Source: Alphaproteobacteria bacterium
Lineage (GTDB): Bacteria > Pseudomonadota > Alphaproteobacteria > Rhizobiales > Beijerinckiaceae
Assembly (NCBI GenBank): GCA_021325385.1
Contig: JAJPHH010000139.1
Location: 1 to 64,000, forward strand
DNA: 64,000 nucleotides
Direction: 5' to 3'
The position numbers and the translations under genes are program-made. How positions within the stretch are numbered: position 1 is the first letter of the stretch; each line of letters opens with the position of its first letter. Shown piece by piece: positions 1 to 64,000 of this stretch. The notes under the pieces were generated by a model. The model made no database searches and had not been told where the DNA came from. It was given only the letters and a program-made list of their open reading frames with translations.

Positions 1-321
1 GTCATCGCGCGCCTTTGCATGCTGCCGGCGCTGATGCTGATGCGCGGCGTCGAGGAGCTCGCCAGCCTGGAAGAGTCGCGCGAACTCGCAAAGGTCCCGC
101 CGGACGAGTTGCGCATAGACTTGATCAATGCGATCGAGTCGCTTTCGCCGTCGCATCGCGAAGTGCTGCTGCTGCGCGATCTCGAAGATCTGACGATTTG
201 GGAAATCGCCGGGCGGCTCGGGGTGACGCGCGAAGCGGCCAAAAGCCGCCTGCGCCGCGCCCGCGCGCTGGTGCGCGAATACCTGCTCGGCGCGAAGGAC
301 GGCGGACGAGACAGCGCATGA
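1..321 (+). CDS. ECF-type RNA polymerase sigma factor, C-terminal part (5' end outside window)
   Basis: This is the C-terminal end of an extracytoplasmic-function sigma factor. The reading frame is open from base 1, so the true start lies upstream and the ATG at 19 is only the first internal Met in the window. What remains is the end of the sigma-2/4 linker and a full region 4 helix-turn-helix: the IESLSPSHREVLLLRDLE stretch, then LTIWEIAGRLGVTREAAKSR, which would contact the -35 element. It overlaps the next gene by four bases (ATGA), so the two are probably co-transcribed. The membrane protein that follows could be an anti-sigma partner, but nothing in its sequence shows this. Confidence 0.85.
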   Translation, partial: VIARLCMLPALMLMRGVEELASLEESRELAKVPPDELRIDLINAIESLSPSHREVLLLRDLEDLTIWEIAGRLGVTREAAKSRLRRARALVREYLLGAKDGGRDSA

Positions 322-581
322 ATTACTTTCGTCGGGCCGGGATGTTCGGGAGCGCCTTCCTGAGCGCGCACCTGATGCGCGGCGCGGCCGCGGCGGCGCT
401 CCTGGCTTGGGCCATCGTCCACCAGACCGGGCGCCCTTCGCTATCCTTGGGCGCGGGCGTCGCCGCCCTCGTCGCGCTTCGCGGATGTCCGATATGCTGG
501 ACGATGGGCCTGGTCGAGACGCTGTCGCAAGTCCGTCGCGATTCGACCGCTGAACGCGCAAATCGGTCATGGCTGCATTGA
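318..581 (+). CDS. small membrane protein of unknown function, co-transcribed with the sigma factor
   Basis: A protein of about 87 residues starting at the ATG that overlaps the sigma factor stop. It has two hydrophobic stretches, roughly residues 20-35 (AAAAALLAWAIV) and 42-60 (LSLGAGVAALVALRGCPICW). The GCPICWTMGLVETL segment carries a CxxC-like cysteine pair (C-P-I-C) next to the second helix. I do not recognise a named family. The track ORF begins at 15 but overlaps the sigma gene; the ATGA junction is the more natural start. Its position after a sigma gene would fit a membrane sensor or anti-sigma role, or simply a conserved small membrane protein. Function is not known. Confidence 0.6.
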   Translation: MNYFRRAGMFGSAFLSAHLMRGAAAAALLAWAIVHQTGRPSLSLGAGVAALVALRGCPICWTMGLVETLSQVRRDSTAERANRSWLH

Positions 582-641
582 GGTTCGGACAGGTTGAGAT
601 TACGCGTCGCGAGTTTCGGCTGCCGGTCGTGGGAGCACGCC

Positions 642-1148
642 ATGTCGAAAGCAATCGCCGTCCTGGGCTCCGCTCTGTTCTTCGTCATTGCGCCGTTGAC
701 GCTGGCAGGTTTCATCCCCTGGTGGGTCACACACTGGGAATTTCGGCCAGCTTTTTTCGGCCTCGATCCGACCCGCAGCCTGGGCGGCGTATTGATCATC
801 GCCGGAGCGCCCGGAATTGTGGATTCTTTCGCCCGTTTTGCGTTGGAGGGGCTGGGGACGCCCGCGCCGATCGCGCCGCCACAAAAGCTCGTCGTGACCG
901 GCCTTTATCGCTACGTGCGGAATCCGATCTACATCGCGCTCGTCGCCGTCATTTTTGGTCAAGCGCTCTTGTTCGGCGACTTGCCTCTTCTCTGGTACGG
1001 CGCGCTACTCTGGCTTTTTTTCCATGTCTGGGTGGTGACGATCGAAGAACCGACGCTCGAGCAAACATTCGGCGCGGAATACGAGAGCTTTCGGATCAAT
1101 GTGCCGCGCTGGATTCCGCGGTCGACGCCATGGCGGGCCGCCGCGTGA
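642..1148 (+). CDS. isoprenylcysteine carboxyl methyltransferase (ICMT)/phospholipid methyltransferase family membrane protein
   Basis: A polytopic membrane protein of 168 residues with four or five hydrophobic helices. The C-terminal half has the family signature GLYRYVRNPIYIALV, a further helix, and then IEEPTLEQTFGAEYESFRINVPRW. These bind S-adenosylmethionine and place the methyl acceptor at the membrane in ICMT/PEMT relatives. The natural substrate of bacterial members is mostly unknown. I chose the ATG at 642 over the track's TTG at 594 because a GGGAG Shine-Dalgarno sits just upstream. It follows the small membrane protein by 60 bases and may belong to the same transcript. Confidence 0.75.
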   Translation: MSKAIAVLGSALFFVIAPLTLAGFIPWWVTHWEFRPAFFGLDPTRSLGGVLIIAGAPGIVDSFARFALEGLGTPAPIAPPQKLVVTGLYRYVRNPIYIALVAVIFGQALLFGDLPLLWYGALLWLFFHVWVVTIEEPTLEQTFGAEYESFRINVPRWIPRSTPWRAAA

Positions 1149-1188
1149 TCACGCCGCCCGAGGCCGGAAGACCCTGCTCATGCGGCCG

Positions 1189-2148
1189 TCAATAAAGCGG
1201 AGCGGAGGACAGCGAGCCGTCGACGTCTTTCGCCAAGTTGCCGTCGACGATGTTGTCGCCGAGACTGTACACTGTACCCCCGTAGATTCCGACGCCCGTA
1301 TTGTTGCCTGTCGCCACCGTTTGACCGACCCGGATGACGCCGTAACTGGTCGCCTCCAAGCCATAGGTATTGTTGGCCGCGGTCGAATTGCGCACGATCA
1401 CCGTCATCCCGGCGCCGCTGGCCGTCGAGGTTGCGGCGACCCCAGCGCCGGCATTATTGGCCAACGCGCTGTTCAGCACCGTCACTTTGATTGCCGACGA
1501 AGCCGAATAGGAGCCGTCGGCGATAAGGCCGTTGGCGTTATTGACGATGGCGGCGCGATCGATTTCGCCGCTCGGCGAGCCGCCGCTTTGCGGGATGACG
1601 TAAACGCCGGCAACCCCGTTATCGGAGATGAGCGTATCGGAAATATTGAAGGTCGAGAAGAAAAGCGTCGCCGCGCCGGGACGGATGTTGATCCCGGCAT
1701 TGGTGAAGTTCCGAACCACGCAATTCACGACCGACAGCGAGCCCGCTGTATTGAACGTGACGCCGTTGGCCGCGATCTTGGCGCCCTCGATCGTCAGGCC
1801 GCGCAAATGGACAGCGTCCGTCGTACCGGCATTGATGGTGATCGCGTCAGCGCCCGAGCCCGCCTGCACCCCCGCCTCGCCGACGCCGTCATTGACGATG
1901 CTGATCGCCTTGGTGATGGTCAGCGCGCCATAGCCGGCGGGATCGAGCACGTCGATCTCGCCGCCGGCCGCGGTTTGGGTGATCGCGTAAGCGAAGGTCC
2001 GGCAGGGCGAAGCCAGCGAGCACGAACCGGAATCGCCGCCCTTGCCGGACACCCATGTCCGCGTCGGCAGCGCGTTCGCCGGCGAAGAAAGCGGCGCGCC
2101 CATGACGAAAAGCGCCGCAGCGAGCGAAAGGCGACCATATCTGACCAT
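1189..2148 (-). CDS. exported right-handed beta-helix protein, paralog 1 of 3
   Basis: A secreted protein of 319 residues. It has a Sec-type signal peptide (LSLAAALFVMGAPLSSPANA) followed by a short cap with a cysteine pair (SGSCSLASPCRTFAYAI). About 200 residues of Asn/Gly/Ile-rich repeats follow, typical of pectate-lyase-like parallel beta-helices (for example LTIEGAKIAANGVTFN). No catalytic carbohydrate-lyase residues can be assigned. The ATG at 2148 has an AGGAAGG ribosome site; the track uses a GTG one codon upstream. It is the last of three tandem same-strand paralogs and is very close to paralog 2 in its N-terminal half, including GGEIDVLDPAGYGALTIT. Likely a surface or periplasmic protein; function unknown. 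Confidence 0.8.
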   Translation of the reverse strand: MVRYGRLSLAAALFVMGAPLSSPANALPTRTWVSGKGGDSGSCSLASPCRTFAYAITQTAAGGEIDVLDPAGYGALTITKAISIVNDGVGEAGVQAGSGADAITINAGTTDAVHLRGLTIEGAKIAANGVTFNTAGSLSVVNCVVRNFTNAGINIRPGAATLFFSTFNISDTLISDNGVAGVYVIPQSGGSPSGEIDRAAIVNNANGLIADGSYSASSAIKVTVLNSALANNAGAGVAATSTASGAGMTVIVRNSTAANNTYGLEATSYGVIRVGQTVATGNNTGVGIYGGTVYSLGDNIVDGNLAKDVDGSLSSAPLY

Positions 2149-2225
2149 CACGACCTTCCTTGAAAGAGCTGAACCAAGGACGAGCGAAAGCTTTTGGCGA
2201 ACGCCGCCGCGCTGGGCGGGCGCGC

Positions 2226-3191
2226 CTATTGCTTCGTCCCGGTTGAGAGAGAGCCGGATACGTTCGTCGTATTGCCGGTGACGTCATTGTCGAGATAGCT
2301 GTAGACCGTGCTGGCCTGATCGACGACAATTCCGGCATAATTGCCGCTCGCCTCCGAATTCGCCAGGCGCAGAATGGCCGGCCCGGAAGTCTGAAAGGCG
2401 TAGGCGCTGTCGTCGGAACTCGTGTTGCGCACGTTGACCGACGTCTGGCCCGCCGAGGCGGCGGAGACGAGCAGTCCGGCGCCGGTGCTGGCAAAGCTAT
2501 TGCTGGTGTTGGTGGCGATCGAGCTGTTGACGATCGTCACGTTGACCGGCGACGAAGCCGTGTCGGCGCCGTCGACCTTGACGCCGGTCGGATTGTTGAT
2601 CGCCTTCACGTGATCCATGACGCCCTTGACGGCGCCGGGATCTTGCGGCTGAACCAATATGCCGATTGCGCCATTGTCCGATACGAGCAAATCCTTCAGA
2701 AAGAACATCGCGCCGTTGGTCGGCGCGATGTCGACGCCATTGTCGGTGAAATTGCGCACCACGCAATTGACCACGGTGAGCGAAGCGCCGCTATTGTACT
2801 GAATTCCCGTATTGCTGATTTTAGCGCCCTCGATCGTGAGGCCGCGAAGCTGGATCACGTCAGACGCGCCGGCATTGATCGTGATCGCCGCGCCGCCCGA
2901 TCCCGCCTGAACGCCGGCCTCGCCGACGCCGTCATTGACGATGCTGATCGATTGCGTGATCGTCAGCGCGCCGTAGCCGGCCGGGTCGAGCACGTCGATC
3001 TCGCCGCCCGCCGCGGTCTGGGCGATCGCGTAAGCGAAGGTTCGACAAGGCGAAGCGAGCGAGCAGGAGCCGGAATCGCTCCCCTTGCCGGACACCCAGG
3101 TTCGCGTCGGCAGCGCCGAAGCGAGCGCGGCGAACGACGCGAACGTCAAGATCACGCCGGCGGAAACGGCCAGCAAGCTCGATTTCGTCAT
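2226..3191 (-). CDS. exported right-handed beta-helix protein, paralog 2 of 3
   Basis: A secreted protein of 321 residues with a hydrophobic signal sequence (LLAVSAGVILTFASFAALASA). It has the same cap as paralog 1 (LPTRTWVSGKG, then SGSCSLASPCRTFAYAI) and a beta-helix body with LRGLTIEGAKI and FTDNGVDIAP turns. Identity with paralog 1 is very high up to about residue 120 and then falls, the pattern expected when a conserved cap and first coils meet a diverging helix. I start at the ATG at 3191, which has GGGGAG upstream, not at the track's TTG. It lies between paralogs 3 and 1 with gaps short enough for one transcript. Function unknown. Confidence 0.8.
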   Translation of the reverse strand: MTKSSLLAVSAGVILTFASFAALASALPTRTWVSGKGSDSGSCSLASPCRTFAYAIAQTAAGGEIDVLDPAGYGALTITQSISIVNDGVGEAGVQAGSGGAAITINAGASDVIQLRGLTIEGAKISNTGIQYNSGASLTVVNCVVRNFTDNGVDIAPTNGAMFFLKDLLVSDNGAIGILVQPQDPGAVKGVMDHVKAINNPTGVKVDGADTASSPVNVTIVNSSIATNTSNSFASTGAGLLVSAASAGQTSVNVRNTSSDDSAYAFQTSGPAILRLANSEASGNYAGIVVDQASTVYSYLDNDVTGNTTNVSGSLSTGTKQ

Positions 3192-3224
3192 TTTTTGTCT
3201 GCTCCCCAAAGAATGAAGCGGGCG

Positions 3225-4196
3225 CTACTGCAACGGCGTCGAGTTCAGCTCGGTGATGCCGATATTCGGTCCGTTGAGGAAGAAGCTGTTGTCGCCGTTC
3301 GTGTTCACCTGGCTGTAGCCGCCAGGCGGGCCGCTCGGCTGGGGAATGGAGGCCAAGTTCGTGTTGGCGACGAAGCTCGAATGGTTGAGCAGCAGAAAGC
3401 AGTAGAACGCGCTGACGGAAAAGCCGATCGCATTGTTGCTCAGCGTCGAGTTCCTCAATATCGCGTTCGCCGTGGTTCCGATCGTTCCATTGAAGGAGCT
3501 CGTCAGAGCAAGGCCGGCGCCTTTGTTGTTCGCAATCGTGCTGTCCGCGATCGTCGCGATGACGGGAATCATGGCGTTTTCGCCGTCGATATAGACGCCG
3601 TACTGGTTATTGTCGGCCGCGACCCGCGTGATATTGCCCTTCGCCCCGCTTGCCGATCCTTGCGGCACGATGAAGACGCCGACGCCGCCATTGTCGGAGA
3701 CCCGCGTGTCGGCGATATCGAACGTCATCGGAGCGCTGCTCGGCGTGATGTCGACGCCGTCGCCGACAAAATGCCGGATGACGGAATTGACGAGGGTCAG
3801 CGAAGCGCCGGTATGGAATTGTACGCCGTCTCCGCCCGCGCCGGCGCCTTCGATCGTCAGTCCGGACAAATAGACCGCGTCCGAAGCGCCGGCGTTGATC
3901 GTGATCGCCGTTGCGCCGGCGGCGGCCTGGACGCCGGCCACCGATCCGCCCTCGTTGACGATGCTGATCGCCCGGTCGATGTTGAACGCGCCGTAGCCCG
4001 CGCTGTCGAGCACGTCGATCTCGCCGCCCGAACTGGTCTTGGCGATCGCGCCGGCGAAGGTGCGGCAAGGCGCGGCGCGCGAACAGGCGTTCGAATCGCT
4101 GCCCTGCGAGGAGACGAAGGTGCGACTGGCCTGCGCATGGGCCGAGGCGGACGACAATCCGACGAATAAAGTCAATAAGAAGAAAAATCTGCCCAT
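3225..4196 (-). CDS. exported right-handed beta-helix protein, paralog 3 of 3
   Basis: A secreted protein of 323 residues, first in the minus-strand cluster. It has a signal peptide (FFFLLTLFVGLSSASAHAQA), a cysteine-pair cap (SNACSRAAPCRTFAGAI), the family segment GGEIDVLDSAGYGAFNID, and beta-helix coils (LSGLTIEGAGAGGDGVQFH). It is the most divergent of the three and has a distinct C-terminus rich in Asn, Pro and Gly (PSGPPGGYSQVNTNGDNSFFL). The promoter should lie in the intergenic region shared with the AraC gene. The family occurs in soil and plant-associated alphaproteobacteria as uncharacterised right-handed beta-helix proteins; adhesion, glycan binding or glycan cleavage are all possible. 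Confidence 0.8.
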   Translation of the reverse strand: MGRFFFLLTLFVGLSSASAHAQASRTFVSSQGSDSNACSRAAPCRTFAGAIAKTSSGGEIDVLDSAGYGAFNIDRAISIVNEGGSVAGVQAAAGATAITINAGASDAVYLSGLTIEGAGAGGDGVQFHTGASLTLVNSVIRHFVGDGVDITPSSAPMTFDIADTRVSDNGGVGVFIVPQGSASGAKGNITRVAADNNQYGVYIDGENAMIPVIATIADSTIANNKGAGLALTSSFNGTIGTTANAILRNSTLSNNAIGFSVSAFYCFLLLNHSSFVANTNLASIPQPSGPPGGYSQVNTNGDNSFFLNGPNIGITELNSTPLQ

Positions 4197-4232
4197 TTTC
4201 GCGCCACAGTGCTGATTGCGCAGCCGTTAGTA

Positions 4233-4251
4233 CCTGGCGGGACTCGCCAGG
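4233..4251. promoter_or_regulatory. 7-bp perfect inverted repeat in the divergent beta-helix/AraC intergenic region
   Basis: CCTGGCG and CGCCAGG are separated by five bases, 37 bases upstream of the beta-helix paralog 3 start and within the 220-base gap shared with the divergent AraC gene. It could be an operator for the neighbouring regulator or a 5' leader hairpin of the beta-helix transcript. AraC proteins usually bind direct repeats, so the link to that gene is weak. Confidence 0.35.
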
Positions 4252-4416
4252 CGCCGGCCGACGCACTTCCTTAGCGGCGTAACAACCGGCTGTCTTGGCG
4301 CTACGCGAAATCCGCCTTTGCAATACGCGCAATGACTGTTAATAAACGCTCGCCTTTCGCGAAGGGCTTTGGGCGGCCCGAGCGGCGCATATCAGTACGA
4401 TCTGGGGGGATCGCTG

Positions 4417-5388
4417 ATGAGCAAATTGCAGACCATGAATTGGACGAGTCCGTCGCCGGACGACCGCCGCCTGTTTCGCCAATGGATGGAGGAATTTGCT
4501 CGGGCGGTGTTGCGTTTCGAACTCTCGGCGCCGTCCCGAGATCCGGTCACGATCAACCAGTGGGTCGGGCAGCTCGGCGCATTGACCATGACCGGTTGTA
4601 CGGCGACCCCCTATCTGGTGTCGCGCGACGCGAAAATCGCCGCTGACGACGAGGACGCCTTCGCCTTCATCTTTCCACGGCGCGCTCGCCTTTACCTCAA
4701 ACATCGAGGCTTCGAAGGAGAGCTCGCCGAAAACCAGCCTTGCCTGCTGCGCATCAGCGAGCCGAGCGTCAATGGATCGCGGCAGCCGTCGGATGCGATC
4801 GCGGTCGTATTTCGCGCCGACCTGCTTCGTCAGCGGATCGGCAATATTGACGGCCCGATTCCGCCGGCGCTGCCGCCGGACGCCTCCGCGATACGTCTGC
4901 TGAGGGATTATGCAGCGCTCGCGGAACGGGAGCTCGCGGGGGAAGACGAGGCGCTCGAGCGCGCCATGGCGAACCATCTCGTCGATCTGGCCGCGCTCGT
5001 CTTCGCGCCTTCGAGCGACAACAAGGAGCACGTCAGGCAAGGCGGCCTCAAGGCGTTGCGGCGCGACGCCGTCCTGAAATATCTGGCCAGGAAATTCGCC
5101 GATCCGAGCATCAATCTCGCCGAGACTGCCGCTTTCTTGGGCCTGTCGTCGCGGTACGTGCAACTCCTGCTCGAGGAATCCGGTACGACTTTCTCCGCCA
5201 AGTTGAAGGAAATGCGCATGGCCCATGCGCGCGCGATGCTTTCCGACAGGCGCTATGACGGGCTGCGCATCGCCGACATCGCGTTCGAGTCCGGCTTTTC
5301 GGACATCTCGTCGTTCAATCGGGCTTTTCGCAAAGAGACGGGGGACACGCCGAGCGCGATCCGCGCGGCGCGGCGCGCTCCGTCCTAA
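4417..5388 (+). CDS. AraC family transcriptional regulator
   Basis: A DNA-binding regulator of 323 residues. The N-terminal two thirds resemble the AraC-binding-like sensor domain (FAFIFPRRARLYLKHRG region). The C-terminal 100 residues contain the two AraC helix-turn-helices: INLAETAAFLGLSSRYVQLL, then RIADIAFESGFSDISSFNRAF followed by the family's FRKETGDTPS ending. I start at the ATG at 4417, preceded by TGGGGGGA, rather than the track's upstream start. It is divergent from the beta-helix genes and its stop overlaps that of the convergent asparagine synthetase by a few bases. Its ligand and targets are unknown; the divergent beta-helix genes are the nearest candidates. Confidence 0.88.
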   Translation: MSKLQTMNWTSPSPDDRRLFRQWMEEFARAVLRFELSAPSRDPVTINQWVGQLGALTMTGCTATPYLVSRDAKIAADDEDAFAFIFPRRARLYLKHRGFEGELAENQPCLLRISEPSVNGSRQPSDAIAVVFRADLLRQRIGNIDGPIPPALPPDASAIRLLRDYAALAERELAGEDEALERAMANHLVDLAALVFAPSSDNKEHVRQGGLKALRRDAVLKYLARKFADPSINLAETAAFLGLSSRYVQLLLEESGTTFSAKLKEMRMAHARAMLSDRRYDGLRIADIAFESGFSDISSFNRAFRKETGDTPSAIRAARRAPS

Positions 5389-6983
5389 GCCTCGACGAGG
5401 AAGTCGGCGAGCCGCTCCTTGACCGGGCTGGGCTTCTCCGCGACGGGGAAACGCAGGCGCGGCCGCGCGGTCAGATGCGGAACCCGGAACGGATCGAAAC
5501 ATTCGGCGAGCTTCTCGAGATAGAGGAGCTCCTCCTTGCTGCGCAGGTCGAAACGCGCGAAGCGCTTCTGGCCCTCGGCGAAGTCGGCGTCCGAAATCGC
5601 CTCTTCGGCGTAGTCGATCCAGGGCGAACTCTTCTGACTGCGGTCGAAACCGGCGCCGACATGGAGCGGCGACTTGCGGCGCACGCGGATCGCCTCGGGA
5701 AGCGCCGGATGCAGCGCCCACAGGCTGCGCAGCGGCTGCTTGCCCTGCGGCGCGCCGTCCGGGCCCCGCACCAGGTCCGCCGCGCCGAGGCCGAGCGCGT
5801 ATCCGGCGACGGCGCGATCGAGAAACGGCTCGCGCGTCTCGAGGCCGAACCGCATCGAGGCGCGGTCGAGCCGCTGCAGATTGGTGCGGTGCATGTCGGC
5901 GAGGCATTGATCGCGCACGAACGCGCCGGCCGCGTCGCCTTGGTCGTAAGCCCATTCGAGCGGCGCGTAGCCGGCGAACAATTCGTCCGCGCCCTCGCCC
6001 GCCAGCGCGACGCGATGCCCGTCTTGGGCGATGCGTTCGGCGATGAGGCAAGTGCAGGACGCGTCCCGCACAACGCTCGGCTCGAACGTCTCGACCGTCG
6101 CGACCACCGCGCCGATCCGCGCGCCGATATCCGCCGTCTCGTCGAAAGCGACGCGGCGCAGATCGAAACCGGTCGCCTCGGCATAGGCCGCGGCGTAGCG
6201 GTGGTCCGGCGCGCGATCGTCGCCCAGGAAGTAGCCGGGAAGGTTCGGCCGGATCTGGCGCGCGTAATGCGCGATCAATGTCGAATCGACGCCGCCGCTG
6301 AACATCAGCGCGCAAGGCAGGTCGGGCGGCAGGCGCGAATGGACGGCCGCCGCCAGCAGCCGGTCGAGCTTTTTCGGATCATGATCGATGCGCGGCCGCG
6401 GCGGGCCGCCGAACGGCGCGGCGAAGCGCAGCACCGTCTTTCGCGTCAAGAGATGGCCCGGCGGCAGCAGCATCACGTCGCCCGGCGCCGAGGCCAAAAG
6501 CGGCCGCATTTCCGAGCAGAACAGCGCGCCCGATCCGGACTGGATGAGATAGAGCGGCTTGACGCCGAACGGATCGCGCGCGGCCAGGAACTCGCCATTG
6601 GCGGCGTCGAGCGCGACGAAAGCGTACATGCCGCTCAGCCGTTCGAGCGCTTGCGGCCCCCAGACCCGCAAGGAGGAGGCCAGGACTTCGGTGTCGGACT
6701 CGGTGCGAAACTTGACGCCGCGCGCTTCCAGCTCGCGCCTCAGCTCGAGGTGATTGTAGATCTCGCCATTGAAAGAGACGAGGACGCGGCCGTCGAACGA
6801 AGCTTGCGGCTGGACGGCGCGCTCGGCGTCGACGATCCTCAGCCGCCTCGTGCCCATGGCGCAGTCTTTGCGCGGGCTGACGATCGGATCGTCGACATCG
6901 CCGCGATGGGCGAGGCCCCTGACCAGGCGGCGAACCGAGGCCTCCGCATCCTCCCAATCGACCGCAACCGCTATGCCGCACAT
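5385..6983 (-). CDS. asnB: asparagine synthetase (glutamine-hydrolysing), AsnB family
   Basis: A two-domain amidotransferase of 532 residues. The N-terminus MCGIAVAV exposes the catalytic Cys2 of a class II glutaminase, and SFNGEIYNHLELR supplies the glutamine-binding residues. The C-terminal synthetase domain has the pyrophosphate loop FSGGVDSTLIAHY and later AGEGADELFAGY. Together these transfer glutamine-derived ammonia to an activated carboxylate, usually aspartate with ATP. It is somewhat shorter than the roughly 590-650 residues of typical bacterial AsnB enzymes, and several AsnB-like proteins act on other acceptors in secondary pathways. With no biosynthetic neighbours to suggest otherwise, asparagine synthesis is the simplest reading. 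It is convergent with the AraC gene. Confidence 0.85.
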   Translation of the reverse strand: MCGIAVAVDWEDAEASVRRLVRGLAHRGDVDDPIVSPRKDCAMGTRRLRIVDAERAVQPQASFDGRVLVSFNGEIYNHLELRRELEARGVKFRTESDTEVLASSLRVWGPQALERLSGMYAFVALDAANGEFLAARDPFGVKPLYLIQSGSGALFCSEMRPLLASAPGDVMLLPPGHLLTRKTVLRFAAPFGGPPRPRIDHDPKKLDRLLAAAVHSRLPPDLPCALMFSGGVDSTLIAHYARQIRPNLPGYFLGDDRAPDHRYAAAYAEATGFDLRRVAFDETADIGARIGAVVATVETFEPSVVRDASCTCLIAERIAQDGHRVALAGEGADELFAGYAPLEWAYDQGDAAGAFVRDQCLADMHRTNLQRLDRASMRFGLETREPFLDRAVAGYALGLGAADLVRGPDGAPQGKQPLRSLWALHPALPEAIRVRRKSPLHVGAGFDRSQKSSPWIDYAEEAISDADFAEGQKRFARFDLRSKEELLYLEKLAECFDPFRVPHLTARPRLRFPVAEKPSPVKERLADFLVEA

Positions 6984-7219
6984 TCAGCTCGCCCCTCCAG
7001 GTTTGGCGGGCTTATTAGCCGCGCTGGAGCTTGGGCGGGGCTGGACTGGCGCCTTCTGCGGCCGGGGCGGGCCGGCGACGCGCCGGGCAGGCGCGCTTGC
7101 GCCGAACCTGAAAGGACCTCTGCGCCGCAACGCAGCATCTCGCGAACGTGACTGGTCCGAACCCTGCCGCGCATGCGATTCTCTCCGCTCCGCCCGGCTT
7201 GCGGAACGGAGCTTGGACC

Positions 7220-7471
7220 ATGACCGCGCATCCTCGTTTTCTCGGCGTCTTCGACGACGGCGACACCCAGATCATGGGCGAGGCTTATGCGATCGTCTGC
7301 GACGTGCTGCAGGCGCGCGGCGACAGCGCCGCCGACCGCGCGCTGCGCTTGGAGATCGCCGCGGCCATGGTCGAAGCGGCGGCCGACGCCCAAATCGCCG
7401 ACCCGCGCGCCCTGGCGCAGGCGACGATCGACCTCGTCCGTGTCGACGCGATCGAGTTCGATTTTAGCTGA
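7220..7471 (+). CDS. hypothetical small protein
   Basis: A protein of 83 residues beginning MTAHPRFLGVF. It is predicted mainly alpha-helical and acidic, with an Ala-rich middle (LRLEIAAAMVEAAADAQIADPRALAQATIDLV). There is no signal peptide or recognisable motif. I start at the ATG at 7220 because GGAACGGAG lies just upstream and the sequence before it reads like non-coding DNA. It is transcribed alone, divergent from asnB. I do not recognise the family. Confidence 0.55.
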   Translation: MTAHPRFLGVFDDGDTQIMGEAYAIVCDVLQARGDSAADRALRLEIAAAMVEAAADAQIADPRALAQATIDLVRVDAIEFDFS

Positions 7472-7480
7472 AGCCCGGCG

Positions 7481-7696
7481 TCACGCCCGCCGCGCGCGCT
7501 CCCAGCGGTGAATGACCTGGAGCTGGCTGCGTATGCGGGCGCGGCGGCGGCGGCGAAGAATGTCGGCGAAGAACCGCGTGATTTTAGCCCACAATCCCCG
7601 TTTCGGGGCGGGCGGCCTGGCGCTCCCGGCCGTGCGCCGCACGGGTTTGAAAGGCAGGATGTCGGCTTCGGCGGCGGGGCGCATGGGAGTTCTCAT
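7481..7696 (-). CDS. hypothetical short basic protein
   Basis: A possible 71-residue protein. It has an Ala/Pro-rich N-terminal half and a strongly basic C-terminus (ITRFFADILRRRRRARIRSQ, then LQVIHRWERARRA). The amphipathic Arg-rich helix is vaguely like short DUF1127-type proteins, but the family match is not convincing. There is no clear ribosome site before either Met, and it is convergent with the 7220 gene with only nine bases between stops. It may be a real small gene or a chance open frame in GC-rich DNA. Confidence 0.4.
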   Translation of the reverse strand: MRTPMRPAAEADILPFKPVRRTAGSARPPAPKRGLWAKITRFFADILRRRRRARIRSQLQVIHRWERARRA

Positions 7697-7843
7697 GAAA
7701 GACGGACCGCGCCTAGCAACGCGCGGCCGAACGATCCGGTTCCTCCGAGCACAAAAGGCGCGACCGCCCGCGATCGATTTGGGCCGCGGCGCAGCGGCCG
7801 GCCCCCGGCGCAGACCGCCTCGGCGAAAGTACCGCCATATAAA

Positions 7844-7875
7844 TTCGGCCTCGCCGGGCTACCAGCGAGGCCGAA
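7844..7875 (-). terminator. rho-independent terminator downstream of the GYD-domain gene
   Basis: A perfect 11-bp stem (TTCGGCCTCGC / GCGAGGCCGAA) with a ten-base loop. Read on the minus strand it is followed by TTTATATGG, a moderately T-rich tail. It lies about 125 bases beyond the stop of the minus-strand GYD gene. The rest of 7697-7998 shows no convincing gene. Confidence 0.6.
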
Positions 7876-7998
7876 AGTTTGACGCGTGTCGGGCTTGCGG
7901 GGGAGGGACGCAGCCCTGAGCGTCTGGCCGAATAACTTTCTCGCGCCGGCCAAAGTTCTTCAGCCGACGTTCACAGAACCGCGACCGGCGGCCGTGGA

Positions 7999-8292
7999 TT
8001 ACGGGACTTGCTCGACGATTTTCTTGAACTCGGCGAGGGTGAAGGCGCGGAGCGTCTTGCCGTTCACGTTGCCGAGCTTGCCGACGCCGAGGGCGAGCGC
8101 GGCGAGGCTCTCTTCGTCCGGCGCCTCGATGACGGTCATGATGTCGTATTCGCCCTGGAGATAGAGCAGTTCTTTCACCTTGATCCCCGCCTTGGCGGCC
8201 TGCGCCTTGAAGGCCTCGGCCCGTTTCGGCGCGTCCTTGATCGTCTGGTAGCCTTGCGGCGTGAAATTCCCGAGCGTGACAAAGAGCGGCAT
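7999..8292 (-). CDS. GYD domain-containing protein
   Basis: A small cytoplasmic protein of 97 residues matching the GYD family (MPLFVTLGNFTPQGYQTIKD at the start and GEYDIMTVIEAPDEESLAAL in the middle). Members have a ferredoxin-like alpha/beta fold related to dimeric alpha-beta barrel proteins. They are widespread in soil bacteria, and most have no assigned reaction. The GGAAGGA ribosome site upstream supports the start at 8292. It is transcribed alone and probably ends at the hairpin at 7844-7875. Confidence 0.85.
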   Translation of the reverse strand: MPLFVTLGNFTPQGYQTIKDAPKRAEAFKAQAAKAGIKVKELLYLQGEYDIMTVIEAPDEESLAALALGVGKLGNVNGKTLRAFTLAEFKKIVEQVP

Positions 8293-8612
8293 GGCGTTTC
8301 CTTCCCATTGGGCCGGGAAGTCTTGTCAGGCGAAGCGCCGGCTGGCCCAGCGCGCGCGGCGCCCGCTAGCCCACTCCATCAGCTTTGGCCCGCGCCGGCA
8401 ATGGGCGGGGCGCGATGCGTTTGGACGAGGCTCGGCGCTCCGGAGCGCGGCGACAAGCGCCGAGGCGGCGCGCGGAGGAGTCCGGGGTGCCTCGCCGTGG
8501 CGCGACGTACCGATGATGTACTCTTAGCTTGCCGTGGCGAGGCGACCGCGAAGCGGCTTGGGCTTGACGGCGAGCCGGGTCATAGCCTCAGCATAAGGCG
8601 CGTGAACCGCCC
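8293..8612. other. gene-free stretch with one imperfect stem-loop
   Basis: No ORF here has a credible start and composition. The only structure is a stem GCCTCGCC (8489-8496) / GGCGAGGC (8536-8543) whose arms both border a CGTGGCG-like sequence. The loop contains GTACCGATGATGTAC, itself an inverted repeat. It could be the end of the minus-strand 8613-8960 transcript or part of a small RNA; no T-tract marks it as a terminator. Confidence 0.4.
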
Positions 8613-8960
8613 TCAATAATCGTCTTCCGGCCATTGATCATTCGACTCCGCATGGAACGCGCCCGGCTCCTCCTTGAACCCCGCCGGCGGCCGGCCGGCG
8701 CGCAACGTCGCCGCCTTGACGATCTCGACCGCGCTCAGCGCCGTCGCCAAGCCGGCGGCGGAGAGCCCCTCCTCCGCCCGCTTTTCCTCGAGCGCGCGCT
8801 CGGCGTCTTCGAGCCCGCGCCGAATCGCGGCGGCGATGTCGGGATTGGCGCTGGCGGAGAGCCGCGCCAGGACATGGGCGAGCACGGTGCGGAGCGCCAG
8901 CGATTCCGCCGCCAGGCGACGGATTTCGTCTTCGAGTTCGTCGAGGCCTTCTATCGTCAT
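8613..8960 (-). CDS. hypothetical helical protein
   Basis: A protein of 115 residues beginning MTIEGLDELEDEIRRLAAES. It is rich in Glu, Ala and Leu and should be almost wholly helical, probably coiled-coil, up to about residue 85, with an acidic disordered tail (FHAESNDQWPEDDY). There is no signal peptide or membrane segment. The ATG at 8960 follows AGGATG at normal spacing and is preferred to the track's start at 8999. It stands alone with long gene-free DNA on both sides. I do not recognise a family. Confidence 0.6.
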   Translation of the reverse strand: MTIEGLDELEDEIRRLAAESLALRTVLAHVLARLSASANPDIAAAIRRGLEDAERALEEKRAEEGLSAAGLATALSAVEIVKAATLRAGRPPAGFKEEPGAFHAESNDQWPEDDY

Positions 8961-9266
8961 CGCATCCTCTCTCGCGCGCGCGAAGGAAGCTTGCTTCACC
9001 TTGAATAACGATCATCGCCGCGCTTCGTTTGAAAAATTATGTCGCCGGCGCCGCGCTTGGAGGGGGTCCGTGATCGATCGTCGCGCTTCGCTCCGTTTCG
9101 CCGCCGCGCGCCGCCCCCCTGAAGTGGTCGTCGATTCCGTCGTCGCGCTGCAAACTCGACAACAGACGCTTGCGGAATTCCGCAAAGCGCAGGGCCCCCG
9201 CGACGTTTCGGCAGCGATGAACGACAGACGAACATGGCCCGTTCGCTCCACTCATCCCTGCCCCTG

Positions 9267-9323
9267 GTTCGACCCGCCGGAGGCGAGTCGAACTGCCTCG
9301 CGGAGCGAGGGGCGACGCCCCTC
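9267..9323. repeat. cluster of nested intergenic palindromes
   Basis: Three perfect inverted repeats lie side by side: a GTTCGAC/GTCGAAC pair (9267-9293), CCTCGC/GCGAGG with a GGA loop (9296-9310), and GAGGGGC/GCCCCTC with a GAC loop (9307-9323). The second and third share bases, so they would be alternative hairpins. They resemble the hairpin units of the repeats flanking parC. Confidence 0.5.
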
Positions 9324-9702
9324 GTCCCGACCCTTCCAGAAGGCCGCCGCAGCGCAGCCGGGGTCAAGCTGCGCCCCGGAGCAACCCGGAGCCACGCGCA
9401 GCGCGCTTTTTAGCGCGCGAGCATGGCGAGGATTGCGAGGAGCGCGGCTTGACGCCGGCGAGCACGGCGGCATTCAGCGCCCGCAATATTGGCCGCGTGT
9501 CGCCGGGAAAAGCGGGATATAGGCGGACCTTTCGCCGGTCCCAGAGTGGCGCGCTCGGTTGTGCTGCCGGTCATCACGCATCGATCGTCCTCTTTGGCTC
9601 GTGACTGGCGGCTTCCGCTCTCCTGGGACGGAAAACCGAAAACTGAAAACTGGTGGCGTCAAGTAGTTGATTGCGCAAGCAAAAAAGCCCAATTTGCAAA
9701 AT

Positions 9703-9734
9703 TTGTTTCTGAAAATCAGAATTTGCTGTATAAT
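9703..9734 (+). promoter_or_regulatory. promoter with operator-like palindrome upstream of the HTH gene
   Basis: A TATAAT box at 9729-9734 lies in an island of AT-rich DNA about 30 bases before the HTH gene. A TTGTTT at 9703-9708 is a loose -35 with a long spacer. A perfect palindrome TTCTGA-AAA-TCAGAA (9707-9721) sits between the boxes, where a bound protein would block polymerase, and it is flanked by two AATTTGC direct repeats. Autorepression by the downstream HTH protein is an inference. Confidence 0.5.
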
Positions 9735-9763
9735 TTTGCTTTTCGTTCCTGAGGACCCTTCCC

Positions 9764-10390
9764 ATGCCCGCCCGCCAAACCCGCCTCGCCAACGCCGTCG
9801 GACGCGCCGAGCGCGACGCGCGCATTTTCTCGCTCATGCAGCTCGGCTGGAGCTACGACGCCATCGCCGAGCGGGAGGGCCTCTCGCGCGAGCGCGTCCG
9901 CCAGATCGTCAATGCGGCGCTGGACCGGCGCGGCGGCGAGCCGAGCGCCGAACACCGGCGGCTGCAACTGGCCCGGCTCGACCCGGCTCTGCGCCTTGCG
10001 GCCGAGAAGGTGGCGGAAGGCGATTTGCGCGCGGTCGACAAGCTGATCCGCGTCATCGGTCAGATGGACAAATACCGCCCGCCGGCCCGCGGCCCGGCCG
10101 GCCCCCGCTTCGGCTTCATCGGCGAGAGCCAGGAGAGCGACGACGAGGCGCGCGAGCGCATCTTGCGAAAGCTCAGCGGCGACGACGACCCGGACGAGGA
10201 GACGGCGCAAGACGAAGGCTGGGACGCGGAGGAGGATGCGCGCGAGCGCATCTTGCAGAAGCTCGCCGAGGTCGACGCGCGCCGCGCCGCCTATGCGGCG
10301 GAGGCGGCCGAAGAAGCGGCCAAGGCGGCGGCGGAAGGCCGCCCGGATGCGCCGCCCGACGATTCCGTTTCCAAATTTTTCGCGCGATAA
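9764..10390 (+). CDS. helix-turn-helix protein with sigma-70 region 4-like N-terminus and acidic tail
   Basis: A protein of 208 residues. Residues 20-50 (LMQLGWSYDAIAEREGLSRERVRQIVNAAL) form a helix-turn-helix of the sigma-70 region 4 type. It is followed by a helical segment with ALRLAAEKVAEGDLRAVDKLIRVI (about 70-95), reminiscent of phage small-terminase or plasmid HTH proteins. The C-terminal half is acidic and contains the unit ARERIL(R/Q)KL twice, 30 codons apart. The two units share a 19-base identical DNA core at 10148 and 10238, so a recent internal duplication is likely. It ends in an Ala-rich coiled coil and SVSKFFAR. It has its own AT-rich promoter. Targets are unknown. Confidence 0.65.
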   Translation: MPARQTRLANAVGRAERDARIFSLMQLGWSYDAIAEREGLSRERVRQIVNAALDRRGGEPSAEHRRLQLARLDPALRLAAEKVAEGDLRAVDKLIRVIGQMDKYRPPARGPAGPRFGFIGESQESDDEARERILRKLSGDDDPDEETAQDEGWDAEEDARERILQKLAEVDARRAAYAAEAAEEAAKAAAEGRPDAPPDDSVSKFFAR

Positions 10391-10447
10391 GCCATTGATT
10401 TTCCCCAAAACGCGGAAATATGGATTTGGAAAAATTTGGCGCCGTCG

Positions 10448-10520
10448 CCTTCTCCCCTTGCGGGAGAAGGTGGCCGGCGAAGCCGGCCGGATGAGGGGGT
10501 AGTCGAGCGAAGCGAGACGT
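10448..10520. repeat. bipartite palindromic intergenic repeat, copy 1 (upstream of parC)
   Basis: Two hairpins in a row: CCTTCTCCC-cttgc-GGGAGAAGG, then GGCCGGC-GAA-GCCGGCC, followed by ATGAGGGG and a CGAGCGAAGCGAGA remnant. A second copy in reverse orientation ends just before parC (10651-10709). This arrangement is common as an intergenic mosaic repeat in Hyphomicrobiales genomes. Confidence 0.75.
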
Positions 10521-10650
10521 GCGGCCGACGAGCGGACGCCGCGCCGAAAACCGCGACTGCCGCGTGACAAGTTCGTTCGGCCGCCTGAGGTTCAAAGACC
10601 GCGCGCTGAGCACGGCGCCGCAGATTCGCATGGACGCCAGGTCCGTCTCG

Positions 10651-10709
10651 CTTCGCTACCCCTCATCCGGCGCGCTTCGCGCGCCACCTTCTCCCGCAAG
10701 GGGAGAAGG
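10651..10709. repeat. bipartite palindromic intergenic repeat, copy 2, inverted
   Basis: The reverse-complement arrangement of copy 1: CTCATCC, then GGCGCGC-TTC-GCGCGCC, then CCTTCTCCC-gcaag-GGGAGAAGG. Stem sequences of the second hairpin differ but pairing is kept, which suggests that structure, not sequence, is conserved. The 130 bases between the copies contain no gene. The parC start follows 48 bases after this copy. Confidence 0.75.
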
Positions 10710-10756
10710 TTTGCGCGCCGCTTGCCCCGACTCGCCCCCTCCTCTAACCCCTTGCC

Positions 10757-13006
10757 ATGGCCAGACACGCTCCTCCTCCCCCGGCGCCGCCGCCCGCCCC
10801 GGTCGACGTCAACCTCAAAGAGGCGCTCGAAGAGCGCTATCTCGCCTACGCCCTGTCGACGATCATGGGCCGGGCGCTGCCCGACGCGCGCGACGGCCTG
10901 AAGCCGGTGCATCGGCGCATTCTCTACGGCATGCACATTCTGCGGCTCGATCCCGGCTCGGCCTTCAAGAAATGCGCCAAGATCGTCGGCGACGTGATGG
11001 GCTCGTTCCATCCGCACGGCGACCAGGCGATCTACGAGGCCCTGGTTCGCCTCGCCCAGGATTTCACCTCGCGCTATCCCCTGGTCGAGGGCCAGGGCAA
11101 TTTCGGCAATATCGACGGTGACGGCGCCGCGGCCTATCGCTACACCGAAGCCAGGATGACCGACATCGCCCGGCTCCTGCTCGAAGGCATCGACGAAGAC
11201 GCGATCGATTTCCGTGACAATTATTCCGGCGACGCCAAGGAGCCGATCGTCCTTCCCGCCGCTTTGCCGAACCTGCTCGCCAATGGCGCGCAGGGCATCG
11301 CCGTCGGCATGGCGACGTCGATCCCGCCGCACAATCTCGCCGAACTTTGCGACGCCGCGCTCCATCTCATCGAACAACCGAAGGCGACCAGCGAAGCCCT
11401 GCTGAAATTCGCGCCCGGCCCGGATTTTCCGACCGGCGGAATCATCATCGACGGCAAGGAGCAGATCGCCGAGACGTACCGGACCGGCCGCGGCTCGTTC
11501 CGCGTCCGCGCCCGCTGGACCAAGGAGGATACGGGGCGCGGGACCTGGGTCGCGATCGTCACCGAAATCCCCTATGGCGTGCAGAAATCGCGGCTGATCG
11601 AACAGCTCGCCAATCTGCTCAACGAGAAGAAGGTCCCGCTCCTCGCCGACGTGCGCGACGAATCGGCCGAGGACGTGCGCATCGTGCTCGAGCCGCGCTC
11701 GCGCACGGTCGAGCCGGCGACCCTAATGGAATCGCTGTTCAAGCTCTCTGAGCTCGAAACGCGCGTTCCGATGAACATGAACGTGCTCGTCGACGGCGTC
11801 GTGCCGCGCGTCGTCGGGCTCGCCGAGGCGCTCAAGCAATGGCTCGACCATCGCCGCGAAGTGCTGCTGCGGCGCTCGCGCCATCGCCTCGCCGCGATCG
11901 AGCGCCGGCTCGAAATGCTCGCCGGCATGATGATCGTGTTCTTGAATCTCGACGAGGTGATCCGCATCATCCGCGAGGAGGACGATCCCAAGGCCGAGCT
12001 GATCGCCGCGTTCAAGCTGAGCGAAGCGCAAGTCACGTATATTCTCGACACGCGCCTGCGCGCTCTGCGCCGGCTCGAAGAGATGGAGCTCAGGCGCGAG
12101 GAGACGGCGCTCAAGAAAGAAAAGACCGATATCGCCAAGCTGCTCGGCGACGAGAAGAAGCAATGGCGGACCGTCGCCTATGAAGTCGCCGACATCAGGA
12201 AAAAGTACGGTCCCGACACCCCGCTCGGCCGCCGGCGGACGACCTTCGAGGACGCGCCGGACGTCGTCGTCGCCGATCTCGCCGAAGCCCTGGTCGAACG
12301 CGAGCCGGTGACGATCGTGGTCTCCGAGAAGGGCTGGATCCGGGCGCTCAAGGGCCATATCGAAGATCTCTCGACCCTCGCCTTCAAGGGCGACGACAAG
12401 CTGAAAGCTTCGTTCCCGGCCGAGACGACGTCGAAAATCCTGGTCGTCGCCACCAACGGCAAGGCGTTCACGCTGGACGCCGCGAAACTGCCCGGCGGCC
12501 GCGGCCATGGCGAGCCGATCCGGCTCTTCGCCGATATCGACGAAGGCGCCGACATCGCCGCCGTGCTGCTCTATAAGCCGGGCGCCAAGGCGTTGATCGC
12601 CTCGACCGACGGCCGCGGCTTCGTCGTCGGCCATGACGACATGCTGTCTTCGACCCGCAAGGGCCGCGCCGTGCTCGTCGTCGAGACGCCGGCGGAAGTC
12701 GCCGCCGTCGCGCCGGCCGAAGGCGACCACGTCGCGACGATCGGCCAGAACCGCAAGCTGCTGATCTTCCCGCTGGAGCAAGTTCCGGAAATGGCCCGCG
12801 GCAAGGGCGTGCGCCTGCAAAGGTACAAGGACGGCGGCCTTTCCGACGCGCGCGTCTTCGCGCTGAAGGAGGGCCTGACCTGGCGCGATTCCTCCGACCG
12901 CGTCTGGACCGTCCCCGCCAAGGACCTCAAGGACTGGATCGGCAATCGCGCCGAAGCCGGCCGCCTGCCGCCGAAGGGGTTCCCAAAGAACAACAAGTTC
13001 GGGTGA
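10757..13006 (+). CDS. parC: DNA topoisomerase IV subunit A
   Basis: The 749-residue A subunit of topoisomerase IV, which cuts and rejoins DNA to separate daughter chromosomes, working with ParE (not in this window). A Pro/Ala-rich N-terminal tail is followed by the winged-helix breakage domain with [20 protein letters not shown]. The catalytic tyrosine is Tyr129 in [12 protein letters not shown] coiled-coil tower and a C-terminal beta-pinwheel with weak repeats ([20 protein letters not shown]) follow. The length and the short pinwheel fit ParC better than GyrA. The residue matching E. coli ParC Ser80 is Gln90, and that matching Glu84 is Glu94. It is flanked on both sides by palindromic repeats. 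Confidence 0.95.
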
Positions 13007-13015
13007 GGTACTTAT

Positions 13016-13068
13016 CCTCCCCCGCGAAGCGGGGGAGGGGGACCGCGCGAAGCGCGGTGGAAGGGGGC
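13016..13068. repeat. GAA-loop palindromic repeat downstream of parC (possible terminator)
   Basis: A 10-bp perfect stem CCTCCCCCGC-GAA-GCGGGGGAGG is followed by CCGCGC-GAA-GCGCGG. It begins ten bases after the parC stop and is strong enough to stop transcription, but has no T-tract. It is the mirror partner of the repeat at 13101-13167. Confidence 0.7.
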
Positions 13069-13100
13069 CGCCGACTCAAAGGATTGTCCTGAACCTCCGC

Positions 13101-13167
13101 AGCCCCCCTCCACCATGCTTCGCATGGTCCCCCTCCCCCGTTCCGCTTCGCTCCACGGGGGAGGAGC
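13101..13167. repeat. GAA-loop palindromic repeat, inverted partner
   Basis: The reverse arrangement of the 13016 repeat: CCCCCCTCC, then ACCATGC-TTC-GCATGGT, then CCCCCGT...ACGGGGG around TTCCGCTTCGC. It ends at the stop of the minus-strand c-di-GMP gene. Together the pair could form a long cruciform between two convergent genes. Confidence 0.65.
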
Positions 13168-13169
13168 GC

Positions 13170-16100
13170 CTACGCCACGACCTTCAGCTCGGTCCGGCCG
13201 ACGACGCAGGCGTATTCTTCGATCGGCTCCGGCCGGCCGACGAGGTAGCCCTGCATTTCGTCGCAGGCCTCGCGCTTCAGGAAGGCGAGTTGCTCGTTGG
13301 TCTCGACGCCCTCGGCGACGACCGGCAGATGCAGGCCATGGGCGAGGCCGATCACCGCGCGGATGATCGCGCCGGCTTGCGGATTGCCGTCCAGGCCGAC
13401 GATGAACGAGCGGTCGATCTTGATCTTGTCGAAGGGGAAAGATTGAAGGTACGACAGCGACGAATAGCCGGTGCCGAAATCGTCCATGGCGATCTGCACG
13501 CCGAGCGCCTTGATTCGACGCAGGATGGCGCGCGCCGTATCGGGGTCGTCGATCAGCGCGCTTTCGGTGATTTCGAGTTCGAGCCGGCGGCCGGGAAGCC
13601 CGGTCTCGGCGAGGATGGTCTGGATAGTCTCGATCAAGTCGGCTTGCCGGAATTGAACCGTCGACAGGTTGACCGAGACGCTGAGCGGCCGCGGCCACGA
13701 CGCCGCCTCGCGGCACGCTTCGCGCAGGATCCACGCGCCGATCTCCTTGATCGCGCCGCTCTCCTCGGCGATCGGAATGAACACGCCCGGCGCAACGAAG
13801 CCGCGCGCCGGATGGCGCCAGCGCGCCAGCGCTTCGAAGCCGAATATCTCGCCGGCCATGTCGGCTTGCGGCTGGTAATGGACGCGCAATTGCTGAAGCG
13901 CGATCGCCGATTTCAGCTCGTGCTGCAAGGCGCGGCGCTCGCGCAGCTTCGAATCCATTCCCGCTTCGAAGAACCGGGCGACGCCTCTGCCCTCGCGCTT
14001 GGCCCGCTGCAGCGCCGCCTCGGCGTTGCCGAGCAAGGTCGCGGAATCGGCGCCGTCCGCCGGCGCGATGGCGACGCCGAGGCTGAGGCCGATCTTCAGC
14101 CAGACGTTCTCGATTTCGATCTCGTCGGCGAAGGCGGCGAGGATGCGGTCGGCCATGGCCATCGCCGCGGCCGGCTGATTGTCTTCGCAGACGATAAGGT
14201 TGAACTCGTCGCCGCCGACGCGCGCGATGAACGCGTCGCCCGCAGCCTCCTGCAAACGGCGCGCGACGCCCCGCAGCGCGGCGTCGCCGATCGCGTACCC
14301 TTTGAGCTCGTTGATCTCCTTGAAGCGATCGAGATCGATGCAGAGCGCGGCGACGCCGCGCTGGCCGCTCCGCGCCAGGGCGTCGGCGAGCTGCCGCCCG
14401 AACGCTTCGCGATTGGCGAGGCCGGTCAGCGAATCGTGGGTGGAAAGATGGGCGATCCGTTCGCTGGCGCGCTTGCGCTCGGTGACGTCGTTGATCACCG
14501 TGACCAGGTAGGCGGGCGCTCCGCTTTCGTCCAGAATCGGCAGTCGCTTCGAGATGACGAAGCGCACGCCGTTGCCGGGCGTTTCGACCTGGTACTCGTC
14601 CGATACCGCTTCGCGGCCCTGAAGAGCCTCGCGGTCGAGCTCGCCGAGGAATGTCCCTTCCCCGTGCGAGTAGATTTCCGCCGCCGTCTTGCCGATCAGA
14701 TCGGCGCGCGGCACGCCGAGGAAGGTTTCTGCGGCCCTGTTGACCAGGACGAGGCGCCGGCTGCGCGCATCCTTGACGATGACCGGCGCGGGGACGTTCT
14801 CATAGACCGCGTTGAGAAATTCGCGCGCCCGCTGCGCCTCGGCCTCCGCCCGCATCGCCTTGGTCATGTCTACCGCGGCGATCAACGTCGCCCGCCGGCC
14901 GGCATAGGTCATGGCGTGGCCGTAAATGGCGACATCGATCGTCTCGCCGTCGGCCTTGACGTGCCGCCAGATCTCGCCGTTCTGCCGCCTCTCTTTCGAC
15001 GCCGTCAGACTGGCGCGAAGCTTCTCGCCATCCTCGGGCGGACGAATGTCGAAAACCGTCATGCCGAGCAGACGCTCGCGGCTATAGCCGTAGTGCGCCA
15101 CCGCGGCGTCGTTGACGGCGAGAAACCGCTTGGTCTCGCTGTCAAAGAGCCACATCGGGACAGGGTTGGCCTCGAACAGCAAACGAAAGGATTCCTCGCG
15201 GCGCTTCAAATCGGTGATGTCGGTACGGACGCCGATGCTGCCGCCGTCGGCGGTGCGGCGCTCGTCGACCTTGATCCAGCGATTGTCCGGCAGCCGGATC
15301 TCTTCCGAATTTTCCGGCAGGCGGTGACGCGCCAGGCGCTGCTTGCGCCATTCGGCGCGCTCCGCCTCGTCGCCGTATTCGCGCCCGCCCCTTTGTTGGC
15401 TGCCTCGAATCAGCTCCTCGAACGAGGCGCCGGGCCTGAGGCTGTCCGCCGCGTCGCCGTAATGCAGTTCGGCGTAGCGCCTGTTCCACAGGGCGAGCCG
15501 GTCCTCGGCGTCGAACAGGACGAGCCCGACATCCATCAAATTGCACGCCTCCAGCAGCCCCTGATGCGCCCGTTGCGCCTCGGCCGCCGCGCGCTCGGCC
15601 TTCGCCCGCGCCTCGATCAGCGTCGCCTGGGCTTCTTTCAACGCGCGTTGGGCGCGCACTTGCTCGGTGACGTCTTCGTGCGTCGCCACCCAACCGCCGC
15701 CGGCCATCGGCATATGCAGGACCGAGAAGATCCGCCCGTCGCGAAATTCGAGGAACGACTTGGTCGGAACGTTGCGGTCGGCGATTTCGAGCCGGCTGCG
15801 AATATGAGCCTCTCCGTCCTCGCCGGGGTACATGCCTTGCGCGACGCGGTATTTGAGAATGTCGAAGATCGGCGTGCCCGGCCTGGTCAATTCGGCCGGC
15901 AGGTTGAAAATCTCGGCGTATCGCGCGTTGCAGACCGTGAGCCGGCGCTCGCCGTCGAACATGCACAGCGCCTGCGACATGTTGTTGAGGGCGGCGTCGA
16001 GCTGGGCGTTGCGCTCGCGCAATTGCGCCTCGGCGTCGCGCGCCAGCGTGGCGCGCTGCGCGGCGAATTCCGCCTCGCGATCGGCCAAGCGGCGGTCGTA

Positions 16101-16802
16101 GAACGCGGCGGTCATCGTCGCCCACAGCGCGGCGATGGCGACGGCCGCGATGGCGAAAGCCAGCGTCGACGGATCGAAGGAGAACGAGCCGACGGCGCGG
16201 GCCGGATCGGGGATGAGGGTCAGCCCCGCCATCGAGACGAAATGGAGCGCCCACACGGCAAGGCCCAACATCGCGCCCGCCGCGAACCGGGCGAACCGGC
16301 CGCCGCGTTGCGCGATCGTCAAGGCGGCGGCGGCGAGGACCGCCGGCGCCGCCACCGAGGCGACGACGTAAAGCGGCGTCCAGGTCGGATCGGCGGGCAC
16401 CTGCAGCGCGGCCATGCCGATATAATGTTTCGCCGCCGCGCCAAGGCCGATCGTCGCCCCGCCGAGAGGCGCGGCGAAGCGCGTCTCGCCATAGACGATG
16501 AGGCCGAAGCCGCAGCAGAGGAACGCCGCGCCGACGATCAGCGACAGGGCGGTGAGCGGGATGTCGAAAGCGAGATCGAGGCCTGGCCGATAAGCGAGAA
16601 TGGCGATGAAATGGGTCGACCAGACGCCGAATGCCGTCGCCGAACCGGCCGCGATGACGCTCAGCGCCCTAAAACGGCGCGCCGCCTTGACGCGTTCGAG
16701 GAGCTGAATGGCGGCGAAACCGGTGAGCAGGCAAACGCCCGCCGCCAGAACCAGCAGGCGCCAATCGTGCTCGGAGGTGAGGCAGACGAGGACGCGGTAC
16801 AT
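13170..16802 (-). CDS. MHYT-PAS-GGDEF-EAL bifunctional c-di-GMP signalling protein
   Basis: A 1210-residue inner-membrane signalling protein. The N-terminal 200 residues are a MHYT sensor with seven hydrophobic helices and three motif copies (STHFIAIL, AKHYIGMAAL, ALHFVSMAGL); the family is thought to sense a gas through copper. Four PAS-type segments follow (about 265-790). The GGDEF domain has an intact RVGGDEFNLIV (863-867), so cyclase activity is possible. The EAL domain keeps GFEALARW (990-992), DDFGTGYSSLSYL and VAEGVETNEQL, so phosphodiesterase activity is also likely. Which activity dominates cannot be told from sequence. It is convergent with parC and transcribed alone. Confidence 0.93.
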   Translation of the reverse strand: MYRVLVCLTSEHDWRLLVLAAGVCLLTGFAAIQLLERVKAARRFRALSVIAAGSATAFGVWSTHFIAILAYRPGLDLAFDIPLTALSLIVGAAFLCCGFGLIVYGETRFAAPLGGATIGLGAAAKHYIGMAALQVPADPTWTPLYVVASVAAPAVLAAAALTIAQRGGRFARFAAGAMLGLAVWALHFVSMAGLTLIPDPARAVGSFSFDPSTLAFAIAAVAIAALWATMTAAFYDRRLADREAEFAAQRATLARDAEAQLRERNAQLDAALNNMSQALCMFDGERRLTVCNARYAEIFNLPAELTRPGTPIFDILKYRVAQGMYPGEDGEAHIRSRLEIADRNVPTKSFLEFRDGRIFSVLHMPMAGGGWVATHEDVTEQVRAQRALKEAQATLIEARAKAERAAAEAQRAHQGLLEACNLMDVGLVLFDAEDRLALWNRRYAELHYGDAADSLRPGASFEELIRGSQQRGGREYGDEAERAEWRKQRLARHRLPENSEEIRLPDNRWIKVDERRTADGGSIGVRTDITDLKRREESFRLLFEANPVPMWLFDSETKRFLAVNDAAVAHYGYSRERLLGMTVFDIRPPEDGEKLRASLTASKERRQNGEIWRHVKADGETIDVAIYGHAMTYAGRRATLIAAVDMTKAMRAEAEAQRAREFLNAVYENVPAPVIVKDARSRRLVLVNRAAETFLGVPRADLIGKTAAEIYSHGEGTFLGELDREALQGREAVSDEYQVETPGNGVRFVISKRLPILDESGAPAYLVTVINDVTERKRASERIAHLSTHDSLTGLANREAFGRQLADALARSGQRGVAALCIDLDRFKEINELKGYAIGDAALRGVARRLQEAAGDAFIARVGGDEFNLIVCEDNQPAAAMAMADRILAAFADEIEIENVWLKIGLSLGVAIAPADGADSATLLGNAEAALQRAKREGRGVARFFEAGMDSKLRERRALQHELKSAIALQQLRVHYQPQADMAGEIFGFEALARWRHPARGFVAPGVFIPIAEESGAIKEIGAWILREACREAASWPRPLSVSVNLSTVQFRQADLIETIQTILAETGLPGRRLELEITESALIDDPDTARAILRRIKALGVQIAMDDFGTGYSSLSYLQSFPFDKIKIDRSFIVGLDGNPQAGAIIRAVIGLAHGLHLPVVAEGVETNEQLAFLKREACDEMQGYLVGRPEPIEEYACVVGRTELKVVA

Positions 16803-16976
16803 ACGGGTTCAAACTAGCGAGCCCCGCCCCATAATTTTGTCTTACTAAAAGCGGGCCAAGCGGCCGCGGCCGCGCAATCATTGGCGTTTGCGGCGATTCA
16901 TGACGAATATTCGGTTAACGGCCACCGCCCGAGGGCGAACGGAATGGACCTCAGCGGCTCCTTGCGCCGTCCGCTC

Positions 16977-17819
16977 TTACCGTTCGCGGCGGCTTAGAAA
17001 AGCGAGCCGCTCGAAGAGATGCACGTCCTGTTCGTTCTTGAGGAGCGCGCCATGCAGCGGCGGGATCAGCTTCTTGGGATCGCGCTCGCGCAAAGTCTCG
17101 ACGGAAATGTCTTCGTTGAGCAGGAGCTTAAGCCAATCGAGCAGCTCCGAGGTCGACGGCTTCTTTTTCAAGCCCGGCGCCTCGCGCAATTCGAAGAAGA
17201 TGCGCAGGGCCTCGTCGACCAGTCTTTTCTTGACGCCTGGATAATGCGCCTCGACGATCCGCGCCATCGTCTCCGGCTCGGGAAACCGGATGTAGTGAAA
17301 GAAGCAGCGGCGCAGGAAGGCGTCCGGCAGCTCCTTCTCGTTGTTCGACGTGATGACCACGATCGGCCGCTGCTTGGCGCGTACGGTCTCGCCGGTCTCG
17401 TAGACGAAGAATTCCATGCGGTCGAGTTCGAGCAGGAGGTCATTGGGGAACTCGATGTCCGCCTTGTCGATCTCGTCGATCAGCAGAACCGGCCGCTCGC
17501 GATGCTCGAACGCCTCCCACAGCTTGCCGCGCCTGATATAATTGCGGATGTCCGAGACGCGCGGATCGCCGAGCTGGGAATCGCGCAGACGCGACACCGC
17601 ATCGTATTCGTAGAGGCCCTGCTGCGCCTTGCTGGTCGACTTGATGTGCCAGGAAATGAGCGGCGCGCCGATCGCGCTGGCGATCTCCTCCGCCAGCAAG
17701 GTCTTGCCCGTGCCGGGCTCGCCCTTGATGAGCAGCGGCCGCTCGAGCACGATGGCGGCGTTGACCGCGATCTTCAAATCCTCGGTGGCGATATAGGTCG
17801 CGGTGCCTTCGAAGCGCAT
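16977..17819 (-). CDS. MoxR family AAA+ ATPase (CoxD-like)
   Basis: A 280-residue AAA+ ATPase with Walker A GEPGTGKT, Walker B LLIDEIDKAD, sensor 1 VITSNNEKELPDAFLRRC, and the MoxR lid. Relatives act as chaperones that insert cofactors or mature enzymes together with a VWA protein. The usual CoxE-like VWA partner is not adjacent but lies about 6 kb away at 23809, same strand, with six unrelated genes between. I start at the ATG at 17819 (MRFEGTATYIATEDLK), the conserved family start, not the track's 17870. Nothing links it to methanol or CO oxidation here. Confidence 0.9.
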   Translation of the reverse strand: MRFEGTATYIATEDLKIAVNAAIVLERPLLIKGEPGTGKTLLAEEIASAIGAPLISWHIKSTSKAQQGLYEYDAVSRLRDSQLGDPRVSDIRNYIRRGKLWEAFEHRERPVLLIDEIDKADIEFPNDLLLELDRMEFFVYETGETVRAKQRPIVVITSNNEKELPDAFLRRCFFHYIRFPEPETMARIVEAHYPGVKKRLVDEALRIFFELREAPGLKKKPSTSELLDWLKLLLNEDISVETLRERDPKKLIPPLHGALLKNEQDVHLFERLAFLSRRER

Positions 17820-17907
17820 GAACGATCCTGTCTGACGCGAGCATCGTATCAGCAGACAAGCGCCGCGCAACCGCGCCCCTTGGACGGACGAGCACGTTCT
17901 TGAAGGT

Positions 17908-18699
17908 TCAGGTCGGCTTTGCGGAGACCACGCCGTAGAAATTCTTCGTAAGGTCGTCGATCGAGAGCGCGCCGACTTCCGGGATCGCGATGAGGGAGCC
18001 CCACGAATAGACAGTGAGGCTGACAGAGCCGTTGGCGATTCGCGGCGCCTGCTCCACCACCGCCCAATGATCGGGAAATATGGATTTGCGAGTTTGCTTC
18101 GCCGGGTAGAGCAGATTGGTGTTGATGAACAGACAGACCCAGCGGAACAGGTCCGCCTCCTGTTTGAAATTCTCGACCTCCTTGCGCCCTTTGCGGTGAA
18201 CCAGATTGGTGTCGTTCCTCACGCCCGAAAAGCCGGCGGCGCTGAACCAATGCGCCAAGCTGTGCGGCAGCGTGATGCCGGCCGCCGTATCATCGACCGA
18301 CGAATAGGTGAGCGTCGTGTTCTCCGAATCGCGGAGGCTGGCGAGCGCGATCCAGTCCACCGGCGCGATTCTGTCCGATGGCGGCCTGTAATAGCGGCAG
18401 TCGACGCTTGGCTCCACTTTCAGGGATCCAATGCGCGCCTTTCCCGTGAGGTACAGATCGATTACATATTTTACGTACTGCTCCGGATGCGTGTTGAGCA
18501 GGCAATAAAGGAAGGCGGCCGGTCCGCACAAGCTGGCCCAGCCTTGGCTCTGTTTCGTCGGGTCTTTCACCCGGTCGATCATGCCGTCTACAACGGCCGC
18601 CTCTCCGATGCGCGGGAAGCCCATATTGCGATGCTTGGCCCGCGAGAAGTCGTTGATCAATGTCAACGCATAAGCGATGCGACCCTGCTCGGCGCGCAT
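17908..18699 (-). CDS. uncharacterised protein, possible papain-like cysteine peptidase fold
   Basis: A 263-residue protein with no signal peptide. The segment GWASLCGPAAFLYCLL puts a cysteine (Cys58) at the start of a hydrophobic helix after Gly-Trp, as in C39/C47-like papain folds. A later FPDHWAVVEQ (His211), followed by beta-strands GSVSLTVYSWGS, is where the catalytic histidine and the third residue would fall. This reading is my inference; the family itself is not recognised. The start at 18699 has GGGAG upstream. Base composition is a little more AT-rich than its neighbours, and it sits between the MoxR gene and cckA, so it may be an insertion in a conserved neighbourhood. Confidence 0.6.
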   Translation of the reverse strand: MRAEQGRIAYALTLINDFSRAKHRNMGFPRIGEAAVVDGMIDRVKDPTKQSQGWASLCGPAAFLYCLLNTHPEQYVKYVIDLYLTGKARIGSLKVEPSVDCRYYRPPSDRIAPVDWIALASLRDSENTTLTYSSVDDTAAGITLPHSLAHWFSAAGFSGVRNDTNLVHRKGRKEVENFKQEADLFRWVCLFINTNLLYPAKQTRKSIFPDHWAVVEQAPRIANGSVSLTVYSWGSLIAIPEVGALSIDDLTKNFYGVVSAKPT

Positions 18700-18799
18700 G
18701 GGCGGGCTCCCGAAAAACAGACGGCCGGAGCGCGTTGGAGCGCCCCGCCACTGCTTTCTTACGGTCTTCGCGGGCTGCGATCCGCCGCCGCGACCCTTC

Positions 18800-21313
18800 T
18801 CAGCTCATCGCGCCCTTCACGGTTTCGACCAATTGCTTGAGCGTGAACGGCTTCGGCAGGAAGAGAAAGTCCTGGCCCTCGGGCAGGTTCTTGGCGAAGG
18901 CGTCGTCGGCGTAGCCGGAGACGAAGATCACCCGCGCGGTGAGGCCGCGCTTGCGCAATTCGGTGAGCATGGTCGGCCCGTCCATTTCCGGCATGATCAC
19001 GTCGGAGACGATGAGGTCAATCTTGCCGTCCGCGGCGTCGACGACCTTCAGCGCCTCGACGCCGGAATCGGCCTCCAGCACCGTATAGCCGCGCGAGGCG
19101 AGCGCGCGCGAGGCAAAGGAGCGCACCGCCTCCTCGTCCTCGACCAGAAGAATGGCGCCCTGCCCGGTCAGGTCGGCCGGTTTCGCGGCCTCCTTCTTCG
19201 CCGGCTCCTCGACGGCGGAGGGAATATGGCGCGGCAGGAATATTCGGAACGTCGCGCCGCGCCCAGGCTCGCTGTCGACAAACACGAAGCCGCCCGTCTG
19301 CTTGACGATGCCATAGACCATCGACAGGCCGAGCCCGGTGCCCTTGCCGACCTCTTTCGTGGTGAAAAACGGCTCGAAAATCTTGTCGCGCACGTCCGCG
19401 GGAATGCCGTGGCCGGTATCTTCGACCTCGATCAGCACGTAATCGGCGGCCGGCAGCGACTGCTCGCGGTACGAGGCGCATTCGCTCGCAGCGACGTTGC
19501 GCGTGCGCAGCCAAATACGCCCGCCGTCCGGCATCGCATCGCGGGCGTTGACGACGAGGTTGACGACGACCTGCTCGAACTGGTTGAGGTCGGCTTTGAC
19601 CAGCCAGAGGTCGCGGCCATGCTTGACCTCGAGCTCGATCGTCTCGCCGACCAGCCGGCGCAGCAGGTTCTGCAGTTCCGACAGGACGTCGGCGAGTTGC
19701 AGCACTTGCGGCCGCAACGTCTGACGGCGGGAGAAAGCGAGGAGCTGTCGCACCAGGCCGGCGGCGCGATTGGCGTTCTGCTTGATCTGCATGATGTCCT
19801 GGAAGGACGGGTCGGTCGGCCGGTGATTGGCGAGCAGCAGATCGGAATACCCGATGATCGCGGTGAGCACGTTGTTGAAGTCGTGGGCGACGCCGCCGGC
19901 CAATTGGCCGATCGCCTGCATCTTTTGGCTCTGGGCGAAATTCTCCTGCAGCGCTCGCTGCTCGGTCGTATCGAGCGCGAACAAAGTCGCCGCCGCGCCG
20001 TCCTCGCCGCCGGGCTCCGCGGGCGAGACGAAGAAGCGGGCGGAGCGCTGTCCATCGCCTTGCAAAGCGACGTCGACCGGCGGGATCTCGCCCTTGCCGT
20101 CCGCGGCCGCCGCGAGCGCCTCGCGCAAGGCGCCGCGATCGCGCTCGGCGAGCCCGGCATAGACATTCGGACCGCCCTGATCGGCGGCGGCCTTCAGCGC
20201 CGCCGGCGCGAGGCGCGCGAAAGCGGCGTTGGAGCGCAAAATCGCGCCAGCGGCGTTGACCGAGGCGATGCCCATCGGCGTCGAATTGAAGAAGCGGGCG
20301 AAGCGCACTTCGGCGGCGCGCAAGTCTTCGGCTTTCTCTTCGCCCGGCGCCCGGCTGATCACCAGCGAGCGCGAGGAGCCCGGCGTTCCGTCGCCGGCGA
20401 AGGCGACGCGGTGCAGAATGCGGACCGGCAGAACCTGCCCCCTGCGGCGCTTCAGATCGACGTCGAATTGCTCGGTCCTGACCTCGCCCGGCCGCCCCGA
20501 GACGATTCCGACAAGAGCCGCCCCGTCGGCGGCGAGGATATCGGAGAGCTTCAATCCGCCCGAGCCGAATTGAGCGAGGTCGTAGTCGAGCCAGCCGGCC
20601 AGGGTCGCGTTGATATAGGAGATCGAGCCGTCCGGCTCGGCGGAAAAAAACCCGGCGGGCGCGTGATCGAGATAGTCGATCGCGTGCTGCAGCTCCTGAA
20701 AGACGTTCTCGTGCCGCTCGCGCTCCCGGGTGATGTCGGCGACGGTCCACAAGGTCGCGCGGCCGCGGCCGAGCTGCTCGAGCGGGCGGACACGGATGCG
20801 GTACCAGCCGACCGGCGCGTCGCCGGTCAGGGGCGGCGACATGCGCAATTCTTCGGCGCCGCGTTTGCCCTCGCGCGCCGCTTGGGCGAGACGATAAATC
20901 GCTTCGGAAATTTCCGGCGCGCCGGTGAACAGGCGCTCGACGACTCGCAAATCGCTGACGTCATGCGCGCCGGACAAGGTCATATAGGCCTCGTTGGCGT
21001 AAACGACGCGCGAATCGGCGTCGGTGACGAGCAGGCCCTCGGCGCTCGTGTCGGCGATGATCTTGGTCGTGTCGTTGCGCGCCGCCTGGCCGGAAAAGAG
21101 CAGAAAGCCGAACGTGTAGAAGAGGAGCGCAAAAATGCCGATCACCGCGAGAAAGGTGATCATCCAAAAGGCGAGCTTGGCCCCCTGCCCGGCCGGCAGA
21201 AAATAGAACGCGCAGATCGCGGCGACGAGGCAAAGCGTCAGCAGGAGCAGCGAGCCCGGATTGGCGCCGCGGTCCATGCGGTCGATCCCAGCGGGCGGCG
21301 GAGCTTGGCTCAT
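18800..21313 (-). CDS. cckA: cell-cycle hybrid histidine kinase CckA
   Basis: A membrane hybrid kinase of 837 residues. Two N-terminal helices ([19 protein letters not shown] and [20 protein letters not shown]) anchor it. Several PAS-like segments follow, then the dimerisation domain with [19 protein letters not shown] (phospho-acceptor His477), the ATPase domain ([34 protein letters not shown]), and a receiver with [11 protein letters not shown] (Asp771). In alphaproteobacteria CckA feeds phosphate through ChpT to the master regulator CtrA and to CpdR, controlling cell cycle and motility. I start at the ATG at 21313 ([14 protein letters not shown]) because the upstream 47 codons of the track ORF are not family-like. 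Confidence 0.92.
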
Positions 21314-21692
21314 GGAGCGACTTTCCACAGCGAGGTTTTGAGAAATCTGGCTCTCCCGATCGCCAAACGTCGCGGCGCAACCGGCTTCGCGCAAAGCGCC
21401 TGATTCGGCAACAATGCGGTCCGGCCTTGGCGATGGCAATGGCGCGAGCGTCAAAATGCCTGATTTGCCCGTCGCCAGGCGAAGGGTCGCGGCGCGCGCC
21501 GCCGCTTTTGCTATTGACGAAGGCGCAAATCATCAGCTTTGTGTAGCCGCGACGCTGTTCTTGGCCTTGTTTTGACGTCATTCGATGCGCAGGAACGCCG
21601 TTCGCTTTCTTCGACGCCCGCGCCGCTTGCGCGTCGGTCGGCTGAGCCGCCTAAGCGGCCGGCGAGGCGCATGAGACGGTCCGGGTTTTGAC

Positions 21693-22667
21693 ATGCAATG
21701 GTTCAGTAGCCTCGCCTTGCCCGAAAACTGGAAACTTCAAGCGATCGTCTATCTGGCGATCGCCGTCATCGCGATCATCGCCATCGTCATCGCCTACCGC
21801 GCGCTCTTCGCCCATCGCCTGCGCCTTCCCGGCGGCGGACGCGCGCGACAATCGCGCCTCGGCCTGGTCGACGCGTTCAGCCTCGACGGCCAGCGCCAGC
21901 TCGTCTTGGTGCGGCGGGACAATGTCGAGCACCTGGTGATGATCGGCGGGCCGAACGACGTCGTCGTCGAATCGCAGATCATCCGCGTCCACGCCCAAGC
22001 TTCGGCGCAGCTCCGCGACAAGGAAGGCCCGCCGCTGCAAAACGCGACCGCGCCGAAAATACCCGCGCCGGTTCAGGCCGCCCCGGTCGCGGTCGCGCCG
22101 CCTCAACCGCACCCGCCCGTTTCGCCGGCGCGACCGCAGCCGCGGCCTGAGCCGCCCAACATCGCCGCGCAAAGCCGCGCCACGCCGAAAGCGCCGGACC
22201 TCGCGGCGGCGAGGTCCGCCTCTTCGCCCTTGCCGCCGCCCCGGCCAGTCGGGCCGGCGCCGGTTGCGGCGGCTCCGCCCGCACAGCCGCCCGCTGCGGC
22301 CGTCGCGCCCGCGCCGGCGGCCGCTCCCGCCGTCGCCCCGGCGCCAGCCGTTTCGCCCGCCCCGACGCCGACAACGATCCCGGCGAGGAATTCGTCGCTT
22401 CCGCCGCCAATTGTCGTTGCTTCGCCGGCCTCCGCGCCGCAGACGCCGAAACCGGCGGCGCCCGCCGCCGCGTCCCCGGCCGCGCCGCCGCCGGCGACAA
22501 AAGAGGCCTCGCATCAAGAGGCGGCTCAACCGAAGGAGCCGGCGCCTCAGCCGAAAGCGCCGCCAAAGCCGGCGCCTCCGCCCGCCGCGCCGAGCAAGCC
22601 GGAGCCCTTCTCCGACCTCGATTCGCTGGAGGCGGAAATGGCCAAGCTGCTCGGTCGTACCAATTGA
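21693..22667 (+). CDS. fliO: FliO-like flagellar biosynthesis protein with Pro/Ala-rich C-terminus
   Basis: A 324-residue protein with one N-terminal membrane helix (AIVYLAIAVIAIIAIVIAYRAL). It is followed by a compact FliO-type domain, LGLVDAFSLDGQRQLVLVRRDNVEHLVMIGGPNDVVVES. About 190 residues of very Pro/Ala-rich, disordered sequence come next, and a short helix at the end (DLDSLEAEMAKLLGR). FliO assists assembly of the flagellar export gate. No other flagellar gene is present in the window, and FliO-like domain proteins near cckA/dksA are seen in other Hyphomicrobiales, so a flagellar role is likely but not proven. It is divergent from cckA and convergent with dksA. Confidence 0.7.
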   Translation: MQWFSSLALPENWKLQAIVYLAIAVIAIIAIVIAYRALFAHRLRLPGGGRARQSRLGLVDAFSLDGQRQLVLVRRDNVEHLVMIGGPNDVVVESQIIRVHAQASAQLRDKEGPPLQNATAPKIPAPVQAAPVAVAPPQPHPPVSPARPQPRPEPPNIAAQSRATPKAPDLAAARSASSPLPPPRPVGPAPVAAAPPAQPPAAAVAPAPAAAPAVAPAPAVSPAPTPTTIPARNSSLPPPIVVASPASAPQTPKPAAPAAASPAAPPPATKEASHQEAAQPKEPAPQPKAPPKPAPPPAAPSKPEPFSDLDSLEAEMAKLLGRTN

Positions 22668-22699
22668 CGGTCGCCGCGGTTCGCGACCCAGGCTGAGAA

Positions 22700-22727
22700 T
22701 AAAAAAGCCGGCTCGCGCCGGTCTTTA
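22700..22727 (-). terminator. rho-independent terminator of dksA (probably bidirectional)
   Basis: On the minus strand CCGGC-GCGA-GCCGG is followed by CTTTTTTATT, with outer AAAG/CTTT pairing, nine bases after the dksA stop. On the plus strand the same hairpin ends in TCTTTACG and could also end the FliO-like transcript. Confidence 0.8.
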
Positions 22728-22734
22728 CGTTCTA

Positions 22735-23154
22735 TCAATCGTCGCGGTAGACGCGCTCCCTGCGTTCATGGCGCTCTTGCGCCTCGACCGACAGCGTCGC
22801 GATCGGCCGCGCGTCGAGCCGGCGCAGGGCGATCGGATCGCCCGTTTCCTCGCAGTAGCCGTACGTGCCGTCCTCGATCCGGGCCAGAGCCGCGTCGATC
22901 TTGGCGATCAGCTTGCGCTGACGGTCGCGAGCCCTGAGCTCGATTGCGCGGTCCGTTTCCGAGGACGCCCGGTCGGCGATGTCGGGATGATTCTCGCTTT
23001 CGCTTTGCAGAGCCGCCAACGTCTCGCGGCTCTCGCGTAAGATCGCCTCTTTCCAATCCAGCAATTTGCGCCTGAAATATTCCTTCTGGCGCTCGTTCAT
23101 GAAGGGTTCGTCTTCCGACGGTCTGTAACTCTCAGTGATACCGACCACACCCAT
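22735..23154 (-). CDS. dksA: RNA polymerase-binding transcription factor DksA
   Basis: A 139-residue DksA. This factor enters the RNA polymerase secondary channel and, with ppGpp, reprograms rRNA and amino-acid promoters. The coiled-coil part (MNERQKEYFRRKLLDWKEAI onward, through IADRASSETDRAIELRARDR) includes the DxxDxA-like tip (D-I-A-D-R-A). The zinc-finger region is YGYCEETGDPIALRRLDARP and keeps only the first of the four E. coli cysteines, as is usual for alphaproteobacterial DksA. It is therefore expected to fold without zinc. It is a single-gene transcript ending at the strong hairpin at 22700-22727. Confidence 0.93.
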   Translation of the reverse strand: MGVVGITESYRPSEDEPFMNERQKEYFRRKLLDWKEAILRESRETLAALQSESENHPDIADRASSETDRAIELRARDRQRKLIAKIDAALARIEDGTYGYCEETGDPIALRRLDARPIATLSVEAQERHERRERVYRDD

Positions 23155-23386
23155 TCCGAGAATCCTCCGCCTCGATGGGCGCCCTTATAGCGATGTCGGC
23201 GCGGTCGAACAACGATTTGTGAGCCACGATTTGTGAGCCCTCGCCGTTCGCCTCGGCGATCGGGCCCGGCCAGTCTTGAACAATGCGCGGCGCGCGCGCA
23301 TCCTCGCCTCGTGCTCCGCCCGGCGAGCCGCCTCGTCCGCGAGCCTTGGCCGAGGGGACCGGCGCGGAGCCTGCGGAGGAGAAGCG

Positions 23387-23812
23387 ATGTTCAAGCGCAT
23401 CGTGGTCCCGATCGATCTCGCTGAAATCGAACTCGCGCAACCCGCGATCGACCAAGCCGTGGAGCTGGCCGAGGCCAGCGGCGGCGTCCTGCGGCTCGTC
23501 AACGTCCAGCCGCTGCTGCCGGCGACCTTCATGGACTATGTCCCGGCCGATTTCGACGCCGCGCAGGAGGAGCGCGCCGCAAAGGCGCTCGAGGAGCTCG
23601 CCGCCGGGGTCCGATTGCCGAAAGAGCGCGTCTCGCACGTCGTCAGGGTCGGCGGCGCTTACCACGAAATTCTCGCCGAGGCGCGCGCCTGGGCAGCCGA
23701 CCTCATCGTCGTCGGCTCGCATCGGCCGGTCATGTCCGACTACCTGCTCGGCTCGAACGCCAAGACCATCGTCCGCCACGCGCATTGCTCGGTCCTGGTG
23801 GTGCGGCCTTAA
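23387..23812 (+). CDS. universal stress protein (UspA family)
   Basis: A single-domain universal stress protein of 141 residues. It starts MFKRIVVPIDLAEIELAQPA and ends with the nucleotide-binding signature LIVVGSHRPVMSDYLLGSNAKTIVRHAHCSVLVV, which matches the ATP-binding G-2x-G-9x-G(S/T) pattern (G-S-H-R ... G-S-N-A). These cytoplasmic proteins accumulate under stress or starvation; the reaction is unclear. The ATG at 23387 follows GGAGGAG, so the upstream part of the track ORF is dropped. Its stop overlaps the stop of the convergent VWA gene by four bases. Confidence 0.92.
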   Translation: MFKRIVVPIDLAEIELAQPAIDQAVELAEASGGVLRLVNVQPLLPATFMDYVPADFDAAQEERAAKALEELAAGVRLPKERVSHVVRVGGAYHEILAEARAWAADLIVVGSHRPVMSDYLLGSNAKTIVRHAHCSVLVVRP

Positions 23813-24984
23813 CGCGTCAGCTCCCGCATCGCCGCCTCCAGCCCGTCCAGCGTCAGCGGATACATCCGGCCGCCGAAGATGCGGCGGATCATCGCGGTCG
23901 ACTGGGAATAGCCCCATTGCGGCTCAGGCGTCGGGTTGATCCAAGCGGCGTGCGGATAGGCGCGCGTGACCCGCTCGAGCCACACTTGGCCAGGCTCCGG
24001 ATTGACATGCTCGACCGAGCCGCCCGGCATCGTGATCTCATAGGGGCTCATCGAAGCGTCGCCGACGAAGACGGCGCGGTAGTCGCGGCCATAGGTGTTG
24101 AGAATGTCGAGCGTCGGCGTGCGCTCTTCATGGCGACGACGGTTCTTCGTCCACACGCTTTCGTAAAGGCAGTTGTGGAAATAGAAGTGGCTGAGCCGCT
24201 TGAACTCGCTGCGCGCTGCGGAAAAGAGATTTTCGACCGCTTCGACGTGCCAGTCCATCGAGCCGCCGACATCGAGAAAGAGCAGCACCTTGATCGCGTT
24301 CCGCCGCTCCGGCCGCCATTGCACGTCGACATAGCCGTTTCTGGCGCTCTCGCGGATCGTCCGGTCGAGATCGAGCTCCTCCGCCGCCCCTTCGCGAGCA
24401 AAGCGGCGCAGCCGCCTCAACGCGATCTTCATCGCCCGCGGCCCGAGCGCCTCGTCGCCGTCGAGGTCCTTGAAGTCGCGGCGGTCCCAGACCTTGACGG
24501 CGCGGCCGTGGCGGCCTTTGTCCTGGCCGATGCGCACGCCTTCGGGATTCTCGCCGTAAGCGCCGAACGGCGAGGTCCCGGCCGTGCCGATCCATTTCGA
24601 GCCACCTTGATGACGGCCCTTTTGCTCGGCGAGGCGCTGGCGCAGCGTCTCCATCAGCTTGTCGAAGCCTAAAGCCTTGAGTTCAGCGCGCTCCTCCGGG
24701 GTCAGGTAACGCTCGATCAGCTTGCGCAGCCATTCTTCCGGAATCTCGACCTGCTCGACCGCGGCCGCGAGCGACAGCGCGCCCTTGAAGGTCGCGGCGA
24801 AGACGACGTCGAACTTGTTGAGGTTGCGCTCGTCCTTGACCAACAGGGCGCGCGACAAATGATAGAAGTCCTCGACCGACTTCTCGGCGAGGTCGCGCTC
24901 GAGCGCCTGGATCAGGGTCAGGTATTCGCGCGGCGTGACCGGCACATGCGCTTGCCGCAGCGCAGCAAAGAACGATAGGAACAT
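23809..24984 (-). CDS. VWA domain-containing CoxE-like protein
   Basis: A 391-residue cytoplasmic protein with a helical N-terminal half (MFLSFFAALRQAHVPVTPRE, the family start) and a C-terminal von Willebrand A fold. The metal site is close to canonical, FLDVGGSMDWHVEAVE (DxGxS form). Later segments FHNCLYESVW and FVGDASMSPYEI are characteristic of the CoxE-like/DUF VWA group. Such proteins work with a MoxR ATPase, and the only one in the window is at 16977-17819. The pair is usually adjacent, so the gene order here is rearranged. Its target enzyme is unknown. Confidence 0.87.
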   Translation of the reverse strand: MFLSFFAALRQAHVPVTPREYLTLIQALERDLAEKSVEDFYHLSRALLVKDERNLNKFDVVFAATFKGALSLAAAVEQVEIPEEWLRKLIERYLTPEERAELKALGFDKLMETLRQRLAEQKGRHQGGSKWIGTAGTSPFGAYGENPEGVRIGQDKGRHGRAVKVWDRRDFKDLDGDEALGPRAMKIALRRLRRFAREGAAEELDLDRTIRESARNGYVDVQWRPERRNAIKVLLFLDVGGSMDWHVEAVENLFSAARSEFKRLSHFYFHNCLYESVWTKNRRRHEERTPTLDILNTYGRDYRAVFVGDASMSPYEITMPGGSVEHVNPEPGQVWLERVTRAYPHAAWINPTPEPQWGYSQSTAMIRRIFGGRMYPLTLDGLEAAMRELTR

Positions 24985-25164
24985 CGCCTGATTATCGCAT
25001 GGGGCCGAAGGGAATCATACTTCGGCCCCGAGCGCGCAAGTCCCGCCGCTTCAGGGAATTGCCGTCGCAAAAGCTTCGAAGCGCCCTTGGCGGACGTCTG
25101 TCGCAGGACTAGGCTTTCGTTAAGATAAGCAAGCAAGAGCGGGGCCTTCTCCGCCGGAGACGTC

Positions 25165-25380
25165 ATGACTAGCCTCAAATGGCTCGCCGCCCTGCCCTTC
25201 TTGGCCATCCTGATTGGAACGGCTTTCGTCAACAGCGTCGAGCCGCTGGTTTTCGGCCTCCCGCTTGTGCTCGCCTGGCTCGTCGGCTGGGTGATCTTGA
25301 CCGCGGCGATCATGGCGCTGATCTTTTTCAACGACCCCGCCAATTCGGACGTCGAGAGCGACCGCGGAGCCGGACGATGA
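25165..25380 (+). CDS. DUF3311 small membrane protein, symporter partner
   Basis: A 71-residue protein with two membrane helices (LAALPFLAILIGTAFVNSV and GLPLVLAWLVGWVILTAAIMALIFF) and a short acidic tail. It overlaps the following SSS symporter by ATGA. DUF3311 proteins are nearly always encoded before sodium:solute symporters and probably stabilise or regulate them. The start at 25165 is the first Met in a hydrophobic frame, preceded by GCCGGAGACG. Confidence 0.85.
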   Translation: MTSLKWLAALPFLAILIGTAFVNSVEPLVFGLPLVLAWLVGWVILTAAIMALIFFNDPANSDVESDRGAGR

Positions 25381-26846
25381 ACAGCGCGCTGGTCATCATC
25401 TTCCTCGCCGCGGCCGTGGCGCTGGTCCTCGGGCTTCTCGCTCGCGGCGGCAACGATATGACGCTCGAGCAATGGACGGTCGGCGGCCGCGGGTTCGGCG
25501 GCTTGCTGGTCTTCCTGCTGCAAGCCGGCGAGATCTACACGACCTTCACCTTTCTAGGCGGCAGCGGCTGGGCCTACGGCAAAGGCGCGCCGACCTATTA
25601 CATTCTCGCCTATGGCTGCCTCGCCTATACCCTCTCCTATTGGCTGCTGCCGCCGATCTGGCGCTACGCGCGACAGGAGCGGATCGTCTCGCAATCGCAT
25701 TTCGTCGCGCGAAAATACGACAGTCCTCTGCTGGGGATTTTGATCGCCGCCGTCGGCGTCGTCGCGCTGATTCCCTATCTTGTGCTGCAGTTCAAAGGGC
25801 TGGGCATCATCGTCTCGGTCGCGTCGTACGGGGCGATTTCCTCGACGGCGGCGATCTGGATCGGCGCCGCGATCATCACCGCCTATGTCTTCGTCTCCGG
25901 CGTGCGCGGCTCGGCCTGGACGTCGACCGTAAAAGACATCTTGATCTTGGCGGTCGTCGTCTTTCTCGGCATTTACCTGCCGCTCCATTATTTCGGCGGC
26001 TATGGCGAGATGTTCCGCACGATCGACGCGGCCAAGCCCGGTTTCCTGGCGCTGAAGCCCTCTGGCGAGTACGGCCTCGTCTGGTTCCAGTCGACCGCGC
26101 TGCTCGCCGCACTCGGCTTCTATATGTGGCCGCACGCCTTCGGCGCCGTTCTGACCGCCAGGGCGGAGCGTACGTTCCGCCGCAACGCCGTCGTCCTGCC
26201 GCTCTATCAATTGATCTTGCTGTTCGTCTTCTTCTGCGGCTTCGCTGCGATCCTGAAAGTTCCAGGCCTGACCGGCTCGGACATCGATCTGTCGCTGTTC
26301 AAACTATCGATCAACACGTTCGATCCTTGGTTCGTCGGCGTGATCGGCGCGGCCGGCGTGCTGACGGCGCTGGTGCCTGGCTCGATCATTCTCGTCGCCG
26401 CCTCGACGCTTCTCGCCAACGACGTCTTTCGCAGCTTGCGGCCGCAGACCCGGGAGGAGACGGTCGCCTGGACGGCGCGCGGCCTGGTTCCGGTCGTGGC
26501 GTTGATCGCCGTCTATTTCACCTTGCAGGGCGGCTCGACGATCGTCGCGCTGCTGCTAATGGGCTACAATTTCGTCACGCAGTTCTTCCCCTCGATCGTC
26601 TGCAGCTTGATGCGCAACAATCCGCTGACGAAAGCCGGCGCCTTCGCCGGAGTCGCGGTCGGCGTGGCGACCGTCGTCGCGGTGACGCTCAGCCACAGCA
26701 CGATCGCGACGCTTGCGCCGTTCCTGCCGACGGCGATTCAGGACGTCAATGTCGGCTTCCTGGCGCTGATCTTGAACCTCGTCGCCGCCGCGATCGTCAG
26801 CTTGGCGACCCGGCCGGCGGCGGTGGCGAGCGCGGAGCGCGCCTGA
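25377..26846 (+). CDS. sodium:solute symporter (SSS family)
   Basis: A 489-residue inner-membrane transporter with about 13 helices. Family landmarks are WTVGGRGFGGLLVFLLQAGE near the start, FTFLGGSGWAYGKG, and the WPHAFGAVLTARAERTFRRN stretch in the middle. It is typical of the SSS subgroup paired with DUF3311, several members of which are annotated as monocarboxylate or unknown-substrate transporters. The substrate cannot be read from sequence. It overlaps the DUF3311 gene by four bases and is followed by proS after 195 bases, probably from a separate promoter. Confidence 0.9.
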   Translation: MNSALVIIFLAAAVALVLGLLARGGNDMTLEQWTVGGRGFGGLLVFLLQAGEIYTTFTFLGGSGWAYGKGAPTYYILAYGCLAYTLSYWLLPPIWRYARQERIVSQSHFVARKYDSPLLGILIAAVGVVALIPYLVLQFKGLGIIVSVASYGAISSTAAIWIGAAIITAYVFVSGVRGSAWTSTVKDILILAVVVFLGIYLPLHYFGGYGEMFRTIDAAKPGFLALKPSGEYGLVWFQSTALLAALGFYMWPHAFGAVLTARAERTFRRNAVVLPLYQLILLFVFFCGFAAILKVPGLTGSDIDLSLFKLSINTFDPWFVGVIGAAGVLTALVPGSIILVAASTLLANDVFRSLRPQTREETVAWTARGLVPVVALIAVYFTLQGGSTIVALLLMGYNFVTQFFPSIVCSLMRNNPLTKAGAFAGVAVGVATVVAVTLSHSTIATLAPFLPTAIQDVNVGFLALILNLVAAAIVSLATRPAAVASAERA

Positions 26847-27041
26847 AGTCCCCGGCTTGACGCCGGAACGGACAGGGGCTGAGATCACGAAACCGTGAAC
26901 GCCCAAAAGAGCCGGGGCGCGAACGTCCCGCCGGCCGGCGGCCCGCGCTTGTCAATGGGCGGCGTTTCGGGTCATTTGCCGGGCCGGCCGCCGTCGCGAC
27001 GGCGTCTCGATTCGCCGCCGCAGCCATCCTCGAGAGTGAAG

Positions 27042-28376
27042 ATGCGTCTTTCCCGCTATTTTTTGCCGATTTTGCGTGAAACGCCCAAAGAAGCGGAGAT
27101 CGTCTCGCATCGCCTGATGCTGCGCGCCGGCATGATCCGGCAGGAGGCCGCGGGCATTTACGCCTGGCTGCCCTTCGGCCTGCGCGCGCTCGCCAAAATC
27201 ACCCAGATCGTACGCGAGGAGCAAGACCGGTCCGGGGCGCTCGAATTGCTCATGCCGACGATCCAATCGGCGGATTTATGGCGCGAATCCGGCCGCTACG
27301 ACGATTACGGCAAGGAGATGCTGCGCATCAAGGATCGCCACGAGCGCGATATGCTCTTCGGGCCGACCAACGAGGAGATGATCACCGAGATTTTCCGCGC
27401 CTATGTGCGCTCGTATAAGGACTTGCCGCTGAACCTCTATCACATCCAGTGGAAATTCCGCGACGAGGTCCGGCCGCGCTTCGGCGTCATGCGCTCGCGC
27501 GAATTCCTGATGAAGGACGCCTATTCCTTCGACCTCGACGCCGAGGGCGCGCGCCATTCCTACAACAAGATGTTCGTCGCCTATCTGCGCACGTTCTCCC
27601 GCCTTGGCCTCACCGCAATCCCGATGGTCGCCGAAACCGGGCCGATCGGCGGCAAGTTGAGCCACGAATTCATCATTCTCGCTTCGACCGGCGAAAGCGA
27701 GGTCTATTGCCACAAGGACTATTTGAGCTTCGCGCCGCCGTCTGAGACGATCGATTTCGACGACAAGGCCGCGGTGCAGGCGATCGTCGACAGATGGACC
27801 TCGCTCTACGCCGCGACATCCGAGAAGCACGATGCGGCGGCTTTCGCGGCCCTGCCCGAAGCGGCGCGCGTATCCGCGCGCGGCATCGAGGTCGGCCATA
27901 TTTTCTACTTTGGGACCAAGTATTCCGAGCCGATGAAAGCTTTGGTCAGCGGCCCGGACGGCAAGGAGCACGCGGTGCATGGCGGGTCCTACGGAATCGG
28001 TCCGACCCGGCTTGCGGCGGCCCTGATCGAGGCCAATCACGACGAAGCGGGCATGATCTGGCCCGAGGCGGTCGCGCCGTTCAAAATCGGCCTCGCCAAT
28101 CTCAAAATCGGCGATAGCGCGACCGACGCGGCCTGTGGCCGCATCTACGCCGCCCTGGAGAAAGCGGGCGTCGACACGCTCTATGACGATCGTGACGAGC
28201 GGCCGGGCGCGAAGTTCGCGACGCTCGACCTGATCGGCCTGCCGCATCAGGTTCTGGTCGGGCCGCGCAGCCTCGCCGAAGGCAAGGTCGAGGTGAAGGA
28301 GCGGCGCAGCGGCGCGCGCGAGCTTGTCAGCGTCGAGGACGCCATCCGCCGGTTTGGCGGCAAGACGGAGAACTGA
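27042..28376 (+). CDS. proS: prolyl-tRNA synthetase (short alphaproteobacterial type)
   Basis: A class II aminoacyl-tRNA synthetase of 444 residues that charges tRNA-Pro. Motif 2 is seen around [29 protein letters not shown], motif 3 around [16 protein letters not shown], and the C-terminal anticodon-binding domain follows ([22 protein letters not shown]). The roughly 180-residue editing insertion found in E. coli ProS is missing, as expected for the short type in alphaproteobacteria. The track start at 26895 adds an unlikely Pro/Arg-rich leader; the ATG at 27042 gives the conserved [19 protein letters not shown]. proS-lolC/E-lolD is a conserved order in this group. Confidence 0.95.
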
Positions 28377-28443
28377 TGGGCGTGTTGCAAAGCAGCCGGC
28401 AAATTCCCCCTCCCGGCTCCGGGCGAGGGGCGACGGACCGTTC

Positions 28444-29748
28444 ATGACCGCGACCGCCCTCGACGCGCCTGCCGCGCTGCACGCGCCCGCCCTCGCCACC
28501 CGGCCCTTCGCGCGCTTCGAGTGGATGGTGGCCTTGCGCTACCTGCGCGCCCGCCGCCGCCATGGCTCGATTTCGGTCATTGCCGGCTTTTCTTTTCTCG
28601 GCATCGTGCTCGGCGTGGCGGCGCTGATCGTCGTCATGTCGGTGATGAACGGCTTCCGCCACGATCTCCTCGGCAAGATCATCGGCCTCAACGGCCATCT
28701 CTTCCTGCAAGCCGCCGACACGCCGCTCACCGATTACGACGCGGTTGCCGAACGGGTGAAGAAAGTACAAGGCGTCAAGCTGGTCCTGCCGCTCGTCGAA
28801 GGCCAAGCGTTGGCCTCATCGCCGTTCGGCTCCTTGTTCTCGCTCGTACGCGGCGTGCGCGAAGCAGACTTGAAGCAATTGCCCGGCGTCGGCGGCCATA
28901 TCACGCTTGGCGCGCTCGACGGTTTCGACCAGGCGCAGGGCGCGGCGATCGGCGCCCGGTTGGCGGAACATCTCAGCCTGCGCATCGGCGACAAGATCAC
29001 CCTTATCGCGCCGCGCGGCGCGCAGACGCCGTTCGGCGTGGCGCCGCGCATCAAATCCTATCCCGTGGTCGCGATCTTTCAGCTCGGCATGTATGAATTC
29101 GACAACACGTTCGTCTTCCTGCCGCTGCCCGAAGCGCAAGCCTTCTTCAATCTCGACGGGCAGGCCAATGTGATCGAGGCTTTTGTCGACGACCCTGACC
29201 ACATGGACGAGATGCGCGAACGGATCGAGCCCGCCTTGCAGCGGCCGATGATCATGGTCGATTGGCGCCAACGCAATCAGACCTATTTCGAGGCGCTGAA
29301 TGTCGAGCGCAACGTCATGTTCGCGATCCTGACGCTGATCGTGCTGGTTGCGGCGCTCAACATCATTTCCGGCCTGATCATGCTGGTGAAAGACAAGTCG
29401 CGCGATATTGCGGTGCTGCGCACGATGGGCGCGACGCGCGGCTCGGTGATGCGCATTTTCCTGATCACCGGCGCGACGATCGGCGTCGGCGGCACGTTGG
29501 TCGGGGTGCTGCTCGGCCTCCTCGTCGCGCACAATGTCGAAGCGATCCGCCACGGGCTCAACTGGCTGTTCGACGCCAACTTTTTCCCGGCCGAAGCCTA
29601 TTTCCTGTCGCATCTTCCGTCTCGCGTCGAGCCGTCGGACGTGATCGCCGTCGTGATCATGACCATGGCGCTGTCGCTCGCCGCCACGCTCTATCCATCC
29701 TGGCGGGCGGCGCGGCTCGATCCGGTCGAGGCGCTGCGCTATGAATGA
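28444..29748 (+). CDS. lolC: lipoprotein-releasing ABC transporter permease LolC/E
   Basis: A 434-residue inner-membrane permease of the FtsX/MacB type. It has one N-terminal helix ([28 protein letters not shown]), a large periplasmic domain of about 210 residues, and three C-terminal helices ([63 protein letters not shown]). With LolD it extracts mature lipoproteins from the inner membrane and passes them to LolA. Only one permease gene is present, so it probably forms a homodimer in place of LolC plus LolE. It overlaps lolD by eight bases. Confidence 0.92.
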
Positions 29749-30433
29749 CGGGGCGACGCCGGCGCTGTGGCTGCACGCGGTCGAGAAACATTTCGGCGGC
29801 GGCGAGACGCTGCTCGAAATCCTGCGCGGCGTCGACCTCGCTCTATGGTCCGGCCAGTCGGTCGCGCTGATCGCGCCGTCCGGCGCCGGCAAATCGACCT
29901 TGCTGCATGTCGCGGGCTTGTTGGAATCGCCCGATTCAGGCGAGGTCTTCGTCGGCGGCGCCGGAACCGCCGGCATGTCGGACGATCAGCGCACGGCGCT
30001 GCGCCGGAACGAGATCGGCTTTGTTTACCAGTTCCATCACCTGTTGCCGGAATTCTCGGCGGCCGAGAACCTGATCCTGCCGCAGATGATCCGCGGCTTG
30101 TCGCGGGAAGAGGCGGCGAAGCGGGCGAGCGAATTGCTGTCCTATCTTGGCTTGAGCGCGCGCGAGCGGCATCGCCCAGCAGAGCTATCCGGCGGCGAAC
30201 AACAGCGCGTCGCGATCGCGAGGGCCGTGGCCAACGGCCCGCGCGTGCTGTTGGCGGACGAGCCGACCGGCAATCTCGATCCCAAGACCGCCGACCATGT
30301 CTTCGCGACGCTCGCCTCGCTGGTCAAGGCGAGCGGCCTCGCCGCGCTGGTCGCGACGCATAATCTCGATCTCGCCGCGCGCATGGACCGGCGCGTGACG
30401 CTGCATGAGGGCAAGGTCGTCGAGCTGGCCTAA
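29741..30433 (+). CDS. lolD: lipoprotein-releasing ABC transporter ATP-binding protein LolD
   Basis: A 230-residue ABC ATPase with Walker [13 protein letters not shown]-loop [13 protein letters not shown], signature [14 protein letters not shown], Walker [13 protein letters not shown] and switch His in ATHNLDLA. The [13 protein letters not shown]-like stretch after the Q-loop is characteristic of LolD/MacB ATPases. It powers lipoprotein release with the overlapping permease gene. In many relatives dnaE follows lolD; here a small exported protein gene on the other strand follows instead. Confidence 0.93.
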
Positions 30434-30474
30434 ACGCCGACCGGGCGCCGCGTCACGTCGCAAGTTTCCTCCGC

Positions 30475-30912
30475 TCAGTGATGGAAATGACCGCCGCCAT
30501 GGATGGCGCCATGGCCGAAGCCGCCAAAATGATGGCCCCAATGGCCGCCGCGCCATCCGCCGCCCCAGCCGCCATAGACCGGACCATAGACGGAGCCGCC
30601 GTAATAATAGCCGCAATCGCCGTAATAGCAGTCATCGTAATCAGCGAAACTGTTGGCCATAGCCATGCCGATAATGCCGAGGGCCGCGCCGGCGACGAGC
30701 GCGCCCGCGCCGCCATAATGACGGTAATGATGATGACGATAGTAATGATGGCGATAGGCGACGGTCTCGACAGGCGACGCAACTTTATCGCTGGCCGCGA
30801 CCGCGAGAGGGCCCGCCGTCGCGATCGGCCCGGCCGTCGCCGGCGCCACGCTCGCGAGAGAGGCCGCGAGGCTCGCGGCGAGCGCAGTCGTACGAAGAGA
30901 TATGATTGTCAT
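30475..30912 (-). CDS. exported His/Tyr/Gly-rich small protein
   Basis: A 145-residue secreted protein. It has a signal peptide (LRTTALAASLAASLASVAPATA), a histidine/tyrosine patch (YRHHYYRHHHYRHY), a glycine-zipper-like helix (GAGALVAGAALGIIGMAMAN) that could insert in a membrane, and a Tyr/Gly/His-rich tail ending GGGHFHH. The composition suggests metal binding or surface attachment; similar short proteins are common in Hyphomicrobiales without known function. The ATG at 30912 follows a near-perfect AGGAGGA, so the longer track start is rejected. It converges with lolD. Confidence 0.75.
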   Translation of the reverse strand: MTIISLRTTALAASLAASLASVAPATAGPIATAGPLAVAASDKVASPVETVAYRHHYYRHHHYRHYGGAGALVAGAALGIIGMAMANSFADYDDCYYGDCGYYYGGSVYGPVYGGWGGGWRGGHWGHHFGGFGHGAIHGGGHFHH

Positions 30913-31072
30913 GACATCCTCCTCATTCGGGACGTCAGTCGGGACGACCCTCGAAGGTTCTCGCCCCTGCGCATGAACTATGAACGTCCGAGGCCCCGGC
31001 AATGGTCCGCTCGATCAAATTCGGCGCGCCTATCGTAAAATTGGCGCGATCAGATCCGCGGATTGCAGATCG

Positions 31073-31498
31073 TTAATCCGCGCTTCGCTCCGGGGCGTTT
31101 TGCTGGGGCCGCGCCTCGATCACCACGAAAGCCTGGGCCAGCGGATGCTCGTCGGTGATGGTGAGATGGATGAAGGCGAGGCAGCCGGCCGGCGTGATCG
31201 CCTGAAGCCGCTCGGCGGCGCCGCCGGTCAAGCGCATGGTCGGCTGGCCGCTCGGCAAATTGACGACGCCCATATCGCGCCAGAACACGCCGCGCCTGAG
31301 CCCGGTGCCCAGCGCCTTGGCGCAGGCCTCCTTGGCGGCAAAACGCTTGGCGTAAGAGGCGGCGCGGTCCTTTCGGCCCTCCGATTTGCGGCGCTCGATC
31401 TCGGTGAAGCAGCGCGCGATGAAGCGCTCGCCATAGCGCTCCAGCGTCTCCTCGACGCGACGAATATCGCAAAGGTCGCTGCCGACGCCGATGATCAT
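31073..31498 (-). CDS. acpS: holo-[acyl-carrier-protein] synthase
   Basis: A 141-residue phosphopantetheinyl transferase that moves 4'-phosphopantetheine from CoA to acyl carrier protein, needed for fatty acid synthesis. The Mg-binding residues are Asp8 ([16 protein letters not shown]) and the Glu of [14 protein letters not shown]. It follows pdxJ after 99 bases in the conserved pyrE-pdxJ-acpS order. In many relatives lepB-rnc-era come next; here they are absent, so synteny is broken just downstream. Confidence 0.92.
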
Positions 31499-31597
31499 GG
31501 CGCGGCGCCATGCCGTCGGAAATCGGAACGCGGCGCCAGACGCCCCTCCGCCCCCCGATCGGCGAGAGGTACGCAGAGAAGCGGACGCCCGAGCGGC

Positions 31598-32350
31598 TCA
31601 GGCATGCTTTCGCCCCTCGTCCATCGCGGCCCGCATCTTGCGCACGCTCTCGGCGAGGCCGATAAAGATCGCCTCGCCGATCAGGAAGTGGCCGATATTC
31701 AGCTCGACGATTTCCGGCAGCGCGGCGATCATGCGGGCGCTGTCGAAATCGAGCCCATGGCCCGCGTGGCATTCGAGCTTCAGGCCTGCGCTCGCCGCGG
31801 CGGCTTTTCTCAGCCGCTCGAATTCATGCGCCGCTTTCTCGCTGTCGCGATGGGCGAGCGCGTCGCACCACGCGCCGGTATGGAGTTCGACGACCGGCGC
31901 GCCCAGCGCGGCCGAGGCCTCCAACGCTTCGATCGACGGCTCGACGAACATCGAGACGCGAATGTCGGCGCGGCGACCAAGCTCGTCAACGAAGGGCTTC
32001 AAATGCTCGAAGCCGCCGATCACGTCGAGCCCGCCTTCGGTCGTGCGCTCGGTGCGCCTTTCCGGCACCAAGCAGCAGGCGTGCGGCTTGATCCTGAGGG
32101 CGATGTCGAGCATTTGCTCCGTCGCCGCCATTTCGAAATTGAGCGGCTTGGCGATCGCGGCTTTGAGCCGCGTCATGTCGTCGTCGCGGATGTGGCGGCG
32201 ATCTTCGCGCAGATGCGCGGTGATCCCGTCCGCGCCGGCTTCGATGGCGAGCAGCGCGGCGCGCACCGGATCGGGAACGGCGCCGCCGCGGGCGTTGCGA
32301 ACCGTCGCCACGTGATCGACATTGACGCCGAGGCGGAGCGCAGCTTGCAT
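31598..32350 (-). CDS. pdxJ: pyridoxine 5'-phosphate synthase
   Basis: A 250-residue TIM-barrel enzyme that condenses 1-deoxyxylulose 5-phosphate with 3-amino-2-oxopropyl phosphate in the DXP-dependent vitamin B6 pathway. Signatures are [17 protein letters not shown] at the start, [16 protein letters not shown], and the phosphate loop region [17 protein letters not shown] near the end. It lies between pyrE and acpS on the same strand, a typical alphaproteobacterial arrangement. Confidence 0.95.
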
Positions 32351-32389
32351 GGCGAACCTCTCCTGAGACGCAACGAACGCTTGGCGCGA

Positions 32390-32998
32390 CTAGGCGGCGC
32401 CGACGCCTAGTCGGCTGCCGGGCTTGACCGGCGGAATTCTCGCGAGTTCCGGCGGCAGCGCGTCGGCGGGATAGGCCGGAATGTCGAGCGTTGCGAGCGC
32501 GACGCGCGGAACGCCGATTTCGGCCTTGCCGCCCGACCGATCGATCAGGCAGGCCGCGCCGACCAGCATTCCCGGATGGGCTTTGATCGCCTCCAGGCAT
32601 TCGCGGGAGGAAAGGCCGGTGGTGATGATGTCCTCGACCATCAGCACCCGCGCTCCCGGCTCGATCGTAAAGCCGCGCCGCAATTGGAACACTCCGTCGA
32701 CGCGCTCGACGAAAATCGCCTTGGCGCCCAGCCAGCGCGCCGTCTCATAGCCGGGCACGATGCCGCCCAAAGCCGGCGAGACGACGACGTCGATCTTGCC
32801 GAAAGCGGCTTGCGCCTTCTGCGCCAAGGCCCGGCACAGGCGCTCGGTGCGCGCCGGATCCTGAAAGACGAACATCTTTTGCAAGAAAATCGGCGATCTG
32901 AGGCCGGACGATAAGATGAAATGGCCTTCGAGCAGAGCGCCGGCGGCGCGGAACTCGTCGAGGACTTGGGCTTCGGTCAGAGCGTCGGATTCGGCCAT
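32390..32998 (-). CDS. pyrE: orotate phosphoribosyltransferase
   Basis: A 202-residue enzyme that joins orotate and PRPP to form orotidine 5'-phosphate in pyrimidine synthesis. It begins with the family segment [19 protein letters not shown] and carries the PRPP-binding loop [14 protein letters not shown]. Two starts are possible: the ATG at 32998 ([13 protein letters not shown]), with GAAG upstream, or the track's ATG seven codons earlier at 33019. I prefer the shorter form. First gene of the pyrE-pdxJ-acpS operon. Confidence 0.93.
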
Positions 32999-33102
32999 CG
33001 GCTTCAAATAGCAGACCATGCGACGCGCCCAAAGCGCGGCGGCGAGTCTTGCGCCGGCGCCGCCGCTTCGCGCAGGATCGGCGCGTCGTAGGAGGCCTTG
33101 CG

Positions 33103-33498
33103 ATGCGAGATTTCGAAACTCTGCCTTTGCCGGACGAGCCTTCCGTCGTCGCGCCTGACGGCACGCTGGCGCGCGTTCTCTTGAGGCTCGCCGGCGGCAG
33201 TTTGGCCCATTTCACCCTTCCGGCCGGCGCGACGTCGCACGCGGTCAAGCACCGGACGGTCGAGGAAATCTGGTATTTCTTGAGCGGACGCGGCGAAATC
33301 TGGCGCGCCAACGATCGCGGCGAAGCGGTGGTCGCCGCCCTGCCCGGCGTCTCGATCACGATTCCGCTTGGAGCCGCCTTTCAATTCCGCGCGCTTGGCG
33401 ACGAGCCGCTGGTTTTCATCGCGATCACCATGCCGCCTTGGCCGGGCGAGAACGAGGCCCTTCGCGTCGCCGGGCCGTGGGAAGCGAAGCTTCCTTAA
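33103..33498 (+). CDS. cupin domain-containing protein
   Basis: A 131-residue single-domain cupin. The first metal motif is imperfect ([27 protein letters not shown] and E in the expected spacing); the second ([21 protein letters not shown]) lacks the usual His. This domain may bind a small ligand or a metal with altered geometry. GGAGG before the ATG at 33103 fixes the start. It is divergent from pyrE and its stop lies eight bases from that of the convergent small gene. The substrate is unknown. Confidence 0.82.
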
Positions 33499-33506
33499 TT
33501 CCCGCG

Positions 33507-33905
33507 CTAATCGTCGTCCCGCCCCGCCTCCGCGCCGTAATGACCGCGGGTGAGGCGATCCTCCTCGTCGTGGACGCGCTCATGACCATAGGCCGACGCC
33601 TCGCGGGCTTCGTCCCGGTCACGGCCGGATTTAGGCGCGGTCTTTTTCATTTTGGCCGATAAAGCCCCGGCCTGGAACGCCTCGCCGTCGCTCCGCCGCT
33701 GTTTGACGTCTCGCTCCGCGAACTCGCGTTCGGCCATCCGCTCCTCCACCGCCTGCGCTGCTTTCTGCGCCTCAGCCGCCGGCCCGGTCGCCGCTTTCTC
33801 GATTCGGCCTATCCGCTCGCGAGCTTCTGCGGCCTTGTCTTCGATGATCCGGCCGCCCTCATCTTTCGTTCGCGGCGGGACCGGATGTTCAAACTCTTTA
33901 CTCAT
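33507..33905 (-). CDS. hypothetical highly charged small protein
   Basis: A 132-residue hydrophilic protein (MSKEFEHPVPPRTKDEGGRI at the start). A central Ala/Glu/Lys-rich helical part (EARERIGRIEKAATGPAAEAQKAAQ) leads into an Asp/Glu/Arg-rich tail (GHERVHDEEDRLTRGHYGAE). It has no signal or membrane segment and is likely partly disordered, resembling stress-associated hydrophilic proteins only in composition. GGAGA upstream supports the ATG at 33905. Family not recognised. Confidence 0.65.
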   Translation of the reverse strand: MSKEFEHPVPPRTKDEGGRIIEDKAAEARERIGRIEKAATGPAAEAQKAAQAVEERMAEREFAERDVKQRRSDGEAFQAGALSAKMKKTAPKSGRDRDEAREASAYGHERVHDEEDRLTRGHYGAEAGRDDD

Positions 33906-34109
33906 GGCGGTCTCCCTGATGGCTCGCCGTTACGACGGCCCGCAAGAGAAATTGTTCCGATGGAATGCCGGCCGCGCCGGGGGGGAGCGCCGGCCGGGTC
34001 GGCGAAAAGCGGGTCCGAACTCATGCGCGATCCGACTGAGGCGGCTGTCGAATAGCCCTTTTCAGTCCGCTCGGCCGCGCGTATGGAGAGACGCCAACGG
34101 CCCCAGGCG

Positions 34110-34185
34110 GCCGGCTTAGCTCAGTTGGTAGAGCAACTGATTTGTAATCAGTAGGTCGCGGGTTCGATCCCTGCAGCCGGCACCA
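34110..34185 (+). tRNA. tRNA-Thr (anticodon TGT)
   Basis: A complete cloverleaf. The acceptor stem is GCCGGCT/AGCCGGC, the D arm GCTC-AGTTGGTA-GAGC, and the anticodon stem ACTGA/TCAGT with loop TTTGTAA (anticodon TGT, reading ACA and probably other threonine codons). The variable loop is AGGTC and the T arm GCGGG-TTCGATC-CCTGC. Discriminator A is at 34182 and the CCA end is encoded (34183-34185). It is a typical integration site, and the DNA just downstream differs in composition. Confidence 0.97.
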
Positions 34186-34370
34186 TAATAAGGCCTGCAC
34201 ATCAAATAATTGTGGAGAGTAGCCGACAGCCTAGCTGGCACCGCCTCCGTCAGCGGACCCAAAGCGGACCCGATGGGCGTTTCTTCCTACTCTCGCCTGA
34301 GTCAAATATGCTGCGGGTATCTCCGCGAATCGGATAGGTTCCGCCGCCTGTTCGGCTCCGGCGCGCCTCG
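34186..34370. other. non-coding junction after the tRNA with a tandem 9-bp repeat
   Basis: No convincing gene. A tandem repeat AGCGGACCC-AA-AGCGGACCC lies at 34252-34271. The stretch between a tRNA 3' end and less GC-rich genes is where an attachment-site scar would be expected, but I found no second copy of the tRNA 3' end further on in the window. Confidence 0.4.
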
Positions 34371-35354
34371 ATGTCCAAAGGTGCAAGAAACCATCACTTC
34401 GTATCGCAATGCTACTTGCGGGGCTTCACCGCGGGAGAGCAGCGCACGAGCAAGCTGTTCGTCGTGGACATGATCAAACGGACGGCGTTTGAAACGCTCG
34501 CACGGAACGTCGCCGCGGAGCGAGACTTCAACCGCATTGATTTGGAGGCGCTGGACCCGAACGCCGTCGAGAACGACCTCGCCAATTTTGAGGGAAAGCT
34601 AGCGCCGGCGCTCAAGCGCATAAGGGAAAACGTCTCCCTTGACGACGGTGAGGATAGGACGATCTTTTTGAATTTCGTCTGTTTGTTGGCGATGCGGAAT
34701 CCTCGCCTCCGAGAAAGAATGGAGACGTTCGAAAAAACCGCGATAAATCGCCTTATGGAGCTGACGCTCTCCGACCGGAAAACCTGGGAGGCTCAAGTCC
34801 AAAAGGCCCGAGCAACCGGTTATCTGGCGGGCGAAGGTGTCGACTACGAAGAGGTCAAACGGCATTTTGAAGGCGAAGGGTTCTCGATCGAAATTCCACG
34901 GACGCGCCACGTCACGATTGAGATCAGACTCTTCGACAAGATTCTACCGGTCCTCTTCGAGAGGAGGTGGACCTTGCTCAAACCTCCCCCTGGCTCGGCC
35001 GGCTTTGTAACCTCCGACCATCCATTCTGCCTGATGTGGACTGACCCGAAGATGAGAGCCGGCCCTTACGGGCCAGGATTGGGGATGCGCGGAACCGAGA
35101 TTATTTTCCCGATCGCCAAGGACCTTGCTGCTATCGGTGTATTCGAAGGTGAAGAATCGGTTCGTCTTTTGCAGAGCGAGCAATTGGTCGCGCTGATCAA
35201 CGGCACTGTCATCGCGTTTGCCGAACGTCAGGTATACGGGCAAGACGATCGCTTCTGCTATTCGGTGCACGTTGACGAACCGCCGGCGAAGGCGCGGGAC
35301 CTGCTCAGGGATTACAGATTTCGTCGATTACGATCGAAGGATAAATCCCTGTGA
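34371..35354 (+). CDS. DUF4238 domain-containing protein
   Basis: A 327-residue cytoplasmic protein with the DUF4238 hallmark near the N-terminus: NHHFVSQCYLRGFT (residues 7-20), where the HHFxxxxYLRxF pattern is diagnostic. Further conserved-looking segments are MRNPRLRERMETFEK, the FVTSDHPFCLMW turn and TEIIFPIAKDLAAIGV. DUF4238 proteins are patchy, found on islands and near defence or mobile genes; their activity is unknown, though the paired histidines suggest a metal or catalytic centre. The coding sequence is clearly less GC-rich than neighbours. It is the first of two such genes behind the tRNA. Confidence 0.85.
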   Translation: MSKGARNHHFVSQCYLRGFTAGEQRTSKLFVVDMIKRTAFETLARNVAAERDFNRIDLEALDPNAVENDLANFEGKLAPALKRIRENVSLDDGEDRTIFLNFVCLLAMRNPRLRERMETFEKTAINRLMELTLSDRKTWEAQVQKARATGYLAGEGVDYEEVKRHFEGEGFSIEIPRTRHVTIEIRLFDKILPVLFERRWTLLKPPPGSAGFVTSDHPFCLMWTDPKMRAGPYGPGLGMRGTEIIFPIAKDLAAIGVFEGEESVRLLQSEQLVALINGTVIAFAERQVYGQDDRFCYSVHVDEPPAKARDLLRDYRFRRLRSKDKSL

Positions 35355-35502
35355 CGCTCATTCGCTCGGTGGCCGCCGGAAGGCTTCTTTGCCAAAAGGC
35401 TCGCCGCTCCTTGCTGGCTCTGGCGACTTTATGTCAGCCAGCGATGCTCATTGGACAATTTTCGAAGTGGGCGCAAGCAGGGCGCTGAGCAAGCGGGGAG
35501 AT

Positions 35503-36219
35503 ATGGCCGGAAGAACCTTTGTAATCGATTGCCCACGATGCAAAGCCAAGGTCGGCGTTGCCGAGCAGGGGCGAGTTGAGCAAATGGGTATCTACGATGG
35601 CGACCCCCACGGATTTCGTCTTTTGATTGGAGCATGCCCAGTGTGCTCAACGGCGGTGGCAGGGACGCAGGATCAGCTAGATTTTGCAGGATTTGACGCC
35701 GAAGAGGATCGCTGGTCCGACGTCGTGCGAGTGTATCCATCACCGCCCAAGGTGTATTCCAGTTTCCGAATTCCGGGAACGGTTTCCTCCTCACTCGCCG
35801 AGGCGGACAAGGCTATGCAAGCCGGTGCTCATATGGCGGCCTGCGTGATGTTCGGCCGCGCTCTTGAGGCAGTTTGCCGAGACATGCTTCGAGACGATGC
35901 CCCGGATTCACCCGAAAAACGGAAGAAGCATTTAATGCTAAGCAAAGGAATAAAGGAGCTTCGCGAGAAGAAAATTATTGACGATCGACTATATGATTGG
36001 AGCCAACATCTGCAGGCATTTCGAAATTTGGCTGCTCATCCCGACGAGGACTTCACGGCATCACGTCAGGATGTTGAGGACCTTCAAGCCTTCGTGCAAG
36101 CCATTGTTGAATACGTGTACGATCTTGCCGACCGGTATGCGGAGTTTAAGGCGAGAGTTGCCAGGCAGGAAAAGCGGAAACGCCCGCCCGAGGCCCAGGA
36201 GGAGATGGACGAGCCTTGA
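35503..36219 (+). CDS. zinc-ribbon DUF4145 (HEPN-like) protein
   Basis: A protein of about 238 residues. The N-terminal 50 residues carry a four-cysteine zinc ribbon (CPRC at 10-13, CPVC at 45-48). The C-terminal half is a DUF4145 helical domain (AGAHMAACVMFGRALEAVCRDML), ending with FRNLAAHPDEDF. Arg174 and His179 in RNLAAH make the R-x4-H motif typical of HEPN ribonuclease-type domains, to which DUF4145 is related. An RNA-cleaving, toxin- or defence-type role is therefore plausible but not shown. The start is uncertain: the ATG at 35503 follows GGGGAG too closely, and the ATG at 35431 is the alternative. It is less GC-rich than its surroundings, like the preceding DUF4238 gene. Confidence 0.75.
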   Translation: MAGRTFVIDCPRCKAKVGVAEQGRVEQMGIYDGDPHGFRLLIGACPVCSTAVAGTQDQLDFAGFDAEEDRWSDVVRVYPSPPKVYSSFRIPGTVSSSLAEADKAMQAGAHMAACVMFGRALEAVCRDMLRDDAPDSPEKRKKHLMLSKGIKELREKKIIDDRLYDWSQHLQAFRNLAAHPDEDFTASRQDVEDLQAFVQAIVEYVYDLADRYAEFKARVARQEKRKRPPEAQEEMDEP

Positions 36220-36605
36220 TCACCGTCGCCGCCAGCGCGGCGTGATAGCGGCCGATCGTAAGTGTCCTTCAAGCCGGGCAGGCCTTCAGCCCTCAATACT
36301 CTGTCAAGCTGATCTTCGGCACCCTTAAGCTCTACGACCGTCGAGCGAGGCTTCGCCGCCTCATCATCAGTTCGATGGCGTTTTGCCAAGCCGCGGCCTC
36401 GGGCCGCTCCTGAACACGCGCCGTCGGCGTCCGCTGATTCGCTAGGGCCTTATTCGTGCGTGACCCGGCAAGATTACGATTAACCACAGAGCGCAGGGCC
36501 AGCCATCGGCCGCGCGACGAGGACCGGTCGAGCCAAACAGCGGGAACAAACGGCTGACGAGGACGTTAGCAGACATTAAGGACGTCAGATTGCGCCGAAA
36601 ATTTG
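36220..36605. other. 386-base gap with a possible gene remnant on the minus strand
   Basis: No intact gene. On the minus strand between about 36420 and 36230 two overlapping frames give protein-like text (AAAWQNAIELMMRRR, and then VVELKGAEDQLDRVLRAEGL) without a usable start codon. This would fit a frameshifted remnant of a lost gene between the accessory pair and glgE. The rest is unremarkable and should hold the glgE promoter. Confidence 0.35.
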
Positions 36606-39600
36606 ATGCGCCGAGTCTATTCGATACCCTCGTCAGCGCTGCAGAGTACTGGAGACTGGCTCTCGATCCTATCGTCGTGCGCGGGGCTCGGTTTCGACAC
36701 TATTCTCCTTTCTCTCTCCAGTCAGAACATATTCGACGACCGACTCGCGCAGGGCTTGGTCTTGACCGACGCGGTCGCGCTCGCAACCGAGCGATCGCTG
36801 CAGGTTCTCGTTGAGGCGCCCGTCTCGTTCGCGCTCGCCGGAACGCCGGAAGCCGCCCGGCTTGGTCTTTCGGAACGAGCAAACCTGGCGCGTGACCCTC
36901 GCATTTCGCCTGCGCAGCGGTGTAGGCTCGCCGTACCTTTTTCCGATGACGCGATAGCGCGCCCGTGGCTCGAGGCGCTCCACAGCCGTCTGGTCGCGCT
37001 CGGAGGAATTGGCGTCGCCGGCTTCTGCTTTCAGCCAAGCCCGGAGGTCCCGCATTGGGCTTGGGGAGTTTTGTCCGGCCTCAATGCGGAAAGCGGCCGC
37101 GCAAAGCGTCCCGCCATCCCGCTTTGGGCGAACTTAACGCGCCTCGCCGACGCCTCGCATTTCGAGTCGGCTGGATTCGTCGGCGCCTTTGTTCCGGTCG
37201 CCAGCGTTTTCGACCCGGGACAATTCATGTCGCTTGGGCGCGCGGCGCGAGCGTTTCACCAAGTTATCCTTTCTCTGGATTGGCCCCCGCGGCGGAGCGA
37301 CGGCGAGGATTGGGATGAGGATTCGGCGGTAAGAAGGTCGAAGCTCCGTCTCTGGCTGTCGGCCGCGCTTGGCGATGGGATTGCGACGCCCCTGGGCTTC
37401 GAATATGGCCTTGAGCTACAGCCAAAGTGGAAGCGGCGCTTCGCCAAAAGCTGGGCTGAGCTCTCGAGCTATCGTTCGTTTGACTTGAGCGACGACGTCT
37501 TGGCGGCGAACGCCTTCATCGCCGATCAGAACAAGCAATTCGCTGAAGCCGCCGTAGCGCCGATTTGGCCCCGCTCCGCTAAAGTCGTCGCCGCTTTGCG
37601 ACGCTCCAATAATGGGGCGCATGTCCGCCTTGTCCTCGCCAATTCCGCCATCGATCATGAAGTATCCGTGCCTGCAGCGTCTGTTTCGCGGGAAATCGGA
37701 GAATTTCTGCCATTGAGGGACGCGCTCCATGTCGGGCCCGACCTCATGCCGGATGACACGATCACACTTCGGCCCGCCGAAGTTCGGATTCTCGATGGTC
37801 GCAAGCGAGCGACTATCCGGCTCTCCTCAAGCGAACCTTCTCCCGACCCCGTTTCGGCGGTCGCCGCTCCCCGCCTCGTAATCGAGGCTGTTTCGCCTTG
37901 CGTGGATAGTGGCCGTTATCCGGTCAAGCGCATTGTCGGCGAAGCCGTTCACATCGAAGCGGACGCCTATGGCGACGGACACGATCCGATCGCCGTCGCT
38001 CTCCTCTGGCGACCGGGGGATGAGACGTCGTGGCGCGAAAAACGAATGACCGCGATCGGCAACGACCGCTGGGCCGCCGAGTTTTCCCTCGATCGGGTGG
38101 GCCGCTACTTCTTTACGATCGAGGCGTGGCGCGACGAATTCGCCATTTACCAGTCCGAACTTTTGAAGAAGAGCAATGCCGGCCTGCCGATCGTCGTGGA
38201 GTTGGAAGAAGGGCGGCGCATTCTTCTCAACGCCGTCGAGGGTCCCATGGGCGAGGCCGCGGCGCGCCTCAGGAACATCATTTCCAGCTTCGACGAAGCG
38301 GACAATTCCCGGCGGCTTGCCCTTTTGCTTTCGTCCGAAACGGCCGCCGCCTTCGCCGCCGTCGATCGACGCCCTTTCAAATTGCGCCTCGAGCCGCCGA
38401 TCGCGATTGACGCCGAAAGGAAGAAGGCGGAGTTCGCCAGCTGGTACGAACTCTTTCCCCGCTCGCAAAGCGGCGATCCCAACCGCCATGGCGGTTTCGA
38501 CGATGTCGCGCGCCGGCTTCCGGCAATCCGAGACATGGGATTTGACGTCGTCTATTTCCCGCCCATCCACCCGATCGGCAAAACCAACCGCAAGGGGCGC
38601 AACAACGCTCTGATCGCGGGACCGGACGACCCCGGAAGCCCCTATGCGATCGGTTCAGACGAAGGCGGGCACAAAGCCATTCACCCGGCGCTTGGCACGC
38701 TTGGGAATTTCCGCCGCCTTGTCGCGGCGGCTGAACGATTGGGGATCGAAATTGCCTTGGATTTCGCCATCCAGGCTTCCCCCGATCACCCCTGGCTCAA
38801 ACAGCGCCCGGAATGGTTCACGTGGCGGCCGGACGGTTCGCTCCGTTATGCCGAGAATCCGCCGAAGAAATACGAAGACATCGTCAATGTCGATTTCTAC
38901 GCCGAAGGCGCGACGCCTTCATTGTGGATCGAATTGCGCGATACTTTGCTCTTCTGGATCGATCAGGGCGTCAAACTCTTCCGAGTCGACAATCCGCATA
39001 CGAAGCCCTTTCCTTTCTGGGACTGGGTCATCGACGACATAAGGCGAGGCAATCCGGACGTCATCTTCCTCTCGGAGGCCTTCACTCGGCCGAAGGTCAT
39101 GTACCGGCTAGCGAAAGGCGGCTTTTCCCAAAGCTATACCTATTTCACCTGGCGCAACACGAAAGCGGAGCTGACCGCCTACTTGACGGAGCTCGTCTCC
39201 GATCCCGTGAAGCAATTCTTTCGACCGCATTTCTTCGTCAATACGCCCGACATCAACCCGGATTTTTTGCAGAATGCGCCGCGTCCGGCCTTTCTCATTC
39301 GCGCCGCGCTCGCCGCGACCCTTTCCGGACTTTGGGGCATGTATAACGGGTTCGAGCTCTGCGAAGGCCGCCCGGACGCTCAGAAAAAAGAATATGCAGA
39401 CAGCGAAAAATACGAAATCCGCGCTTGGGACTGGAGCCGCCCCGGGAATATCATTGCCGAAATCGCCGCCCTCAACCGCATTCGACGCGAGAACCCCTGC
39501 CTCCACTCCCATCTTGGCCTCACATTCCTCAACGCATGGAACGACAACATCCTCTTCTTCGAAAAGGCGACAATCGGTCGTGAAAACGTTTGCGCCATTG

Positions 39601-39794
39601 CGGTCAACCTCGATCCCTATGCGGCGCACGAGGCGGATATTGAAATACCGTTGTGGAAATTCGGCCTACCCGACCACGGCAACCTGCAGGTCGAAGATCT
39701 GGTGCGCGGCTCGCGGTTCACTTGGACCGGCAAATATCAACGCGTCCGGCTTGACCCGCGCGAGTCGCCCTACTCGATTTGGCGGCTTAGCTGA
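36606..39794 (+). CDS. glgE: alpha-1,4-glucan:maltose-1-phosphate maltosyltransferase GlgE with long N-terminal extension
   Basis: A 1062-residue GH13 enzyme that transfers maltose from maltose 1-phosphate to growing alpha-1,4-glucan. The C-terminal 650 residues match GlgE. There is a DUF3416-type domain (PRLVIEAVSPCVDSGRYPVKRIVGE onward), FASWYELFPRS and VVYFPPIHPIGKTNRKG. The nucleophile is Asp795 in LFRVDNPHTKPFPFW and the acid/base Glu824 in FLSEAFTRPKVMY. The N-terminal 400 residues are extra compared with the roughly 670-residue actinobacterial enzyme and read like a degenerate GH13 barrel (AGLGFDTILLSLSSQNIF). The ATG at 36606 is preferred to a TTG just before it. treS-mak and glgB follow. 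Confidence 0.92.
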   Translation: MRRVYSIPSSALQSTGDWLSILSSCAGLGFDTILLSLSSQNIFDDRLAQGLVLTDAVALATERSLQVLVEAPVSFALAGTPEAARLGLSERANLARDPRISPAQRCRLAVPFSDDAIARPWLEALHSRLVALGGIGVAGFCFQPSPEVPHWAWGVLSGLNAESGRAKRPAIPLWANLTRLADASHFESAGFVGAFVPVASVFDPGQFMSLGRAARAFHQVILSLDWPPRRSDGEDWDEDSAVRRSKLRLWLSAALGDGIATPLGFEYGLELQPKWKRRFAKSWAELSSYRSFDLSDDVLAANAFIADQNKQFAEAAVAPIWPRSAKVVAALRRSNNGAHVRLVLANSAIDHEVSVPAASVSREIGEFLPLRDALHVGPDLMPDDTITLRPAEVRILDGRKRATIRLSSSEPSPDPVSAVAAPRLVIEAVSPCVDSGRYPVKRIVGEAVHIEADAYGDGHDPIAVALLWRPGDETSWREKRMTAIGNDRWAAEFSLDRVGRYFFTIEAWRDEFAIYQSELLKKSNAGLPIVVELEEGRRILLNAVEGPMGEAAARLRNIISSFDEADNSRRLALLLSSETAAAFAAVDRRPFKLRLEPPIAIDAERKKAEFASWYELFPRSQSGDPNRHGGFDDVARRLPAIRDMGFDVVYFPPIHPIGKTNRKGRNNALIAGPDDPGSPYAIGSDEGGHKAIHPALGTLGNFRRLVAAAERLGIEIALDFAIQASPDHPWLKQRPEWFTWRPDGSLRYAENPPKKYEDIVNVDFYAEGATPSLWIELRDTLLFWIDQGVKLFRVDNPHTKPFPFWDWVIDDIRRGNPDVIFLSEAFTRPKVMYRLAKGGFSQSYTYFTWRNTKAELTAYLTELVSDPVKQFFRPHFFVNTPDINPDFLQNAPRPAFLIRAALAATLSGLWGMYNGFELCEGRPDAQKKEYADSEKYEIRAWDWSRPGNIIAEIAALNRIRRENPCLHSHLGLTFLNAWNDNILFFEKATIGRENVCAIAVNLDPYAAHEADIEIPLWKFGLPDHGNLQVEDLVRGSRFTWTGKYQRVRLDPRESPYSIWRLS

Positions 39795-39806
39795 AGGCCG
39801 CGCGTC

Positions 39807-42800
39807 ATGGCAAGGCGTCCAAAATCTCAATTGGCGAAGGACCCTCTCTGGTACAAGGACGCGGTCATCTATCAACTACACGTCAAATCTTTCTTTGACG
39901 CCAATAATGACGGGATTGGCGATTTCGCCGGCTTGAACAGCAAGCTTGACTATATATCGAGCCTTGGGGTCAACGCCGTCTGGCTTCTGCCTTTCTATCC
40001 CTCGCCTCGGCGAGACGACGGCTACGACATCGCCGAATATAGAGATATCAGCGCGGATTACGGCACGATTTCCGAGTTCAAGGACTTCATCGCCGCAGCC
40101 CACGCACGCGGCATTCGTGTCATTACCGAGCTCGTGATCAATCATACTTCCGATCAACATCCCTGGTTTCAGAGGGCGCGACGCAAACCCGCCAATTCGA
40201 CCGCCAGGAATTACTACGTGTGGTCGGACACGGACAAGCGATATGAGGGGACGCGGGTCATCTTCTTGGACACAGAGAAGTCGAACTGGACGTGGGATCC
40301 TGTCGCCGGCGCCTATTTCTGGCACCGCTTCTACTCCCATCAGCCGGACCTGAATTTCGACAATCCGCGCGTGCTGAAAGAGGTCATCGGCGTGATGCGT
40401 TTTTGGCTCGACATGGGGGTCGACGGGCTTCGTTTGGACGCGATCCCGTATCTCATCGAACGAGAGGGGACGTCGAACGAGAATCTCCCTGAAACGCACA
40501 AGATCCTGAAGATAATCCGGGCGGAGCTCGACCGGCGCTATGACGACAAGATGCTGCTCGCGGAGGCCAATCAGTGGCCGGAGGACACGCAGGCCTATTT
40601 CGGCGAGGGCGACGAATGTCACATGGCGTTTCATTTTCCGCTGATGCCGCGCATGTATATGGCCATCGCCAAGGAGGATCGCTTCCCGATTACCGACATC
40701 CTGCGGCAGACGCCGGAAATTCCGGCCAACGCCCAATGGGCGATCTTCCTGCGAAATCATGACGAGCTCACCCTTGAAATGGTCACCGACGCCGAGCGGG
40801 ACTATCTTTGGAACGCCTACGCTTCCGACCGGCGCGCGCGCCTCAACCTCGGCATAAGACGTCGGCTCGCGCCGCTTCTCCAACGCGACAGGCGGCGCAT
40901 CGAACTGATGAACGGCCTCCTCCTGTCGATGCCTGGCACGCCGGTCATCTATTACGGCGACGAAATCGGCATGGGCGACAACATCCATCTCGGCGATCGC
41001 GACGGCGTGCGAACGCCGATGCAGTGGACCGAGGACCGCAACGGCGGCTTTTCGCGCGCCGATCCGTCGGCAATGGTTCTCCCGCCGATCATGGATCCGC
41101 TCTACGGCTATGAGGCCGTCAATGTCGAGGCGCAGGCGAGAGACCCGCACTCGCTGCTCAATTGGATGCGCCGGATGCTGCTCCTGCGGCGCAACCACAA
41201 AGTGTTCGGGCGCGGCAAGTTCCAGTTCATCTACCCGCGAAACAGGCGTATTCTCGCCTATCTGAGAGAATATGAAGAAGAGGTCGTACTCTGCGTCGCC
41301 AACCTCGCGCGCACGCCGCAGGCGGTCGAGCTCGATCTTTCAAGCTATGCCGGGCGAATACCGATCGAAATGACCGGACCATCGCCTTTTCCGCCGATCG
41401 GCCAACTCACTTATATGCTCACCCTCGCGCCTTATGGGTTCTATTGGTTCGAATTGAAGGCCTCCAGCGCCGAGGCGCCGAGCTGGCGCGACGAGCCGCC
41501 AGAGCAGATGCCTGATCTGCAGACCCTGGTCGTGCGCGAGAGCCTACGCGAGCTGCTCGGCGAGCGTCACTCCGCAACCATTCTGCGCGATCTTTTGCCG
41601 TCTTACCTCCAGAGACGGCGTTGGTTCGCATCGAAGAACGAGACGATTTCAAGCGTCCGCATCGCCTATGCGGCGCAACCGCCGTCACATCGGGAAATCA
41701 TGCTTACGGAGATCGAGGTCCGCTTGCGCGATCGCGAGGAGCGCTACCTTGTTCCAGCGGGCATCGCCTGGGAAGGGGCGAGCCCGCAGCCATTGGCTCA
41801 GCAACTCGCCATGGCTCGCGTGAGGCGCGGGCGTCGGGTCGGCTTCATAACCGACGCATTCGCTCTCGAAGCCCTGCCGCGCGCCATCATGGCGTGGCTG
41901 CGCGAGCGCGCCGTTTTTGAAACGCCTGACGGCGCGATCCGCTGCTTGGCTGAGCCCGGCCTCGACGCCTTGCCGGATATGAGCGACGCCGCAGTGCGCT
42001 GGCTCTCGGCGGAGCAATCGAACAGCTCGCTCATAATCGGCAACGCCGCGATGATCAAGCTGATCAGACGCGTTTCGCCCGGCATACATCCTGAAGCCGA
42101 AATGACCCGCCGGCTGACGCTGAGCGGCTTCGCCCACGCTCCCCAGCTCCTCGGCGAGATCGTGCGCTTCGATCAGCGCGACGTCCCCCATACCCTCTTC
42201 ATCATCCAAGGCAACATCCCGAATCAGGGCGACGCCTGGACCTGGACCCTCGACAATCTTCGCCGCGCTCTTGAAGATGCGGCCCTGGAGAATGAGGGCG
42301 GCGAGCCCGCCTCGCATCCGTTCCGGCTGCTCGACGAATTCGCGGCTCTGACCGGCAAGAGGCTCGGCGAACTTCACGTAACCCTCGCCGCCGAGACGGA
42401 CGACAGCGCCTTCTCGCCAGTCGTCATCGACGAGGCTTTGGCGTCAACATGGGCGCAAGGCGCGGCGGATCAGATCGAACGCTGCTTGCGCGATCTGGAG
42501 CGCGAGAAGCGCAATCTCGATTCGACGCATCAGGCTTTGGCGGATTCCGTACTCGCTCGCAAAGCGGACCTCATCGCGAGTTTGCCTGGCCTGGCCGCCT
42601 CGGGCCTTGGCGGGCTCGCGATTCGCGTTCACGGCGATTTTCACCTCGGTCAGATTTTGATCTCCCAGTCCGACGTCTACATCATCGACTTCGAGGGGGA
42701 GCCCTTGCGATCCCTCGATCAACGTCGGATCAAAACGACGCCTTTGCGCGATGTCGCCGGCTTCTTGCGCTCGCTCGACTACGCCGCGGCCTCCTTGGCT

Positions 42801-43097
42801 TTGCCTATGAACGACGTAAGCCCGCAGCCTGTCCGAGAGCGTCGAGCGGAACTGCTCGCGCGGTTCCGGCGCGAGGCGTTTGCGGCGTTCTTGAAATCGT
42901 ACTGGCAAGCTGTCAGAGCCGCCCCTCGACTCGGCCTATCGCCCTCCCGAGGGCCGCTTCTCAGCCTCATGCTGCTCGAGAAAGCGAGTTATGAAATCAG
43001 CTACGAAGCCGCCAACCGGCCGAACTGGCTGGCGATTCCGCTTCGCGGCTTCGCGACAATCATTAACCGTCTCGACATGGGGGGTCGCCGCTCATGA
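39807..43097 (+). CDS. treS: trehalose synthase-maltokinase fusion (TreS-Mak)
   Basis: A 1096-residue bifunctional protein. Residues 1-550 are trehalose synthase (GH13), interconverting trehalose and maltose: [20 protein letters not shown] start, nucleophile Asp211 in [10 protein letters not shown], acid/base Glu253 in LLAEANQWP, and Asp319 in RNHDELT. The C-terminal 500 residues are a maltokinase with the kinase-like [25 protein letters not shown], which phosphorylates maltose with ATP to maltose 1-phosphate, the GlgE donor. The fusion is common outside actinobacteria. It starts 12 bases after glgE and overlaps glgB by four bases. Confidence 0.95.
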
Positions 43098-45298
43098 CGA
43101 TTGGCCAGGATTGCCTCGCCGGGATCAGCGCCGAGGCGGTGCAGGCGCTCGTCGACGGGCGTCATGGCGATCCGTTCTCCATTCTCGGCCCGCACCAATG
43201 CGGACCAATGTCGGTTGTTCGCGCTCTGGCGCCCGGCGCACAGAAGATCGAGGTCGTGGCGAGAGAGGATTCTAGTTTCTTGGGCCGCCTGGAGCTCGCC
43301 CATCCCGGCGGCTTATTCGCCGGCCCGGTGAGCAGCGGCCGGCCCTATCGGCTCGTCATCCAATGGCCGCTGGCCGTGCAGAAAACAGAGGACCCTTACA
43401 GTTTCGGCCTTCTCCTTGGCGAGCTCGATCTTCATTTGATCTCGGAAGGCACGCATTACGAACTCGCGCGCTGCCTCGGCGCGCAGACAATGACGATCGG
43501 CGGCGTGTCGGGGGTGCGATTCGCGGTTTGGGCGCCGAACGCGAGAAGGGTCTCGGTGGTTGGCGGCTTTAACAGCTGGGATGGCCGGCGTCACCCGATG
43601 CGTCTGCGCCGCGAGGCCGGCGTCTGGGAGCTGTTTATTCCGCGAATTCGCGCCGGCGCGCTCTATAAGTACGAATTGCTCGGCCCCGGCGGAGCGCTGC
43701 TCCCGCAAAAGGCCGATCCTGTGGCACGGGCAAGCGAGGCTTCGCCAGGCACCGCCTCCATTGTCGCTTCGAGCGAGCCTTTCGTCTGGACGGATCAGGA
43801 TTGGATCGCAAAGAGAAGCGAGCGCCAGAGGCTCGATAGGCCTATCTCGATATACGAAGTTCACGCGGGATCCTGGCTGCGAATCGTCGAAGAGGAGTTT
43901 CGAAGCCTTACCTGGTCCGAGATGGGCGAACGGCTCGTGCCCTATTTGGTCGAGATGGGATTCACCCATCTCGAATTCTTGCCTATTGCCGAATATCCGT
44001 TCGGCGGCTCCTGGGGCTACCAGCCTCTTGGGCTTTTCAGCCCCACTGGCCGCTACGGACGAGCCGACGAATTCGCGGCGCTGATCGATATTTGCCATGA
44101 GGCGGGCATTGGCGTGATCGTCGATTGGGTGCCGGCCCATTTTCCCACTGACGTCTGGGGCCTCGCCCGTTTCGACGGAACTGCGCTCTATGAGCACCAA
44201 GACCCGCGCGAGGGGTTTCACAAGGACTGGAACACGCTGATCTACAATCTCGGACGCAACGAGGTGAAAGGATTCCTCATCGCCAGCGCGCTCGAATGGA
44301 TCGAACATTATCATGTCGACGCCCTACGCGTCGATGCTGTCGCTTCGATGCTTTATCGTGATTACAGCCGCAATCCAGGCGAGTGGATCCCCAACCGCTA
44401 CGGCGGGCGAGAGAACCTCGAGGCGATAGAGTTCTTCAAGCACTTGAACAGCATCATCCATCAGCGCAATCCCGGCGTTCTCATGATCGCCGAGGAATCG
44501 ACCGCGTGGCCGAAAGTGACGGCGCCGCCGTCTGAAGGCGGGCTCGGCTTTTCATTGAAATGGAATATGGGCTGGATGCACGACACGCTCCATTACATGT
44601 CGAAGGATCCCGTCTACCGCTCCTACGAACATCATTCGATGACTTTCGGCATGGTCTATGCCTATTCCGAGCGCTTCGTACTGCCGCTGTCCCATGACGA
44701 AGTGGTGCATGGAAAAGGATCGCTCATTCAGAAGATGCCGGGGGATTATTGGCAGCGCTTCGCGAATCTTCGCGCCTATCTGGGTTGGATGTGGACTTTC
44801 CCCGGCAAAAAACTGCTCTTCATGGGCGGCGAAATCGCGCAGTGGAGCGAATGGAGGAGCGACGGCTCGATCGAATGGGATTTGCTCGATTTTCCGCTCC
44901 ACCGCGGCGTCCAGACGCTGGTCTGCGATCTGAACGCCATTTACCGGGAGCGGCCGGCGCTCCACGCGTCGGATGACGACCCCGCTGGTTTCCAATGGGC
45001 CGTCGCCGATGACCGGACGAATTCCGTCTACGCCTTTTTGCGCCGCGCCGGCGACAGCTCGGTCGTTCTCGTCGCGAGCAACATGACGCCGGTTCCGCGC
45101 TATAACTATCGCATCCGGGTCGATCGGGAGGGCGGCTGGCGCGAATTGCTGAATTCCGACTCTTCCCATTACGGCGGCGGAAATCTCGGCAATGGCGGCC
45201 GGATCGTCGCCTATCCGACGCATAGCGGCGCGGAGCTCAGCCTGACGCTGCCTCCTTTGGCGACGCTCATCCTCGCGCCGGACGAGAGCCGTTTCTGA
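43094..45298 (+). CDS. glgB: 1,4-alpha-glucan branching enzyme
   Basis: A 734-residue GH13/CBM48 enzyme that adds alpha-1,6 branches to linear glucan made by GlgE. The N-terminal CBM48-like modules ([10 protein letters not shown] and [22 protein letters not shown]) precede the barrel. The nucleophile is Asp414 in [15 protein letters not shown] and the acid/base Glu467 in [10 protein letters not shown], with a C-terminal beta domain. It is the third gene of the GlgE operon and overlaps treS-mak by ATGA. It converges with the TetR gene of the next region. Confidence 0.95.
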
Positions 45299-45329
45299 GC
45301 GCCATGACGCCGACTTCCCTTGGAGCAAA

Positions 45330-46082
45330 TCAGCCGGGATCGATCGGCGCGCCGGGCGACGTCCGCCTCACGCCGCCGAAAGCCGGCGCGGAAACGCGGG
45401 CGAACCGGTCCTCGACATAGGTTCGAAATTCCGCGATGTCTTCCGGCTCCGGCTCGCAGCCGGTACTGCTGCGTAAATAAGCCGGAACGTGCGAAAGGCG
45501 ACTCTCCATCGGCTCGCGCAAGTCAAGCGCATAGTACCCGATCTGCGTGAAATAAAGGACGCGAGCGCGGATGAAGGCGTCCTCGGCTTCATAGCCGTGC
45601 CGCCGGAACATCTCGCAGATCGCCGCGACCCGCTCTTCGTCCGCCTGGCGAATGATTTTTCTGACTTTCTTCGACAGCATCGCCCAGGATCGAATGGCGA
45701 AGTCCAGGCGGGGGTCGAAAAGGGAATCGTCGACCCAACATTTGAAAATATTGATCACGCCGCGCGTGACGTTCGCGGCGGGGAGACGGGCATGTTCGAC
45801 GACGAAACGGGTGTTCTTCTCGCGCCAATACGCCAGCAGCTGATCGAGGAGGTCGGCGCGACTTTTGAAATACCAATAGAAGCTCGATCGCGAGACGCCG
45901 AGCTTTTGGCTCAGCGTCAAGACGCGCACGCTGTCGACCCCGTCCGAGATCAGCGCGCCGAGAGCGGCGTTCAGCCAATCACCTCGCGTCGCTTTGACAT
46001 TTCCTGCGATGGCCGGCTTGGTGGGCGTTCGTTTAAGGCGCGGGTCGGACGGCCGTTTTGGGCGGGCGCGGTTCCGGATCAT
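45330..46082 (-). CDS. TetR family transcriptional regulator of the sarcosine oxidase operon
   Basis: A 250-residue regulator. After a basic leader, the TetR helix-turn-helix runs through WLNAALGALISDGVDSVRVL and LSQKLGVSRSSFYWYFKSRADLLDQLL. The rest is the helical ligand-binding domain. AAGGACGAG upstream of the ATG at 46082 supports this start, ten bases after soxG; the track's longer form runs into soxG. It is the last gene of the minus-strand operon. Two TGTACA-type palindromes 7.4 kb away at the operon promoter (53502, 53563) have the size and symmetry of TetR sites, which suggests feedback control; that link is inferred. Confidence 0.85.
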   Translation of the reverse strand: MIRNRARPKRPSDPRLKRTPTKPAIAGNVKATRGDWLNAALGALISDGVDSVRVLTLSQKLGVSRSSFYWYFKSRADLLDQLLAYWREKNTRFVVEHARLPAANVTRGVINIFKCWVDDSLFDPRLDFAIRSWAMLSKKVRKIIRQADEERVAAICEMFRRHGYEAEDAFIRARVLYFTQIGYYALDLREPMESRLSHVPAYLRSSTGCEPEPEDIAEFRTYVEDRFARVSAPAFGGVRRTSPGAPIDPG

Positions 46083-46092
46083 CGCTCGTCCT

Positions 46093-46644
46093 TCAGTGGC
46101 CATCGTCCTCGGCCGACGCCAAATTCTCGACAGTCGCCGCAAGCCAGGTCCAAAAATGCGACCCCATCGGCCGATCGATATGGATTCTCGCCGTCTCTGA
46201 ATCGCGATAGCGGTAGACGATCGCCTGTATCCCGGCGAAATTCATCGCCGCGCTCGGGCTTGTCCTGGACGGGTCCAGCGCGGTCGCGCGCGCCAGGATC
46301 TCCGACGAAAGCGCTCCCGTCAGTTCAAAGACGAGCAGCCCCGCGCTGATCGGCGTCGCGGCGAAGCCTTCGGCGCGCCACCCCGACGGCGCGACAAAGT
46401 CCGAAGGTCCGACCGCCAGGACTCGATCCCGCGCGAGCCGAACGCAGTAGCGGTCGCCTTGGGCGAGACCAAAGCCGCCGATATCCGCATGCGGAAAGCT
46501 CGCCTGGCGCGCCCAAGCTGCGAAATCGCCGCTGATAAGATGCTGGGCGAGCCCTGGCGCCGGCCGGACGCTGAGTCCCGGCCGATCCAAAGCCGCCGCG
46601 CGCCAGTCCGGCTGGGCCGGCCAGATGGCGGAAAGGTCATGCAT
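46093..46644 (-). CDS. soxG: sarcosine oxidase subunit gamma
   Basis: A 183-residue gamma subunit of heterotetrameric sarcosine oxidase, recognised from SGDFAAWARQASFPHADIGGF and the C-terminal RYRDSETARIHIDRPMGSHFWTWL, typical of SoxG. It has no catalytic residues of its own and stabilises the complex next to the folate site of the alpha subunit. It overlaps the end of soxA by eight bases. The order here is B-D-A-G, as in other bacteria. Confidence 0.88.
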   Translation of the reverse strand: MHDLSAIWPAQPDWRAAALDRPGLSVRPAPGLAQHLISGDFAAWARQASFPHADIGGFGLAQGDRYCVRLARDRVLAVGPSDFVAPSGWRAEGFAATPISAGLLVFELTGALSSEILARATALDPSRTSPSAAMNFAGIQAIVYRYRDSETARIHIDRPMGSHFWTWLAATVENLASAEDDGH

Positions 46645-49516
46645 TGAGCCGAGTCCCGCCCAAGTCGAAAGCGCAGGGCGCGCCGATCGTCGCGCGCCTC
46701 ATTTCGCCCAAATGCCTTATGTCGACCGCCTCGCCGCGGCGGCTCGCGCCGCGCTCGATCAATCCGAGCGCGATCGGAAAGCCAAGCGTCGGGCTCATAT
46801 AGCTGGAAGTGACATAACCGATGCTTCTCTGCTTTGATCCCACGGCTTCGACGCCATGCGCGCCCGTCGCCAGCGGCGGCTCGCCTGCCGAAACTGACAA
46901 TCCGACAAGCTGACGACGGTCCGCTCTTGTCGCCTCCTCGGTAAACAGCGATCGACGTCCGACATACTCGTCAAGACGTCTCTCGCGCGGTCCCGCCATG
47001 CCGAGATCATGCGGCATGGTTGCGCCGTCGGTATCTTTGCCGATGCCGATATACCCTTTCTCGGCGCGCAGGATCATCAACGCCTCGACGCCGATGACCG
47101 CCGCTTCGAAACGCTTGCCAAGCTCGATCAGCTGCATCCAGAGGTCTTCGGCTCGGTCGGCCGGCACGGAGATTTCGTAGCTCCTGTCGCCAGTAAAGCT
47201 GACCCGCGCGACGCGCATCTCGCCGCCCTGGAAATCGCCGTCGCAGACCGCCATATGCGGCAGAGCGGAATCGTCAAGGTCGATGCGCAAAGCCAGCTCG
47301 CTGAGCAGGGCTTTGGCGCGGGGACCAGAGACAGTGACCGTCGCAAGATGCGAGGTCGCATTATGGATGAAGAGCCGCTTGCGATCGAAGCGATCTTGCC
47401 GCCACTCCTCTAATCGGGCGTGAACCGCGCCGACATGCGAACTGGAGCAAGAGACGAGAAATCGATCCTCGCCCAGCCGTGCAAGCACGCCGTCGTCGAA
47501 GACGATTCCCGATTCGGACAGCATCAACCCGTACCGACAGCGGCCGGGTCTCAGCGTCGACATGGCGTTGTAGTAGATGAAGTCGACGAACTCAGCCGCC
47601 TGAGGTCCGACCACCTCGATCTTTCCGAGCGTCGAAGCGTCGAAAATCGCGGCCGAGCGCCGCGCCTGCCGCGCCTCTTCTTGAATTTGCGGTTCGCCAG
47701 GCCCGCCGCCATAATAAGCCGGCCGCAGCCAGCCGCCGTATTCGCGGAAAACCGCGCCGCGCGCCCGATGCGCGGCTTCGAGCGGAAGCCGCTTCAGCGG
47801 CGACATCAGCGCGCCGCCGCGCAGACCCGCAAGGCTCGCGAAGGACGTCGGCGCATAAGGCGGACGGTAGGTCGTCGTTCCGACTTCGGCAATTTGCCGG
47901 CCGGTGATCTCGGCCATCAGAGCCAAACCTCCGATATTCGAGGTCTTTCCCTGATCGGTGGCCATGCCCAGCGTCGTGTATCGCTTCAAATGCTCGACCG
48001 AGACGAAATTTTCGCGCGCGGCGAGTTCGACGTCCTTCGCCGTCACATCGCTTTGATAATCGATCCAGACGCGGTCTGTCCGCTCAGCGCTGCTCCAGAT
48101 CGGATCGATCCGTAGGGTATTTTCGCGCCCGGCGCTGACCGGAATCGGAGCGGCGCCGCCGCAGAATTCGCGCGCGGCCTTGGCGCCGCTGGCCAGCGTA
48201 TCGGCGAGCGAGATCGCGCCCGCCGCGGCGCCGGCGACGCTGAGGAGAGATGTCGGCCCCGCCGGCGCGAAGGCGGCAAGCTCGTCTCGCCAGGCGAGCT
48301 TGCCTCGCGCCTGGCAGAAGAGGTGGACGGTCGGCGTCCATCCGCCGGAAACGAGAATGCAATCGGCGGCGATTGTCGCGCCGTCGTTCAACATCGCTCC
48401 TTCGACGACCTGCCGGCCGCGAGCGCTTGTCAGTCTCCGGCCGAACCGGACGTCGCTCGCGAGCTTGCCGGCGCGCCCATTCGCGCGGCTGTCGATCACC
48501 GTCACCGCCGCGCCCGCTTCGGCTAAGGCGTCGGCGACTTCATAGGCGCTGTCGTTGTTCGTCGCGACGACGATGCGCTCGCCGACAATCACGCCATAGC
48601 GGCGCAGATAAATCAGCGCCGCGTCCGCGGACATGATTCCGGGCAGATCATTATTCGCAAAAGGCAGCGGCCGCTCGATTGCGCCCGCAGCCACGATCAC
48701 ATGCCGCGCCCGCACGCGCCACAGCGTGTCGGGCCTTGCCTCGCCGCGGCGTTGGGCAAGACCGACCAGATTGTGATCATAGACGCCAAACGCCGTGGTC
48801 GAGGGAAGGTACTCGACGCCTTGGCGCTTCAGCTCAGCGACAGCGGCTTCCGCCCAATCGATCGCGGCGGCGCCGTCGATCACGCCGGCGCGGTGGCGTA
48901 ACGAGCCGCCCGGTCGGGCGCCGTCGTCGACCAGGATAGTCGACGCGCCGGCCGAGCCGGCTTGCAACGCCGCCGCCAGACCCGCCGGGCCGGCGCCGAC
49001 GACAAGCAGATCGCAGTGGGCGTTGATCTGATCCGCCCTCCCGCCAGCAACCGAGGCTGGATCGACCCTGCCGAGCCCGGCCATCGCCCTTATGCGATTT
49101 TCGTACGAGCGCCAATTCGGCCAGAGGAAGGTCTTGTAATAGAAGCCCGCGGGGATGAAGCGGGCGAAGCGATCGAGAAACGCGTAGCGATCAGCGCGTG
49201 CAGTCGGCGAGGCGTTTACGCTGCGCGCGACGAGGCCAGGCCGAGCCGGCGCAACCGTCGCGCGCACGTTCGGCGTCAGGCGCCCCAAGTCGGCCACGTC
49301 GACCAGGGCGTTCGGCTCCTCGACGCCTGCGCCCCAAACGCCGCGCGGCCGATGGTGCTTAAAACTACGAGCGACGATTCTGATATTGCTGGCAAGCAAC
49401 GCCGACGCAATCGTATCGCCGTGAAAGCCATCGACCTTTTGCCCATCGAAAGCGAACTCAAGCGGCCGCGAGCGGTCGATGTCGCTCCCGCCCCGATCCA
49501 GGCGACGCGCGCTCAT
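46637..49516 (-). CDS. soxA: sarcosine oxidase subunit alpha
   Basis: The 959-residue alpha subunit. The N-terminus (FDGQKVDGFHGDTIASALLA) is the ferredoxin-like domain of this family, followed by a dinucleotide-binding domain with LLVVGAGPAGLAAALQAG and ATNNDSAYEVADALAEAG. The C-terminal 380 residues resemble aminomethyltransferase (GcvT) and bind tetrahydrofolate to capture the methyl group as methylene-THF. The holoenzyme oxidises sarcosine to glycine plus peroxide and a one-carbon unit. It overlaps soxD by four bases upstream and soxG by eight downstream. Confidence 0.95.
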   Translation of the reverse strand: MSARRLDRGGSDIDRSRPLEFAFDGQKVDGFHGDTIASALLASNIRIVARSFKHHRPRGVWGAGVEEPNALVDVADLGRLTPNVRATVAPARPGLVARSVNASPTARADRYAFLDRFARFIPAGFYYKTFLWPNWRSYENRIRAMAGLGRVDPASVAGGRADQINAHCDLLVVGAGPAGLAAALQAGSAGASTILVDDGARPGGSLRHRAGVIDGAAAIDWAEAAVAELKRQGVEYLPSTTAFGVYDHNLVGLAQRRGEARPDTLWRVRARHVIVAAGAIERPLPFANNDLPGIMSADAALIYLRRYGVIVGERIVVATNNDSAYEVADALAEAGAAVTVIDSRANGRAGKLASDVRFGRRLTSARGRQVVEGAMLNDGATIAADCILVSGGWTPTVHLFCQARGKLAWRDELAAFAPAGPTSLLSVAGAAAGAISLADTLASGAKAAREFCGGAAPIPVSAGRENTLRIDPIWSSAERTDRVWIDYQSDVTAKDVELAARENFVSVEHLKRYTTLGMATDQGKTSNIGGLALMAEITGRQIAEVGTTTYRPPYAPTSFASLAGLRGGALMSPLKRLPLEAAHRARGAVFREYGGWLRPAYYGGGPGEPQIQEEARQARRSAAIFDASTLGKIEVVGPQAAEFVDFIYYNAMSTLRPGRCRYGLMLSESGIVFDDGVLARLGEDRFLVSCSSSHVGAVHARLEEWRQDRFDRKRLFIHNATSHLATVTVSGPRAKALLSELALRIDLDDSALPHMAVCDGDFQGGEMRVARVSFTGDRSYEISVPADRAEDLWMQLIELGKRFEAAVIGVEALMILRAEKGYIGIGKDTDGATMPHDLGMAGPRERRLDEYVGRRSLFTEEATRADRRQLVGLSVSAGEPPLATGAHGVEAVGSKQRSIGYVTSSYMSPTLGFPIALGLIERGASRRGEAVDIRHLGEMRRATIGAPCAFDLGGTRLNA

Positions 49517-49776
49517 GGTTCGCGGCCGCTATTCGGCGACGAGTCTGCGACGACGTGGGTCGAGGCGTCGCGCGTCATGACGAAGAATTCGCCGCAGGTC
49601 ATGTGCATCCAGATTTCGCGGGATGGGCCTGTGGGATTGGCGCGGAACCAAAGGTAGTTCGCCCAAAAGTCGGCCGAGACGTTCGCGCCTTCCGGCCGCA
49701 CATTTCCCGCCTCGCCGCCATAGTGGAACTCGGTCTCGTCGCGAGGGCCGCAAAAAGGACAAGGGAAGAGCTGCAT
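49513..49776 (-). CDS. soxD: sarcosine oxidase subunit delta
   Basis: The 87-residue delta subunit: MQLFPCPFCGPRDETEFHYGG at the start, then FWANYLWFRANPTGPSREIW and HMTCGEFFVMTRD. The CPFC pair and later Cys/His residues bind the structural zinc of the complex. It is placed between soxB (7-base gap) and soxA (4-base overlap). Confidence 0.93.
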   Translation of the reverse strand: MQLFPCPFCGPRDETEFHYGGEAGNVRPEGANVSADFWANYLWFRANPTGPSREIWMHMTCGEFFVMTRDASTHVVADSSPNSGREP

Positions 49777-49783
49777 GGCCTCC

Positions 49784-51037
49784 TCAATGGGCGATGCCGG
49801 AGCCGGCCGCCTCGTCGATCAACCGTCCTTTGGCGAAGCGGCTTAGGTCGAAAGGCCTGCTGATCGGATGATGGGCGCCTTTCGCCAGCAGATGGGCGAG
49901 CATCGTTCCGCCGGCGGGAATCGCTTTGAATCCGCCGGTGCCCCAACCGCAATTGAGATAGAGGCCGGGAAGCGGCGATTCGCCGATAATCGGCGAACTA
50001 TCGGGGACGACGTCGACGATCCCCGCCCATTGCCGCATCAGCTTGAGCTGGCCGAAAGCCGGGAACATCTCGATCAAGCCGGCGATCACCGTCTCGAGAA
50101 CCGGCAGATTGCCGCGCTGCGCATAGGACGGGATGCGGTCGAGACCGCCGCCGATCACCAGTTCGCCCTTGTCGGATTGGCTGACATAAGTCCCCGTCCC
50201 GAGCGACGTGACGACTGTGTCGAGGATCGGCTTGACCGGCTCGGAGACGCAGGCCTGCAGCGCATAGGAATTGATCGGCAGCTTGAATCCGGCCAGGGCG
50301 GCGAGCGCCGAGGAATGACCCGCGACGGCCATGCCCGTCCGCTCGGCGCGAATGGGACCGAGCGACGTCTCGACGCCGCGGCAACGGCCGGCCTCGATGA
50401 TGAAGCCAAGCGCCTCGCAATTCTGGATGATGTCGACGCCGAGACCGCTGGCGGCCCGCGCATAGCCCCAGGCCACCGCGTCGTGCCGAGCGACGCCGGC
50501 GCTCGGCTGCCAAACGCCTCCATGGACCGGAAAACGCGCTTTTGGCGAGAAATTGTAGATCGGCGCGACGCGGCGCACATCCTCCGACGAGAACAGCTCG
50601 GCGTCGACGCCGTTGATCTGCATGGCGTTGACGGTTCTGGCGGCGATCTCCATCTCCGCCTCGCTATGGCAGACCGTCACCATGCCGCGCGGCGAGAACA
50701 TGATGTTGTAGTTCAGCTCAGCGGACAGGCTTTTGTAGAGCCGATGCGACAGGCCATAGAGCGCGACGCTCTCCGGGTAGAAATAGTTGGAGCGGATCAC
50801 CGTTGTGTTCCGCCCGGTATTGCCGCCGCCGATCCAGCCTTTCTCGAGCACCGCCGTGCGGCGAATTCCGTGAGTCTTGGCGAGATAATAGGCCGCCGCC
50901 AGACCATGGCCGCCGCCGCCGATGACGATGGCGTCGTACGACGTCTTGGGGACAGGCGTGCGCCAAGCCGGCGCCCAGCCACGGTGGCCGGTCAGGCCTT
51001 CCTTCAACAGCGAAAGAGCCGAGTAGCGTCTGGTCAT
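49784..51037 (-). CDS. soxB: sarcosine oxidase subunit beta
   Basis: The 417-residue flavoprotein subunit that oxidises the N-methyl group. It has an FAD-binding dinucleotide fold at the N-terminus (YDAIVIGGGGHGLAAAYYLAK), then WIGGGNTGRNTTVIRSNYF and a C-terminal FAD contact near LYLNCGWGTGGFKAIPAGG. The ATG at 51037 (MTRRYSALSLLKEGLTGHRGW) matches the family start; the track start at 51082 would overlap the upstream gene. The ribosome site is weak, and the 13-base gap suggests translational coupling to the dehydrogenase upstream. Confidence 0.93.
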   Translation of the reverse strand: MTRRYSALSLLKEGLTGHRGWAPAWRTPVPKTSYDAIVIGGGGHGLAAAYYLAKTHGIRRTAVLEKGWIGGGNTGRNTTVIRSNYFYPESVALYGLSHRLYKSLSAELNYNIMFSPRGMVTVCHSEAEMEIAARTVNAMQINGVDAELFSSEDVRRVAPIYNFSPKARFPVHGGVWQPSAGVARHDAVAWGYARAASGLGVDIIQNCEALGFIIEAGRCRGVETSLGPIRAERTGMAVAGHSSALAALAGFKLPINSYALQACVSEPVKPILDTVVTSLGTGTYVSQSDKGELVIGGGLDRIPSYAQRGNLPVLETVIAGLIEMFPAFGQLKLMRQWAGIVDVVPDSSPIIGESPLPGLYLNCGWGTGGFKAIPAGGTMLAHLLAKGAHHPISRPFDLSRFAKGRLIDEAAGSGIAH

Positions 51038-51050
51038 CGTTCGCTGCGCC

Positions 51051-53462
51051 TCATGAGCGCATTCTCGCCCCGGACGGATCATGAGGCGACCGCGCGATCA
51101 CCTTCGCGGCGCGCTCGACGCCGACAATATGCGTCGTCAGCTCAGTCCCGACCCCGGCGCAATCGCGGTCGAGCATCGCCAAGGCGAGGCTCTTGCCGAT
51201 CGTATGCCCGTAGCCGCCCGAGGTGACGAAGCCGACTCGCCTCCCGTTCCTCCAGACAGGCTCATAGCCGCCGGCGTCGGCGCCGATCGCGTCGATTTCG
51301 AGCGTCGCGATTCGCCGCCGCGCGCCGTTTCGCTGTTCGTTCAAGGCCGCTTCGCGCCCGATGAAATCGCCCTTGTCGAAGGCGATCCACTGGTCGAGGC
51401 CGGTCATGCCCGGCGTGTAGTCCTGGGTGAATTCGCGCGACCAGACGCCGAAGCTCTTTTCGAGGCGAAGCGAGCCAACCGCGTTGAACCCATATTCGAT
51501 CGCGCCAAGCCCCCCGCCGGCGTCGAGCAACGTCCGGCGCAGCGCCGCGTGCTCATTCGCCAAGCAATGAATCTCATAGCCAAGCTCGCCCGAAATCGAC
51601 AGGCGGCCGACCTTCGCCCTGATCAGGCCGATATCGAGCGTCGTGCAACCGAGAAACGGCAGGGCCGCCGACGATACGTCTTGATGCGTCGTCCGTTCGA
51701 GCAATTTGCGCGCGTTCGGCCCGGCCAACGAAAAGCCGACGATCGCATCGGAGACGTCGCGCAGCGAAACGCCGTCCCCAAGATGGCGCTCGAACCAGCG
51801 CATGTGCCATTGCCTGAGATAGTACGATCCGACGATCCACCAGAGGCCGCCGCCCCAGTTGAAGACGGTAAGATCGCCTTTCAGCTTGCCGTTCGGCCCG
51901 AGCATGGGCGCGAGCTTGGCCCGGCCGGGCCTGGGCAAGGGGCAGGCGAGCAGCCGGTCGAGCCACGCTTCGGCGTTGCGGCCCGAGATTTCGTAGCGGG
52001 AGAAGGCCGAGATATCGAGAATGCCGACGCCCTCACGCACTTTACGGCACTCTCCTCCGACCAGGTCGAAAGCGTTGGAGCGTTTCAGCGTCGGCTTCTC
52101 GGCAAAATTCTGCGGCGCGAAATAGAGCGGAACCTCCATGCCCCAGGAAACGCCCCAACGCGCGCCGGCCGCCGCCATCGCGTCATGCGCGCCCGCCATG
52201 CGCAGCGGCCTTCCCGCCGGCAATTGCTCGTTCGGATAGTTCATGACGAAGCGCCGGGAATAGAACTGGCCGGTCGATTGCCGAATGTATTCCCGGTTCG
52301 ATGCGAAGTCGCCGTAACGGGCGACGTCCATGCCGAACACGTCCGCTTCCGGCTCGCCATGGATCATCCATTCCGCCAGCGACTTGCCGACGCCGCCGCC
52401 CTGGAGAAACCCCGCCATGACGCCGCAGGCGACCCAATAATTGGGAACGCCGCGCACCGGGCCGACCAGCGGATTGCCGTCCGGCGAGAAGGTGAACGCG
52501 CCGTTCACCCACCGCTTGACGCCGGCCGTCTCGAGGCAGGGATAGCGGCGGAAGCCGAGCGCCAGTTCCTCGGAGATGCGGTCGACATCTTCCTGGATCA
52601 GCTCCGCGCCGTAATCCCAGGGCGCGCCCTCCATATGCCAATGCTTCGGCTTGAGCTCGTAGATGCCGAGGAGCAGGCCTTTCTGCTCCTGGCGCATATA
52701 GGTGAAGCCTTCGAGGTCGACGACGAGCGGCAACTCTTTATCCAGCGCTCGGATTTCCGGGATCGCCTCGGTGACCAGATAGTGATGCTCCATTGGCGTG
52801 ACCGGCAGATCGATCCGCGCCATGCGGCCGACTTGCTTGGCCCAAAGACCGGCGGCGTTAACGACATGGTCAGCGACCAGCGGACCCCGCTCGGTCGTGA
52901 CGAGCCAGCTTCCATCGCTGCGGCGGTCGAGCGCGAGAACTCTGTTCTGCTCGACTATTTCCGCGCCGCGCCGCTTGGCCGCCTTCGCGTAGGCATGGAC
53001 CACGCCCGACGGATCGATATAGCCCTCGCGCTCGGCATAGAGTCCGCCGATGACGCCATCCGTATCGATGATCGGGCAGCGCGCCTTGATCTCGTCGACG
53101 TCGATCAGGCGGACGTCTTCGATGCCCATGGTCTGGAAGATGCGATAAGAGGCTTTGAGCCACTCCCACCGCTCGGACGCCGAGGCGATCGATATGCCGC
53201 CGGTCATGTGCATGCCTATATTCTGGCCGGATTCGCGCTCGACTTCAGAGAGGAGGTCGATCGTATAGGCTTGCAGCGCGGCGATGTTCGGATCGGCGTT
53301 GAGGGCGTGAAAGCCGCCCGCCGCGTGCCAGCTCGAGCCGGCGGTCAGAGTTTTGCGCTCGATCAGGAGAATGTCGGTCCAGCCGAATTTCGCGAGATGA
53401 TAGAGGACCGACGCCCCGACGACGCCGCCGCCGACGACGACTGCCCGATAATGCGTCTTCAC
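51051..53462 (-). CDS. dimethylglycine/sarcosine dehydrogenase-like FAD enzyme with GcvT domain
   Basis: An 803-residue flavoenzyme related to mitochondrial dimethylglycine and sarcosine dehydrogenases. The FAD domain begins VVVGGGVVGASVLYHLAKFGW; the His of TAGSSWHAAGGFH is the family's covalent FAD site. The C-terminal half (FAEKPTLKRSNAFDLVGGECRK, then GcvT-like CHLAN, EYGFNAVGSLRLEK, FIGREAALNEQRNG) binds folate. It likely demethylates dimethylglycine or another N-methyl amino acid, giving the sarcosine that the next enzyme uses. First gene of the minus-strand operon, facing the ABC importer across a promoter with two palindromes. Exact substrate not determined. Confidence 0.9.
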   Translation of the reverse strand: MKTHYRAVVVGGGVVGASVLYHLAKFGWTDILLIERKTLTAGSSWHAAGGFHALNADPNIAALQAYTIDLLSEVERESGQNIGMHMTGGISIASASERWEWLKASYRIFQTMGIEDVRLIDVDEIKARCPIIDTDGVIGGLYAEREGYIDPSGVVHAYAKAAKRRGAEIVEQNRVLALDRRSDGSWLVTTERGPLVADHVVNAAGLWAKQVGRMARIDLPVTPMEHHYLVTEAIPEIRALDKELPLVVDLEGFTYMRQEQKGLLLGIYELKPKHWHMEGAPWDYGAELIQEDVDRISEELALGFRRYPCLETAGVKRWVNGAFTFSPDGNPLVGPVRGVPNYWVACGVMAGFLQGGGVGKSLAEWMIHGEPEADVFGMDVARYGDFASNREYIRQSTGQFYSRRFVMNYPNEQLPAGRPLRMAGAHDAMAAAGARWGVSWGMEVPLYFAPQNFAEKPTLKRSNAFDLVGGECRKVREGVGILDISAFSRYEISGRNAEAWLDRLLACPLPRPGRAKLAPMLGPNGKLKGDLTVFNWGGGLWWIVGSYYLRQWHMRWFERHLGDGVSLRDVSDAIVGFSLAGPNARKLLERTTHQDVSSAALPFLGCTTLDIGLIRAKVGRLSISGELGYEIHCLANEHAALRRTLLDAGGGLGAIEYGFNAVGSLRLEKSFGVWSREFTQDYTPGMTGLDQWIAFDKGDFIGREAALNEQRNGARRRIATLEIDAIGADAGGYEPVWRNGRRVGFVTSGGYGHTIGKSLALAMLDRDCAGVGTELTTHIVGVERAAKVIARSPHDPSGARMRS

Positions 53463-53501
53463 CCCGCCTCCCCCCTTTGACAGTCGGCAGGCTAACGGCG
53501 T

Positions 53502-53517
53502 TGTACACGTCTGTCCA
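53502..53517. promoter_or_regulatory. putative TetR operator, copy 1
   Basis: TGTACACGTCTGTCCA: half-sites TGTACA and TGGACA (reverse strand) face each other across four bases. It lies 40 bases upstream of the dehydrogenase start. A close copy is 61 bases away, about six helix turns. The size and symmetry fit a TetR dimer. Confidence 0.65.
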
Positions 53518-53562
53518 GTCGTCGGTCGCCGCCCCAGAATTTTCCCGCCCCGAGCCGATCAA

Positions 53563-53578
53563 TGTACACGCTTGTCTA
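53563..53578. promoter_or_regulatory. putative TetR operator, copy 2
   Basis: TGTACACGCTTGTCTA, with inverted half-sites TGTACA and TAGACA. It matches copy 1 at 13 of 16 positions, and matching extends two bases on the right (GT). It lies 68 bases before the ABC binding-protein gene, so one repressor could control both divergent transcripts. Confidence 0.65.
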
Positions 53579-53645
53579 GTGCAAGCGAATTCGATAGCTT
53601 TTGCCGCGAGCGGTCTTGGGAGGGCCCTCGAACAGGGAGAACGCT

Positions 53646-55358
53646 ATGGCTATCGACAGAAGCCGCGGACAGGCGGGCGACGCAGACGCGCGCAACATCA
53701 GCGCCGAGCCCCGAAATCGCGTAAGCCGACGCGACGTGCTGCGCGCCGGCGGCGCAGCCGGGCTGGCGATCGGCGGCTTATCCGGCGCCGCCACGCTCGG
53801 CCTGCCGCTCGCGGCGCGGGCCGCGACGCCTGGTCAATGCGTTCTCGGCGTGACCCAGGAGGCGGTCAACTTCAATCCGCTGCTCTACGTCAATACCGGG
53901 GTCGAGACATCGGTCGAATTTATCGTCTTCGACGCGCTCTGGAAGATCGATCCATCGGGCGCTTTCGTTCCGAACCTCGCCGCCGAGATTCCGACGCAGG
54001 AGAATGGCGGGATTTCAAAAGACGGCCTGACTTGGACGATCAAGCTTCGCGACGGCGTGACCTGGCATGACGGCGCGCCGTTCACCGCGGCCGACGTGGT
54101 CTTCACGCTCGACACTCTGCTCAATCCCAAAGTCACGGTGCGCAGCCGCAACGGCCACGACCACGCGGAGCATTACGAGGCGGTCGACGATCATACGATC
54201 CGCATCAAGCTGAAGGACAATTACGCGCCCTATATGGTCTCTTGGCAGAAGACCAGCATCATTCCAAAACACATCCTCAGCAGCGTCGCCGACATCAATA
54301 CAGCGCCTTTCAACACCAATCCCGTCGGCACCGGCCCGTTCAAATTCAAGAACCGGGTCGCGGGCAGCTACATCGAATTCGAGCCGAACGCCAAATATCA
54401 TGCGGGTTCGCCGAAGCTGACCTCGTTAATCCAAAAATACGTTCCCGATCAGCAATCGCTCTACGCCCAATTCCAGACCGGCGAAGTCGACATTTACGAC
54501 CTGCAGGGCATTCCGCCGCTGCTTTATCAAAAGGCCAAAGCGCTGCCCGGCTCGAAAATTCTGCTCAGTCCGTTGCCTTTCGTCGAATTCATCTACTTCA
54601 ATTGCGGCAAGCCGCAATTCCAGGACAAGCGCGTCCGCAAGGCGATCTATATGGCGATCGACAAGAAGGGCTGGATCGACGCGGTCTATTACGGCGTGCC
54701 GCTGCCGACCTTAAGCTATCTTGCGCCGAACCATTGGGCCTATAACAAGAAGCTCGTCGATCCCGGCTTCAATCCGGGCAAGGCGGCGGCGCTTCTCGAC
54801 GAAGCGGGCTGGAAGGTCGGAAGCGACGGCGTGCGCGCCAAAGACGGCGTGCGGCTCGCCTTCTCCATGTCGACGACCGCCGGCAACAAGTCGCGCGAGC
54901 AGGCGCAACAGCTCGTTCAGCAGAACTTGAAGAAGATCAATGTCGAGATGACGATCAACAACATGCCGGCGTCGGTCGTCTGGGGCGATTATACGGTCAA
55001 GAGCCAATACGATACGCTGATGGTCGGCTGGGACCCCCTGCTCTATCCCGATCCCGACTATAGCGATCGAATCGTCAGCAAGGCGATTCCGGCCAAAGGC
55101 GGCAACGGCTCGAACTATGTGCAATACGAGAATCCCGAGATCGACGATTTGTGCGCAAAAGGCGTCGCCGCGGTCGGTCAGGCGGAGCGCAAGGCGATCT
55201 ATGATCGCATTCAGGAAATCCTGCTCGACGACATGCCGTTTGCGCCGATTTTCTCCTACGAGCTGCTGATCGGGGTGAAAGACCGCGTCAAAGGCTACGA
55301 GGTCAATCCCTATACGCCGATCAATTCCTGGAACACCGGAGAGTGGTCCACGACGTGA
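53646..55358 (+). CDS. ABC transporter substrate-binding protein, peptide/nickel/opine family (SBP_bac_5)
   Basis: A 570-residue periplasmic binding protein with a long Tat-type signal (NRVSRRDVLRAGGAAGLAIGG, twin Arg) and cleavage near ARA-ATPG. The family core follows: VFDALWKIDPSGAFVPNLA, LTWTIKLRDGVTWHDGAPFTAADVVFTLD, and YIEFEPNAKYH. Group members bind peptides, opines or other amino-acid derivatives. The start at 53646 follows GGGAGA. It is the first gene of a five-gene importer operon divergent from the dehydrogenase, and probably brings in the substrate of that pathway. Confidence 0.93.
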   Translation: MAIDRSRGQAGDADARNISAEPRNRVSRRDVLRAGGAAGLAIGGLSGAATLGLPLAARAATPGQCVLGVTQEAVNFNPLLYVNTGVETSVEFIVFDALWKIDPSGAFVPNLAAEIPTQENGGISKDGLTWTIKLRDGVTWHDGAPFTAADVVFTLDTLLNPKVTVRSRNGHDHAEHYEAVDDHTIRIKLKDNYAPYMVSWQKTSIIPKHILSSVADINTAPFNTNPVGTGPFKFKNRVAGSYIEFEPNAKYHAGSPKLTSLIQKYVPDQQSLYAQFQTGEVDIYDLQGIPPLLYQKAKALPGSKILLSPLPFVEFIYFNCGKPQFQDKRVRKAIYMAIDKKGWIDAVYYGVPLPTLSYLAPNHWAYNKKLVDPGFNPGKAAALLDEAGWKVGSDGVRAKDGVRLAFSMSTTAGNKSREQAQQLVQQNLKKINVEMTINNMPASVVWGDYTVKSQYDTLMVGWDPLLYPDPDYSDRIVSKAIPAKGGNGSNYVQYENPEIDDLCAKGVAAVGQAERKAIYDRIQEILLDDMPFAPIFSYELLIGVKDRVKGYEVNPYTPINSWNTGEWSTT

Positions 55359-55382
55359 ACAGGCATTGACGGAGAGCCGGAC

Positions 55383-56339
55383 GTGTTGCGGTTTCTGGCT
55401 CACCGGCTCGCCCAGTCCGTCGTTCTTCTGCTCGGCGTCTCCATCATCGGCTTTGGGCTGATGCACTTGGCGCCGGGCGGCCCCCTGGCCCTTTATACGA
55501 TTAACCCGACCGTCACTGCGCAGGACATAGAGCGCGTCAAAGCCCAGTTTGGATTGGACCAGCCGGTCGCCATCCAGTACCTCAAATGGGCCGAGGGCAT
55601 GTTCACCGGCAATTGGGGTTATAGTTTCTTCGGCGGCCAGCAGGTGCGCGAGATCGTCCTTGACCGGATGCCGGCGACGCTCGAACTGATGGGAACCAGT
55701 CTGTTTCTCGCCCTGATGATCGGCGTCACGATCGGAATCGTCTCGGCGGTACGCCGTAATTCGGTCGCCGATTATGCGAGCGCTGTCGCCGCCATGATCG
55801 CGCTGTCTCTGCCGACCTTCTGGTTCGGCCTGCTCGCCATCTATCTGTTTGCGCAAACGCTGGAATGGCTGCCCGCCGGCGGCGTCGCCAGCACGAGCGG
55901 CGGCGATCTGGTCGACCGCCTTCGCCATCTCGTTCTCCCGGTCGCCGTGCTGTCCTTCGTCCTTGTCGCGCAATGGAGCCGCTATACGCGGTCCGCGATG
56001 CTGGACATTCTGAACCAGGATTATATCCGCACCGCTGAGGCCAAGGGCCTGAAGCGATCGCGCATCCTGCTGAATCATGCGCTGCGCGCCTGCCTTGCGC
56101 CGCTGATCACGCTCGCCGGCTTGCAATTGCCTCTGCTGGTCGGCGGCGCCCTGGTTACGGAGACCGTCTTCAGCTGGCCCGGCATGGGCCTGCTCTTCGT
56201 CAACGCGCTCGGCATGCGCGATTATCCGGTCCTCATGGCGATCCTGATGGTCAGCGCCTTCGTCGTAGTCCTCGGCAATCTCCTCGCCGACATCGCCGTC
56301 GCGCTGGTCGATCCGCGGGTCAAGCTCGGCTATGGTTGA
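55383..56339 (+). CDS. ABC transporter permease, DppB type
   Basis: A 318-residue inner-membrane permease with six helices, beginning MLRFLAHRLAQSVVLLLGVSIIGFGLMHLAPGG. The EAA-like loop for contact with the ATPase is DYIRTAEAKGLKRSRILLNHALR, followed by FSWPGMGLLFVNALGMRDYPV. The start codon is GTG with GGAGAG upstream. It lies 24 bases after the binding-protein gene and overlaps the second permease by eight bases. Confidence 0.93.
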   Translation: MLRFLAHRLAQSVVLLLGVSIIGFGLMHLAPGGPLALYTINPTVTAQDIERVKAQFGLDQPVAIQYLKWAEGMFTGNWGYSFFGGQQVREIVLDRMPATLELMGTSLFLALMIGVTIGIVSAVRRNSVADYASAVAAMIALSLPTFWFGLLAIYLFAQTLEWLPAGGVASTSGGDLVDRLRHLVLPVAVLSFVLVAQWSRYTRSAMLDILNQDYIRTAEAKGLKRSRILLNHALRACLAPLITLAGLQLPLLVGGALVTETVFSWPGMGLLFVNALGMRDYPVLMAILMVSAFVVVLGNLLADIAVALVDPRVKLGYG

Positions 56340-57234
56340 CGTTCCCGCCGCCGAAATCATCCTGCCGAGACCGGCGCAGCGCTTCGGCGCCCTGCGGCGG
56401 CTGCTCCGACACCGGCTCGCGGCTTTAGGTTTGATCGTTATCGGCTTGCTCGCCATCGGCTCGGCTGGCGCGCCCTGGCTCGCGCCGTACCAGCCTGACG
56501 ACATCGATATCGCCCAGCGTTACGCGCCGCCGCTCTCGGAAGGACATATTCTCGGCAGCGACGATCTCGGCCGAGACGTGCTGACGCGCCTGCTCTATGC
56601 CGGCCAGGTGTCGCTGTCGGTCGGCCTCGCGGCGATGCTCGTCACTGTGCTGGTCGGCTTCGCCGTCGGTGCTTTCGCCGCCTACCACGGCGGCTGGGTC
56701 GATATTGCCCTGATGCGGTTGACGGACATCATGCTCTGCTTTCCGAGCGTGTTCCTGCTGCTCTTCGTCGCCGCCTTCGTTACGCCAAGCCTCGCTTCAA
56801 TCGCGCTGATGATTGGGCTCACCTGCTGGATGGAGATCGCCCGCATTGTCTATGTGCAGATCCTCACCTTGAAATCCGCGGATTTCATCGCCGCGGCGCG
56901 AATGGTCGGCGCGCCGTCCTGGCGGATCATCTTCCGTCAGATCCTGCCCAATACGCTGGCGCCGATCCTGGTCGCGGCGACATTGAACATGGCGAACGCC
57001 ATTTTGCTCGAGAGCTATATCAGCTTCCTCGGTTACGGCATTCAGCCGCCCGCCGCGAGCTGGGGCAATATGTTGACCAACGCGCAGAGCGATTTCCAGG
57101 TCGATCCGTGGCTCGCCATTCTGCCTGGCCTCGCCATAACGCTGGCCGTGGCCAGCTTCAACTTCATCGGCGATGGACTTCGCGACGCGCTCGATCCGAG
57201 AATGCGCGAACGAAGCGCCGGCGCTTTGCGATGA
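56332..57234 (+). CDS. ABC transporter permease, DppC type
   Basis: A 300-residue permease. It has an N-terminal cytoplasmic tail, the OppC/DppC first helix (LRHRLAALGLIVIGLLAIGSAGAPWLAPYQP), HILGSDDLGRDVLTRLLYAGQVSL, and the ATPase-contact loop SADFIAAARMVGAPSWRIIFRQILPN. It pairs with the DppB-type permease to form the channel and overlaps its neighbours on both sides (8 and 4 bases). Confidence 0.93.
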   Translation: MVDVPAAEIILPRPAQRFGALRRLLRHRLAALGLIVIGLLAIGSAGAPWLAPYQPDDIDIAQRYAPPLSEGHILGSDDLGRDVLTRLLYAGQVSLSVGLAAMLVTVLVGFAVGAFAAYHGGWVDIALMRLTDIMLCFPSVFLLLFVAAFVTPSLASIALMIGLTCWMEIARIVYVQILTLKSADFIAAARMVGAPSWRIIFRQILPNTLAPILVAATLNMANAILLESYISFLGYGIQPPAASWGNMLTNAQSDFQVDPWLAILPGLAITLAVASFNFIGDGLRDALDPRMRERSAGALR

Positions 57235-58172
57235 CCGCCCTCCTCGAAGTCGAAAAGCTCGCTGTCTCGTTCGGGACGATGCGCGCGGTCGACGCCATCT
57301 CCTTCACGGTCGAGTCCGGCGAAATCTTGGGCCTGGTCGGCGAGAGCGGCTGCGGCAAGACGACCGCCGCTCTGGCGCTGATGCGGCTGCTCCGCGGCGC
57401 GACCTGCACGGGCGCCGCCCGGCTTGCCGATGTCGACCTTTTTTCGCTCGACGAGCCCGCCATGCGCGCGCGCCGCGGCTCCGACCTCGCGATGATCTTT
57501 CAGGATCCGGCGACCGCCTTACATCCGACCATCCAGGTCGGCGATCAGCTCGTCGAGACCCTCCGCACGCATCTCAATTTGAGCGCCAGACAGGCGCGCA
57601 GCCGCGCGCTCGATCTTTTCCGCAAAGTGGGCATCGCCGCGCCCGAGGCGCGGCTTAGGGCCTTCCCGCACGAACTCTCCGGCGGCATGTGCCAGCGCGT
57701 CATGATCGCGATGGCGATCGCCTGCTCGCCGCTTCTGCTCCTGGCGGACGAGCCGACGACCGCGCTCGACGTCACGGTGCAAGCGCAAATTCTGGATCTG
57801 CTGCGGCAGGTGACGCGCGAAGCCGGAATGAGCGTCGTCCTCATCACCCATGACCTCGGCGTCGTCGCCGGCATGGCCGATCGGGTTGCGGTGATGTATG
57901 CCGGCGCGATCGTCGAAATGGCCGGGACGGATCGCCTGTTCGCCGCGCCGAGGCACCCCTATACGCGCGGGCTGCTCGCCTCTATCCCCGCCCTCGATCA
58001 GGGCTGGGACGAGCCGATCCCGACGCTCGCCGGAAGCGTGCAGAGCGCCTTCGAGGTTCCCGGCTGCCGCTTTTCGCCTCGCTGCCCGCTCGCTTCCGAA
58101 ATCTGCCGCTCCGCCCCGAGCTTGCGCGAGGTCGCGCCCGGCCATTTCGTCTCGTGCTGGAACGCGGCATGA
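57231..58172 (+). CDS. ABC transporter ATP-binding protein, DppD type
   Basis: A 313-residue ATPase with Walker [14 protein letters not shown]-loop [15 protein letters not shown], signature [14 protein letters not shown], Walker [13 protein letters not shown], and the switch in [14 protein letters not shown]. The C-terminal oligopeptide-type extension with cysteines ([20 protein letters not shown]) suggests the iron-sulfur-like cluster site known in DppD/OppD. ATGA overlaps on both sides. Confidence 0.93.
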
Positions 58173-59152
58173 CGGAAAAGCTGATCGAAGCGATCGGCGT
58201 GACGCGCCATTACAAGCTCGCCGGCGGTCGCGTCCTTCGCGCCTTGGACGGCGTCGATCTCGCCATCGGCCGCGGCGCGACGCTCGGCCTGGTCGGCGAA
58301 AGCGGCAGCGGCAAGAGCACGCTCGGCCGCGTCATGGTCGGCCTGCAATCGCCGACAGAAGGCGAGATTCGTTTCGAAGGGCTGAACGCGGCCGCCGCCG
58401 ACCCCGCCCAGTCCGTCCGGCTGCGTCGGCAGCGTCAGATCGTCTTTCAGGATCCGTCCGGCGCGTTAAATCCGCGGATGACGATCGGCGATACGATCAT
58501 CGAACATTTGCGGGTGCAGGGCTGGTCTCGCGTCGAGGCGCGCGAGCAAGCGGCTAGGGTTCTCGACGATTGCGGCCTTTCCGCTTCGTTCCTTTCCGCC
58601 TATCCGCACGAGATTTCCGGCGGGCAACGCCAGCGCGCCGTCATCGCCCGCGCGATCAGCACCGATCCCGCCTTCATCGTCGCTGACGAACCCGTCTCGG
58701 CGCTGGACGTTTCCACTCGGGCTCAGATCATGAACCTGCTGCGCGACTTGCAGCGGACGCGCGGCCTGACCATGCTGTTCATCAGCCATGATCTCAGCGT
58801 GGTCGCTCATATGTGCCGGGACGTCGCCGTGATGTATCTCGGGCGGATCGTCGAAATTGCGCCGCGCGGCGTCCTGTTCAAGTCGCCGTTGCACCCTTAT
58901 ACCGCCGCGCTCATCTCGGCGATTCCCTTGCCCGATCCGGCGCGCGAGCGGACGCGGCGACCCATTCTGCTCAAAGGCGAGCCGCCGGACCCATCGGCGA
59001 CGCCGAAGGGCTGCCGATTTCATACGCGATGCCCGCGCGCCACCGATTTGTGCCGCGAGGTCGATCCGGAAACGCGAGCCTTTTCCAGCGCCCATATGGC
59101 GGCTTGCCATCATCCGCTGACGCAAGCGCCGGTTGAGCGGACGATAGCGTGA
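58169..59152 (+). CDS. ABC transporter ATP-binding protein, DppF type
   Basis: A 327-residue second ATPase with Walker [17 protein letters not shown]-loop [15 protein letters not shown], signature [14 protein letters not shown], Walker [13 protein letters not shown] and switch His in [14 protein letters not shown]. It also has the C-terminal cysteine-rich extension ([20 protein letters not shown]). The last gene of the importer operon; its stop lies four bases from the stop of the convergent dipeptidase gene. Confidence 0.93.
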
Positions 59153-59156
59153 CGCC

Positions 59157-60125
59157 TCAAAAAGACTGCGCGATAAAATTCCCCCACGCGCCGCCAAGCA
59201 CCGAGGCGATCTCGCCGGGCGCGAAGCCGACCGCCGCCAGGCCGTCGGCCAGGGCGGGAAAGTCTCTGTTGGAGCGGAACCATTCAGGCGGCGGCGGGAA
59301 CGCGGCCGCATCGTCCTTAACTCGCGTCCAGCGGCCTTCGCGCATCCAGCGCACGACGCTGTCGGGTTGGTTCTGGCAAAGGTCCGATCCGACGCCGAGG
59401 CGTTCGACGCCGATGATCTGCGCCGCCTCGGCCGCCATCTCGCCGAATTGCCGCAACGTGGTCGCGCCGCCCTGCGGCAGGTGCAGAGGGTACAGCGAGA
59501 GGCCAAGAACGCCTCCACGCTCGCGCAGGGCTTTCAGGACCGCCTTCGAGACGTTGCGGCCGGTATCCTTCAACCAGCGCGGATTGGCGTGGCTGATCAC
59601 GACCGGACGACGCGACAGTTCGATCGCTTCGAGCGCGGTCCGCTCGCCGGCATGGGAAAGGTCGACCGCCATGCCGACGCGGTTCATCTCGGCGATCGCC
59701 TCGCGGCCCATGCGCGTGACGCCGCTGTCTTCGCGCTCCATCCAACCGCAGCCGAGCAGCGATTGATTGTTGTAAGTCAGCTGCATGAATCGAACGCCCA
59801 GATCGAACAGGATTTCGATCAGGCCGAGATCGTCCTCTATCGCCATCGGCGTCTGCAGTCCCAAGAAGATCGCGGTGCGCCCCGAAGCGCGAGCGCGTTC
59901 GACATCGCTCCAGTTGCGGGCCAGGAGGATCAGGTCCTCGTGCTCGTGAAACCGCGCCCGCCAATCGACGAGATGACGGACGGTCTGGCGAAAGCCTTCA
60001 TGATAGCTCGCCGTCGCATGCACCGCCGTCAATCCGCCGGCGCGCATCTCGAGGAAGATTTCGCGCGACCAGTTGCAATATTGCAGCCCGTCGATGCGCA
60101 GGGGCGGCGCCGCGTCCGCGCTCAT
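59157..60125 (-). CDS. membrane dipeptidase (peptidase M19, renal dipeptidase family)
   Basis: A 322-residue dinuclear-zinc peptidase of the M19 family. Visible family features are FMQLTYNNQSLLGCGWMERE, the GMAVDLSHAGERTALEAIELS stretch with a metal-binding His, PVVISHANPRWLK, and GVERLGVGSDLCQ near the end. The N-terminal HxD motif of canonical members is not obvious, so metal binding may differ. Similar M19-like genes lie next to dimethylglycine demethylation genes in pseudomonads, fitting this context. It starts at 60125, overlapping the aldehyde dehydrogenase stop by four bases; the longer track frame is antisense of that gene. Confidence 0.85.
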   Translation of the reverse strand: MSADAAPPLRIDGLQYCNWSREIFLEMRAGGLTAVHATASYHEGFRQTVRHLVDWRARFHEHEDLILLARNWSDVERARASGRTAIFLGLQTPMAIEDDLGLIEILFDLGVRFMQLTYNNQSLLGCGWMEREDSGVTRMGREAIAEMNRVGMAVDLSHAGERTALEAIELSRRPVVISHANPRWLKDTGRNVSKAVLKALRERGGVLGLSLYPLHLPQGGATTLRQFGEMAAEAAQIIGVERLGVGSDLCQNQPDSVVRWMREGRWTRVKDDAAAFPPPPEWFRSNRDFPALADGLAAVGFAPGEIASVLGGAWGNFIAQSF

Positions 60126-61570
60126 TCCGGCGCGCCCGCATAAATGTACGACGTTTTCATCTGCGTATAAAATTCGACCGCCGCCCGTCCCTGCTCGCGC
60201 GGTCCGTAGCTCGAGGCGCGTACGCCGCCGAACGGCACATGATAATCCGTGCCCGCGGTCGGCAGGTTGACCATCACGCAGCCCGAGCGCGACGCCTGGC
60301 GGAATTTCGTCGCCCGCGCCAACGAGCGCGTCGCGATGCCGGCGGTCAGGCCATAGGGCGTATCGTTCGCGACGGCGATCGCCTCGTCGAGATCGGCGAC
60401 GGAAATGACGCAAGTGATCGGCGCGAACATTTCTTCCTGGTTGATGCGCATGCGCGAGCGGCCATTGAGAAAAACGGTCGGCGCCATGTAGTGGCCCTTG
60501 TGCGTCAGTTCGAGCGCCTGGCCTCCATACGCGAGTTCGGCGCCCTCGCATCGGCCGAGCGCGACATAGTCGAGATTGGCCGCGAGCTGCTCGGCGCTGA
60601 TCACCGGGCCCATCTGGACGCCCGCCTCGAGCGCGTGGCCCACTTTCAGCGCGCGCGTCTTGGCGAGCAACAGCTCGACGAAGGCGTCATGGATCGGACG
60701 ATGGACGATCAGCCGGGAGGCGGCGGTGCATTTCTGGCCGGCGCCGCCAAAGGCGCCATTGACGGCGAGGTCCGCGGCGCGGTCGAGATCGGCGTCGTCC
60801 ATGACGACGAACGGGTTCTTCGAACCCATTTCGAGCTGCAGCTTGATGAAACGCGCAGCCGCAGCCGCCGCAATGCCGGAGCCGACAGCGCCCGATCCAG
60901 TAAAACTGAGCCCTTGAATATCGGCTTTCGCCGCAAGCTCGCGGCCGATCGCCGAGCCTGGGCCCATCACCAGGTTGAACAGGCCTTTCGGAATCGCCTG
61001 CCGGCTGACGATCTCGGTCAGCGCCCAGGCGCTGGCGGGCGTAACGTTCGCAGGCTTCCAGACCACGGCGTTGCCGAAAGCCAGCGCCGGCGCGATCTTC
61101 CAGGACGCGGTCGCGATCGGGAAATTCCACGGCGAGATGATTGCGACGACGCCGAGCGGCTCGCGCGCGACGAGCGTTTCGACGCCGGCGCGCACCGACT
61201 CGCCGGAGGAGCCGAGATTGCGCAGCGCTTCGCCGGCGAAATAGGCGAAGAACTGCCCGGCCCGATAGACCTCGCCGACGCCCTCCGGCAAGGTCTTGCC
61301 TTCCTCGCGCGACAGCAATTCGCCGAGCTCCTTGGAGCGGGCCATCAGCTCCCGGCCGATCGCGTCGAGCGCAGCCGCGCGCGCTTCGAGCCCCGCGGCC
61401 GCCCATTGCGGCTGCGCAACGCGCGCCGCAGTGACAGCCTCGTGGACGTCCGCGAGCGAGGCTTGCGCGAAGCGGCCGACGAGGTCGCTGACGTCAGACG
61501 GACTGACGTCCTCGATCCAATCGGCGCTGTCCCGCCATTCGCCCGCGATGAAATTCCGGCCGGTCAGCAT
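60122..61570 (-). CDS. NAD(P)-dependent aldehyde dehydrogenase
   Basis: A 482-residue ALDH. NAD-binding and active-site features are PLGVVAIISPWNFPIA, LSFTGSGAVG, the catalytic Glu in LQLEMGSKNPFVVMDD, and the catalytic Cys in FGGAGQKCTAASRLIV. It resembles the ketoglutarate-semialdehyde/succinate-semialdehyde dehydrogenase branch, but the substrate is not certain. Its neighbours (dipeptidase, N-methyl amino acid oxidation) suggest an aldehyde derived from an amino-acid side chain or a demethylation product. First gene of a two-gene minus-strand operon divergent from the LysR gene. Confidence 0.9.
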   Translation of the reverse strand: MLTGRNFIAGEWRDSADWIEDVSPSDVSDLVGRFAQASLADVHEAVTAARVAQPQWAAAGLEARAAALDAIGRELMARSKELGELLSREEGKTLPEGVGEVYRAGQFFAYFAGEALRNLGSSGESVRAGVETLVAREPLGVVAIISPWNFPIATASWKIAPALAFGNAVVWKPANVTPASAWALTEIVSRQAIPKGLFNLVMGPGSAIGRELAAKADIQGLSFTGSGAVGSGIAAAAAARFIKLQLEMGSKNPFVVMDDADLDRAADLAVNGAFGGAGQKCTAASRLIVHRPIHDAFVELLLAKTRALKVGHALEAGVQMGPVISAEQLAANLDYVALGRCEGAELAYGGQALELTHKGHYMAPTVFLNGRSRMRINQEEMFAPITCVISVADLDEAIAVANDTPYGLTAGIATRSLARATKFRQASRSGCVMVNLPTAGTDYHVPFGGVRASSYGPREQGRAAVEFYTQMKTSYIYAGAPE

Positions 61571-61615
61571 CGATGAGCCTTCGCGAATTCGATTGACACG
61601 AGCTAAGCAATCGAC

Positions 61616-61634
61616 TGAACTTCAATCAAGTTCA
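61616..61634. promoter_or_regulatory. putative LysR-type operator between aldehyde dehydrogenase and LysR genes
   Basis: TGAACTTCAATCAAGTTCA: perfect 7-bp arms around five bases, containing several T-N11-A pairs, the classic LysR site. It lies 46 bases from the aldehyde dehydrogenase start and 34 from the regulator's GTG. The intergenic DNA is otherwise AT-rich for this window. Confidence 0.7.
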
Positions 61635-61667
61635 AATTTATAGGCGATTGTTCAGGCGGCCTAAACA

Positions 61668-62576
61668 GTGGGAAAAGCGATCAGTCTAGCCGGCATGCGC
61701 AGCTTCGTCGCGGTGTGCGAAGCCGGCGGCGTGCGCGCCGCGGCAGACCAGATCGGCCGCACGCCGTCCGCCGTTTCCATGACGCTGAAGCAACTCGAGG
61801 ACGATGTCGGCGCGCCGCTCTTCGAAGGCGAGCGGCGCGGCGAGCTCTCGCCGGTCGGCCGGATCGTGCTCGAAGAAGCGCGCGCCATGATCGCCCATTA
61901 CGATCGCGCCTGCTCGACGATGACGACGTACGCCGCCAATCGACTTGGGCGCTGCGACGTCGCCAGCGTGCCGTCCGTCGCGGCGACGCTGCTGCCGCGC
62001 GCGATCGCCCGCGCCCGCGCGGAAGGCGCGGCGTTCGAGATTCACGTGCGCGACAGCGATTCCGGCGCAATCGTCGAGGCGGTGGAGAACGGCGTCGTCG
62101 AGATCGGGCTTTGCGTGCTCGCCAGCCGTCGGCCGCAATTGACCTTCGAGCCTCTGTTCCGCGAGCCGCTCGATTTCGTCTGCCCGGCCGATCATCCGCT
62201 CGCCAAGTCGAAACGGCCCCTGACATGGTCGCGCCTCGAAGGCGCGCGGCTCATTCAGAATGGCAGCGCCGCCGCCCTCGGCCTCGCCGAAATCGACGCG
62301 CTGGCGGCAAATTCGAAGTTGATCGCGAGCAATGTCACCTCCAATCTCGCCATGGTCGAAGCGGGGCTCGGCGTGACCATTCTGCCGCGCCTGTGCCGCT
62401 GGAAATGCGGATACGCCGTCAGCTTCGCGCCGCTCGCCGATCCGCGCGCCAGCCGCACGGTCGGCTGGATCGCGAAGACCGGCCGCGCGCTGCAACCGGC
62501 GGCGCGCCAAGTCGTCGACTGCATCCGCAAACAGGCGCGCGAGGCCGCGAAGGAGTTCGGCTATGCGGCGCTGTGA
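61668..62576 (+). CDS. LysR family transcriptional regulator
   Basis: A 302-residue regulator. The winged helix-turn-helix (MRSFVAVCEAGGVRAAADQI, then GRTPSAVSMTLKQLEDDVGAPLFEGE) is followed by the linker and a periplasmic-binding-type effector domain (VCPADHPLAKSKR and SNVTSNLAMVEAGLGVTILP). GTG at 61668 is the first start in frame; ATG at 61695 is an alternative. It faces the aldehyde dehydrogenase operon across a palindrome, the classical LysR arrangement, and probably also drives the downstream dehydrogenase. Confidence 0.93.
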   Translation: MGKAISLAGMRSFVAVCEAGGVRAAADQIGRTPSAVSMTLKQLEDDVGAPLFEGERRGELSPVGRIVLEEARAMIAHYDRACSTMTTYAANRLGRCDVASVPSVAATLLPRAIARARAEGAAFEIHVRDSDSGAIVEAVENGVVEIGLCVLASRRPQLTFEPLFREPLDFVCPADHPLAKSKRPLTWSRLEGARLIQNGSAAALGLAEIDALAANSKLIASNVTSNLAMVEAGLGVTILPRLCRWKCGYAVSFAPLADPRASRTVGWIAKTGRALQPAARQVVDCIRKQAREAAKEFGYAAL

Positions 62577-62591
62577 CGGAAAGCCGCTCTC

Positions 62592-63599
62592 GTGAATGCG
62601 GCGCTGACGCCCGAGCGGATCGAGACGCTGGCGGCGGCCGCGCTGGTTCGGCACGGCGCAAGCGAAGCCCAGGCGCGCGCTCTGGCGGCCGGAATCGCGG
62701 CGGCGGAGCGCGACGGGCTCAAGTCGCACGGCCTGATGTACCTTCCGACCTATTGCGAGCATCTGACCTGCGGCAAGGTCTTGGGCGACGCCGAGCCAAT
62801 CCTCGACCGGCCTGCGCCCGCCTGCCTCGTCGTCGATGCGCGCAACGGCTTCGCCCATGCCGCGATCGATCTCGGCTTGCCGGCGCTGATCGACCTCGCC
62901 GGCGCGCAAGGCGTGGCCAGCCTCGCGATCCGCAACTCGTATAATTGCGGCGCGCTCGGCTATCATACCGAGCGTGTCGCCCGCGCCGGTCTCGTCGCGC
63001 TCGGTTTCACCAATGCGCCCGCCTCGATCGCGCCCTGGGGCGGTCGCAAAGCCGCGCTCGGCACCAATCCCTGGTCGCTCGCCGTTCCCGACGGCGCCGG
63101 CGGCGCGCGCTTCGTCATCGATCAGAGCGCGAGCGTCGTCGCCAAGAGCGAAGTGATGAAGCGGGCCCGCGCCGGCGAGCCGATCCCGGAAGGTTGGGCG
63201 TTCGACGCAGCCGGCCGGCCGACGGTCGATCCGGCGGAAGCCCTCAAGGGAACGATGGCGCCGGCCGGCGGGTACAAGGGCGTCTCCTCGGCGTTGATGG
63301 TGGAGGTTTTCGCCGCATGCCTGGCGGGCGCCAATCCGGGCGTGGCCGCCAGCCCGTTCTCTGGAACGGCGGGCGGACCGCCCGGCACAGGCCAGTTCTT
63401 TCTCGCCGTCGCGCCGGAGCCTTCCTCCGGCGGCGGCTTCGCCGACCGCCTCGAAACGGTTGCGGCCGCCTTCGGCGACGGCGCGCGACTTCCCGGTTCG
63501 CGGCGATTGGCGGCGCGGGCTCGCGCCGAACGCGAGGGAGTCGCGGTCGAGGAAGCCGTGCTGGCGCAACTCGAAAAGCTCGCAGGCGCCGCCGCATGA
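62592..63599 (+). CDS. malate/L-lactate dehydrogenase family (Ldh2) oxidoreductase
   Basis: A 335-residue Ldh2 protein, NAD(P)-dependent. Features are RDGLKSHGLMYLPTYCEHLT (catalytic His region), VASLAIRNSYNCGALGYHTERVA, APWGGRKAALGTNPWSLAVP and GGYKGVSSALMVEVFAACLA. Relatives oxidise malate, lactate or ureidoglycolate, or reduce cyclic imines such as pyrroline-2-carboxylate and N-methyl amino-acid imines; the last group would suit this locus. Start GTG at 62592. It follows the LysR gene by 15 bases and overlaps the next ORF by four. Confidence 0.9.
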   Translation: MNAALTPERIETLAAAALVRHGASEAQARALAAGIAAAERDGLKSHGLMYLPTYCEHLTCGKVLGDAEPILDRPAPACLVVDARNGFAHAAIDLGLPALIDLAGAQGVASLAIRNSYNCGALGYHTERVARAGLVALGFTNAPASIAPWGGRKAALGTNPWSLAVPDGAGGARFVIDQSASVVAKSEVMKRARAGEPIPEGWAFDAAGRPTVDPAEALKGTMAPAGGYKGVSSALMVEVFAACLAGANPGVAASPFSGTAGGPPGTGQFFLAVAPEPSSGGGFADRLETVAAAFGDGARLPGSRRLAARARAEREGVAVEEAVLAQLEKLAGAAA

Positions 63600-64000
63600 G
63601 CGCGGTCGCGCTCCGCCCGCCCGAACTCGTGATGCGTCTGGCGCGGCTCGGCGCGTCGCATCCGACGCGCCTCAGCTTCCTGCGCCTGCTGATGCGCCGG
63701 GCCGCGCAGGAGCGCTGGCGCGTGCGGCGCGCGCGTTTCGAACTCGACGACGAAGGCTATGGCCGCGCCGTCTACGCCGTCGCGACGCCCGCCCGCGCCT
63801 ATAGCCTGGTCGCCTTCTCGACGCCGCTCGAAGACGAGCGCCGTACCGACCGCGTCATCGCGCAAGCCTGGGACACAAGCTACGCGCTCTATGACGGGAC
63901 GCCCGACGCGGACGAGGTCGCCCGCTTGCAAGCCAATGCGCCGCTGCAGGAAGCCGGCCGTTTCACCCAGCGCGATCTCGTTCTGGCGCGCGCCAACAAG
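63596..64000 (+). CDS. uncharacterised protein, N-terminal part (3' end outside window)
   Basis: Open frame from the ATG at 63596 to the window edge, 135 residues, missing from the ORF track because no stop is reached. It begins MSAVALRPPELVMRLARLGA, followed by SHPTRLSFLRLLMRRAAQER and an Arg-rich helix. An alpha/beta-looking part then follows (YAVATPARAYSLVAFSTPLED, RVIAQAWDTSYALYDGTPDA). There is no signal peptide. The ATGA overlap with the Ldh2 gene shows it belongs to the same operon and to the catabolic island. I do not recognise the family. Confidence 0.7.
   Translation, partial: MSAVALRPPELVMRLARLGASHPTRLSFLRLLMRRAAQERWRVRRARFELDDEGYGRAVYAVATPARAYSLVAFSTPLEDERRTDRVIAQAWDTSYALYDGTPDADEVARLQANAPLQEAGRFTQRDLVLARANK

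Follow-up and report, generated by a model that had tools for sequence, protein, structure and literature searches.

A DUF4238 antiphage family gene and a zinc-ribbon DUF4145 gene behind a tRNA-Thr look like chance neighbors

The stretch of DNA analyzed here in its entirety (64,000 nucleotides, hereafter the window) carries two genes that follow a tRNA-Thr gene on the same strand (Table 1). A preliminary description, made from the letters and open reading frames, had recognized the tRNA-Thr with its encoded CCA end, a DUF4238 gene, and a second gene joining a CPRC/CPVC zinc ribbon to a DUF4145 domain; ARAGORN, Rfam, and Pfam confirmed each of these assignments. The less GC-rich, island-like character of the DNA, at about 55% against the window, was likewise borne out. 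The GC content is 55.6% in the DUF4238 gene and 54.8% in the DUF4145 gene, compared to 64.7% in the window, and GC at third codon positions is lower in both genes as well.

Table 1. Position and identification of features at and downstream of the tRNA-Thr (window numbering)
Feature	Position	Strand	Identification
tRNA-Thr, anticodon TGT, encoded CCA	34110-34185	+	ARAGORN; Rfam RF00005, 74.4 bits; bounds variable region
DUF4238 gene, 327 aa	34371-35354	+	Pfam PF14022; PADLOC DUF4238-Pers (PDLC03000); phrog_29785
Zinc-ribbon plus DUF4145 (HEPN-clan) gene, 238 aa	35503-36219	+	Pfam PF13643; phrog_1305, 2.4e-22
glgE, treS-maltokinase fusion, glgB cluster	36603-45298		Lowered GC

The DUF4238 protein matched the Pfam family over residues 7 to 293 (E=1.3e-37) and carries the motif HHFVSQCYLRGF. 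The match to the defense-specific PADLOC model DUF4238-Pers was far stronger (E=1.2e-65) and full length, with residues 5 to 297 aligning to positions 4 to 295 of the 309 in the model, and the phage family phrog_29785 matched at 5e-63. All 11 residues that are invariant in a 35-sequence alignment of the family (H9, Q13, Y15, L16, F19, E67, W200, D216, P218, F258, and N277) are retained in the window protein. Relatives of the protein occur in plasmids, P2-like phages, and defense islands. The phage collection contained a single relative, ORF11 of the P2-like phage pro483 (36% identity over residues 5 to 297, 90% of the query), which sits between the replication protein and capsid packaging genes.

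Antiphage activity in this family is known for one member, a single DUF4238 protein from an Escherichia coli P2-phage hotspot that conferred strong resistance to T7 (Rousset 2022, PMC9122126). As the position of the pro483 relative corresponds to the kind of P2 hotspot that yielded this resistance, a single-gene reading is favored. Judged by its sequence, the window gene is a new member of this published single-gene antiphage family, and a defense function would be transferred to it by homology at 36% identity. The link to defense suspected in the preliminary description is thus supported by the PADLOC match, as well as by the defense genes that often neighbor DUF4238 elsewhere. Its remark that no recombinase is present held for the flanking genes scanned, but the accompanying statement that no known defense gene is present did not, as DUF4238 is itself a tested family.

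No other known defense gene was recognized among the Pfam-scanned neighbors of the DUF4238 gene. Together with the transfer of the role at only 36% identity, this would be compatible with a function of the protein outside defense. However, the far stronger score of the defense-specific model over the broad Pfam family, and the occurrence of relatives in plasmids, P2-like phages, and defense islands, argue against such a function, and we regard it as extremely unlikely.

The AlphaFold model of the DUF4238 protein is confident (mean pLDDT of 91). A Foldseek comparison of this model with the PDB returned no match among solved structures (best E of 0.68), and the fold appears to be unrepresented there. 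Among viral models, the only real match was a protein of Stenotrophomonas phage Smp131 (11% identity, E of 2e-10). The invariant residues, including H9, Q13, E67, W200, D216, and N277, suggest an active site. The protein is probably an enzyme, to whose active site the invariant Y15 would also contribute.

The second protein matched DUF4145 over residues 100 to 194 (E=3.9e-12; 46.5 bits against a cutoff of 23.1), and the zinc-ribbon pairs C10-P-R-C13 and C45-P-V-C48 lie N-terminal to this domain. With the ATG at 35503 as the start, just upstream of which GGGGAG is found, the protein contains R174-N-L-A-A-H179, numbered as previously described and matching the HEPN-type pattern R-x4-6-H. Two alternative starts, TTG at 35218 and ATG at 35431, were rejected, as the ribosome site belongs to 35503 and the extensions lack family support. 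In an alignment of seven sequences, H179 and C45 were invariant, while an Arg at the position of R174 was present in two of the seven; most of the other DUF4145 members aligned have their Arg three residues earlier. The single-sequence structural model of this protein was of low confidence (pLDDT of 47.7). A survey of HEPN proteins lists zinc-ribbon fusions and gives about 80% motif conservation for DUF4145 (PMC3710099). An RNase activity of the window protein is plausible. Searches of the genome-contig, viral-contig, phage, and plasmid collections retrieved no relatives of the protein.

The two genes are 148 bp apart. As they lie on the same strand and no terminator-like site was found between them on that strand, cotranscription is possible; a promoter scan gave nothing above chance. 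The preliminary description had proposed that they could form a small undescribed two-gene system, a proposal that it staked on the pair recurring elsewhere. DUF4238 relatives were gathered from plasmids, 80 genome contigs, viral contigs, and order-level genomes, giving 96 loci, at which the nearest upstream and downstream frames (90 of each) were scanned with Pfam. Family profiles detected no above-threshold relative of the DUF4145 protein within 6 kb of any of the 96 DUF4238 genes, and the best subthreshold matches had E values of 0.036 (L074) and 0.058 (L122). PF13643 was present in 15 of 50 DUF4238-bearing genomes, in every case on another contig or far away from DUF4238. Likewise, in a class-level sample of 190 genomes, DUF4238 was detected in 12 and DUF4145 in 19, and both occurred in 3, including the window genome; in the other two, the genes were separated by 1.2 Mb or located on different contigs. 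The seven loci at which relatives of the DUF4145 protein were inspected had no DUF4238 gene nearby. The relatives were mostly set among metabolic genes, for example those for ribonucleotide reductase, acetate kinase, and transhydrogenase, and phage genes were seen occasionally.

Overall, no above-threshold DUF4145 gene was adjacent to DUF4238 elsewhere in the 96 loci, the 50 genomes, or the class-level sample. As adjacency was not conserved in the unrelated genomes searched, and as a DUF4238 gene has been published as a defense system by itself, the proposed two-gene system was abandoned. The pairing comparison is partly limited, as no close relative of the DUF4145 protein was found among 249 genomes at the order level and 385 at the class level, and the missing conserved pairing partly reflects how few informative relatives this protein has.

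The genes found next to DUF4238 at other loci were varied. Among the top 25 neighbor families of each list, no Pfam family occurred at more than two loci, and an all-against-all BLAST comparison of the neighbors produced clusters of at most three. A fixed partner would therefore not be needed, as no neighbor family recurs among the DUF4238 relatives. The neighbors included PARIS AriA/AriB, DrmC, RT, Upx, AbiH, ApeA, Ymh, Lamassu LmuB, and type IIG and type II RM genes. This diverse and often defensive company supports a role of DUF4238 in defense and its independence from any one partner; many defense neighbors and no recurrent partner are as expected for a self-sufficient gene in defense islands. 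At three Agrobacterium/Rhizobium loci (L058:8161-8727, L060:7950-8726, and L111:7073-7741), DUF4238 is directly followed by a frame of 189 to 259 aa without a Pfam match, perhaps an accessory gene specific to this lineage.

At some six to nine of the 96 loci, a HEPN-type gene adjoins DUF4238, and these genes belong to differing subfamilies: Abi_2-like (L071), ApeA (L129), Ymh (L130), weak DUF4145 (L074 and L107), and unclassified (L122). The gene in Accumulibacter (L074:7000-7545) is on the same strand as DUF4238, contains IRDIRNEFAH, and scores 17.4 bits against PF13643, which is below the threshold. In Saccharibacillus, the HEPN-like gene (L122:5227-5883) contains VNQIRNKFAH and is divergent from DUF4238. 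Motifs of the R-N-x-x-x-H type numbered 9 in 212,164 residues near DUF4238 (shuffled mean of 2.65) and 14 in 461,649 residues further away and are thus only slightly more common near the gene. As this excess is weak, HEPN neighbors were dropped as a DUF4238-linked class, and they are best read as defense-island company.

In a two-gene defense system, DUF4238 would be an infection sensor with the HEPN RNase as its effector, or a toxin with the HEPN protein as its modulator. The adjacency, shared strand, and similarly low GC of the two genes would fit such a system, as would the HEPN-type genes that adjoin DUF4238 at L074, L122, L071, L129, and L130. However, a DUF4238 gene has been validated as a system by itself (PMC9122126), the pairing was not conserved across the loci and genomes searched, and the HEPN neighbors are of different subfamilies, with a motif rate only slightly elevated near DUF4238. 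We therefore consider this arrangement quite improbable. It is very improbable that DUF4238 sometimes recruits an interchangeable neighboring HEPN RNase as effector or modulator, the window being an instance in which the recruited gene encodes a zinc-ribbon DUF4145 protein.

The cupin-tRNA-Thr gene order upstream of the two genes is kept in seven genomes of the genus and includes pyrE where the contig allows. As nucleotide similarity to the window stops at the tRNA-Thr in all seven of these relatives sharing the upstream genes, the spot behind it is variable. In two relatives, transposase-like or phage-like sequence was found behind a tRNA-Thr. A transposase-like frame (L178, G007:C293, 3231-4144) lies closely behind a tRNA-Thr that is 96% identical to that of the window. 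Downstream of the DUF4145 gene, lowered GC (about 58 to 63%) continues into the glgE-treS-glgB cluster, and none of the ten other genus genomes yielded a glgE orthologue. Both observations indicate that the foreign tract may extend past position 36219, and the cluster may have been acquired as well.

Integration at the tRNA-Thr is plausible, given that the seven relatives with the same upstream genes have a different sequence behind it. However, the 3' end of the tRNA has no second copy or direct repeat in the window or in the genome, no integrase was detected by Pfam among the flanking genes scanned (a subset of frames), and no empty site behind the tRNA-Thr was found. As the attachment repeat, integrase, and empty site were all missing from these searches, we infer integration rather than observe it. 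For the integration spot proposed in the preliminary description, the sequence behind the tRNA proved variable, while the integrase and direct repeat of a tRNA-integrated island were not found.

Alternatively, a genomic island could once have entered the tRNA-Thr, shed its integrase, and left a remnant in which the two genes are leftover, perhaps decaying, cargo. Consistent with this history, the sequence past the tRNA is unlike that of the seven relatives with the same pyrE-cupin-tRNA order, GC is low, no glgE orthologue was found in the other genomes of the genus (a hint of further foreign DNA), and two relatives have transposase- or phage-like sequence behind a tRNA-Thr. In contrast, the 3'-end repeat was not found in the window or genome, nor an integrase in the flanking genes scanned, both frames are open, and the family-invariant residues of DUF4238 are all kept, with no sign of decay. 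A remnant therefore seems rather unlikely.

We consider it likely that the two genes are cargo, independent of each other, at a position of the chromosome behind the tRNA-Thr that varies between relatives: a solitary DUF4238 defense gene of a known family and an unrelated HEPN gene. The two look like chance neighbors rather than a new two-gene system. By homology, the DUF4238 protein would act alone against a subset of phages, stopping them once infection has occurred, possibly with an abortive-type outcome. The DUF4145 protein would be a stand-alone zinc-ribbon/HEPN protein, possibly an RNase or an RNA-binding regulator, with the zinc ribbon directing it. Its family is diverse, and the other members examined had no DUF4238 neighbor and were mostly located among housekeeping genes. 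A candidate two-gene system is thus set aside, and its first gene is assigned to a published defense family. As a finding, the locus is ordinary, and its mild interest lies in a DUF4238 fold without a match among solved structures. With a model at a pLDDT of 91 and a limited set of invariant residues to target, the mechanism of the family becomes directly testable by point mutation.

The DUF4145 domain is shared with BxaP, a BREX-associated defense protein (PMC10799925). However, BxaP has a HEAT-like C terminus and is associated with BREX, whereas the window locus has no such context. The window protein resembles the zinc-ribbon DUF4145 HEPN proteins (PF13643, phrog_1305; PMC3710099) in its N-terminal CxxC/CxxC ribbon, C-terminal DUF4145 domain, and invariant H179. 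It differs from them in that no close relative was found and in that its Arg precedes the His with x4 spacing, whereas in most relatives examined it is three residues earlier. Compared to the DUF4238 single-gene system (PADLOC DUF4238-Pers; PMC9122126), the window gene is chromosomal behind a tRNA rather than in a P2 hotspot and is followed by a DUF4145 gene, and it is known here from its sequence. In full-length homology, invariant residues, and mobile or variable location, the two are the same.

Follow-up and report, generated by a model that had tools for sequence, protein, structure and literature searches.

Genes and Palindromes at the Divergent Locus

The window, that is, the whole stretch of 64,000 nucleotides that we have analyzed, contains two divergent operons. 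The leftward operon (- strand) comprises, in this order, DMGDH, SoxB, SoxD, SoxA, SoxG and TetR. Its first gene (51051–53462) codes for a DMGDH-like FAD/folate demethylating dehydrogenase, with DAO, FAO_M and GcvT domains according to Pfam and orthologs of 66–81% identity. It is followed by SoxB (49784–51082, sarcosine oxidase beta family, TIGR01373 above cut-off), SoxD (49513–49776, sarcosine oxidase delta, PF04267), SoxA (46637–49516, sarcosine oxidase alpha family, TIGR01372 above cut-off) and a SoxG-like sarcosine oxidase gamma subunit (46093–46644), which has no Pfam or NCBIfam match and is assigned by position. The last gene codes for a TetR-family regulator (45330–46082).

The rightward operon (+ strand) starts at ATG 53646 with the family-5 solute-binding protein (SBP) of a dipeptide-type ABC importer (53646–55358, PF00496), followed by two permeases (55383–57234) and two ATPases (57231–59152, Dpp/Opp ATP-binding families). 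The first permease has an Opp/Dpp-type match, the second (56332–57234) is assigned from ORF order. In the N-terminal part of the SBP (53646–53780), the signal region, NRVSRRDVLRAGGAAGLAIGG, contains RR and is Tat-like, which is unusual for binding proteins of the Dpp/Opp type. M19 peptidase and aldehyde dehydrogenase (ALDH) genes (59157–61570) adjoin the importer; they have no operator in the window and may be controlled by the divergent LysR gene at 61668.

According to the first-pass annotation, the only TetR gene of the region is the last gene of the sox operon. This is correct: The 111-kb contig has a single TetR_N match, at 45840–45974, out of 24 in the whole genome, and the TetR start codon (ATG 46082, with an SD) is found about 10 nt past the soxG stop, so that the operon ends with TetR. 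The helix-turn-helix is well recognized (PF00440, 38.9 bits, cut-off 24), and the AlphaFold2 model (pLDDT 81.5, all helices) predicts an all-helical fold with a C-terminal ligand-binding/dimer domain. Foldseek matches this model best with structures that mostly belong to the TetR family, among them TetR(D), FasR, FadR and QacR. None of the named TetR equivalogs in NCBIfam (AcuR, MtrR, TetR, AcrR and others) is reached, the best one giving 30.1 bits with a cut-off of 280. A PDB sequence search only gives matches at the level of the HTH and the Foldseek matches are generic for TetR, so the inducer cannot be read off from them.

The gap of 183 bp between the DMGDH-like gene and the importer contains two 16-mers, which had been described as near-identical palindromes 61 bases apart. 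We have confirmed their coordinates: Site 1 is TGTACACGTCTGTCCA at 53502–53517 (TGGACAGACGTGTACA on the - strand) and site 2 is TGTACACGCTTGTCTA at 53563–53578 (TAGACAAGCGTGTACA on the - strand). They are identical in 13 of 16 positions, their starts are 61 bp apart, and the repeat becomes an 18 nt direct repeat when extended. Both palindromes are imperfect, with 5/6 symmetric half-site bases in site 1 and 4/6 in site 2. They are predicted to be TetR operators, site 1 for the promoter of the DMGDH-sox operon and site 2 for that of the importer.

Distribution of the Motif in Related Genomes

TetR orthologs are found in 122 of the 398 genomes of the order (E ≤ 1e-10). A scan of the genome collection with the single TetR protein as query gave no matches; an alignment query did give loci. 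In 17 of 20 loci (L038–L057, 375 kb), a palindrome of the form TRNACANNNNTGTNYA adjoins TetR, DMGDH or SoxB, and all occurrences of this form in the 375 kb are beside these genes. The TetR orthologs refine the motif to the consensus TRKACANNNNTGTMYA, to which site 1 is an exact match. We have found 128 consensus sites in 80 further TetR loci (L125–L204, 1.55 Mb), which are mostly from Mesorhizobium and partly overlap the previous set. Practically all of these sites (127) are located at most 350 bp upstream of the start of TetR, DMGDH, SoxB, MTTB, ALDH, SBP or M19 genes; the remaining one is at a decayed-DMGDH/sox promoter. Since the loci are mostly from Mesorhizobium, these sites share ancestry, which counts against the operator reading.

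The motif follows the presence of this TetR. It is found in all 12 scanned loci of DMGDH orthologs (66–81% identity) whose genome contains the TetR, as well as in the window, at distances of 44–131 bp upstream of DMGDH. A further DMGDH ortholog with a site is found in G209 (contig C8). The motif is absent from the three DMGDH orthologs in genomes without the TetR (G068, G135 and G208), from the single one in G079, where the only TetR homolog of the genome has 44% identity, and from all 13 DMGDH paralogs; some of the scanned loci are short, so that their negative entries are weak. In three genomes (G044, G069 in contig C5, and G136), the DMGDH site is present even though the TetR gene is far away, and a gene of the MttB superfamily (MTTB) has a remote site in front of it in G044 and G310. 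These remote sites show that the pattern is not explained by linkage alone. In the window and in L046, L055 and L173, the operon ends with TetR and has the site at its front. This comparison of related genomes, set beforehand as a test, found the palindromes conserved in the promoters of TetR, DMGDH and SoxB orthologs, and the suggestion that they are probable TetR operators is thus supported at the level of sequence.

Some other features of these loci should be mentioned. In several of them, decayed remnants of DMGDH, consisting of C- or N-terminal pieces only, are found beside the operator (L040:9228-9491, L042:10505-10772, L149:10845-11112 and L045:9387-9554), which shows that this gene has been lost repeatedly in some Mesorhizobium. 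MttB-superfamily methyltransferase genes adjoin DMGDH/TetR or follow a remote operator in six loci, the assignment being based on PF06253 in L041, L049 and L051 and on sequence resemblance in L043, L112 and L117. A scan of viral contigs with the importer SBP gave no matches.

Chance Expectation and Other Sites in the Genome

Judged from the window alone, the pair of sites stands out only a little: Among 20,000 Markov samples of the gap, 52 contain two 16-mers as alike and as symmetric, and a 3-mismatch pattern scan of the 64 kb finds no enrichment over shuffles. This last result would favor a resemblance by chance, or promoter elements which have no regulator of their own, an explanation to which we give practically no credit in view of the related genomes. 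The consensus learned from them appears at least once in only 2 of 60,000 Markov samples of the gap, and twice in none of 60,000, so the pair is far from chance as judged by sequence comparison. In the TetR loci, the 128 sites, all at relevant promoters, should be compared with a mean of 0.5 matches (maximum 23) for permuted palindromes (n = 359). Furthermore, both sites are conserved islands in a second species, described below.

In the 5.35-Mb genome, the exact consensus is found in three places, two of them in the gap. Allowing two mismatches gives 87 matches, fewer than the control and mostly noise; exact matches alone were used to define sites in this genome. The third exact match is a perfect palindrome, TGGACAATCGTGTCCA, at G000:C44:12783-12798 (L003:1501-1516). 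It is near genes for a Crp-type regulator and a beta-helix-repeat-like protein, 5.6 kb from another TetR, and has no evident target. An extra site in contig C69 was discarded: It is inside a coding gene. The genome has two MTTB genes, neither of them with an operator site.

Sites at Both Promoters

The layout of the window is also found in Aestuariivirga sp. YIM B02566 (L173), where an SBP gene (78%) is divergent to DMGDH (78%)-SoxBDAG-TetR (64%). It has two consensus sites 66 bp apart, compared with 61 bp in the window. When the two intergenic regions are aligned, both sites appear as conserved islands with the same orientation, while the surrounding DNA has diverged; the counterpart of site 2 is TAGACAAGnnTGTACATT, at the same place. 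In both species there are sites in the promoters of both arms, with tetR under one of them, as in an autoregulatory divergent pair. Beyond the window, this two-site divergent layout has been seen in the Aestuariivirga genome only.

Possible core promoters may be read by eye on both sides. The predicted importer promoter (53572–53600, + strand) is TTGTCT-N17-TAGCTT, with its -35 element inside site 2, and Aestuariivirga has TTGTCT-N17-TAGCCT at the same place, also with the -35 inside the site. The predicted promoter of the DMGDH operon (53489–53517, - strand) is TGGACA-N17-TAGCCT, a weak consensus, with the -35 and spacer inside site 1. A generic promoter scan finds no sigma-70 match, and the predicted -35 and -10 elements are weak matches.

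Two other readings should be considered here. Both sites might serve only the leftward DMGDH-sox-tetR promoter, one as the proximal and the other as an auxiliary operator, perhaps with looping, while the importer is constitutive or otherwise controlled. In fact, paired sites 14 or 21 bp apart are common at single TetR-linked promoters in relatives, and importer SBP homologs elsewhere in the order (43–48% identity) have no site (0/19). We consider this unlikely. The wide spacings are only found between divergently transcribed importer and DMGDH genes, each of which has one site shortly before its start; the importer-side TTGTCT-N17-TAGCYT is kept in both species with site 2 on top of it; and the change from 61 to 66 bp, half a helical turn, speaks against phased looping, which is disfavored. 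Separate importers also have sites of their own: In Mesorhizobium (L198 and L202), they are found before the SBP gene of a different importer and before an M19 gene, unlike the M19 gene of the window.

The second reading concerns the sign of the control. Some TetR proteins are activators, so this one might activate transcription, or activate one arm and repress the other. This is improbable: On both arms the sites overlap the predicted -35 or spacer, a repressing position, and in relatives they are found at the tetR promoter itself, which is typical of autorepression.

A feedback loop switching both arms together had been proposed from the window alone. The part of this proposal which concerns the sites holds, since in two species each promoter has one and, in L198 and L202, others precede unrelated importer genes; the switching itself we infer.

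Recognition Helix and Operator Type

The recognition helix of this TetR and its orthologs, VSRSSFYW(Y/F)F, is found together with T(A/G)(G/T)ACA (TRKACA) half-sites. A sister clade has the helix VTRGSFYWHF, and CATACANNNNTGTATG-type palindromes with CATACA half-sites are found in 6/6 loci. The recognition-helix type thus matches the half-site type across the two clades, according to the sequences compared. The helix positions which differ between them align with residues 37 and 39 of Tn10 TetR, in which the V36F/E37A/P39K change switches operator specificity (PMC6515661). The CATACANNNNTGTATG palindromes are located upstream of the sister-clade TetR in L024, L028, L030, L036 and L057, often as pairs 20 bp apart.

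Similar sites are also found near other TetR genes. In Mesorhizobium, the look-alike operators TAGACAAGAGTGTCTA and TAGACAGGCTTGTCCA (at about 1501 in L118 and L120) are recurrent near a gene for a Bcr/CflA-type MFS transporter; in L118, the site is between this gene and an unrelated TetR. We have not included these sites in the regulon: They belong to the different TetR beside the transporter. In the genome of the window, two look-alike sites 28 bp apart (G000:C109:9646-9689) lie a short distance before the gene of another TetR (TetR_N at C109:9778).

Such look-alikes would favor a different DNA-binding protein as the real ligand of sites 1 and 2, either the LysR at 61668 or one of the 23 remaining TetR proteins of the genome. 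We regard this as very improbable: The motif is lost without this TetR and changes with its recognition helix. As for LysR, there is no site near its gene in the window, and the gene is outside the conserved context.

Discussion

These results lead us to propose that the palindromes are, very probably, the operators of a substrate-responsive, autoregulatory TetR repressor which controls both arms. Without inducer, a TetR dimer would bind site 1, over the -35 and spacer of the DMGDH-SoxBDAG-TetR promoter, and a second dimer would bind site 2, over the importer -35, and RNA polymerase would thereby be blocked in both directions. The ligand which binds the C-terminal domain of TetR and releases it from the DNA may be an N-methylated compound or one of its catabolites; the importer and the demethylating enzymes would then be induced together. 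Located at the end of the operon, tetR would be induced too, a negative feedback which would shut the system once the substrate is gone. The nutrient is most likely N-methylated, as suggested by the target families: DMGDH, sarcosine oxidase and MttB-type methyltransferase.

Several known systems are comparable. As in Tn10-type TetR with its paired tetO, there is a TetR_N helix-turn-helix and a pair of palindromes between divergent genes, with sites over the (here predicted) core promoters and probable control of its own gene. Unlike that system, tetR is distal in a long catabolic operon instead of divergent to an efflux pump, the half-site is T[AG][GT]ACA, and the sites are 61–66 bp apart, one per promoter. 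The AcuR-type repressors (acuR-acuI-dddL, PMC3017554) are also encoded inside the catabolic operon which is thought to be their target, but their enzymes and gene order are different, and the AcuR model only gives 18.8 bits here, with a cut-off of 247. The target genes belong to the same families as those of methylated-amine catabolism (heterotetrameric sarcosine oxidase, DMGDH and the MttB superfamily). In the open-access literature searched, there is no description of this TetR, its operator or its regulon. The mechanism is ordinary, a case of classical TetR autoregulation; the regulator-operator pair and the regulon appear to be uncharacterized in that literature.

We lean slightly towards a wider interpretation, in which this TetR would be the specific master regulator of an uncharacterized Hyphomicrobiales regulon for an N-methylated, possibly peptide- or betaine-like, nutrient, including the dipeptide-type importer, M19, MttB-type, DMGDH, SoxBDAG and ALDH genes, and the helix change from VSRSS to VTRGS in the sister clade would switch the operator from TRKACA to CATACA.

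In summary, a TetR subfamily which has no name so far and is widespread in Mesorhizobium and its relatives may now be assigned a definite operator and a list of targets, with which its inducer can be sought by a simple reporter. The motif tags the MttB-type methyltransferase, the M19 peptidase and the importers as probable partners acting on an N-methylated compound, and the sister clade provides a natural test of how TetR proteins choose their operators by changing their recognition helices.
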